Below, piece by piece: positions 1 through 34,730 of a stretch of 34,730 bases of DNA. The notes beneath the pieces are model-generated. The model was not told the origin of the DNA, ran no database searches, and was given only the letters and a program-made list of their open reading frames with translations. The position numbers and the translations under genes were made by a program. This stretch comes from a virus, in IMG/VR virus record IMGVR_UViG_3300028196_000042, positions 1-34,730 of that record; one strand, written 5' to 3'. Numbering within the stretch: position 1 is the first letter of the stretch; each line of letters starts with the position of its first letter.

Positions 1-254
1 GCACCAGAACATATAACGTCATTGACGCACATAGCAACGAGATCCTGACCAATAGTGGTGTAATCATTAGCAATCCTACAGATATTAATTTTAGTTCCGA
101 CACCATCAGCACCAGATATAAGCACAGGTTTATCATATCCTGATGGCACTTCCATCATTCCACTGAACCCACCAATGTTAGGTGCCAATACTTTTAGATA
201 CTCCACAAAGGAACGTCCCTTGATAATGTCAACACCAGAAGTTTTATAGTCCAT
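1..254 (-). CDS. purM: Phosphoribosylformylglycinamidine cyclo-ligase (AIR synthase), N-terminal part
   Basis: Only the first 84 codons are inside the window; the gene runs off the left edge. PurM closes the imidazole ring of AIR from FGAM and ATP in de novo purine synthesis, in the cytoplasm. The PurM start is recognisable: DYKTSGVDI near residue 2, then the ATP/substrate loop SGADGVGTK around residues 50-58, then DLVAMCVND around 72-80, all diagnostic of bacterial PurM. The ATG at 254 lies inside the end of the preceding 58-residue ORF (11-base overlap), so translational coupling is likely. Phage purM with purC fits cyanophage host takeover, where nucleotide supply limits genome replication (established for the group, inferred here). 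The active half cannot be checked. Confidence 0.93.
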   Translation of the reverse strand, partial: MDYKTSGVDIIKGRSFVEYLKVLAPNIGGFSGMMEVPSGYDKPVLISGADGVGTKINICRIANDYTTIGQDLVAMCVNDVICSG

Positions 255-420
255 TTTTAAATAACTCCTTGACATATTTCTTTAATCGTCCTTTTACACC
301 CACCAAGTTCAACGAATGTTGTACATCCTTTTCTGGGTTTCCAGGTGTATTTGTATCATCTTTGTTATGCATTTTTTGGTACTGTTCAGCACCCAAATTA
401 TCTAAAAAATCATTCATCAT
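244..420 (-). CDS. Small hypothetical protein between purC and purM (58 aa)
   Basis: A 58-codon ORF starting MMNDFLDNLG and ending KKYVKELFKNGL. Its ATG at 420 overlaps the TGA of the preceding 89-residue ORF in an ATGA arrangement, and its end overlaps the purM start by 11 bases. This chained overlap is the main reason to accept it as coding. The protein is hydrophilic, has no cysteines and no signal or membrane segment, and carries a basic cluster (KGRLKKYVKE) near the C-terminus. I do not recognise a family. It probably serves partly to couple purM translation to the upstream genes, which is inference. Confidence 0.7.
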   Translation of the reverse strand: MMNDFLDNLGAEQYQKMHNKDDTNTPGNPEKDVQHSLNLVGVKGRLKKYVKELFKNGL

Positions 421-686
421 GTGAGTTCTCCTGCTCTAATTTTTTGTAATCGGTCAAGTTTCCATACAATATACTCCATGGTGGGTACACACTGAGGATT
501 CCATCCAGCAAAGGTGGAGTGTTCTCCACTTGGAATCTGCCAACAAGGAGCATCATCGTTGTCAAGGTCTAATGATTCTCTATAAGCATCATCACCAAGT
601 AGAACAACTGCTCTCTCTGCCTGATTCAAATTACCGAAACAAGCAAATGCATTCTTCTTAATCTCCTCAGGGATTTCGTGTTTCAT
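417..686 (-). CDS. Hypothetical protein in purine operon (89 aa)
   Basis: An 89-residue soluble protein starting MKHEIPEEIKKNAFACFGNL, with a segment rich in Asp and Trp (DNDDAPCWQIP) and a C-terminal helix-like stretch EYIVWKLDRLQKIRAGELT. No signal peptide, membrane segment or catalytic motif is visible. Two Cys residues lie in unrelated contexts. It overlaps both neighbours by four bases (ATGA), placing it in the operon purC, 79-aa ORF, this gene, 58-aa ORF, purM. Small proteins of this kind are common in cyanophage genomes. I cannot assign a function. Confidence 0.75.
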   Translation of the reverse strand: MKHEIPEEIKKNAFACFGNLNQAERAVVLLGDDAYRESLDLDNDDAPCWQIPSGEHSTFAGWNPQCVPTMEYIVWKLDRLQKIRAGELT

Positions 687-922
687 TCTAATGCAAATTC
701 AACTTCTTCATCAAGTTCCCAAGAATCTTCACCCTCAAGATAATTCTCTAGCTTACCAACTAATTCTGATGGAAACTCATCAACAAACATTCCCCATGTT
801 CCGGTTTCCACCGGATCAGGTTCCCAAGTGCATACTTTCACATCCTCATATTGAGAGAAAATAAACTCAACAATATTTGTTTGGTCGTCTTCAGTTTTGC
901 AGTAAATTTTAAGATCGTTCAT
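683..922 (-). CDS. Small acidic hypothetical protein (79 aa)
   Basis: A 79-residue, very acidic protein (MNDLKIYCKTEDDQ at the start, ending in DEEVEFALE). Its ATG at 922 overlaps the purC stop in an ATGA junction, so it is translationally coupled to purC. The C-terminal half is almost a continuous acidic stretch. Acidic small phage proteins are sometimes DNA mimics or inhibitors of host enzymes, but nothing specific supports that here. No domain is recognised. Confidence 0.72.
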   Translation of the reverse strand: MNDLKIYCKTEDDQTNIVEFIFSQYEDVKVCTWEPDPVETGTWGMFVDEFPSELVGKLENYLEGEDSWELDEEVEFALE

Positions 923-1617
923 TGGATTGCTAAAGGTTGTAGTCGGTCAAGGATTTCACGATAAGCAGGAACAATATCCCCCTCATCGTTTCTGAATAGA
1001 TCTTTATCAAATCTCTCATCACTACCAATCTTCCATAGTCTCATACTATCAGGACTAATCTCATCTGCAAGGTATAAATCACCATGAGCATCATAACCAT
1101 ACTCAACTTTAAAGTCAACCAGATCAATACCTAAAATGTAGAACATCTGACGGAGATAATCATTAACTCGTAATGTCATCTCAATAAAAGGGTCAGGGTC
1201 ATATCCCATCAGACGCACACGGTCTGGTGTCAGGAGAGGGTCATGCTTGCTATCATCCTTCAGAAAGAACTCAACAATAGGTTGTGGAAGTGGAGCACCT
1301 TCTTGAAGAGTTGTCTCACGAACAATAGATCCAGCAGCACGATTTCTACAAATAACTTCTAAAGGAACAATATCAACCTTCTTACAAATCATCTTATTTG
1401 CACCAACCATATTGATGTAGTGATTGGGGATATGTTCTTTGGAAAGTTTCTCAAATATAATTGATGAGATGCTACAGCAGAGGGATCCTTTTCCTAAAGG
1501 ATGATCAACCATCTCACCGTTTCCAGCAGTTACTTTGTCATGATACTCAATGATGACACGTTCAGCATCATCACCAGCATATACAGTTTTAACCTTGCCT
1601 TCAACAATTACTTCCAT
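919..1617 (-). CDS. purC: SAICAR synthetase (phosphoribosylaminoimidazole-succinocarboxamide synthase)
   Basis: PurC joins CAIR and aspartate with ATP to give SAICAR in purine biosynthesis. The 232-residue product has the family signature from its first residues: VEGKVKTVYA (ATP-binding N-lobe), EYHDKVTAGNG, then ICRNRAAGS around residue 90, KDDSKHDPLL, and the C-terminal VDFKVEYG and ADEISPDSMRLW motifs that bind substrate and metal. The length is normal for a bacterial PurC. The frame stays open 19 codons upstream to 1674, but those residues do not resemble PurC and would span a terminator hairpin, so I choose the ATG at 1617. That ATG directly follows the U tract of the terminator and has no Shine-Dalgarno sequence. 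It heads the coupled group ending in purM. Confidence 0.95.
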   Translation of the reverse strand: MEVIVEGKVKTVYAGDDAERVIIEYHDKVTAGNGEMVDHPLGKGSLCCSISSIIFEKLSKEHIPNHYINMVGANKMICKKVDIVPLEVICRNRAAGSIVRETTLQEGAPLPQPIVEFFLKDDSKHDPLLTPDRVRLMGYDPDPFIEMTLRVNDYLRQMFYILGIDLVDFKVEYGYDAHGDLYLADEISPDSMRLWKIGSDERFDKDLFRNDEGDIVPAYREILDRLQPLAIQ

Positions 1618-1644
1618 AAAAAAAGAGAGTGTTTTATCACCCTC
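1618..1644 (-). terminator. Intrinsic terminator after the secreted-protein gene, abutting purC ATG
   Basis: On the minus strand GAGGGTG, a six-base loop (ATAAAA) and CACTCTC form a 7-bp stem with one G-U pair, followed by seven Ts. The next bases are the ATG of purC. It lies 45 bases past the stop of the 94-residue gene. Confidence 0.75.
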
Positions 1645-1645
1645 T

Positions 1646-1674
1646 ATTGTAACACATCTGTCAATTGAAACCAA
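1646..1674 (-). promoter_or_regulatory. Putative sigma70 extended -10 promoter for purC
   Basis: Reading the minus strand: TTGGTT, a 17-base spacer, then TACAAT preceded by TGT (extended -10). The predicted start, about 7 bases after the -10, falls near 1639. That is at the end of the 5' arm of the adjacent terminator, so the purC transcript would lack the hairpin. Spacing and hexamers are seen; activity is inferred. Confidence 0.5.
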
Positions 1675-1689
1675 CCATTCAATAATACA

Positions 1690-1974
1690 TCACTTAATAA
1701 TAACTTTAATCTTTGTCTGGGTATTCTCATGACGATGCTGGTGTGCCCAACAAGATTTTAATGGGAGTACTTTTCTCTCAGTGTACCATCCCCACTTATC
1801 ATATTTTGTTACATATTTAATTTTTTTGCAACGTTTCCAATCCAGTCTAACCATCACACCTTTTTCAGGATAAGAATAAGACCAATTGGTTCTAGGAGTT
1901 CTAGGATGAGACATTGCGGGTGATGCAATCAAAAGAGCACTTGCACCCAAGAGAAAAGATTTAATCATTTTCAT
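1690..1974 (-). CDS. Small secreted or periplasmic hypothetical protein (94 aa)
   Basis: The protein begins MKMIKSFLLGASALLIASPAMS, a typical signal peptide: basic n-region, hydrophobic core and AMS before a likely cleavage near residue 22. The mature part of about 72 residues is basic and aromatic-rich, with two Cys (KRCKKIKY and KSCWAH) that could form a disulfide in the periplasm, a His-rich stretch HQHRHE, and the end TQTKIKVIIK. The ATG at 1974 has no clear Shine-Dalgarno. A TATAAT lies at 1989-1994, with no good -35. It sits between hsp20 and purC and is followed by a terminator. Family unknown. A phage gene exporting a product suggests envelope modification or exclusion, but that is speculation. 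Confidence 0.75.
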   Translation of the reverse strand: MKMIKSFLLGASALLIASPAMSHPRTPRTNWSYSYPEKGVMVRLDWKRCKKIKYVTKYDKWGWYTERKVLPLKSCWAHQHRHENTQTKIKVIIK

Positions 1975-1996
1975 TATAAAAAAACTATATTATATA

Positions 1997-2431
1997 TCAA
2001 AACCAGTCCTTTCTCTGGTGATGTTCAGGCACAATTCTCCCAAGTGTAATTGCTAATAACCCTGCCTCAAACTCAACTGATCTAACTTCCGTGTCCTCTG
2101 CCAATGTCCAAGCTCTGGTGAAAGATCTTTGAGCCACTCCTCTATGGATATATGTCTCATCTTTCTCCGTGCTTGCTCTTTCCCCCTGAATGAATAATTT
2201 TCCATCTTGAGTATATACGTTAACTTCATCCTGTTTGAACCCGGCAAGAGCAAGTTCTAATTTAGATTCAGTATTACTTACATGAATTAAATTATATGGA
2301 GGGTAATTTGCTGTAGTTTCATGTGTATTGAATAGACGATCAAAGTATTCATCCATACCAATACTATTACGATTGATTCTTTCCAGAAGCTGCGGAAGAT
2401 CTGCAGCACCGTACCTCATTAGGTTTCCCAT
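1997..2431 (-). CDS. hsp20: Small heat shock protein, Hsp20 / alpha-crystallin family
   Basis: A 144-residue protein with an alpha-crystallin core in about residues 40-130. It runs from YPPYNLIHV through LELALAGFKQDEVNVY, GKLFIQGERA and SFTRAWTL to the conserved GLLAITL (GxLxI) strand. Hsp20 is an ATP-independent holdase; in T4-like cyanophages it is a near-core gene thought to help virion protein folding. The frame extends to 2509, but the ATG at 2431 is preceded by AAAGGAGAAGTACAA, a strong Shine-Dalgarno, and gives the usual cyanophage start MGNLMRYGAADLPQLLERIN. The upstream ATG at 2509 abuts a terminator and would add residues unlike Hsp20. It is transcribed separately from regA. Confidence 0.95.
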   Translation of the reverse strand: MGNLMRYGAADLPQLLERINRNSIGMDEYFDRLFNTHETTANYPPYNLIHVSNTESKLELALAGFKQDEVNVYTQDGKLFIQGERASTEKDETYIHRGVAQRSFTRAWTLAEDTEVRSVEFEAGLLAITLGRIVPEHHQRKDWF

Positions 2432-2492
2432 TTGTACTTCTCCTTTTAAAGCGAGATTTGATTGTGTGGACCCCGAAGGCATCCATAAGTAT

Positions 2493-2501
2493 ATAGTATC
2501 A
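2493..2501 (-). promoter_or_regulatory. Putative extended -10 promoter for hsp20
   Basis: The minus strand shows TGATACTAT (extended -10, TGnTACTAT) about 60 bases upstream of the hsp20 ATG and just after the regA terminator. No good -35 is seen, which is tolerable for extended -10 promoters. Confidence 0.35.
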
Positions 2502-2509
2502 CAAAGCAT

Positions 2510-2533
2510 AAAAAAAGAGGTGTTGCCACCTCT
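2510..2533 (-). terminator. Intrinsic terminator at the end of the gp62-regA operon
   Basis: Minus strand: AGAGGTG, a GCAA tetraloop (GNRA type) and CACCTCT form a perfect 7-bp stem, followed by a run of Ts and then ATG. It lies 18 bases past the regA stop. Confidence 0.85.
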
Positions 2534-2550
2534 ACATTTTTATTCGGTTT

Positions 2551-2991
2551 TCAAGAATTTTCTTCTTGAGGTTTTTTCTTTGAACCAATATTATACTTGG
2601 TTTCCAAAATCCAATCTTGCTTATCTTTATATGCAAGAACTTTAATTTGATTTAAAGGTGCAATATCGGTAATTCCTTCAGGATTAATTACACTAATTAA
2701 TCCCCAGTCAGCAAGAAGTTGAGTAATTCTATTCCTTCTTTGGACATCATTTACTGTAAGATTTGCTGGTTTACCATCAAGAGCAAACAACTCTTTAAAA
2801 TGAACTAGATAATACTTTCCTTGCTTATGAAGAATATGACAAGATTGATAAATCTTTTTTACTTTTCTTGAAGCAACCCCAATTCGAGTAAGTGTTTCAC
2901 GAACCTTCAGAAAATCATCTGGTTCATTTAGTACAATTTCAACCATTTTATCTGGTGACCAGTTCACTTCTGGTTCCTGAACTACACTCAT
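2551..2991 (-). CDS. regA: RegA translational repressor
   Basis: A 146-residue homologue of T4 RegA (122 aa). Shared landmarks are EIVLNEPDDFLKVRETLTRIG near residues 18-38, the strongly conserved YQSCHILHKQGKYYLVHFKE around 48-67, and LLADWGLI near 93-100. RegA binds AU-rich initiation regions of early mRNAs, including its own, gp44, gp45 and gp62 in T4, and represses translation. The N-terminal dozen residues and the C-terminal tail GSKKKPQEENS extend beyond the T4 protein. The ATG overlaps the gp62 stop by four bases, the same gp62-regA order as T4. A strong terminator follows. Confidence 0.94.
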   Translation of the reverse strand: MSVVQEPEVNWSPDKMVEIVLNEPDDFLKVRETLTRIGVASRKVKKIYQSCHILHKQGKYYLVHFKELFALDGKPANLTVNDVQRRNRITQLLADWGLISVINPEGITDIAPLNQIKVLAYKDKQDWILETKYNIGSKKKPQEENS

Positions 2992-3368
2992 TTTCTTCCT
3001 CCAATATCAAGTTTTTGTTTTATAAAATTAAGTTGTTCTTTAGAAAGAATTTTTAAAGATTGTTCGGCTTTCTCATTACTATATCCATAATAAGATTTAA
3101 CTGCTTCAATATCTTTTATTTTTTCTTTTCTCAACCAAGGAGAGAATCTCTTCTTAACCCTGACAATATTTATAAGAAAATCATATTGAAGTTTTTTATT
3201 CAATGAGGGATTCATATTTAACTCATTAACAAGCAATATACAATCAATACTTCCAGATAAACACTTATTAACTATGTATGGAGGATATTCTTTTTCTAAC
3301 GATGGGTCTTCATCAATTAAATTATTTTTTGTTTGATTAATACTGTTCAACCAGTCTTTCAGTTCCAT
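2988..3368 (-). CDS. 62: Clamp loader small subunit, gp62-like
   Basis: A 126-residue protein immediately upstream of regA, as gene 62 is in T4. Recognisable segments are YPPYIVNKCLSGSIDCILLVNELN, LQYDFLINIVRVKKRFSPWLR and a Lys-rich C-terminus. With gp44 it forms the ATP-driven loader that places the gp45 clamp on primer-template DNA. It is clearly shorter than T4 gp62 (187 aa); the missing part is C-terminal, and short forms are usual in cyanophages. It has no nucleotide-binding motif, as expected for this subunit. Its start region (AAATAATGGAACTG) is AU-rich with little Shine-Dalgarno, plausible for a RegA target. Confidence 0.87.
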   Translation of the reverse strand: MELKDWLNSINQTKNNLIDEDPSLEKEYPPYIVNKCLSGSIDCILLVNELNMNPSLNKKLQYDFLINIVRVKKRFSPWLRKEKIKDIEAVKSYYGYSNEKAEQSLKILSKEQLNFIKQKLDIGGRK

Positions 3369-3371
3369 TAT

Positions 3372-3665
3372 TTAAAGAATAAGTTTTTTTTCGTCAGGGG
3401 TTACAAGTTTGCTACCAAACATTTGGTCATACTTTTTACACACATCTTCTTGAACTTCCGCAATGTAAACAATATGATTTCTAGAAATAGTAATTTCAGG
3501 TTTGTCCTTACTAATCACAGTTGCCCATGGTGCAAATCCAACACCAGTATTTGTAGGAAGAACTACAAGTCCATTTCTCACAGTAATAGTAGTTTCATCT
3601 TCTGAAACAAACTCTGCCACAACTTCTTCACCAGTAACAACACGAATAAGTTTTATTTCAATCAT
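3372..3665 (-). CDS. Small beta-barrel (Sm-like) hypothetical protein, paralogue of 10525-10935
   Basis: A 97-residue, beta-rich protein starting MIEIKLIRVVTGEEVVAEFV. The pattern 'IKLI-GEE..., acidic turn, hydrophobic strand, V-, PW, then strand with I/V and a C-terminal Y' matches the protein at 10525-10935, so the two look like paralogues. Short strand-rich proteins with GEE-type hairpins in phages and cyanobacteria often adopt an Sm-like barrel that can bind RNA. The fold is inferred from pattern only. It lies between the small membrane-protein gene and gp62 inside the clamp-loader cluster, with three bases between its stop and the gp62 ATG. Confidence 0.75.
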   Translation of the reverse strand: MIEIKLIRVVTGEEVVAEFVSEDETTITVRNGLVVLPTNTGVGFAPWATVISKDKPEITISRNHIVYIAEVQEDVCKKYDQMFGSKLVTPDEKKLIL

Positions 3666-3841
3666 TAACGTAACTCCCTAATAATAAGATCTTGCAATTG
3701 TAAATTAGCATTTGCCATTAGTCTATACCCAGTACCAACATAAAGTTGACCCACTAATACAGAGACTGTAGCAATTCCCCAAAAGTAATAATAAAATCTA
3801 GACTTTACTTGTGCTTTTATTTTTTCTTTGTTTTTACTCAT
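3665..3841 (-). CDS. Small single-pass membrane protein (58 aa)
   Basis: A basic, Lys-rich N-terminus (MSKNKEKIKAQVKSR) leads into an aromatic and hydrophobic segment (FYYYFWGIATVSVLVGQLYVG, about residues 16-36), consistent with one transmembrane helix. A short soluble tail follows. The positive-inside rule suggests a cytoplasmic N-terminus. An ATG four codons upstream (3853) overlaps the GAGGAA Shine-Dalgarno that serves the ATG at 3841, so I use 3841. It overlaps the preceding gene by 8 bases and shares one base with the next. Function is unknown; tethering of replication proteins to the membrane is only a possibility. Confidence 0.75.
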   Translation of the reverse strand: MSKNKEKIKAQVKSRFYYYFWGIATVSVLVGQLYVGTGYRLMANANLQLQDLIIRELR

Positions 3842-4028
3842 ATGTTTCCTCAATTAATTCTAAATCCTCAATTTGGTCCACTGTAACTTCATTGTCCGCA
3901 ATACGATACCAATGTTTAATTTCCCCACAAATATCTGGTCTTTCTCCCAAATATTCAAATTCATCACATTTATTTTCACGTAACCATGCTTGGAGACGAT
4001 GGTGCATGAGGTCTGTTTTACTAATCAT
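3834..4028 (-). CDS. Small acidic hypothetical protein downstream of gp44 (64 aa)
   Basis: A 64-residue protein starting MISKTDLMHHRLQAWLRE with an acidic C-terminus (TVDQIEDLELIEETYE). It contains two Cys (KCDEFEY and DICGEIKHWY) and an aromatic KHWYR. Its ATG overlaps the gp44 stop by four bases, indicating co-translation with the clamp loader. No family recognised and no membrane segment. Confidence 0.75.
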   Translation of the reverse strand: MISKTDLMHHRLQAWLRENKCDEFEYLGERPDICGEIKHWYRIADNEVTVDQIEDLELIEETYE

Positions 4029-4975
4029 TTAAAATTACACTCCACCATAATTTCTGTTAATGCTGCTAGGAGGTTTATTTCTTGGTCTGCGACGAACGCA
4101 GATTGATACTGATACTTAGCAACAATGAGCACAGCAGCAGCAATGCTAGGACCGTCAACGGTGCCATAAAGAGAGTCATAAACACGACGAAGAAGTACAC
4201 CAGAATCATTATCCAAATTAGAAACGACCCACTTCCGCACCTCGGGAAAGTTTTTTTCCTTAAGGTTCTTAATAAGTTCATCTGTTTTTACCTCCGAAAA
4301 ACAAGCAAGAATACCAGTGTCAATTGTACCACTGACAGAATAACGTTGACACTCATTTAATACACGTCTCCAATCAGGGAAGTGCTTATTAATAAGTTCT
4401 ACCAGGACCTTGTTATCATATTCAACACCTTCTGCATCCAAGATTTGTTGGATACGTTGAAAGAAGGATGCCGCAATTTTTGGTTTGTCCTTTCCTTTGA
4501 TCCCAAACTCAACGACTGCACATCGGGAGTGAAGGGGTTCAATGATTTTGTTTTTATAGTTACATGTGAGGATGAATCGGCAGTTGCCACTAAACTCCTC
4601 AGTAAACGCCCGTAAGAGGAGTTGTACATCATTGGTTGTGTTATCTGCCTCATCAATGATGATGACTTTGTGTTTTGCAGTTGACGTAAGCGATACGGTC
4701 GAAGCAAAGTTTTTCGCATTATTTCTGACAGTATCGAGGAATCGTCCCTCATCGGATCCATTGATGACATAATAATCTACTCCGATTTCATTACATAGTG
4801 CTTTTGCGACAGTCGTTTTTCCACATCCTGCAGGTCCTGCAAGAAGCATATTAGGAATCTCTCCACGTTCAGCAAAATCTTGGAAAGTTTTTTTGATATT
4901 CTCTGGGAGAATACATTCTTCAATAGTCTTGGGTCGATATTTCTCAACCCAAAGAAATTCATCACGAATAGACAT
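4025..4975 (-). CDS. 44: Clamp loader ATPase subunit, gp44-like (AAA+)
   Basis: A 316-residue AAA+ ATPase of the RFC/gp44 type. It begins with the family box WVEKYRPKTIEECILPENIK (residues 9-28). The Walker A motif GPAGCGKT is at 47-54, Walker B IIIDEAD at 105-111, sensor 1 LTCN at 136-139, and the SRC arginine-finger motif HSRC at 149-152. With gp62 it forms the loader for the gp45 clamp and stimulates the phage polymerase. Length agrees with T4 gp44 (319 aa). It lies 5 bases after the oxygenase gene and overlaps the next small ORF. The start is in an AU-rich context without a strong Shine-Dalgarno, compatible with RegA control. Confidence 0.97.
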   Translation of the reverse strand: MSIRDEFLWVEKYRPKTIEECILPENIKKTFQDFAERGEIPNMLLAGPAGCGKTTVAKALCNEIGVDYYVINGSDEGRFLDTVRNNAKNFASTVSLTSTAKHKVIIIDEADNTTNDVQLLLRAFTEEFSGNCRFILTCNYKNKIIEPLHSRCAVVEFGIKGKDKPKIAASFFQRIQQILDAEGVEYDNKVLVELINKHFPDWRRVLNECQRYSVSGTIDTGILACFSEVKTDELIKNLKEKNFPEVRKWVVSNLDNDSGVLLRRVYDSLYGTVDGPSIAAAVLIVAKYQYQSAFVADQEINLLAALTEIMVECNFK

Positions 4976-4980
4976 AATAA

Positions 4981-5688
4981 TTACATTTTTTGATTAAAGT
5001 CTCGTTCTAAGTCATTCATTATATTTTGTAATACAAAATAAGGTTCTTGTTCAACATCCTCAATATTTTCCATTACTGGCAGATTACCATATCCATGTTT
5101 GTCTACTAAAGCAGAACAAACAATTTTAATATCTCCCCATATTTTTCTAATACGTGGGTCTTTAAATTTTGATTTAGTCCAAAATACAGACACATATCTT
5201 ACACCACTAATAACTGGATTAACCTGATGTGGAATTCCAGTTTTATATGTTATAGCATTTCCTGCTGGTAACTTAAATTCTAATGGTCCATTTAGAGTAT
5301 TAAGACATAGTTCTCCACCACTATAAGTTTCAGGGTCAGATAAAAAGACAGTAGTACTGAAATCACCATTATCTGGGGAATCATGATGAGCTTTATACAT
5401 TCCCCCAGGAACAGTTTTTGTTATCATTGGTGTCCCACTACATTCAGGTGCAGTAAATGAGAAAAATTTTACAGTAGAGTCAACACCAGAAAAAACTATA
5501 TCAGTAATTTGATTTAATGATTCTATTGGTCCAGTCATCTCTTCATTTTTTTTTATTTTTTTATGTCCATCAGAATCACCAAAAGTACGGAGACCAGATG
5601 ACCATTCAGAATCTCTTCGATTAATCAATTCTTGAATTAATCTTATTTGAGATTCATCTAAAATTTTTCTCACATAATAGTCACTCAT
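4981..5688 (-). CDS. 2OG-Fe(II) oxygenase (prolyl hydroxylase / PiuC-like)
   Basis: A 235-residue oxygenase that would use 2-oxoglutarate, O2 and Fe(II). The iron ligands are visible: H101 and D103 in KAHHDSP and H154 in GIPHQVNPV, followed by R164 (SGVRYVSVFW), the usual 2-oxoglutarate anchor. FLSDPETYSGGEL between them is typical of the PKHD/PiuC group. The substrate is unknown. Such genes are frequent in T4-like cyanophages, with nucleic-acid or protein hydroxylation proposed. I use the ATG at 5688, giving MSDYYVRKILDESQ as in the family; the frame reaches 5712 but that overlaps gp45 more. It overlaps the gp45 end by 8 bases and precedes gp44, an unusual place between clamp and clamp loader. 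Confidence 0.92.
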   Translation of the reverse strand: MSDYYVRKILDESQIRLIQELINRRDSEWSSGLRTFGDSDGHKKIKKNEEMTGPIESLNQITDIVFSGVDSTVKFFSFTAPECSGTPMITKTVPGGMYKAHHDSPDNGDFSTTVFLSDPETYSGGELCLNTLNGPLEFKLPAGNAITYKTGIPHQVNPVISGVRYVSVFWTKSKFKDPRIRKIWGDIKIVCSALVDKHGYGNLPVMENIEDVEQEPYFVLQNIMNDLERDFNQKM

Positions 5689-6346
5689 AATTGGAATCAG
5701 GTTCAAGTGCAACGTAATACGTCAGATTATATTTAGGATTAGTAAACTTAGATAAAAGTTTTTGAGAAACAGTTACATCATAAGTTCCGGGGATAATTTT
5801 AATATTTTCAACTTTAAAGTTAAATGTAAAGTTATCATTTGTTTCACCGACAATAATCGAAAACTCATTTGATGTGTCGTTCTTTTTATCACGGACAACA
5901 AGTTTAACAACACCATCCTCACCAATAGCAGAAAGATCAGGGAGTTGATAAACAGCAGATGCTTTGATTAACTTATCAAGTTGTGAGTGCTCAAGTTGAA
6001 AAGAAACATCTTCTGTTGGAAGTTTCAATTCTTTATCTGGAGGTGTGACAATAACATCCGGGTCAGCAAAGAAATACTTAACACGTCGTTTTCCTTCACG
6101 AATAATAACATGAGAATTATTTTCAAAATCCAAATCTGGATCTTGATGAAGTCCAAGACCATTCAAAAACTGATTAAGGTCATAGATTGCAAAATCCTTT
6201 GGAAAGGACTCCTTTACTTCTGCTTCAGCAAGAATGTTTTTCATCACACTAATAGTGCTGAGTTTAGAACCACTTTTAACTAGAATTGACTGGTTAATAG
6301 AAGCAAAGTTTTTAAGAATAGTAATAGTTTCAGGAGAAAGTTTCAT
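5681..6346 (-). CDS. 45: Sliding clamp, gp45-like DNA polymerase processivity factor
   Basis: A 221-residue clamp subunit. It matches T4 gp45 at the start (MKLSPETITILKNFASINQS), at AIYDLNQFL near residue 54, and at the end (NFKVENIKIIPGTYDV and YYVALEPDS). A ring of three encircles DNA and tethers the polymerase. In T4 it also contacts gp55 and gp33 to activate late promoters. The frame is open from a TTG at 6358, but the ATG at 6346 gives the conserved N-terminus. No Shine-Dalgarno stands out, and the region is AU-rich as expected for a RegA target. Length is close to T4's 228. Confidence 0.96.
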   Translation of the reverse strand: MKLSPETITILKNFASINQSILVKSGSKLSTISVMKNILAEAEVKESFPKDFAIYDLNQFLNGLGLHQDPDLDFENNSHVIIREGKRRVKYFFADPDVIVTPPDKELKLPTEDVSFQLEHSQLDKLIKASAVYQLPDLSAIGEDGVVKLVVRDKKNDTSNEFSIIVGETNDNFTFNFKVENIKIIPGTYDVTVSQKLLSKFTNPKYNLTYYVALEPDSNYE

Positions 6347-6354
6347 AGCAAATT

Positions 6355-6792
6355 TCAATTTTCAATAAGTTCCAGATGGTTGATTAGAAGGATTGTATAG
6401 TGTAGTACTTTAAACAGGTCTTGTCTAGGGGTTCCTTTACTGTCATACCGATCAATATATTTGACAACATTACCAGCAAAGAAACCCTCACGACGACTGT
6501 GTTTAATCTTGTCTAGAGTCTGCTCTGAACTTGAGTTTTTGTCAACATAATGCTGACTATAAGTAGAACTTAGGTAACTTTCAAGTTCATTTAAAATATT
6601 ACCTTCATTATATTTCCAGTTAATATCATTACCAAATTCAATTACATCATAGGATCTTTCCGTATTATACCTAGAAAAATCTAAATCCAATCCCCCTTCT
6701 TCTGGATAATAATCAGATATTCCATAAAAACCATCTTCTGAATTTACAGAATATCCATCCAGTTCAATTTTATCGTCAATGTCTTGACACAT
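6355..6792 (-). CDS. DUF3310-type protein with acidic N-terminal extension
   Basis: A 145-residue protein. The C-terminal third (SEQTLDKIKHSRREGFFAGNVVKYIDRYDSK and GTPRQDLFKVLHYTILLI, split around residue 120) matches the DUF3310 pattern found in many phages: a G-F-x-x-G-N-x-x-K-Y-I-x-R-Y core, then a D-L-x-K helix. The first 85 residues are acidic, Tyr-rich and unlike the domain. DUF3310 proteins are often described as nucleotide-kinase-like, without a firm activity. A GGAG lies 7 bases before the ATG. It is the first gene after the strong promoter at 6826-6854 and precedes gp45. Confidence 0.85.
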   Translation of the reverse strand: MCQDIDDKIELDGYSVNSEDGFYGISDYYPEEGGLDLDFSRYNTERSYDVIEFGNDINWKYNEGNILNELESYLSSTYSQHYVDKNSSSEQTLDKIKHSRREGFFAGNVVKYIDRYDSKGTPRQDLFKVLHYTILLINHLELIEN

Positions 6793-6825
6793 TCAATAAC
6801 TCCATGGATATAGTATATCTTTTAA

Positions 6826-6854
6826 ATTATAGCAAGATGACTAGAAAGAGTCAA
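6826..6854 (-). promoter_or_regulatory. Strong sigma70-type promoter for the DUF3310-gp45-gp44-gp62-regA operon
   Basis: Minus strand: TTGACT, 17 bases, then TATAAT, with TGC before the -10 (also an extended -10). The -35 overlaps the gp46 stop codon. It is the best sigma70 promoter in the window and sits about 34 bases upstream of the DUF3310 ATG. Confidence 0.85.
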
Positions 6855-8572
6855 GAAGAAATAATTTTACTAAATCCCTTAACTTTATCAAATTTTATCG
6901 TTTTATCAAATAAGTCAATCATCTCATCAGTCTTATGTGAAATTACTAATATGTTAGCATCAGTAAGAATATACCTGATTATTTTAGTAAAGTAATCAAT
7001 TCCATTCCCATCCAAAGAACTATCGAAAACTTCATCAAGAATTAAAAGATTTGTACTTACAGAATTTTTCATTTTAGCAATTTCCCTCCATGTAAACAAA
7101 AGGGCAAGATTAATTCTCATTTTTTCACCCTCACTAAAAGAGGAATACGAAAAATCTTCATGTATTGGTGTTTTAATAGTTTCATTAAACTCTTCATCAA
7201 GATTAAAATTGATGAAGAGGTCCATCATCTGAAGATACTTGTTGATTTGATTATTCATTAACGGGAGATATTTTTTTACTATCTTTTTTTTAACCCCACC
7301 ATCTTTTAGCAAACCTTGAGTGAATTCATAGTAAGAATAAAGTTCTTTATACTTTGATCTATCAGTTTCAACTTTTTTTATTTTTTTCTCTAATTCATCT
7401 AACAGTACTCTTTCAGAATTTTTCTTTTCCAACTTGTTGGCAATGTCTTGAATTTCCTTTCTAAGATTTTTGATTTGTCTATTAATCCCAGAAATATTAA
7501 CATGGTTGTTTGAAATTTCATTATTGAGTTTTGTAATCTCCGTAGAATAGGTTAAAAATTTCTTCTCCTTTTCTTGTTCTACATTGATTGTATCCTCAAG
7601 TTCCCCGTAACCGTCATTGAATTCTTTTGATTTTTTTTCGATGTCTGCAATCTTATCTAGGCGAAATTGATTTTCAATACTTTGAGTGCAAGTTGGGCAA
7701 ACCGTATTTTCTTTAAAGAAATTATATTCTGTGCCAATAGTTTGTATTCTTTGTTCCAATTTTGCCTTAATATCACTCAATTTTTTTAAGGTTTTTTTGG
7801 AAGAACTAAGACTCTCCAGTTCAGGTTTAATTTCAACTTCAATATATTCCAACAAGTCAGAATTCTTATCCGTCAGCACATCAGTTTCTTTATGCAATTT
7901 GTCAATATATTCTTGCTTCTTGTCCATCGTTTCTCTTCCATTCCTCTCAATCTCTAGAAGAAAATTATTTTGCATAGAATACTTTTCTTCTAGAGAACCA
8001 TGCTTTGTATTCAAGTCTTTAACTTTATCATTTGCTACTTTTAATTTTTCTTTTAGAATAATATTCATAGAAGAAAATATTTTTATATCAAGTAAATCCT
8101 CAACAATTTCTCTTCTATTAGATGCAGTTAATTGCATGAAAGGAACAAATGAAGCACTTCCAAGAATAACAATTTGAGTAAATGATTTATAATTTAATTT
8201 AAGAACATTCTTCTCTAACCAATCTTGCTGGTCATTGACTGATGATAACTGATCAAGAATTTTACCATCTTTATAAATTTCAAAAATAGATGGTTTAATT
8301 CCTCTGCGAACTTTCCAGTTATTATTATTTGTTTCAAACTCTACTTCAACTACAGAACCCTTGCCATTGGTAGAATTTACTAATTGGTTTTTTGTAATTT
8401 TTCTAAATGCTTTATTAAAAAGACCAAAGCATAGTGCGTCTAATAAAGTAGATTTACCACTACCATTAGAACCCATTATAAGAGTTGTCGTAGCATCTAC
8501 AAAATTAATTTCGGTAAAATTATTTCCTGTTGATAAGAAATTACAAAACCGTATCTTCTTGAATGTTATCAT
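6851..8572 (-). CDS. 46: Recombination endonuclease ATPase subunit, gp46-like (Rad50/SbcC family)
   Basis: A 573-residue SMC-like ATPase. Walker A GSNGSGKS is at 34-41. Then come a Q-loop region (KSFTQIVILGSASFVPF), long coiled-coil arms, the zinc hook CPTC at 292-295, the ABC signature SEGEK at 480-484, Walker B LLILDE at 509-514 and the switch His in VISHKTDE. With gp47 it resects DNA ends to start recombination-dependent replication and helps degrade host DNA. Length is close to T4 gp46 (560 aa). It overlaps the DUF3110 gene by 32 bases. The N-terminus aligns with T4 gp46 from this start, so the overlap appears real. Confidence 0.97.
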   Translation of the reverse strand: MITFKKIRFCNFLSTGNNFTEINFVDATTTLIMGSNGSGKSTLLDALCFGLFNKAFRKITKNQLVNSTNGKGSVVEVEFETNNNNWKVRRGIKPSIFEIYKDGKILDQLSSVNDQQDWLEKNVLKLNYKSFTQIVILGSASFVPFMQLTASNRREIVEDLLDIKIFSSMNIILKEKLKVANDKVKDLNTKHGSLEEKYSMQNNFLLEIERNGRETMDKKQEYIDKLHKETDVLTDKNSDLLEYIEVEIKPELESLSSSKKTLKKLSDIKAKLEQRIQTIGTEYNFFKENTVCPTCTQSIENQFRLDKIADIEKKSKEFNDGYGELEDTINVEQEKEKKFLTYSTEITKLNNEISNNHVNISGINRQIKNLRKEIQDIANKLEKKNSERVLLDELEKKIKKVETDRSKYKELYSYYEFTQGLLKDGGVKKKIVKKYLPLMNNQINKYLQMMDLFINFNLDEEFNETIKTPIHEDFSYSSFSEGEKMRINLALLFTWREIAKMKNSVSTNLLILDEVFDSSLDGNGIDYFTKIIRYILTDANILVISHKTDEMIDLFDKTIKFDKVKGFSKIISS

Positions 8573-8828
8573 CCGTTCTAGGGGGTATCACAAAGTCATT
8601 GTTAGTTATTATAGCATAATTATAATCATGCATTTCGCAAGTCTTTACTGCCATGTCACCATCTACTTCAGTGACTGACATAATAGGGTAATCTTCTGCT
8701 TCTAATAATCCAGCATATCTTTCTGCGTCATCCTCATTTTCAAAGAAATAAACAGTCTGCTCACCAGAATCATTTAGAACAGCATATGCTCCCTCACCTT
8801 CTTGTCCACTAATTGTTAGTATAAACAT
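8541..8828 (-). CDS. DUF3110 family protein (cyanobacterial type)
   Basis: A 95-residue protein starting MFILTISGQEGEGAYAVLND. The central motif YFFENEDDAERYAGLLEAED, followed by YPIMSVTEV, is the hallmark of DUF3110, a small family widespread in cyanobacteria. The C-terminal 35 residues are less conserved and overlap the gp46 start by 32 bases. Function is unknown. Its presence between gp47 and gp46 suggests acquisition from a cyanobacterial host and supports the host assignment. A late-promoter-like AATAAATA at 8856-8863 lies just upstream but is weak evidence. Confidence 0.88.
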   Translation of the reverse strand: MFILTISGQEGEGAYAVLNDSGEQTVYFFENEDDAERYAGLLEAEDYPIMSVTEVDGDMAVKTCEMHDYNYAIITNNDFVIPPRTDDNIQEDTVL

Positions 8829-8861
8829 TTAACTAATATGTTTAAAACCTTTTGTTATTTA

Positions 8862-9911
8862 TTATTCAATAGATAACGCCTCAATATAAACATCATTGAT
8901 AATTTTTTTAGCTATATTTTTATCTAATTCAAAATCTGATTCTTCAATATATTTTTCCAAAACTACCATTGTATTCTCAACATCTATATCAGATTCTTGA
9001 AAATTTGAATCATCAACATCTATAGTTTCGGTTACTTTTAAATCAATATACTTCGATTTAGAAATTGTATCTAAAAATTTATCAAACTTTTTTTGATTTG
9101 TTTTTTTAGTTACTATAACTTTTACAATCTTATCCTCATAATCAGATACATTTATATCTTTATAATCATTATCATTATCATTATAATATATTTTTTCAAA
9201 AATAGTATATGGATTTTCAATATGCTCTAAATTATATGTTTCACTATCAAATATATTAAATCCACGTTTATCATTTACATCATTCCAAAACATCTGATAT
9301 GGATTACCCACATAATATATTCTACCATCATTACTCCTAGTATGGTAATGCCCCGTGAATACTCTATCAAATTTTTCAAATATTTTTTTATTCATCCCAT
9401 TAGGTTGCATCTGCCCAGGAAAAACTGGAAAGTCATTTAACTCTAGATGACCAAGTGCAACCATTGCCTTTGTGTTTTCAATAGAAGAAAACACCTCTTC
9501 TTGGTTATCAGCACAAATCCAAGGCATCATAAGAAAATCACAACCACCAACATTAAACTCCTTTGGTGTTGATACTTTTATTACATTATCATACTCTTCT
9601 AATAAAGTATCAATAGCATTTACTTTATTAGTATTCTTATAGTAAGTATCATGATTCCCAACTATATTATATACAGTTATACCTAAGTCTTTAAACTTAT
9701 CATATACATTTTCCTTTGCCCATTTTAATGCCCAATAATCAATACCTTTACGATTATCAAAAGCATCCCCAAGATGAAAAGCAACTTTTATATTATTCTC
9801 CTTTAAGTATGGGAAAAAAATATTATCGTAAAATTTAGCAAAGTAATCATGAAAGTTTTTATTTGCTTTCTTAAAGTTGTAATGAGTGTCAGTGATTATC
9901 GCAATTTTCAT
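8862..9911 (-). CDS. 47: Recombination endonuclease nuclease subunit, gp47-like (Mre11/SbcD family)
   Basis: A 349-residue calcineurin-like phosphoesterase. All metal motifs are present: DTH (D8, H10), GDAFDNR at 48-54, GNHD at 85-88, GHLE at 154-157 and GHYH at 187-190. As the Mre11 partner of gp46 it provides the nuclease activity for end resection. Length matches T4 gp47 (339 aa). The C-terminal 120 residues are Asp-rich and diverged, which is usual for the region binding the ATPase subunit. The two subunits are separated by the DUF3110 gene instead of being adjacent. Confidence 0.97.
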   Translation of the reverse strand: MKIAIITDTHYNFKKANKNFHDYFAKFYDNIFFPYLKENNIKVAFHLGDAFDNRKGIDYWALKWAKENVYDKFKDLGITVYNIVGNHDTYYKNTNKVNAIDTLLEEYDNVIKVSTPKEFNVGGCDFLMMPWICADNQEEVFSSIENTKAMVALGHLELNDFPVFPGQMQPNGMNKKIFEKFDRVFTGHYHTRSNDGRIYYVGNPYQMFWNDVNDKRGFNIFDSETYNLEHIENPYTIFEKIYYNDNDNDYKDINVSDYEDKIVKVIVTKKTNQKKFDKFLDTISKSKYIDLKVTETIDVDDSNFQESDIDVENTMVVLEKYIEESDFELDKNIAKKIINDVYIEALSIE

Positions 9912-9936
9912 AATAATTTGTAATCTAAACTAATTC

Positions 9937-10407
9937 TCATTGATACAATTTCATCTGAATATTATCTTTAATAGTATTATAGTCTGAAGAATTATGATGA
10001 TCACCATCCACACTAAAGACTTCATCATATCCACTTCTTTCGATAATTTTCTCCTTTATCTCCATCTGTTTCTTTTCTTTTTGAATCCTACGGAGGAAAG
10101 CATAGTAAACTATCTGAGTAAAATAAGCAAAAGGGTTTGTCCTATCTGTATTAAAATTATTAATATAATGAACACAGTTTTCAACTCCATCACTTATCAT
10201 GTCTTCTCTAAACATGTAGTTGACAAAGTTTGGACGATATGACAAATGAGTGGCAATCTTCAAAAAACAATCACCTAAGTAATTTGTGATCCTCGGTGGT
10301 GATAAACCTTTAATTTTTGCTATTTCTACATTTTCTTTGTAAACAACCAAGGCAGCATGAAAATCTTTATTGTTAACATAGTGGGGATTTTTTCTTTCTT
10401 TTCTCAT
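9937..10407 (-). CDS. 55: Late-transcription sigma factor, gp55-like
   Basis: A 156-residue divergent sigma factor. It shares with T4 gp55 the YVNNKDFHAAL start, EDMISDGVENCVHYINNFN (residues 69-87), the FAYFTQIVYYAFLRRIQKEKKQ core-binding/DNA-binding helix and the spacing between them. It directs RNA polymerase to late promoters with TATAAATA, which occur throughout this window. T4 gp55 (185 aa) ends in a hydrophobic sliding-clamp motif; here the protein stops at NIQMKLYQ without an obvious equivalent. It has its own promoter at 10440-10469 and no good Shine-Dalgarno. Confidence 0.93.
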   Translation of the reverse strand: MRKERKNPHYVNNKDFHAALVVYKENVEIAKIKGLSPPRITNYLGDCFLKIATHLSYRPNFVNYMFREDMISDGVENCVHYINNFNTDRTNPFAYFTQIVYYAFLRRIQKEKKQMEIKEKIIERSGYDEVFSVDGDHHNSSDYNTIKDNIQMKLYQ

Positions 10408-10439
10408 TTGAGATTTTTAATTAATTTTCCTTTCATTAT

Positions 10440-10469
10440 ATTATAACACTAAATTGCAAAAGTTGACAA
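10440..10469 (-). promoter_or_regulatory. Putative sigma70 promoter for gp55
   Basis: Minus strand: TTGTCA, 18-base spacer, TATAAT preceded by TGT (extended -10), about 33 bases upstream of the gp55 ATG in a 117-base intergenic gap. The gap otherwise holds only AT-rich sequence. An AAAGGAAAA stretch lies too far from the ATG to serve as a normal Shine-Dalgarno. Confidence 0.7.
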
Positions 10470-10524
10470 CGTTAGGCACTAATGTGTAAAATAACTCTGT
10501 GGAGTTTGAAAGTTATATAGTATA

Positions 10525-10935
10525 TTAATTACTAGAGTTACTACTTGGATTTGATTTATAAAGTTTCTCAAGGGATATTCTAGCATCTGCTACTGTAGAT
10601 AAGTATCCCATATTTGAAGATAGTCTGTTTTCTGGAACATCTTTATTTTTTTTCCTTAAATAACGTGCATATACTTCTAACATGTTTGTATCACTGACTT
10701 CAGATAAAGTTAGAACTCTATCCATATTTAATACAAACATTGAATCATCAGTAAATTTTATCCATGGATTGATTTTTAATCCATGGATACCAAACTGCTT
10801 CAGACTAACAGTTTCAACAGTTACGGGATTTTCTAGTATAAGTAATGTTCTATCGTCCTCTTCACAAGGACATACTTTGGAAAATATCTCTTCTCCTGAT
10901 ATTAGTTTAATGACTGCGAAGAACTCTTCTCCCAT
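10525..10935 (-). CDS. Sm-like small-barrel hypothetical protein, paralogue of 3372-3665
   Basis: A 136-residue protein starting MGEEFFAVIKLISGEEIFSKV. Its first 90 residues follow the strand pattern of the protein at 3372-3665 (IKLI-GEE, acidic turn, LENPVTVETV, GLKINPW, then MFVLNMDRVLTLSEV). A further helical tail (YARYLRKKNKDVPENR, ISLEKLYKSNPSSNSSN) is absent from the other copy. A small beta-barrel related to Sm/Hfq folds is a guess from pattern. The AAGGAG before the ATG is good. It sits between uvsW and gp55, within the recombination and late-regulation cluster. Confidence 0.8.
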   Translation of the reverse strand: MGEEFFAVIKLISGEEIFSKVCPCEEDDRTLLILENPVTVETVSLKQFGIHGLKINPWIKFTDDSMFVLNMDRVLTLSEVSDTNMLEVYARYLRKKNKDVPENRLSSNMGYLSTVADARISLEKLYKSNPSSNSSN

Positions 10936-10938
10936 GTG

Positions 10939-12402
10939 CTACTCCTTGAAATTAATTTGTAGTACTTCATAATTAAAATCTTCTTGATTGTAAATCTTAA
11001 TTCTTTCTATTAAATGATTCAAAGTATAATTTTTTTTAGATTTATACGTAATATCATCAGCAATATCGTAAAGCACTGCTTGTTGTTTATTATCTCCCTT
11101 GCGTAATACTCTACCTATACTCTGCAAGTTCCTTACTCTTGATTTAGATGGTGATGCAAATATGACATTATGTAGATTCCGAATATTAACACCTGTGCTG
11201 AATGTTCCATACGATGCAACAATAATTGCACTATTTTCTTTTTCGGTAATTTCTCTTACACGTTCTCTTTCTTCTGCTCCTACACCACCAAAAACAAAAA
11301 ATACTTTTCTATTCTTAGTTACAGAGTTATTTATTAGGTTATAAATTGGCATACCATGAGTTTCTACTCTATTAAAAAGTATTAATGAATTTCCTTTCAA
11401 ATCTAAGGCAAGATTTTTTATGAATTTGTTTCTTTTTTCATGACCGATAATATATTGAATTTCTTCTTCATACTCATTAAATTTATGTTGATCATGTTTT
11501 AACAGAAGTACTTTAATTTGCAACTTAGATAGATGACCTTTTTCAATTAAGTCTTTAGTCTGAGTTACTTTGTATGATGGTCCAAATAAACCTTCTAATA
11601 CCCATTTATGTGTCTGTGAACCATCTAAAGTACCAGTAAATCCAAAACGATACTTGGCATTGTCAGTCTTTGTCATTATACTGACTAATGATTTAGACTT
11701 AAATAAATGAGCCTCATCACCAATTATTACATTAAATGGTTCAAAGAAAGGACGTTTCATTTTATAGATTGATTGCCATGTAGTGATTACAACACTTGAT
11801 TTAGTTGTTTTTTCTTTACCTGAATAAATTTTATGACAATATTTTTCTGCATCCCATCCATATTCTTCAAAGTCTTTAAACATCTGTTCGACTAGAGAAG
11901 TGGTTGGGACTACAAGCAGTATCTTTTTACCAGTCTCTGCAAAGTATCTAACAACAGCATAAATCATTAAAGACTTACCAGACCCTGTTGGTGATACAAT
12001 AAGTTTTCTATTGTATTTTAAAGCATCATAAACTGCTTCTATTTGATAATCTCTTGGTTTTAATGAAGTTATCTTAGATAGATAACCCTTTATGCCTTCT
12101 AATGAGATATTTTCGTTAACCTCAAATGGTGTTCCATAAAATTTATTATCCTGAAATTCTACTGAGTAATCAGATTTTTTTGCCCAAGAAACAATTTTAT
12201 CTAATAGACCTGCATATATTTCTCCGGTATGTGGAGAAAACAATCTAATCTTCCCATCCCAATATTTACTTCTATACTGAGGCATGAATTTTGCACCAGG
12301 AACTTCAAAAGTAAAATAGTCACATAGTTCTTGTTTAATGTGAGGTTCTGTTTCTACAGTTATATAAATTTCGTTTTTCTTTTTAATTTTTAAATCAGTC
12401 AT
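10939..12402 (-). CDS. uvsW: UvsW-like DNA/RNA helicase (SF2)
   Basis: A 487-residue helicase. The N-terminal 110 residues match the UvsW accessory domain (FEVPGAKFMPQYRSKYWDGK, IRLFSPHTG). The helicase core has PRDYQ (Q-motif-like) at 116-120, Walker A SPTGSGKS at 137-144, DEAH at 229-232, GFTGTLD near 254, and the C-terminal motifs FSTGVNIR and QSIGRVLRKG. UvsW unwinds R-loops and branched DNA and drives the change from origin-dependent to recombination-dependent replication in T4. Length compares with T4 UvsW (about 500 aa). Its ATG overlaps the end of uvsY by 8 bases. Confidence 0.96.
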   Translation of the reverse strand: MTDLKIKKKNEIYITVETEPHIKQELCDYFTFEVPGAKFMPQYRSKYWDGKIRLFSPHTGEIYAGLLDKIVSWAKKSDYSVEFQDNKFYGTPFEVNENISLEGIKGYLSKITSLKPRDYQIEAVYDALKYNRKLIVSPTGSGKSLMIYAVVRYFAETGKKILLVVPTTSLVEQMFKDFEEYGWDAEKYCHKIYSGKEKTTKSSVVITTWQSIYKMKRPFFEPFNVIIGDEAHLFKSKSLVSIMTKTDNAKYRFGFTGTLDGSQTHKWVLEGLFGPSYKVTQTKDLIEKGHLSKLQIKVLLLKHDQHKFNEYEEEIQYIIGHEKRNKFIKNLALDLKGNSLILFNRVETHGMPIYNLINNSVTKNRKVFFVFGGVGAEERERVREITEKENSAIIVASYGTFSTGVNIRNLHNVIFASPSKSRVRNLQSIGRVLRKGDNKQQAVLYDIADDITYKSKKNYTLNHLIERIKIYNQEDFNYEVLQINFKE

Positions 12403-12823
12403 AACCAGCAGTAAATCTCATAAATTCAATTGCATTTTTTATTTGAAAAGTTCTATTCAATATAGTTTTTAATATACTATCTAGATACGATAACATAGTC
12501 TGATAATAATCTAATTTAGACAGTGATTTGATTACTTCATCATCAGCATCTAGATACTTATCTAAATCATTTTTTAAAACTTTATAATCAAATGGTTTTT
12601 GTATGTATACGTCTGGTTCTGCTTTTCCTGAGTAATACAACCATTTTTCTTTTTTAAGTATTTTATATTTACTTTCTTCCATTTTTTTTAGGAGAAGAAT
12701 ATTATTGTAAATTTTATAATACTTTGAATGTAATGAAGGTATTCTTATAGACTCATTATGTAAATTATCTGGATCTATTTTTGAATCTTCTTCCCATAAT
12801 GTTTGAATTTCATCAATGTTCAT
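12395..12823 (-). CDS. uvsY: Recombination mediator UvsY-like
   Basis: A 142-residue protein with the UvsY layout: MNIDEIQTLWEEDSKID at the start, LHSKYYKIYNNI near residue 30, the conserved YYSGKAEPD around 63-71, LDKYLDADDEV, and a C-terminal helix ending IEFMRFTAGYD (T4: MRAFEAGK). UvsY loads the UvsX recombinase onto gp32-covered single-stranded DNA. Length is close to T4 UvsY (137 aa). It lies directly upstream of uvsW, and its ATG overlaps the tail-tube-like gene by four bases, so it shares that late transcript. Confidence 0.92.
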   Translation of the reverse strand: MNIDEIQTLWEEDSKIDPDNLHNESIRIPSLHSKYYKIYNNILLLKKMEESKYKILKKEKWLYYSGKAEPDVYIQKPFDYKVLKNDLDKYLDADDEVIKSLSKLDYYQTMLSYLDSILKTILNRTFQIKNAIEFMRFTAGYD

Positions 12824-13371
12824 AGTTTAGATTTTATAATGTCATAAATTGTATACTTAAAAGTTGCTGTTGCGGTTATGTAATTTGATTGAGCATCTCT
12901 AGAATCGAATCCAACAGCAGAAAGAGACACTGGAAATAATCCTCGAAATTTTATTTCAGTAATAGGATTGAAATTACTATTATAAACTAGTAATGAAGCA
13001 TTTGCTTGTCCTGAATAAGCATTAAACATTCCAGGAGTCAGTGCATCATTGAATATAAGATCAGCATATTCTTTTACTGATTCTGGATATCCCAAACCTC
13101 TTATCCAATTGTGAATGGTTAAGTAATTTTCCATTTCTTCATCAATAAGAAATTCCAAAGTCAACTCATCATATGTTAGTTTATCTCCAGGAATTGGAAT
13201 ATCTTTTAAATATGATGATTGAACAGCAACACCCAAATTGACCGAAGGTATCTGAATAGAATTTGAAAAGAAATCAATCTTTGGGTATTTTGCTAGTATA
13301 AATTTAAACCCCGTAGTAGTTAAATAATTTCTATTTGATATTTGCTTTGATTCGGGGTTTATGTATTCCAT
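12820..13371 (-). CDS. Tail-tube-like virion protein (gp19/gp54 fold)
   Basis: A 183-residue protein with features of the tail-tube superfamily: LTTTGFKFILAKYPKIDFF near residue 18, the Q-x-PS turn IQIPSVNLGVA, the strand KLTYDELTLEFLIDEEMENY followed by IHNWIRGLGYP, and the C-terminal strands ITATATFKYTIYDI. This D-E-x-x-x-NY-L-x-x-x-NWI pattern also occurs in gp19. It may be a baseplate tube-initiation or tail-completion protein; I cannot choose between them. A late promoter (CATAAATA) lies 25 bases before the ATG, supporting a virion role. It is the first gene of a unit continuing into uvsY and uvsW. Confidence 0.8.
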   Translation of the reverse strand: MEYINPESKQISNRNYLTTTGFKFILAKYPKIDFFSNSIQIPSVNLGVAVQSSYLKDIPIPGDKLTYDELTLEFLIDEEMENYLTIHNWIRGLGYPESVKEYADLIFNDALTPGMFNAYSGQANASLLVYNSNFNPITEIKFRGLFPVSLSAVGFDSRDAQSNYITATATFKYTIYDIIKSKL

Positions 13372-13395
13372 TACAATGAAAGATCTATACTCAAA

Positions 13396-13403
13396 TATTT
13401 ATG
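13396..13403 (-). promoter_or_regulatory. Late promoter (CATAAATA) for the tail-tube-like gene
   Basis: A T4-late-type octamer on the minus strand, 25 bases before the ATG at 13371 and just past the U tract of the preceding terminator. Confidence 0.7.
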
Positions 13404-13408
13404 AGCAT

Positions 13409-13430
13409 AAAAAAAACCCCGAAAGGGGTT
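13409..13430 (-). terminator. Intrinsic terminator after the small Cys-rich gene
   Basis: Minus strand: AACCCC, TTTC loop, GGGGTT, then a T run and ATG. A 6-bp GC-rich stem, 12 bases past the stop of the small gene. Confidence 0.85.
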
Positions 13431-13442
13431 GAGTTCTGGTTA

Positions 13443-13616
13443 TTAATCTAACAATCTCCTACATGTTCTTTTGCATTCATTTTGGTTAAGTGAGTCACAT
13501 TCAATTATACATTCGTAGTAATCATTAATTTTGTCGTGTTCAGATTCAAATTCATCAATTGTTTGTTCTAAGTGTCTCCATTCATTAAATTGTGCTCTCG
13601 ATAATAAATTGTGCAT
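13443..13616 (-). CDS. Small Cys-rich protein downstream of gp23 (57 aa)
   Basis: A 57-codon ORF with a strong start: GGAGG with 6 bases to the ATG at 13616. It starts MHNLLSRAQFNEWRHLEQTI and contains four Cys (residues 36, 40, 48 and 52) in the pattern C-x3-C-x7-C-x3-C. This recalls a helical hairpin held by two disulfides or a small metal site. It is flanked by a late promoter (13694-13701) and its own terminator (13409-13430), so it is a one-gene late transcript. Family unknown. A late, highly expressed capsid-associated or lysis-related role is conceivable but unproven. Confidence 0.8.
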   Translation of the reverse strand: MHNLLSRAQFNEWRHLEQTIDEFESEHDKINDYYECIIECDSLNQNECKRTCRRLLD

Positions 13617-13693
13617 GGCTAACCTCCGTATAACTTAAATCATAATTTAGGGAAGAGTAGGATTCATTTGCCCACCTCGCATAATGCTACCAC

Positions 13694-13701
13694 TATTTAT
13701 A
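13694..13701 (-). promoter_or_regulatory. Late promoter (TATAAATA) for the small Cys-rich gene
   Basis: A perfect T4 late octamer on the minus strand, 78 bases before the ATG at 13616. The roughly 200-base region 13617-13815 otherwise holds the gp23 terminator and no convincing gene. Confidence 0.8.
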
Positions 13702-13768
13702 CAGTTTGTGTGTAAATCAATACATTTTAGCAATAAAAATTTATGCCTACGAACTTATACTTACACAT

Positions 13769-13794
13769 AAAAAAAGAGACCCCGAAGGGTCTCT
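13769..13794 (-). terminator. Intrinsic terminator after gp23
   Basis: Minus strand: AGAGACCC, a UUCG tetraloop and GGGTCTCT give a perfect 8-bp stem, followed by six more Ts and then ATG. It is the most stable-looking hairpin in the window, fitting for the most highly expressed late gene. Confidence 0.93.
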
Positions 13795-13815
13795 GAGAAA
13801 TATGTGAATGATGAA

Positions 13816-15204
13816 TCACATAAGGTTGTCAACACGTACTCTTCTGTAGTAACGGTTGGAGTTAGGTTGGAGACGACCATTACCTGCATTTGTGCCTTCC
13901 GCAAATGGGTTAGCAACGATGCCGTAACGAGTCTTGAATCCAATCTTAGGCTGGAAGGTGTTCTCTCCAACTGCACGTACCATCTGGAGGGGTACATATG
14001 GGCAGTAGAATAGACCTGCGTCGTAAGGTGAAGAACCCTTATAACCAACAACGTAGTACTGGCTAGCACTGTTGTTTGCTGCATATGGGTCAATGTAAAC
14101 TCTGTAACGACCGTTAAGGATACCTGCGAAGGTATTACCTGCGTCGTCTACGTTGAGGTTTGCATTGAGTGCAGGGGTGTAGTCGAGAAGACCTGCGTGG
14201 GTTAGAGCTGATGCAACGTCTGCGGAGCAGAGGATCATATTGCCCTTTCCTCTACGAGTTCTTTGTGCAATCTGGTTTGCATCTCTCTCGATTTGGAAGA
14301 TAAGTCCTTTGAACTTCTCAACAGACCAACGACCATTGCTGTCAACGTCAAGGTCAAAGATACCTGAAGTTGCAGTATTAAGGGTTGCTCCTTGTTCAGC
14401 AATCTTGTAGATTGTTCTGATAACTTCACGGTTGATTTCAGCAAGAATCTCTGTGGAGAGAATGTTTGCCAATTCCGCTTCAGCATTCAGACCGTGGATT
14501 GCCTTAAGGTCTTGTGCGAGTTCCAAGGAGTACTCTGCTTTGAGTGCTCTTGACTTTGCTGTTACGGTGACTTTCTCAATCGAGAATGCCATCTCGTTGA
14601 ACTCAGCACCACCAGTTCCTAGACCTTCTGCATCGGCAGTGCCCATGCCCTGACCGACGTTATAGTCGAACTGATCAGCAGTTGCTTCTGGGTTCAGAAG
14701 ACCTGGGTTTGAACCACCCTGTGAGATAGTACCGAAACCAACTGTACCACCAGCACCAACAGCTGCACTGTTGTTGGAAGGTTGTCCAGAGAATGCGGTA
14801 TCTGCTTCGTTGAAGAGTGCTTCTGTACCAGTTTGATTGGTATACTTGGAACGCATCGCAAAGATGAGTCCAGTAGGTGCATTCATTGGTTGAACGCCTG
14901 CTAGGTCATATGCGACCAAGTTGGGCATTGAACGACGAATGAGTGAAATAAGTACTGGGTCGAAACCAGCAACAGGTGATGCACCTGAACCAGAGAAACC
15001 AGCATTACCAGTTCCTGATGGGTCAGTATTCATCGTTGGAGTCTCGTACAGGAAGTCACGTTCCTCACGTAGAGATCTCTCTTGGTTTTCTAGCAGGATT
15101 GCAGTAACTGATCTGCGGTGTGCATCCTTGATTTCACCTAGACCTTGATAGTCTAGGAGTGGTGCCCACTTCTCCTGCAGTTGTTCAGCATTGAACATTT
15201 GCAT
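13816..15204 (-). CDS. 23: Major capsid protein, gp23-like
   Basis: A 462-residue T4-type capsid protein. Recognisable segments include MFNAEQLQEKWAPLLDYQGLG at the N-terminus, DPVLISLIRRSMPNLVAYDLAGVQPM around residues 82-107, FSIEKVTVTAKSRALKAEYS (about 205) and the C-terminal FKTRYGIVANPFAEG. It forms the hexamers of the head. The sequence FLYE (51-54) fits the L-x-E cleavage rule of the gp21 protease, giving a mature protein of about 408 residues (inference). A GAGG 8 bases before the ATG supports this start. No clear late promoter is seen just upstream, so it may share the gp22 transcript. T4 gp23 has 521 residues. Confidence 0.97.
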   Translation of the reverse strand: MQMFNAEQLQEKWAPLLDYQGLGEIKDAHRRSVTAILLENQERSLREERDFLYETPTMNTDPSGTGNAGFSGSGASPVAGFDPVLISLIRRSMPNLVAYDLAGVQPMNAPTGLIFAMRSKYTNQTGTEALFNEADTAFSGQPSNNSAAVGAGGTVGFGTISQGGSNPGLLNPEATADQFDYNVGQGMGTADAEGLGTGGAEFNEMAFSIEKVTVTAKSRALKAEYSLELAQDLKAIHGLNAEAELANILSTEILAEINREVIRTIYKIAEQGATLNTATSGIFDLDVDSNGRWSVEKFKGLIFQIERDANQIAQRTRRGKGNMILCSADVASALTHAGLLDYTPALNANLNVDDAGNTFAGILNGRYRVYIDPYAANNSASQYYVVGYKGSSPYDAGLFYCPYVPLQMVRAVGENTFQPKIGFKTRYGIVANPFAEGTNAGNGRLQPNSNRYYRRVRVDNLM

Positions 15205-15251
15205 TGGATTTTACCTCGTTAAAATGTTTTGTTTGATTGATAATTAAAAAA

Positions 15252-16376
15252 TCACTTTTTTGAAACTCTCTCAAGAGTTTGTAAATACGTACCCATCACA
15301 CCTGATGGTGCTTCTGGAATTGCTTCTTCAGCAATATAATCTTGAGTGTTTCTTTGAGTAACTACATTTGAAGGAAAATATGATTCCCTCAAAGTTACTA
15401 GTTTCTCACGATAGTCATCTTCACTACCAAACTCAACACTTTCTACAAGAGAAGCAAGCTTATCTTTTTGTGAAAGAGCTAGACCTTCAGAAACTTCTGA
15501 GAAAATTGCATCAGAAGTTGATTCTGCTAATCTCTTATTGAGAGAAACATTTCTTTCAATCTGTTCGTTGAGTTTTGACTCCATTTCATCTAGTTTATCT
15601 ACCATGCTCTCAAGCACATCATATTTATCTTCAGGGATTGATACATAATGTTCTTCAAATAGGCCCTTCAGGCCCATTAGGAATGACTCAGATGCTTGAG
15701 TCTGAATTCCTCTTTCAACTGCGATGGTGTTCTCTTGGACCCACTCATCTGCAACATACTCAAGATAAGAATCAACTCTTTCGGTTAATTCTTCAACAAG
15801 TTCAGAAGTTACTTCTTCAAGTTTCTCCTGATACTGTTGCTCATAATGGGAAACAACAGCTTCCTCAAGTTGACCTAATCTTGTGTTTAGGGCAGCTTCA
15901 AAAATTGTTTTTGCTTTTTCTCTGAACTCTTCGGAGAGATCTTCACCAGATAGAAGGGCATTTACATCCTCTTCAATCTGCTCTTCTAATGCTTCAAACT
16001 CAGGACTTACTTCCTCTTCAGAAACTTCTTCAGATTCTTCAGAAACTTCTTCTTCCGAGATAGTTTCTTCTGCTTCTGCTTCTGCTTCTTCTTTAGCTAC
16101 CTTCATTGCTTCTGCAGATTTTGCCTTAGCATTAACTACGTCCTTTACTTGGGACAGGGTAGCACCTGGGGTTTTTAGTTTTGCTGAATCGTCATCAGAC
16201 TTGTAGTTTTCTGGAGTAGGTCCACCAAGATCTTCCCAGTTTCCTGTTTGACCTGGAGTTGCAACTGGTGTTGCACTCTTTGATGGTGATTCTGCTGGTT
16301 TTGCGTTAGCATTAACAGCAGTCTTGGATTGCTTAGTGCCTACTTCCATTTCCTGTAAATTTTTGCCACTGGACAT
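15252..16376 (-). CDS. 22: Prohead core scaffold protein, gp22-like
   Basis: A 374-residue acidic, helical protein. The first 95 residues are low complexity (Ala, Lys, Pro, Thr rich). Then comes a Glu-rich stretch (about 95-135), followed by long heptad-like helices (LEEAVVSHYEQQYQEKLEEV, VDKLDEMESKLNEQIERNV) and a conserved C-terminus with YREKLVTLRESYFP. The scaffold fills the prohead and is degraded by gp21; many L/I-x-E sites are present. T4 gp22 has 269 residues, so the N-terminal extension is notable. GGAGAG lies before the ATG, and a late promoter is at 16418-16425. Confidence 0.94.
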   Translation of the reverse strand: MSSGKNLQEMEVGTKQSKTAVNANAKPAESPSKSATPVATPGQTGNWEDLGGPTPENYKSDDDSAKLKTPGATLSQVKDVVNAKAKSAEAMKVAKEEAEAEAEETISEEEVSEESEEVSEEEVSPEFEALEEQIEEDVNALLSGEDLSEEFREKAKTIFEAALNTRLGQLEEAVVSHYEQQYQEKLEEVTSELVEELTERVDSYLEYVADEWVQENTIAVERGIQTQASESFLMGLKGLFEEHYVSIPEDKYDVLESMVDKLDEMESKLNEQIERNVSLNKRLAESTSDAIFSEVSEGLALSQKDKLASLVESVEFGSEDDYREKLVTLRESYFPSNVVTQRNTQDYIAEEAIPEAPSGVMGTYLQTLERVSKK

Positions 16377-16417
16377 TTGTTACTCTCCGATAAGACTGTA
16401 TATCTTTAATCTATATT

Positions 16418-16425
16418 TATTTATA
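16418..16425 (-). promoter_or_regulatory. Late promoter (TATAAATA) for gp22 and probably gp23
   Basis: A perfect late octamer on the minus strand, 41 bases before the gp22 ATG, just upstream of the gp21 stop codon. No other late octamer is seen before gp23. Confidence 0.8.
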
Positions 16426-16427
16426 AA

Positions 16428-17078
16428 TTATATATTTGATAAAAAGTCTTGGAATAAGTTGAGCTTATGCTCATCCAATACTTTTTGATCAACTAAAGTA
16501 TTTATTCTCTTATATGTTTTTTCTGCAAGTTGTTCACGAAGAATACCTCCTTCCCAAACCCACTCTTTTCCTTCCATAATTCCTGATACAAATGCATCAG
16601 GTGCAGAAGGATCAGCAACAATATCAGCAGCAGTTGCCAACATAAAATCTTCACCAACAACTGAATAACCTTCATTTGTTGGACGAAGTGAACCAACACC
16701 ACGAGAAGAAACACCAAGAGAAACACCTTCATCTAAAAGATTTGATGCAATTTTTCCCATAGGAGTTTCTAGGATTTTAGCTTTTCCTCTAAAATTACTA
16801 CCATCTCTTTCAAGTACAGTAATTTTATGCGAAACTCTATCTAGGTTTACAGTTGGTCCATCGGGATGTCCAAGTTCACCTAGAGCACGACCTTTTTGAA
16901 TGAAGTTTTCGTTATAACGTTTTACTTCTTTCTCAAGAGTTCTCATTTCATAGAGTCTCTTGTTTCTATTTGGTCTATCTGCCTGAAGAAAAATTCCCTC
17001 AATAAAAAGGGATTTTTTACCATTCTTCTCTTCGGTAATTACTTTTACCTTTTCGATTTCTTCTGTGATTAGTTTCAT
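16428..17078 (-). CDS. 21: Prohead core protease, gp21-like
   Basis: A 216-residue serine protease of the T4 prohead family. The catalytic His is probably H71 in GELGHPDGP, and the Ser lies in LGVSSRG at 121-127 (S124 or S125). ADRPNRNKRLY near residue 33 is also typical. It processes gp23, the scaffold and minor capsid proteins at L/I-x-E, then degrades itself. Length agrees with T4 gp21 (212 aa). It is separated by one base from the preceding 80-residue gene, so the two are co-expressed. Confidence 0.96.
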   Translation of the reverse strand: MKLITEEIEKVKVITEEKNGKKSLFIEGIFLQADRPNRNKRLYEMRTLEKEVKRYNENFIQKGRALGELGHPDGPTVNLDRVSHKITVLERDGSNFRGKAKILETPMGKIASNLLDEGVSLGVSSRGVGSLRPTNEGYSVVGEDFMLATAADIVADPSAPDAFVSGIMEGKEWVWEGGILREQLAEKTYKRINTLVDQKVLDEHKLNLFQDFLSNI

Positions 17079-17079
17079 T

Positions 17080-17322
17080 TTAGTTAGTAAATGCTACTGG
17101 GGTTGCTACGACAGTTCCACCTGATACTGTAATTGCTGCACCAATATCTTTCTCTACAACTTCACTGCTTTGAGCAAGTAAAGTCATAGATGCTGCTGCG
17201 GTATTTGCAATTGTAATAACACATGCTTCAGATGCATGTGTATTCACCAAACGAACTACTCTAGACGCAGTAATTGCAGCATCAGTAGCGGCACTCTCAG
17301 TAGTTAACGGTTTAATTATCAT
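17080..17322 (-). CDS. Small beta-rich protein in the head gene cluster (80 aa)
   Basis: An 80-residue Ala/Thr/Val-rich protein. It reads as alternating short strands: SRVVRLVNTH, ACVITIANTAAASMTLLA, EVVEKDIGAAITVSGGTVVATPVAFTN. It has one Cys and no signal or membrane segment. It lies between gp67 and gp21 with its own late-promoter variant (17347-17354), so a virion or capsid-decoration role is likely but inferred. Cyanophages usually carry such a gene here. No named family recognised. Confidence 0.8.
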   Translation of the reverse strand: MIIKPLTTESAATDAAITASRVVRLVNTHASEACVITIANTAAASMTLLAQSSEVVEKDIGAAITVSGGTVVATPVAFTN

Positions 17323-17346
17323 TATCGTAATGTGAGTCTTAATAGT

Positions 17347-17354
17347 TATTTATC
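17347..17354 (-). promoter_or_regulatory. Late promoter variant (GATAAATA) before the 80-aa head gene
   Basis: One mismatch from TATAAATA on the minus strand, 25 bases before the ATG at 17322, the same spacing as other late promoters here. Confidence 0.6.
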
Positions 17355-17361
17355 AATATTG

Positions 17362-17553
17362 TTACCCTTCTTCTTGTCCCACATCAGAATCCTCTTCTGA
17401 TTCAACTTCGTTTTCTAAGTCGAACATTTGAGAAACAACTGCTGGTCTGATTGTTTCAATCCTTTCCATTGCCTTTTTCATCAATGTATCTTTGATTGCA
17501 TCACTTGCTTCGACAGAATCACCAGATGCAATCAAATCAATTAAGTTATCCAT
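17362..17553 (-). CDS. 67: Prohead core protein, gp67-like
   Basis: A 63-residue protein starting MDNLIDLIASGDSVEASDAI, followed by a helix with MKKAMERIETIRPAVVSQMF and a very acidic tail (LENEVESEEDSDVGQEEG). This parallels T4 gp67 (80 aa): MEELIEAIKSND, a helical middle and a poly-Asp/Glu tail. In T4, gp67 is a core component cleaved into internal peptides. Its place between gp20 and gp21 is also as in T4. The acidic tail is shorter. It has a late promoter at 17581-17588. Confidence 0.85.
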   Translation of the reverse strand: MDNLIDLIASGDSVEASDAIKDTLMKKAMERIETIRPAVVSQMFDLENEVESEEDSDVGQEEG

Positions 17554-17580
17554 TTTAATTAAAGTTAGTTAACTAAAAAT

Positions 17581-17588
17581 TATTTATA
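17581..17588 (-). promoter_or_regulatory. Late promoter (TATAAATA) for gp67
   Basis: A perfect late octamer on the minus strand, 27 bases before the gp67 ATG. It overlaps the stop codon of gp20 (17584-17586). Confidence 0.8.
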
Positions 17589-19245
17589 TCTCTCCTGTAT
17601 TTCCCGCATCTGGTTCCATGACTTGTTGACCCATATCACCAGAACTTACTCCAGGTTGTTGTTCTGGCATTGGTTCTTCCTGTGGGATTTGGGATTGAAC
17701 AGTGATTTTTGGATCCAATACCATACCATCACTAATTTCTTTATCCATTTGCTTACCAATTTCTATAATTTCAGAATCAGTCTGCTTAAGAATCTTAGTC
17801 TTTACATATTCTAATGAGAAATATTTGCCAAGATATGGTTCAATAGAACCAACTGCTGCTAACTTATCATTAAGAATTTCTGTTTCTTTTAGTTCGGCAA
17901 AATGATTGTCATATAAGAAATCATACTGAATATGATCAGATAACTTCTCCCAATCATCTATAGAAACAATATTCTTTAGTATTAGCTGAGTTTTCAGCAT
18001 ATCATTAAACAGTGAGGTAAATCTCTTACGCAATCTACCTACAAATTTTGTAAATCTAACTTCATCTCTTAGAATTTCTGATGAACGTCCTAAACTAAAA
18101 CCACTGCTACCATTAGTTCTAGTTTCAGGAACGTTAAGTGAACGGAAAAGTTTTTTCTGGAAGTACTCAATATCTGCTAGCTCACCGAGGTTTTGTCCAC
18201 CAGGTAGAGTAGTGATTTCAGTTCCTCTACCACCTTCACGACGAGGAAGCCAAAAATCCTCAAGCATTGCCATATATTTTCTATCATCTTTAACTTCACC
18301 AGTATCAGCATTATAGACTAACTTATTTCTATAACGATTCATTACATCACGCAAGTATTGTTCTGCTTTAATCTTTGGAAGATTGCCAACGTCAATGTAA
18401 AAAATTCTGCGTTCTGGTGCCCTAGATATTCTATAAATTACAAGTGAATCTTCAATCATTCTTAATTGATTGAGGGATTTGATTGCTTTATGAAGATATG
18501 ATAAAACAGTTTGCTTATTTCTATCTACTAGTCCAGATGTTACATGACTAATTGAATCTTTTGATAATTTAACTGATTTTGATTTAGAATTATAATTCAT
18601 TCCAACTGATAATCCAGAACCAGGAGAGGGATCATACTGATAGTATTCTTCCATTTCTGGATTTACCATCTCTGTATTATCAGTGTTTGTTAATGAACTT
18701 CTTATAGCAGCTTCTACTGTTTTTTTATCAGTTTTTAGTTTTCTAATTAACTTTATCTTTAGTGGATCAACATATCTTACTTCTTTAATTCCCTCTTGTG
18801 GTTTTTTCATATCTATTACCTTATGATAATAGATTCTCCCATCAACATACCAGTTCCTAAAAATTTCATGAGACTTTTTATCAAAGTCCATGATTTCTTT
18901 AATGTATTTAAACTCGTCTCTAATAGCCTGCTTTAATTTATCCGATGCAGGTAAATTAGAAAGTTCTAGTTCTACTGGTGAATCATGTAAATCAGATACA
19001 ATTGCTTCATCAACAATATCTTCAATTGCACTATCACACTCTGGGTGTAGTGCCATTTCTCTATATCTTCTTATTAAATCTTGCTCGTTTTTATAAACTC
19101 CTTCAATATCAACATATTGACCATAGAATCCACTAGAAACAAAGTAATTTGATTTATCTTCATCGTTAGAAATAATGGGAGAGACAACTTTACTATTTTT
19201 GTTGCTCTCCCCACCATCAAATTTAAAACCAAATAATTTAGGCAT
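17584..19245 (-). CDS. 20: Portal vertex protein, gp20-like
   Basis: A 553-residue T4-type portal. Landmarks are RYREMALHPECDSAIEDIVDEAI near residues 57-79, FRNWYVDGRIYYHKVID (about 128-144), the stem and crown region with VYRISRAPERRIFYIDVGNLPK, the cyanophage gp20 signature YMAMLEDFWLPRREGGRGTEI, and RDEVRFTKFVGRLRKRF. A dodecamer forms the DNA gateway, binds terminase during packaging and later joins the neck. T4 gp20 has 524 residues. The leader contains a hairpin (19252-19271) next to the late promoter. Confidence 0.97.
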   Translation of the reverse strand: MPKLFGFKFDGGESNKNSKVVSPIISNDEDKSNYFVSSGFYGQYVDIEGVYKNEQDLIRRYREMALHPECDSAIEDIVDEAIVSDLHDSPVELELSNLPASDKLKQAIRDEFKYIKEIMDFDKKSHEIFRNWYVDGRIYYHKVIDMKKPQEGIKEVRYVDPLKIKLIRKLKTDKKTVEAAIRSSLTNTDNTEMVNPEMEEYYQYDPSPGSGLSVGMNYNSKSKSVKLSKDSISHVTSGLVDRNKQTVLSYLHKAIKSLNQLRMIEDSLVIYRISRAPERRIFYIDVGNLPKIKAEQYLRDVMNRYRNKLVYNADTGEVKDDRKYMAMLEDFWLPRREGGRGTEITTLPGGQNLGELADIEYFQKKLFRSLNVPETRTNGSSGFSLGRSSEILRDEVRFTKFVGRLRKRFTSLFNDMLKTQLILKNIVSIDDWEKLSDHIQYDFLYDNHFAELKETEILNDKLAAVGSIEPYLGKYFSLEYVKTKILKQTDSEIIEIGKQMDKEISDGMVLDPKITVQSQIPQEEPMPEQQPGVSSGDMGQQVMEPDAGNTGEI

Positions 19246-19251
19246 TTTAAT

Positions 19252-19271
19252 ATACTAGACCTTTCTAGTAT
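19252..19271 (-). repeat. Inverted repeat in the gp20 leader
   Basis: Minus strand: ATACTAGA, loop AAGG, TCTAGTAT; a perfect 8-bp stem ending 6 bases before the ATG at 19245. No U tract follows, so it is not a terminator. The loop carries the only Shine-Dalgarno-like bases near the gene. Confidence 0.6.
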
Positions 19272-19276
19272 TTATG
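19269..19276 (-). promoter_or_regulatory. Late promoter (CATAAATA) for gp20
   Basis: Late octamer on the minus strand, 23 bases before the gp20 ATG. It overlaps the stop codon of gp19 (19272-19274). Confidence 0.7.
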
Positions 19277-19922
19277 TAGTCGGACTTGTGCCTAAAATGC
19301 TTTCTTCATTTGGATTTAAAGCATCCCACCATTGAACTTGTAAATCAACTGTAAATTCTTCAATTGAATCTGCAGCATCATATGAAACTTCAATAGCACT
19401 TATATTAGTTGGGAATGTACCAAAGAATTTATATACCTTCAATACAGGCATGGTTTCTGTAGCTGCTGGTAATACACCATCAGTGTCTGCAGAAGTAGTT
19501 CCTCTTCCTAACTGACGAACATACATTTCTGTCTGATAAGAAGCAGGTGTAATAACACCAGCATTATCGTCATGACGATTGATGAAATTCATCCATCTCT
19601 CAAATGCATTTCTAATCTTAAAGTTAGTGTCATTAATGACTGTAATTGTCCAAGGATCGAATGTTCTATCACCAGCAATCTTTAAATTTCTTCCTCTGAA
19701 AGGAATATCAATCACATTAATATTTGATGCAGGCATTTGTGCTGCCTTAATCATAAATCTAAAATCATCATCTACGGTTACCTCCGACCCCAATCCTGCT
19801 GGGAAATTAATCTCACACTCGAATAGATTGGGTCTAGCACCACCACCAACCAATTTAGATTTAAAATCGGAAAGTGTTCGTGTATTATATGTGGGTGTAT
19901 TTGTTGTGTTTGAATTGGCCAT
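19272..19922 (-). CDS. 19: Tail tube protein, gp19-like
   Basis: A 216-residue tube subunit. Characteristic parts are the KSKLVGGGARPNLFECEINFP start (residues 22-42), RFMIKAAQMPASNINVIDIPFRGR, RTFDPWTITVINDTNFKIRNAFERWMNFIN (about 92-121), and the C-terminal strand FTVDLQVQWWD. Stacked hexamers form the tube through which DNA passes. T4 gp19 has 163 residues; the extra length is mainly N-terminal and in the loop around residues 130-155. AAAGG precedes the ATG. No late octamer is seen directly upstream, so it may be read from the gp18 promoter. Confidence 0.95.
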   Translation of the reverse strand: MANSNTTNTPTYNTRTLSDFKSKLVGGGARPNLFECEINFPAGLGSEVTVDDDFRFMIKAAQMPASNINVIDIPFRGRNLKIAGDRTFDPWTITVINDTNFKIRNAFERWMNFINRHDDNAGVITPASYQTEMYVRQLGRGTTSADTDGVLPAATETMPVLKVYKFFGTFPTNISAIEVSYDAADSIEEFTVDLQVQWWDALNPNEESILGTSPTT

Positions 19923-19965
19923 TTTTTAGATACCTTTACGTAAATTAAACATTAATCAAAAAATA

Positions 19966-22362
19966 TTATACGTTACCAACAACTTCAGTGAAGCTGACAC
20001 CTGTGCGGGTAGCAACAAATGTAAGACCAATGAAGTTAATAGAACGTGCAGGTTTTACAAAGACATCCGCAATCATTTCATTTGAATCAATAACACTAGC
20101 GGTATTGTTGGATTTATCACATACAACTAAGAATTCAGAAATGCCTCTCTTTGCTTTAATATCACGCAGATATGGTTCAACAATATTGATGAAGTTTGTT
20201 CTTGTTATTTCATCATTGAATTCAAATAGTTGGGATCTTGATGCTTTTGCAATTGCCTTTTCAATAGTTAAGAACAATCTACGAACATTGATTCTGTCAA
20301 ATGCAGAACCATAACCCAATGCAGTCTTATCACCGAAAAGGATAATACCTTGACCTGAAGAAGAAATAACTGGATTAATTCTCTTTGTGTATAGTAAATC
20401 TCTTTGTGTTTGAGATGGATTATATGCTAATTTAATAGCATTATTAATTGACCCTCTATTTGGTCCTGCTGGTGAGAACCAAGAATACTGATCAATAGAT
20501 GTTCTTGCCATTGCTCCAGCAATATCTGAATTACACTCTAAATATAAAAATTCATTATTGAATCTATCTAGTGTGTATTTGATTCCACTATCAAGAACTG
20601 CATATGAAGAAGATGTGATGGCATCAAAAAATTCAATGATATTGTTTGTTTGAGTTGTACTATTTGTCTGATTTACAACTTCTGCTTTGTGTGGAGAAAT
20701 ACAAGCAATACAATCTTTTCTTTCTTCAGCAATACTAATTAATAGATTAGCTTTTGCTTGGGATTGATAAATTGTGTCACCACCAGAAGGTCCCATAATC
20801 AGGAAGTTAATATCAAATTCTGCAGGATTTCTGAAGACTTCATAACCATTTACAATGTTTCCTAATGTTGCTTCCATACCATTGGTATTGGAATAATCTT
20901 GACCACTACCAAGGGTATATGCTCTGTTACCCAGAACATTGAATGTTGTTGATTGTGCTTCAGAACCAATTGCACCATTAGTTACTGCAAATTGCTTAGA
21001 ATCAGATGCATCTGCTACTAGATCAGATCCAACTGCTGAAGACAATGAACCATTGTAGATATTTTGAGAGTTGGTTCTTAGATACTCTTTAACATAAATT
21101 GCTTGATATGGGGAAATTCTAGCATCCGATGCTTTAGATAAGAAAGTATGTTTCTCAATAATATTTGATGCTGTTCCTGTAATTTTTCCACTATCATCAA
21201 CAATAACTATATGCATTGTGTCATTTTTAGAACTTCTTTCTCTTGCATATTCACTTGCTACTGGTTTTGGAGCAACCGACTTCCAGAAAATATCTGCATT
21301 TGAGATATCTAATTTTTGATTATCGTACCAGTCTTTAACTCCGAAATCCTCATTGGTGTTTAAAAATGCCTGCACACTACCTGTCGTTGTTGTAACATAC
21401 AGTGGATTTGCGGCTCTTAAAGCATAACTTCCAGCATTTGATGCAGAATACTTATATGATATTTTCTCTGAAATACCAGTGTCATTTGGTACTCTATCTG
21501 TAATTCTGACAGATACCTGTCTATCTCCCACTCCCGTAATAATTCCTCTAACGTAACCCTCAAAGGTAGTGGTAGTTCCATTAGAACTTGCTTCAGTTGC
21601 AGATACAGTTTCAGTCACTGCCATTCCGACAGCAATGTTTGTTGGAGTAGTTGTAATAGTCCTTCTTTCAATAATGAAAGATTCTCCTGTTAATTGTGTA
21701 CTATTTGAAGATGTACTAGTTAGTGTAATTGACGAAGCACCAATTGCAACAATAGGGTCGTCTCCAGGAAAATAGTTATTTGTGACGATATCACCTACAG
21801 AAATTAGAGCAGTTGAAATTCCAGTAACAAGTGATGTGTTTATTCCAATATCACCCGTTAAGGTTGCAACCGTGGAATCTGATGAAGATACAATTGCTGT
21901 TGTCGCAATTCCTGTAATAATTTGATCTGCAAAATCATCAACTATGCAAACTTTAATTCCGTTTGCCCAAGAACCAGGTGTTCTTGCGGCAAAAGACCAA
22001 GTAGTATCATTTGTATGATTGGTATCAAAATCTTCTTCTGAATCAATTTTTAAAGTTGTTAACTCTTCACTATTTGCAGATAAAACTGTATCTCCATCTG
22101 CACGAACTACACGTAGAACACCACCATATGAAAGGTAGTTTGATGCCGATAACCAATATTGATTTTGACCATTTGTCTTTAATGGTTTTCCAAAAACTTG
22201 TAGTAAATCTGCTTCCGTTTCTACTAGAACTGGGACATTGATTGGTCCCTTTTCAAAAGGACCACAAATACCACCGACCTGCGAAGCAACCCCATCAATT
22301 CTTCCAGTAGTTAAGTCAACTTCCCTTACTTTTACTCCCGGTGATGCTAAATTTAAAGCCAT
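19966..22362 (-). CDS. 18: Contractile tail sheath protein, gp18-like
   Basis: A 798-residue sheath protein. It begins MALNLASPGVKVREVDLTTG, followed by GICGPFEKGPINVPVLVETE (residues 32-51), the usual N-terminal sheath arm. A variable surface region rich in Thr/Ser fills about residues 130-330. The C-terminal core has the family segments LYTKRINPVISSSGQGIILFGDKTAL and RINVRRLFLTIEKAIAKASR, and the terminal beta strands FVKPARSINFIGLTFVATRTG. T4 gp18 has 659 residues; the extra residues lie in the outward-facing domains. The frame opens at 22416, but GAGGGAAAC precedes the ATG at 22362, which I take as the start. Confidence 0.97.
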   Translation of the reverse strand: MALNLASPGVKVREVDLTTGRIDGVASQVGGICGPFEKGPINVPVLVETEADLLQVFGKPLKTNGQNQYWLSASNYLSYGGVLRVVRADGDTVLSANSEELTTLKIDSEEDFDTNHTNDTTWSFAARTPGSWANGIKVCIVDDFADQIITGIATTAIVSSSDSTVATLTGDIGINTSLVTGISTALISVGDIVTNNYFPGDDPIVAIGASSITLTSTSSNSTQLTGESFIIERRTITTTPTNIAVGMAVTETVSATEASSNGTTTTFEGYVRGIITGVGDRQVSVRITDRVPNDTGISEKISYKYSASNAGSYALRAANPLYVTTTTGSVQAFLNTNEDFGVKDWYDNQKLDISNADIFWKSVAPKPVASEYARERSSKNDTMHIVIVDDSGKITGTASNIIEKHTFLSKASDARISPYQAIYVKEYLRTNSQNIYNGSLSSAVGSDLVADASDSKQFAVTNGAIGSEAQSTTFNVLGNRAYTLGSGQDYSNTNGMEATLGNIVNGYEVFRNPAEFDINFLIMGPSGGDTIYQSQAKANLLISIAEERKDCIACISPHKAEVVNQTNSTTQTNNIIEFFDAITSSSYAVLDSGIKYTLDRFNNEFLYLECNSDIAGAMARTSIDQYSWFSPAGPNRGSINNAIKLAYNPSQTQRDLLYTKRINPVISSSGQGIILFGDKTALGYGSAFDRINVRRLFLTIEKAIAKASRSQLFEFNDEITRTNFINIVEPYLRDIKAKRGISEFLVVCDKSNNTASVIDSNEMIADVFVKPARSINFIGLTFVATRTGVSFTEVVGNV

Positions 22363-22400
22363 TTGTTTCCCTCTTGATAGAAGTTCATTTAATCTAATAA

Positions 22401-22408
22401 TATTTATA
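22401..22408 (-). promoter_or_regulatory. Late promoter (TATAAATA) for gp18
   Basis: A perfect late octamer on the minus strand, 38 bases before the gp18 ATG at 22362, in the short gap after the four-Cys gene. Confidence 0.8.
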
Positions 22409-22446
22409 AATTGCAAGCTCTGTATTCGGGAAACTTCGGGAACCTA

Positions 22447-22689
22447 CTACCAGTCTGGATAATCGGAAGACAATGGTATATTTTTTTTTGAGTGTTTTAA
22501 TCTTTTATTTCTAGAAATTCTAATTTTTGTACATTCTTTACACTCGTATGAGTATGCAGATTCAGCATCTGTAGATTTTTTATGAGTTAAATAGAAACTA
22601 TCCATTAGATCTTTTGTTTCGGAACAAACTCTACACTTCCTTACTGATAAAAATAGATTATCTATACCAAAATTTTCTTCTATGTTCAT
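22447..22689 (-). CDS. Small four-cysteine (zinc-ribbon-like) protein (80 aa)
   Basis: An 80-residue basic protein with two CxxC pairs, C19-x2-C22 and C50-x2-C53, 27 residues apart. The context (RKCRVCSETKDLMDSFYLTH and YECKECTKIRISRNKRLKHSKK) is a classic zinc-ribbon layout. It resembles the N-terminal zinc module of endonuclease VII and other phage HNH-type nucleases, but no nuclease motif follows. The basic stretch after the second pair could bind nucleic acid. Its ATG overlaps the gp17 stop by one base, so it is co-translated with the terminase and could act in packaging (inference). Confidence 0.8.
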   Translation of the reverse strand: MNIEENFGIDNLFLSVRKCRVCSETKDLMDSFYLTHKKSTDAESAYSYECKECTKIRISRNKRLKHSKKNIPLSSDYPDW

Positions 22690-24344
22690 TAATTATAATC
22701 CCACATATATGAAGTATCACCATACTCACCAACTGATGCATTAGACCAACGATCACCTTGAGCATCAACAAAGGTATCATCACCCATACCATCATCCATA
22801 AAACCAAAAGGAGCCATGTCTTGTTCTATCTGATTACGTTGTTCGTCATAGATTCTTTTTCTGACATCATTATCTGTCATCTCTTTGAAGTAATCTTGAA
22901 CGACCAACCATGAAAAAATTACAAGACACATCGCAAGATCATCATTACAACCATCTTCTGCTTCAAAGGAACCAGTCTTTTGAATGAAGGTTGTCAATTC
23001 ACTTATAACATCATAATCACTTATAATTAATTTATCATCTTCAATAATAGTCTTTAAATTAGAGCATCCAATCTTTTTGACAGTTTTGGACATCTTAACA
23101 CCAAGTTGGGATTTCTTTCCTGAAAAACCTTGCCCAACTAATTGCCCTGCTCTGCCCCTCATTGAACACATCAATAAATTTTCATATTCTAAATCATACT
23201 GGAGTATGCTTGATACCTGCTCTCCGATATCATTAACTTCAACAAGAATAAATGACTTATTATATGCTCTTCCTACCTTGTCTATAATTGATGGGAAAAG
23301 CATTGGCTTTATCTCATTATTCCTATATTTTGCCACTACTGTATATGGAAATGTTGTTATATCAAAAACAACGAATGCCGAATAATCCTTACCAGTTCCT
23401 CTGGCAACATCAACAGTAATCATATAATTTCTATTTTCCTTTGGTTGCTCATAGACATCCAATCCTTTATTTCTAGATATTGGATCAGTGTAAACCATTG
23501 ACCTTAACTTAGAAGGTGTAATCAAAGTATCAACGGAACCTAAGAACTCACATTCAAATTCTTGTGTAAACTGCCTTTGTGATGTATTCCTTATGGTCTC
23601 ATCTTTCCATGCGGTGTCCCTCCCCGGAACGGCACTCCAATGAACTTCCAATGGAATATATCCATTCTTTTTCCTTTCAGCATCATGCCAAAGTTTATAA
23701 AACATATTCATCCCATTGGGAGTTGATATGATAATAACTTTAGTAGTTTTACCTGATGAAATAGTTGGATATACAGAGGAGAAAAATTGTTCTGCAATGT
23801 GATTTGGGATGAATGCAAATTCGTCCAAGAAAATAATATTAAATGAATTACCACGAACAGCAGAACTTGATGTAGATGCTGCTATAATCTTACTTCCATT
23901 TTCTAATTCTAAAGAACCTTTATTCCAAGAACCAACACCTTGCTGCAACCACTTGGGTAAATTTTCATATGATAATTGCAATCTTCCTAGAAGTTCTCTA
24001 GCAGTTTCTGCTTTGTTTGCTAGAATAGCAATTCTAATATTATCATTAAATAAAGCATAATGAAGCAAATATGAAATGACCGTAGTTGACTTGCCAGTCT
24101 GACGAGGTAATTTAGCAATATTAAATCTATTATTATGGAAATTTTCAATTAAATTTTTCTGAAAATCGTACATATCAAAGGGGACCAATCCTTCATCAAG
24201 TGATACAATTTTTATATAGTTAACAGCAAAATAAACAGGGTCTTGCTTACATCTTAAGTACTCTTGTACTTGATCAGTTGTAAACTCTATTTGAACATTT
24301 TCTGCTTTTAGATTGGGATTACCCTTATAATGCTTTTCTGGCAT
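22689..24344 (-). CDS. 17: Terminase large subunit, gp17-like
   Basis: A 551-residue packaging motor. The ATPase domain has Walker A LPRQTGKST at 79-87, Walker B IIFLDEFAF at 170-178 and the coupling motif ISTPNG at 206-211. The RNase H-like nuclease domain has metal ligands at D312 (ITVDVARG), E369 (LVEVNDIG) and D468 or D469 (GCNDDLAM). It cuts concatemers and translocates DNA into the prohead through gp20. T4 gp17 has 610 residues. It starts three bases after the preceding 59-residue ORF. Confidence 0.98.
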   Translation of the reverse strand: MPEKHYKGNPNLKAENVQIEFTTDQVQEYLRCKQDPVYFAVNYIKIVSLDEGLVPFDMYDFQKNLIENFHNNRFNIAKLPRQTGKSTTVISYLLHYALFNDNIRIAILANKAETARELLGRLQLSYENLPKWLQQGVGSWNKGSLELENGSKIIAASTSSSAVRGNSFNIIFLDEFAFIPNHIAEQFFSSVYPTISSGKTTKVIIISTPNGMNMFYKLWHDAERKKNGYIPLEVHWSAVPGRDTAWKDETIRNTSQRQFTQEFECEFLGSVDTLITPSKLRSMVYTDPISRNKGLDVYEQPKENRNYMITVDVARGTGKDYSAFVVFDITTFPYTVVAKYRNNEIKPMLFPSIIDKVGRAYNKSFILVEVNDIGEQVSSILQYDLEYENLLMCSMRGRAGQLVGQGFSGKKSQLGVKMSKTVKKIGCSNLKTIIEDDKLIISDYDVISELTTFIQKTGSFEAEDGCNDDLAMCLVIFSWLVVQDYFKEMTDNDVRKRIYDEQRNQIEQDMAPFGFMDDGMGDDTFVDAQGDRWSNASVGEYGDTSYMWDYN

Positions 24345-24347
24345 AAA

Positions 24348-24527
24348 TTATAAATCTTTGTAGTTCATATTCAATACAGTTTCTTGAAACTTAAAATGTA
24401 ATTTAATATAAGATTTTGCAATATCTTTTATTTGGTCAATATCATTACACATATCAACTTCTCTTGAGAGTTTTTCATATTCAAAAATTTTAGATAGGTT
24501 GCTTAACTCAATTTCATCAGGTTTCAT
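24348..24527 (-). CDS. Small hypothetical protein directly upstream of gp17 (59 aa)
   Basis: A 59-codon ORF with AGGAG 7 bases before the ATG at 24527. It starts MKPDEIELSNLSKIFEYEKL and continues as amphipathic helices (DIDQIKDIAKSYIKLHFKFQE) to a stop three bases before the gp17 ATG. It overlaps the DUF5872-like gene in an ATGA junction. Its position, good ribosome site and tight packing support a real gene. It is too short for gp16, which is identified at 25506-25937. Function unknown; a packaging accessory or RNA-polymerase-binding peptide could be considered, but nothing shows this. Confidence 0.8.
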   Translation of the reverse strand: MKPDEIELSNLSKIFEYEKLSREVDMCNDIDQIKDIAKSYIKLHFKFQETVLNMNYKDL

Positions 24528-25489
24528 TGTGTATCTCCTGTATATAGTAATGGTTTAGTTGGATCTTTAATTGAAGGGTTAAATGAAAGAATTCTTGCAT
24601 CTGGATATAACTTTCTTACTTCAAATGTAACTTCTTCTTTTGTTGGTCTTGAAAATTTTGGAAAAAACATCTGGACAGAAAGCATCTGCCCTCTCCAATT
24701 TAACATTATAGTATAAGTCATGCCACGAGACTGTATTCTTGAATAGTCTTCTTTGACATTTTTTGATTTATTACCCCAATTCTTTGCACCTTTTTTACGG
24801 CATTTAACTAAAGCACCTGATGCATATGCTGAAGGCCATACAGAATAACGTGCTTTTACTTTATGATAGCAAGCATCCTTTTCTTCATTAGTTACATAAT
24901 CTGCTGCAGTGTCAATGTAATCTGTTGCTTTTGTTATTTTTGATTGAACCCAAGCTTTTAATTCACCCTCACCCGTTTTGCCCATCTTTTTTTGAAGACG
25001 ATTTGCTGCACTTTTTAAAGTTTTTAGTTGAGACCTTGCCATCGCAAATTCATGATCTTTTTTATCTTCTTCAGTCATTGCTTCAATATCATAAGTGTCA
25101 AAACCATTATCTGAACTTTTATCTTCATCATCTATTTTTTTATCTTCTATTTTTCCAATTACTTCACCATATGAATCTGTTAATTCAATTTCTTCCGTTG
25201 CAACATTTTTTGCTTTTCCTTTTCTATCAGGATTGGGATCTTTAAGATTCTTTCTACGAAATGCTTTTTTCTCCTCCTCATCAGAAAGTTCTGCCTTCAT
25301 TTTACTAGAACCGCACTTTGGTTTGGTTGTTTGACCTGGTTGCTTCGCACATGGTTTTCCTGCGTACTTTCCACCAAGCTGAACCCAACCAGGGGTGCCA
25401 TCAGAAGAGATACTCTTGCTAAACCAGTCACGCAAAGAACTATCACCACTTTTGTTGGCTTCATATAAAAATTCTGAAAAGTATTTCAT
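24524..25489 (-). CDS. DUF5872-like protein in the packaging cluster (321 aa)
   Basis: A multi-part protein. Residues 13-64 match the DUF5872 pattern: GDSSLRDWFSKS, GWVQLGGKYAGKPCAKQPGQ, TKPKCGSSKM. A linker rich in Lys, Asp and Glu follows (about 65-145), then a helical segment (SQLKTLKSAANRLQKKMGKTG). Next is a second motif with DACYHKVKARYSVWPSAYAS and GALVKCRKKGAKNWG, close to motifs seen in other marine phage proteins. Last is a C-terminal beta-rich domain (YTIMLNWRGQMLSVQMFFPK). Three Cys-containing basic motifs suggest nucleic-acid binding. It sits between gp16 and gp17, so a packaging or head role is likely. No enzymatic residue is evident. Confidence 0.8.
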   Translation of the reverse strand: MKYFSEFLYEANKSGDSSLRDWFSKSISSDGTPGWVQLGGKYAGKPCAKQPGQTTKPKCGSSKMKAELSDEEEKKAFRRKNLKDPNPDRKGKAKNVATEEIELTDSYGEVIGKIEDKKIDDEDKSSDNGFDTYDIEAMTEEDKKDHEFAMARSQLKTLKSAANRLQKKMGKTGEGELKAWVQSKITKATDYIDTAADYVTNEEKDACYHKVKARYSVWPSAYASGALVKCRKKGAKNWGNKSKNVKEDYSRIQSRGMTYTIMLNWRGQMLSVQMFFPKFSRPTKEEVTFEVRKLYPDARILSFNPSIKDPTKPLLYTGDTQ

Positions 25490-25505
25490 TTTTGCAACTT
25501 TTTAA

Positions 25506-25937
25506 CTATTTAGAATCATCTTGATTCTTAATTCCTTGTTTTAATATTTTTTGTAAGTCTGCAGTTGAACCAATAAACATAGTGTTATTTGTAGTAACAT
25601 TTTTTGGTCCTTTAGAATCTTCTTCATCCAATTTTTTCATCTTTTGTTGAAGGTCTAATAATTTATCAGATATATCAGCAACGTTTTTAATTAATTGACC
25701 AGCAACTTCATATGCTCTTGGTGATTCTGATTGCTGTGCTATATCTAGTATTCCATTTATTGCCTCTTGCCCTTTATCAATTAAGTTATATAATTGTGCT
25801 CTAGTATATCCATAATCTTTTTCTGAATCTACACCATCTTCTTTTGGATTGGGTCTTTCTTTTTTTACTACTTCTTTAGATACCTCCGTTGCTTCAATAT
25901 CTAAAGAATCACTTATCGCATCAAAATTATTCATCAT
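25506..25937 (-). CDS. 16: Terminase small subunit, gp16-like
   Basis: A 143-residue protein whose core parallels T4 gp16 (164 aa): DYGYTRAQLYNLIDKGQEAINGILDIAQ (residues 41-68), SESPRAYEVAGQLIKNVADISDKLLDLQQKMK (T4: DSPRHMEVFATLMGQM...), and the C-terminal NNTMFIGSTADLQKIL (T4: NATVFMGSPTELMDEI). The two central helices make the ring that recognises DNA and stimulates gp17. Its ATG overlaps the gp15 stop by four bases. In T4, genes 16 and 17 are adjacent; here a 321-residue protein and a 59-residue ORF intervene. Confidence 0.9.
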   Translation of the reverse strand: MMNNFDAISDSLDIEATEVSKEVVKKERPNPKEDGVDSEKDYGYTRAQLYNLIDKGQEAINGILDIAQQSESPRAYEVAGQLIKNVADISDKLLDLQQKMKKLDEEDSKGPKNVTTNNTMFIGSTADLQKILKQGIKNQDDSK

Positions 25938-26980
25938 ACGTCAGTACCTTTATTGGGACTATAGAATCTCCCATCACCAAAATCAAATGTGTCTTCATCA
26001 AACCCAAAGACATCACCATATTCAATTAGTTCAGTATCAGCAACAGTTATTGCATTAATGAAATCACCATCTTCATGAGTAGACGGTGTAGTATTATTCT
26101 CTCCCCTTCTAACATTCAAACTATTACCAGAAATTTCTTTTATATATAAAACTTCTTGATTTATCTGGATATATGAATCTGCAATTAGTGATACCGAATC
26201 ACTTACATTTATTGTGGTAACTACTTCGTTTATATCGGAACTCAAAGTGGTAGTCTTATCGTTATCATAATCTTTTATTGCTCTGGGTTTTGCAGTATAT
26301 CTTAGTTGCCTTGATGAATTGTTTCTTTGAGTATCAGTATAATAATCAACTTGTACTTTTTTAATGATTGGGCTTACACTATCTGAAATTGGTCCAAACA
26401 TAGAGACTTTGGCAGTGAAATCCAATGTGTAAATTATATTTCTTCTCGTACTATAATCTCCCTCATAGTTATCTACCATTCCAATATTATTTAAAATAAA
26501 AGGTATATCTTTTTTTTCACCTATTGAATCAATCAAATCTACAGTTACATTAAACTGAGGTTGAAACATTGGTAGTATCTGCTCTATAATTTGAAGTATA
26601 TCGTCCTGATACTTTACCATAATGCTAAGTTGTATGCCAATATTATAAGGTGCTGGCATGTAAACTTTTACATTATCACCATTGGATTTATTTGCACGAA
26701 ATGTTTGAACAGTTGATACTTTTCTAGAACTATCATAAGTTAAAGAAGTCATTTCAAATGCCATTCTTGGGTAAGTAATAGCAACTCTATTTCTTGAATC
26801 TGGTTTCTCATCCAATCTTGCAAGAAATTTTTGAGCAGGACCATATGCTATTGGAACCTTCATCAAACTAACATCAACATCGTTTTCATCTTGATGTTTG
26901 ATGTATAAGTTATTAAAAAGAGTTCCAAAAGAAATTATTGTTTTTCTTATAATTTCGTGGTAATAGTACTGACCAAACAT
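25934..26980 (-). CDS. 15: Tail completion / sheath stabiliser protein, gp15-like
   Basis: A 348-residue protein. The first 220 residues match T4 gp15 (272 aa): MFGQYYYHEIIRKTIISFGT, FNNLYIKHQ, KVPIAYGPAQKFLARL, and IMVKYQDDILQIIEQILPMFQPQFN, the strongest block. gp15 caps the tail tube and sheath and binds the neck. The C-terminal third (about 235-320) is an added module: SSDINEVVTTINVSD, YIQINQEVLYIKEISGN, LNVRRGENNTTPSTHEDG. That pattern is known from many cyanophage structural proteins. No late octamer is seen upstream. Confidence 0.93.
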   Translation of the reverse strand: MFGQYYYHEIIRKTIISFGTLFNNLYIKHQDENDVDVSLMKVPIAYGPAQKFLARLDEKPDSRNRVAITYPRMAFEMTSLTYDSSRKVSTVQTFRANKSNGDNVKVYMPAPYNIGIQLSIMVKYQDDILQIIEQILPMFQPQFNVTVDLIDSIGEKKDIPFILNNIGMVDNYEGDYSTRRNIIYTLDFTAKVSMFGPISDSVSPIIKKVQVDYYTDTQRNNSSRQLRYTAKPRAIKDYDNDKTTTLSSDINEVVTTINVSDSVSLIADSYIQINQEVLYIKEISGNSLNVRRGENNTTPSTHEDGDFINAITVADTELIEYGDVFGFDEDTFDFGDGRFYSPNKGTDV

Positions 26981-27012
26981 TTCAAAATATTGTATAGGTA
27001 TTTACTTATTAT

Positions 27013-28401
27013 TTAGAACTCTCCAAATGGGTTAGTTTCTGTAAAGTCAATTATTTTATCTGCCTCTTCTTCAATTGTATAATTTTCGGCAAAGGTATCA
27101 TCAACATCATCTGTTTGTATTGAAAAAACTGTATAAGAACCTGCAGCACCAACAACAGTTTCACCTAAAGCAAAATTACCATTAATTATAGAAACTTTTA
27201 ATTTTCTATTATCATTATTCCAATCTTTAACGTGTGCTTTAGTTCCTGTTTTTTCCCCAGTAACTATTTCATTAAACTCAAATCCACCACTTGAAATTCC
27301 AGCAGGTTCTGCAATTGTTATTTGCGGTGATGTAGTGTATCCGATTCCAGCATCAGTAAATCTAATTGCGGTAACTACTCCAACAGTATTAATAAATGCT
27401 TCTGCTTTTGCTGTTACTGCTGCACCAATAACTGGCGGAATACCTATAGTAACATCTGGTGCAGAAGAATATGCTTGACCACCAGAAGTAATATTTACTG
27501 GGGATAAGGATCCTGAATTTATGATTGCAGTAGCAATAGTTCCAGAACCACTGGATGAAATAAACTTAATTTCTGGTTTCACATCATATCCGTAACCTGG
27601 ATTAGTTATGTAGATTTTACTAACAGAACCTCTGTCTATTACTGCAACTGCAGTTGCAGTAATTCCACCACCAACTGGATTTGAAATATCAACAATTGGA
27701 GACGACTTATACCCACTACCACCATGAATTAAATCTATATTTGATATCGAATAGTCTGGAACTCCAGAAGCAAGTTCGGACATCAGACCAACAGATGCAA
27801 TTGCAGTTGTTGCTCCAGAACCAACCATTTGCATTGTAATCATATAACCAAAATCTTTTATGGAACCATCAACATCATCAATTCCCGTATCAATAATTTC
27901 ATCTTCATATTCAAACAACTCACATCTCAATTCATAAACATATAAATCATTCAACTGATAGAATGGTGTTTTTGTTTCTACATATTTAATCTCGAATAAA
28001 GCATTATCTAGAGGTAAGTAAATCAAGTCTCCTTCTTGGGGACGAGTTTTTACTTTAACATTTTCATCTCTAAATAAACCTAGTTTGGGTGTTATGAAGT
28101 CAGAATATCTTTCTCTTGAAATAACAAAAGTTATTTCATCAGTACTTCTGACCCCAAACTTTGATAGGATATCACCATTACCACCAAAACCATCAAAAGT
28201 AGAAATGTATGCTTCTAATCTAAAACTATCGTCAAATTTAGAAACAATTATTTCTTTAATAATTTTTTCTTCATTAATAATCTTTCTAGGCATATAGAGA
28301 ACATCTTGCCCATACATTGATAACTGTTCGTTTATCAATGACTGGACAAGTCTTTGTTCACTTGGTGAACCTTGTAAGAAATAAGGATTTAAAGGAGTCA
28401 T
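27013..28401 (-). CDS. 14: Neck protein, gp14-like, with repeat extension
   Basis: A 462-residue protein. The N-terminal 175 residues match T4 gp14 (256 aa): LNPYFLQGS, LYMPRKIINEEKII, YISTFDGFGGNGDILSKFG and QEGDLIYLPLDNALFEIKYVE followed by PFYQLND. After that come four copies of a glycine-rich beta unit: GGSGYKSSPIVDIS, NPGYGYDVKPEIKFIS, SGGQAYSSAPDVTIG and DAGIGYTTSPQITIA (about residues 225-370). A C-terminal segment ends in FTETNPFGEF, resembling the end of the T4-type protein. The repeats probably form surface decoration on the neck. AGGTTAAT precedes the ATG, and one base separates it from gp13. Confidence 0.92.
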   Translation of the reverse strand: MTPLNPYFLQGSPSEQRLVQSLINEQLSMYGQDVLYMPRKIINEEKIIKEIIVSKFDDSFRLEAYISTFDGFGGNGDILSKFGVRSTDEITFVISRERYSDFITPKLGLFRDENVKVKTRPQEGDLIYLPLDNALFEIKYVETKTPFYQLNDLYVYELRCELFEYEDEIIDTGIDDVDGSIKDFGYMITMQMVGSGATTAIASVGLMSELASGVPDYSISNIDLIHGGSGYKSSPIVDISNPVGGGITATAVAVIDRGSVSKIYITNPGYGYDVKPEIKFISSSGSGTIATAIINSGSLSPVNITSGGQAYSSAPDVTIGIPPVIGAAVTAKAEAFINTVGVVTAIRFTDAGIGYTTSPQITIAEPAGISSGGFEFNEIVTGEKTGTKAHVKDWNNDNRKLKVSIINGNFALGETVVGAAGSYTVFSIQTDDVDDTFAENYTIEEEADKIIDFTETNPFGEF

Positions 28402-28402
28402 A

Positions 28403-29218
28403 TTAACCTATCATATCTAATGGTGGCATTTCATATTCTGTATGTAACTTCTCTTCAAGAACTGTTATTTCATTTACTGCATCATCATATAGTTGTCTTC
28501 CATTTAAAGTAATTCCACCAGGCAATTGAACACCATTAAATTTAATCATATTCATTCCCCACTGCTTTTTAATTAATGCAGTCGAGTATTTTTTTAACCA
28601 CCAATCATTATAAACCTTTGTAAATTCTAATGGGTTTACAATTCGGAAACAATCTAAAATTAACCATGACTCTTCATGAACACTTGCCCAGTCAATATCT
28701 AAGTACAACCTTCCTTGTTTTTTATTGAATCTTAACTGAACGTCAGGTGTAAGTAATCTTCCAATATCTTCTAAGTGTGTTTTTACCATTGCATAATTTA
28801 ATAAATCTAATGCACCATAGTAATGAAGGTCATTTAAGAATAATTGATATTTCAAATTAAACATATCACCAGAAACAGTACTGGAATCCATTTTAAAAAC
28901 ACCATTAACACCGATTACAGTATCTGGTAGCTTTAAAAAATTAGTTGTCTCGTTATATGATACGGTAGAAACTCCAACTGAAGAAGTTGCTGTTGTAGTC
29001 GTTACACCAGTTCTTATAATTTCCTTTTCTTCTGCAGTAATTTTATGCTTTAAAAAAACTCTCTCCACACCATCATAATGCCTTTCATTATAATATTGAA
29101 GAGCATCGTCTATCAAATCGTCAATTTGATCATCGTCTACATTTACTTCTAAAACTGGTTTACCTAATTGTTTTAGGCAATATTCTTTCAACTCAGACCT
29201 ACTAGATGGCTGGGCCAT
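28403..29218 (-). CDS. 13: Neck protein, gp13-like
   Basis: A 271-residue neck protein. It shows the T4 gp13 pattern: SRSELKEYCLKQLGKPVLEVNVDDDQIDDLIDDALQYYNERHYDG at residues 6-50 (read as consecutive segments), then LPDTVIGVNGVF, LYLDIDW, and YNDWWLKKYSTALIKKQWGMNMIKF near residue 205. gp13 and gp14 join head and tail. T4 gp13 has 309 residues. The ATG at 29218 directly follows the eight-T tract of a terminator. The Shine-Dalgarno AGAGG lies in the 3' arm of that hairpin, 10 bases before the ATG. Confidence 0.93.
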   Translation of the reverse strand: MAQPSSRSELKEYCLKQLGKPVLEVNVDDDQIDDLIDDALQYYNERHYDGVERVFLKHKITAEEKEIIRTGVTTTTATSSVGVSTVSYNETTNFLKLPDTVIGVNGVFKMDSSTVSGDMFNLKYQLFLNDLHYYGALDLLNYAMVKTHLEDIGRLLTPDVQLRFNKKQGRLYLDIDWASVHEESWLILDCFRIVNPLEFTKVYNDWWLKKYSTALIKKQWGMNMIKFNGVQLPGGITLNGRQLYDDAVNEITVLEEKLHTEYEMPPLDMIG

Positions 29219-29250
29219 AAAAAAAATACCTCTAGTTCCCTAGAGGTATT
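29219..29250 (-). terminator. Intrinsic terminator between the DUF7936-like gene and gp13
   Basis: Minus strand: TACCTCTAG, a GGAA tetraloop and CTAGAGGTA form a perfect 9-bp stem (11 with flanking A-T pairs), then eight Ts, then the gp13 ATG. It lies 28 bases past the upstream stop. Confidence 0.88.
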
Positions 29251-29254
29251 TATA
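29247..29254 (-). promoter_or_regulatory. Late promoter (TATAAATA) for gp13, overlapping the terminator
   Basis: A perfect late octamer on the minus strand whose last bases are the first bases of the terminator stem. Using T4 spacing (octamer at -13 to -6), the start would be near 29241, at the end of the hairpin's 5' arm. Confidence 0.8.
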
Positions 29255-29277
29255 ATTATAATTACAAATACAATTTA

Positions 29278-29664
29278 TTACTCACCACCTTCACCAGGTG
29301 TTAATGGTGCTTCATAGACTTCTCCACTATACCATGGAGTATGGAACTCATCTATTTCTTCTTTTATTTGCTCATATATTTTCTTCTCAATTTGTGCATC
29401 AATATGATCTCTATATGTAAAGTCTTCATTTACTACATTTTGAATCCATCCAAGTACAAGTTCTTCCGTTAAGTCGTCATATGATACAAAGTTATTTGGA
29501 TCAACTGTTGCCAACTCAAATGGAGTTGCTCCAGAAAAGTCACCAACAACACCGTCCTCGTTGGTTCCAGTTTTTTTCCAATATGTTTGGACAATAGCAT
29601 TATTATACTGACTATTGTTGACCTTTTTTATGCCATAGACTGACCAAGTATATGTAATGTTCAT
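29278..29664 (-). CDS. DUF7936-like small phage protein (128 aa)
   Basis: A 128-residue protein starting MNITYTWSVYGIKKVNNSQY. An N-terminal beta domain has a Trp-rich strand and KKTGTNEDGVVGDFSGATPF. The middle contains FVSYDDLTEELVLGWIQNVV, a motif common to a small family found in many phages (DUF7936-like, from memory). An acidic helical tail follows (KKIYEQIKEEIDE), ending in a Gly/Pro-rich segment. Probably a virion or assembly-associated protein by location; no enzymatic residues are seen. It is followed by the terminator before gp13. Confidence 0.8.
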   Translation of the reverse strand: MNITYTWSVYGIKKVNNSQYNNAIVQTYWKKTGTNEDGVVGDFSGATPFELATVDPNNFVSYDDLTEELVLGWIQNVVNEDFTYRDHIDAQIEKKIYEQIKEEIDEFHTPWYSGEVYEAPLTPGEGGE

Positions 29665-29698
29665 TGTTTTAGGGGTTATGTACTTGAATTTTTAACTT

Positions 29699-29920
29699 TT
29701 ATTTAAAATTGGGTGTTTCCATTTCACCTTCAGAATTATCAGGATTAGATTCTTCTTCTAATTTAACACCATTGGCAACTAGGTATTCATAAATTCCTGA
29801 TGCTTTTTGGAATGTTTCTTTTTTATCATCAATAATTTGTTGAAGCTCAATGATTTCTTTTGAAAGAGTTCTTTGAGCTTTCACCACTTCTTGTAGGTGC
29901 TTTTTATGATCAATAGACAT
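29699..29920 (-). CDS. Small coiled-coil hypothetical protein (73 aa)
   Basis: A 73-residue protein. About residues 5-45 form a heptad-like helix (VVKAQRTLSKEIIELQQIID, continuing DKKETFQKASGIYEYL), followed by an acidic, flexible tail (NPDNSEGEMETPNFK). It has no cysteines or membrane segment. A late promoter (29950-29957) lies 30 bases upstream of the ATG, which implies late expression and a role in virion assembly, possibly as a chaperone or clamp for the preceding fibre. Family unknown. Confidence 0.8.
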   Translation of the reverse strand: MSIDHKKHLQEVVKAQRTLSKEIIELQQIIDDKKETFQKASGIYEYLVANGVKLEEESNPDNSEGEMETPNFK

Positions 29921-29949
29921 AGTGAAAAATAATAATTATGTTCTCAAGT

Positions 29950-29957
29950 TATTTATA
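29950..29957 (-). promoter_or_regulatory. Late promoter (TATAAATA) for the coiled-coil gene
   Basis: A perfect late octamer on the minus strand, 30 bases before the ATG at 29920 and 22 bases past the stop of the fibre gene. Confidence 0.8.
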
Positions 29958-29979
29958 ACATCAAGTCATGTGAGAATTA

Positions 29980-32900
29980 TCATAGACCTGCTGCATCTAA
30001 TCTTGCCTTAAGTGCGGCAATTTCTACTGCAGCTTCCTTAATACCCTCTAAAAGTAGTGGAGTGATTCTTGGATAATCCATAACTTTATACTTCTCAGAG
30101 TCTGGATTGGAACCATCTTGCTCTGGGTCAACTTCAAAAATTGAATCATCAATCAATTCTGGGTAAATAATCTCAACTTCTTGTGCTTTGAATCCAAGTT
30201 CTTTTTTGCCTGGTTCAGAGACAATTTCTGGCATGTCCTTCCATGTGAAGGTGTAACCTTGAATCTGCTGAATCTTCTGAATAGCATTTGTGATTGGCTC
30301 AAAGTTCTCCTTGAGTCTTTCGTCAGAAGTGTTAGAGAATCCGTTGGCATACAGTCTGCCAGTACCCATTCTTACATACCATCTCCATGAAGATGCGGAC
30401 CATCCACCCATTCCCCAATACTGATCAGCACGTAGGTGTGCGTGTACTGCATAATGTCCACGGCAGTGGAAAGACATAGCAGCAACATTGCCATCTCCTG
30501 TACCACCGTTATTTGCAACCTCAAGAGAAACTTGATTGCCACTAGATGTACTTCCAGCATATCCAGCAAATCTACCACGATAGAATTGTGACCAACCATT
30601 GGGGTTAGCATAGTAGCCAGTATTATTGGAATCGTAGTAAATTCCAGCATACATTGAACCACCATTGGTGCTATTTTCATCAAGAACTGGAATTGTCCTC
30701 CAAGATCTAAAAGAAGGCCACGTACTTCTAAATCTTAGGTTGGTAACAGGACCACCAACCATCTGCCAACCATACCGAGCAGAACCTCTCGTATAGTGCA
30801 TTGCGTTAACGCCAACCCAGTGAGAAGTACCAGATGGTTGGTTTGCTGGATTGCTCCAAGAATCGATAAATCCACACCCATAGTCAAAGACTGTGTTCAT
30901 ATTTACCGTTCCCCATCCCATTGCACCAACCCAATAGTTGGTGTCAGATGTTATATTGGGTCTTACATTGGGTGCTTTATAAGAACCATTAGCCATTGCT
31001 ATAGTTCTGGCAGAGAATCCGTTAATATTGGATGATCTATCCGATGCAGGATTTAGATAATAACCAGTATTATCGTTATCATAGAAAATTGGAGTTCTTA
31101 CATCGGAACGGTGCCATAAGTAATCAGTGTTAATAGTTGAATAATGAGTACCATTGACATAGAAATAATGCCAAGAATCTCTACGATGTCTATATGCCCA
31201 GCTTCCATCTGAATCTAAGAATCCAATGTCATTAGAACTGTTTGCATAAACATAACCACGAATAGAACCATTACTCGTTCTATATCTTGTTCCAGAAACA
31301 GAACCACCAGAACCCATGAAATCAGTGTAGCTACCTTGTTGGTTACGGATTAGGAGAGCATCATAACCTGCATTCCATTGAGCATATGCCCTATCTGTTG
31401 AACCTTCTCTCCAACGAATGTATGGATTGGTAGAACCAGCAAGAACAATCTTAGCATCAACATTAGCATTAAATGTGAGTGGGTATGAACCAGTACTTGT
31501 TAATGTAACTCTACCAGTAAATGTTGGTGCAGTAACAAGGTTATAACCACTACCATTACCAACAAGGATTGCTCCGACACTTGGTGCAGCAGATAATCCA
31601 GTACCACCTCTTGTTACTGGAATTGCACCAGTATGGTTAGCAGAGTTTAGAACATATGCTAAACTACGAGATTCAAGGGTTACTGCATCAATATCACCAC
31701 CACCAGAAGCAGTCTTGACACTTACACCACCGTCAGCATTAATATCAAATGTTGATGTCTTGAAGTTAGCAAATCCTTTGGTTGAATATGCTAATATTGT
31801 TGCTGCAACTGTTGTAATTCCAATATTGACTTTTCCGTAATGAGTAACAATTCCTGTTCCACCATTCGGGAATTCCTGAGATGAAGATGATAATGTAATA
31901 GGTGAATTTGCATCAACACCCATCTTGAAGACATTCTTAAGGAATGCAGAACCACCAGTTAAGACGGTATCAGAGTTTGCAGTACCACCACCAAGTCTTG
32001 AAGTATTGATAATACCCGAGATGATGTTGGATGCATCAATATCTTGTCTTGCTAGTAGTGACCAGTTGTTTACATCAGTTGAAGATGTATTAACTGAATC
32101 ATTGTATCTGACATTCGATACGGTGAATGTCATTGAACCTGTTGCAGATGCTGCGATTCCAACTTCGTTGAAGATTACACCAGCAACAGAGAATCCAGCA
32201 TCAGATGCAGTTTCGTGCAGTGTGAAGGAGTTCTGAGTAATAGAACCAGTATAGTAGAAAGAACCAGTGCTAATACCTAATGGAGTCTGTCCAGTGACTC
32301 TGATTGCTTCACCCGTATTGAATCCATGATTGACCCAAGCAATTGTGTTCTTCTCAAATCTTGCGGTATCTCTACGGAATTCGTGGGTTCCACCACCACT
32401 ACCAGTTAAGTCAACCTTATCTGTTAGTGAGTAGTTTCTATAAATTTCTATAGAAGTACCAGCACCAACTACTTTAGTGTAATATGTACTTAGATTTAGT
32501 ATTCCCTGTCCACCGGCAGTAAGAATATTATTACCATTAGTATTATAGAGAACTGGGTCTCCATCTGAGTATTCGTTTGCTCCAACTACAATTCTATCGT
32601 TTGCAAAGTCAACATCACCACCAATTCCAATATCAGTTGGGGTAAATGATACACTGTATGATGCAGTGAGTGAAGTTGTTGAAGTTCCTGCATTTCCATC
32701 CGCAATGTAGTCATTAAGAGCAGATGAACCAGCAAACTTTTGTCTATTTGTTAGTGCAAGATATAGTCTTGTTTCCCAATCGGTAACTTTTGCCTGGAAG
32801 TCGGAACCACCAGATCTACCACCAAGTAAACTAGAGTTACTAATGGTGATGATATCATTTGTCGCATATCCCTTACCACCAGCAAGAACATCAATTTGAT

Positions 32901-34730
32901 TGACATTACCACCAGCAGAAATTGTAACGTTTGCAAGTAGTCCAGTACCATCACCGGTTACTGAGTTGACTGCAACACCAGTGTAAATACCTGCTGTTAT
33001 ATAACCGGAACCTTCTTGTGAGACTACTAGACCTAAACCAACACCTCTAACATAACCAGTGGAACCATAACCTGTATAAGCAGCAATGGTTGTTCCAATG
33101 CCAATTCCACCAGGAGGTGCAGTAACAAGACCAGTTACAATAGAACTTAGAGCACTAGTAACAGTATCTCCATTGTCGAAACTGTGAATGTATCCAGAAC
33201 CACCATAGTTATTATCAATGATTAGGTACTGACTGATAGTATCATTGACAAGTACGAACGCATCTTCTGGTTCAACAACCGTGTCACCCTGAATGATGTT
33301 GTAAGCAGGAATCTCGTTAACAAGAACGGTTCTACCTGCTGCAACTCTTGTTTGAACAAAGTTAACAACTTTAGGTGGAATTAGGTCAGAGTTAATTTGA
33401 CCATTAGAGTTCAACTGAACAACAGCATTTGGAATTGCGTTGGTTGATACAACCTTGTCAATGAATGTTCCTAGTCTGTTGCTTAAGAAACTTCTAACTG
33501 CTAACTGAGTTGGAACTCTCTTATTCTGAGGACCACCAGTTTCGTTCTCACCAAGTCCAACGTCAGTTGAGAATTCTTCAATTGCAACACCACCAGAAAG
33601 TGATAATCTGATTGAATCAAGTTCACCAATGGTTACTTTATTGTTGAAGATAATACTACCAGTTCTGTTAAACGCAGTAATCTGGGAACCAATCTTGAAG
33701 TCACCTAGTTCAGTAGTACCGGATGCGAAGACACGACCACCAAGTTCAGAAATCTGCTCAGTGTTTGGTCTTGATTGTCCACCGTTTTGTGGTAATGCAT
33801 TATAATCAGTGCCAGAACCAGAGTACTCCCAAGTATGTGCAGAGGAGTTAATGATAGATGGTCTGTGCATATGACATCTATAAGTCTCAACAAGACTTGC
33901 GATGCCAATAACAGTAGCAGCATTATCAGTAGCATTAACTTTAAAGTTAATTGTGTGATACGTTGTAAGTCCTACAATATTAGTAATACCGATTGCAACA
34001 GGACTATCTGCATGGTCTGCAATTGTAGTTGCCGTATTGAATAGATTCCTTACACCACCTTGTTCTTCAACAGAAACAATCAAACTATTAGTTGCAGATA
34101 AGTATGTTACCGCAAAACCAGTTGCTCCTGTTGATGATTGTGTAACTTCTCTACCAGCAACCCACTCGGTAGCTGGTGATGGTGCAAACTTAAGTTCCTG
34201 ATAGTCCTGATGATGCTCAATGATATCATCAACGAAGAATTCAATGGAGTTTGCAGTAAATGTATTGATACCAGTAATTGTAGATCCTATGTTTACCAGT
34301 GAATCAAGACCTTCGTCAAGATAAATTTGGAAATTAGATGCATCTATGTATCCAACATAGTAGACACCATTGTTGACTAATCCGTCAACAATATCTCTTG
34401 GTGTGGAATCTTCATTACCTAAGTAAATGATTGAATCTTCGTTTTGGAAAGGATGTCCAGGGATATTAAATATATTAGATGTTGTCGAAATATTCGACCC
34501 AGTAAACGTTTGAGAAACAGTTACTGGTTTAAAATCTGGAGTTTTATCTTCTAGTTCATTAGTAAGGAACTTGAGGACGTATAACTGCTGGTCACTTCTA
34601 CCAAGACCAACAACTCTTAGTGTTTGTAATCCACCAGAAGTACCAGTATTAACAACTCTACCTCGGTCAAATACAAATGAGTTTCTACTGAAACCAGTTG
34701 CTCTTAGTGAGAATCTTCCGAAGTTGGTCG
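29980..34730 (-). CDS. Large tail-fibre-like protein with C-terminal S74 peptidase/chaperone (N-terminus outside window)
   Basis: The frame is open to the right edge, so at least 1582 residues are present and the start is missing. The visible N-terminal part is beta-rich. Then come segments typical of fibre or baseplate-attached proteins (VPTQLAVRSFLSNRLGTFID, LNSNGQINSDLIPPK) and Gly-Gly-x-Gly-Tyr units. The distal part has NTGYY repeats (YDNDNTGYYLNP, YYDSNNTGYYANP) common in receptor-binding fibres. The last 115 residues are an S74 domain: SDERLK supplies the catalytic Ser and a Lys five residues later, followed by GFKAQEVE and PLLLEGIKE. S74 domains assist trimer folding and then cut themselves off before the Ser. 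Host-binding role inferred. Confidence 0.88.
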   Translation of the reverse strand, partial: TNFGRFSLRATGFSRNSFVFDRGRVVNTGTSGGLQTLRVVGLGRSDQQLYVLKFLTNELEDKTPDFKPVTVSQTFTGSNISTTSNIFNIPGHPFQNEDSIIYLGNEDSTPRDIVDGLVNNGVYYVGYIDASNFQIYLDEGLDSLVNIGSTITGINTFTANSIEFFVDDIIEHHQDYQELKFAPSPATEWVAGREVTQSSTGATGFAVTYLSATNSLIVSVEEQGGVRNLFNTATTIADHADSPVAIGITNIVGLTTYHTINFKVNATDNAATVIGIASLVETYRCHMHRPSIINSSAHTWEYSGSGTDYNALPQNGGQSRPNTEQISELGGRVFASGTTELGDFKIGSQITAFNRTGSIIFNNKVTIGELDSIRLSLSGGVAIEEFSTDVGLGENETGGPQNKRVPTQLAVRSFLSNRLGTFIDKVVSTNAIPNAVVQLNSNGQINSDLIPPKVVNFVQTRVAAGRTVLVNEIPAYNIIQGDTVVEPEDAFVLVNDTISQYLIIDNNYGGSGYIHSFDNGDTVTSALSSIVTGLVTAPPGGIGIGTTIAAYTGYGSTGYVRGVGLGLVVSQEGSGYITAGIYTGVAVNSVTGDGTGLLANVTISAGGNVNQIDVLAGGKGYATNDIITISNSSLLGGRSGGSDFQAKVTDWETRLYLALTNRQKFAGSSALNDYIADGNAGTSTTSLTASYSVSFTPTDIGIGGDVDFANDRIVVGANEYSDGDPVLYNTNGNNILTAGGQGILNLSTYYTKVVGAGTSIEIYRNYSLTDKVDLTGSGGGTHEFRRDTARFEKNTIAWVNHGFNTGEAIRVTGQTPLGISTGSFYYTGSITQNSFTLHETASDAGFSVAGVIFNEVGIAASATGSMTFTVSNVRYNDSVNTSSTDVNNWSLLARQDIDASNIISGIINTSRLGGGTANSDTVLTGGSAFLKNVFKMGVDANSPITLSSSSQEFPNGGTGIVTHYGKVNIGITTVAATILAYSTKGFANFKTSTFDINADGGVSVKTASGGGDIDAVTLESRSLAYVLNSANHTGAIPVTRGGTGLSAAPSVGAILVGNGSGYNLVTAPTFTGRVTLTSTGSYPLTFNANVDAKIVLAGSTNPYIRWREGSTDRAYAQWNAGYDALLIRNQQGSYTDFMGSGGSVSGTRYRTSNGSIRGYVYANSSNDIGFLDSDGSWAYRHRRDSWHYFYVNGTHYSTINTDYLWHRSDVRTPIFYDNDNTGYYLNPASDRSSNINGFSARTIAMANGSYKAPNVRPNITSDTNYWVGAMGWGTVNMNTVFDYGCGFIDSWSNPANQPSGTSHWVGVNAMHYTRGSARYGWQMVGGPVTNLRFRSTWPSFRSWRTIPVLDENSTNGGSMYAGIYYDSNNTGYYANPNGWSQFYRGRFAGYAGSTSSGNQVSLEVANNGGTGDGNVAAMSFHCRGHYAVHAHLRADQYWGMGGWSASSWRWYVRMGTGRLYANGFSNTSDERLKENFEPITNAIQKIQQIQGYTFTWKDMPEIVSEPGKKELGFKAQEVEIIYPELIDDSIFEVDPEQDGSNPDSEKYKVMDYPRITPLLLEGIKEAAVEIAALKARLDAAGL

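Follow-up and report, generated by a model that had tools for sequence, protein, structure and literature searches.

Immediately before gp13 in the window (the whole stretch of 34,730 nucleotides analyzed here), a T4-type late promoter octamer and a hairpin resembling an intrinsic terminator share bases. Is this overlap an accident of crowding in a short gap, a device to control translation, a binding site, or a single element that ends one transcription unit and starts the next? From the comparison of related leaders we favor the last answer, with a probability of roughly 0.78: the element would be an intrinsic terminator with a late promoter inside it, insulating the gp13 unit of numerous T4-like marine cyanophages.

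Genomic context of gp13

The order after gp13 is gp14 (head closure Hc2) and gp15 (tail sheath stabilizer), and in front of it are two small ORFs and a very large fiber-like ORF (Table 1). The T4-type late promoter, which depends on gp55, has the form TATAAATA, with NATAAATA in S-PM2 and CTAAATA in Aeh1. Late heptamers in the window number 18 on the minus strand versus 2 on the plus strand, most of them located 25–49 nt before an ORF start. Read-through from the promoter assigned to the small upstream ORFs is what a terminator before gp13 would stop. Two further minus-strand sites carry TCTAAATA, a late-promoter variant known from Aeh1: one at 27010–27017, 37 nt before the start of a gp15-like ORF, and the other at 25507–25514, 25 nt before the start of ORF 24524–25489. 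This suggests that the A and C promoter forms are both used within one genome. The tandem site at 13396–13430, which precedes ORF 12820–13371, looks like an un-nested version of the same job.

Table 1. Features of the gp13 leader and of related sites in the window
Feature	Position	Strand	Basis or remark
Late octamer TATAAATA, T4-type, gp13 unit	29247..29254	-	exact match, 0 mismatches
Intrinsic-terminator-like hairpin, 12 bp, AAATACCTCTAG-GGAA-CTAGAGGTATTT	29224..29251	-	terminator scan, folding
Hairpin parts: 5' arm; loop; 3' arm	29251-29240; 29239-29236; 29235-29224	-	
T8 tract after the hairpin, adjoining the gp13 start codon	29219..29226	-	sequence
Expected late +1, A29241, inside the 5' arm	29241	-	from T4 spacing
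AGAGGT, candidate ribosome site in the 3' arm (AGAGG 29233-29229)	29228..29233	-	anti-SD pairing
gp13, neck/head-tail adaptor Ad2, 271 aa, first gene of the proposed insulated unit	28403..29218	-	phrog_211, E 4.4e-46
Upstream co-directional ORF, 128 aa, phrog_7802, function unassigned	29278..29664	-	end 59 nt before gp13
Late promoter TATAAATA of the small upstream ORFs	29950..29957	-	motif match
Tandem terminator (AACCCCTTTCGGGGTT + T-tract), then CATAAATA 11 nt later	13430-13415; 13403-13396	-	

Geometry of promoter and hairpin

The minus strand around the element reads ...TAATTATAATTATAAATACCTCTAGGGAACTAGAGGTATTTTTTTTATGGCC..., and the gp13 ATG is 36 nt from the start of the octamer. Five bases (29247–29251) are shared by the octamer and the stem, which bears out the overlap claimed in a preliminary description of this DNA; the stem given there (29227–29248) proved to be the core of the full 12-bp hairpin. 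A stable, G+C-containing stem followed by a U-tract is what is expected of a predicted intrinsic terminator, and a TATAAATA/NATAAATA octamer shortly upstream of a late gene is what is expected of a T4-type late promoter; both are present here. The hairpin is the top terminator-like site between positions 20000 and 34730 of the window, and the element region folds with −26.2 kcal/mol (z = −3.2), a value equaled by 1 of 200 shuffles. Sigma-70 sites in the region were not more common than in shuffles.

The octamer of T4 late promoters occupies positions −13 to −6 (PMC1524935), and with the octamer taken in this register the +1 was placed 13 bases from its first base. The resulting A29241 is one base short of the end of the 5' arm, and the predicted late RNA, AGGGAACUAGAGGUAUUUUUUUUAUG, would retain two 5'-arm bases and thus be unable to form the hairpin. 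Judged only by T4 spacing, the late start would therefore lie within the hairpin and the hairpin would be absent from the late RNA, so the geometry agrees exactly with the earlier proposal that a start near 29241 removes it. The base at the expected +1 is A in 17/17 distinct cores aligned that share the architecture of the window (the arm type, below). Late starts of the T4 type depend on gp55, gp33 and gp45, whose genes are carried by cyanomyoviruses (PMC2984593). The use of gp55 and the position of the +1 at the gp13 leader are inferred by analogy with T4.

Conservation among relatives

In a single genome such an overlap could be due to chance, since short gaps are where late promoters and terminators alike accumulate; it is conservation of the element in relatives that argues chance away. 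A degenerate search for the arm-type core in 2.9 million viral contigs matched at least 119 stretches, in more than 100 contigs, and among the matches listed all the distinct ones are directly before gp13. The 30 nt upstream of the core are unrelated between relatives: sequence information is near 0.2 bit per base in this flank and rises at the octamer to mostly 1.4–2 bits throughout the element. The pattern search was biased to one sequence, and a re-scan of 3.2 Mb around gp13 took stems of any sequence and set the late heptamers (NATAAATA or NCTAAATA) against permuted motifs. Nested terminators were found 107 times at 1212 late heptamers versus 8 times at 12,303 permuted heptamers, and the nested cases listed are before gp13. 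Octamer and stem have been kept nested in more than 120 leaders, and the separation of promoter and hairpin, which had been named as contrary evidence, is rare, with one clear tandem leader (L280). The hairpin is absent in many relatives, including the cultured Syn19, S-SM2, S-SSM7, S-CAM1 and S-CAM3, so the element is not essential.

The position of the upstream gene differs with the kind of leader. With nested leaders, a same-strand gene ends 36–60 nt before gp13 in 99 of the 111 cases; where neither promoter nor stem is present, the upstream gene abuts or overlaps gp13 in 62 of 69, and gp13 is there probably co-transcribed. To judge from these leaders, gp13 appears to be fused to the upstream operon, to have its own promoter, or to have a promoter inside a terminator, the last of which is insulation in the least space. 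In the comparison of L327–L341 with L286, whose gp13 genes are 88–92% identical, the sequence upstream of the octamer is switched completely and the leader from the octamer onward is similar, an apparent recombination boundary at the promoter.

Two architectures of the nested element

The nested leaders fall, by their sequences, into two architectures with unrelated stems. In the arm type, which includes the window and the cultured S-SCSM2R, the octamer extends into the 5' arm. Loop-type leaders, which come from the cultured S-RIM32 and from many contigs, have the heptamer (ATAAATA or CTAAATA) as the loop of the hairpin, as in AAGTCCCTGCCTG-ATAAATA-CAGGTAGGGACTT TTT. The 5' arm of this second type is upstream of the promoter, and consequently only RNA coming from upstream could form the hairpin. 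The loop-type stem has 95% of cells paired, with both-side changes in 25 cells. Its covariation score is 0.292, whereas shuffles scored 0.136 (0/500) and slid controls no higher than 0.096. Variation is lower in the arm type, with 98% of cells paired and both-side changes in two pairs: the stem pairs that occur are CCTC/GAGG, CCTC/GGGG and CCCC/GGGG, and none of the arm-core matches listed has CCCC/GAGG, though the search pattern allowed it. Median hairpin energies are −14.3 (arm) and −17.4 (loop) kcal/mol, and the leaders of the late RNAs are predicted to be nearly unstructured (medians 0 and −1.5 kcal/mol).

Two other arrangements were noticed in these leaders. In L402 and L403, 75 nt before gp13, the long loop of a TACCCTTCT ... 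AGAAGGGTATTTTT terminator contains GCTAAATA, possibly a third nested form. In part of the arm-type phages (L083, L023, L026 and others), a second hairpin without a T-tract (e.g., GGGTGAGTGATAACTCACTC) lies about 20 nt upstream of the octamer and covers some or all of the preceding gene's stop codon.

These observations bear on two of the alternatives. That promoter and terminator simply share a short gap, with a uniform core that spread recently as a block linked to gp13, would suit intergenic gaps of just 36–60 nt and the existence of tandem arrangements (window 13430–13396 and L280). We nevertheless regard it as very unlikely, given the excess of nested cases over permuted motifs, the two unrelated hairpin types, the covariation in the loop type and the divergence of the arm-type gp13 proteins, whose identity is 42% at the minimum and 53% at the median. 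Less probable still is a role of the palindrome as a binding site on DNA or RNA (a repressor operator, a recombination linker at the cassette edge or an RNase site), with terminator features that are secondary. Conservation does set in sharply with the element, at the end of the variable cassette, and the operators of T4 intron endonucleases overlap late promoters (PMC2988022). The loop-type stems, however, differ in sequence while remaining paired, a pattern better explained by structure than by recognition of a sequence; no stem sequence is common to the arm and loop types, and a T-tract is directional.

Coupling between the stem and the T-tract

If the hairpin is a terminator, it should be accompanied by a T-run. 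In 270 distinct gp13 leaders, stems anchored by G-C pairs were called with the T-run ignored, and a leader was counted as nested when the stem enclosed the expected +1. A T-run of at least 5 was present in 122/123 nested leaders, in 6/72 with an octamer but no detected stem, and in 0/75 with neither. Five of these six do have a stem, with a bulge, a mismatch or a long loop, that escaped the detector. Nearly all arm-type relatives have a tract of T6–T8. Among 18 independent contrasts in the stem on the gp13 tree, the T-run changed in the same direction in about 14 and in the opposite direction in 0 (median p 1.2e-4); the arm-type core is very uniform although its gp13 proteins are divergent, so that horizontal transfer of the leader is possible and some of these contrasts may be less independent. 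Among the near relatives of L286, those without the 5' arm also show ACTTTG in place of the ACTTTTTG of the hairpin forms in this group (L334–L336), in a leader that is otherwise very similar. The joint evolution of stem and T-tract is well supported by these comparisons and supports the reading of the hairpin as a terminator.

The ribosome site and the translational alternative

The AGAGGT of the window pairs with the anti-SD sequence CACCUCCUUU at −6.5 to −7.2 kcal/mol. In the arm type generally, the 3' arm contains GAGGU or GGGGU, for which anti-SD pairing is −6.5 or −5.6 kcal/mol. In the window's late RNA, weak pairing of the ribosome site with codons near the start of gp13 is predicted (−8.1 kcal/mol). 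Loop-type leaders have their start codon and the nearby SD-like bases 3' of the hairpin, outside the helix, and hiding of the ribosome site is therefore not a function shared by both types. The claim that hiding AGAGG restricts gp13 translation stands in part: it fits the arm type and does not carry over to the loop type. As an extra in the arm type, we give such hiding about even odds.

The element could instead be mainly a translational switch, in which the hairpin hides the gp13 site on long RNAs from upstream, a late start releases it, and the T-run is incidental to an A/T-rich leader. Such a switch presupposes early or middle RNAs that reach the gene and have to be kept silent. The precedent is firm: in T4 e, soc, 49, I-TevI and segB, and in Aeh1 mobE, a late promoter lies within the sequence of the hairpin 5' arm and the ribosome site is in the hairpin (PMC3014915, PMC2988022). 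As in these genes, the late RNA of gp13 would lack the 5' arm, and the arm-type hairpin includes the ribosome site, a good Shine-Dalgarno match; this half of the idea is not new, being the arrangement of T4 e, soc, 49 and I-TevI. L207, L216 and L224, which are arm-like and keep an imperfect stem without a T-tract, would also suit a switch of this kind. The gp13 hairpin differs from the T4 e type, however, in having a T-tract and looking like an intrinsic terminator, with the T-run coupled to the stem across the gp13 tree, and the loop-type hairpin leaves the ribosome site free. Moreover, gp13 is a structural neck gene, and the RNA from upstream is probably late itself; the upstream genes being apparently late, there is no obvious early RNA to silence. 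For these reasons we consider a mainly translational switch improbable, though less so than crowding or a binding site.

Relation to other late promoters and other genes

With T4-type late promoters in general, the gp13 promoter shares the consensus, the spacing to the start codon and the place before late genes; unlike the usual ones, which stand clear of any hairpin, it runs into the stem or makes up the loop. The tandem arrangements of the window (13430–13396) and of L280 likewise end one unit and start the next, but there terminator and promoter lie apart, and the new RNA can arise without the loss of a hairpin arm. We found no prior account in the open literature of a phage late promoter placed inside a terminator, which is weak evidence of novelty; searches on promoter/terminator overlap and on cyanophage start-site maps yielded nothing usable.

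A genome-wide scan covered three large phage genomes, the two complete cultured S-RIM32 and S-SCSM2R and one long contig. They have 27, 36 and 25 strong terminators, respectively, of which 1, 2 and 2 are nested or abutting cases. One case per genome is at gp13 in all three. The two further cases led us to reject the idea that the design is exclusive to gp13; it is concentrated there, not confined.

Arrangements at other genes were also seen. In L421 (contig IMGVR_3300042453_001086, about 33149, minus strand), the 5' arm of a 13-bp terminator (CCTCCCCTAA...TTAGGGGAGG, then T5) contains CCTAAATA. This second nested element immediately precedes a 427-aa ORF (phrog_13937, function unassigned), whose candidate ribosome site is the GGGAGG in the 3' arm. 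In S-SCSM2R (PQ898602.1, 190687–190827; L439, L444), an annotated wcaG RNA is followed by a terminator that abuts CCTAAATA and might serve this RNA as its expression platform; the gene after the terminator is annotated as a 2OG-Fe(II) oxygenase.

Proposed function

The nesting, pairing, T-tract, conservation and covariation described above can be read directly from the sequences. On this basis, the function supported as common to the arm and loop types is insulation by termination plus restart. A polymerase arriving from the upstream late unit (tail-fiber and accessory genes) would transcribe the whole hairpin and U8 and stop before gp13. One starting at the nested octamer would make RNA without the 5' arm, escape termination and read into gp13-gp14-gp15 and onward. 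The gp13 unit would in this way be insulated from the variable upstream cassette within a gap of about 36–60 nt, and in the arm type any read-through RNA would also fold the GAGGU ribosome site into the hairpin. The initial suggestion that one element separates two units thus accords with the co-evolution of stem and T-tract, the conserved nesting and a second, unrelated architecture built alike.

Considerably more tentative is the view of the element as a 'self-erasing terminator' of T4-like cyanophages that arose at least twice, as arm and as loop, almost always before gp13, and that possibly couples the two units. A polymerase halted in the U-tract would sit on the promoter and may block it, making the output of the gp13 unit inverse to upstream traffic.

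If insulation is the function, termination would be added to the known T4 logic of a hairpin lost through late initiation, and a clean natural test would be offered by the convergent loop form. The design, a compact insulator, could be tried in synthetic circuits. For the phages themselves, one sequence would act as stop or start depending on where the RNA began, and a variable adhesion cassette would be separated from the essential neck module in about 40 bases.
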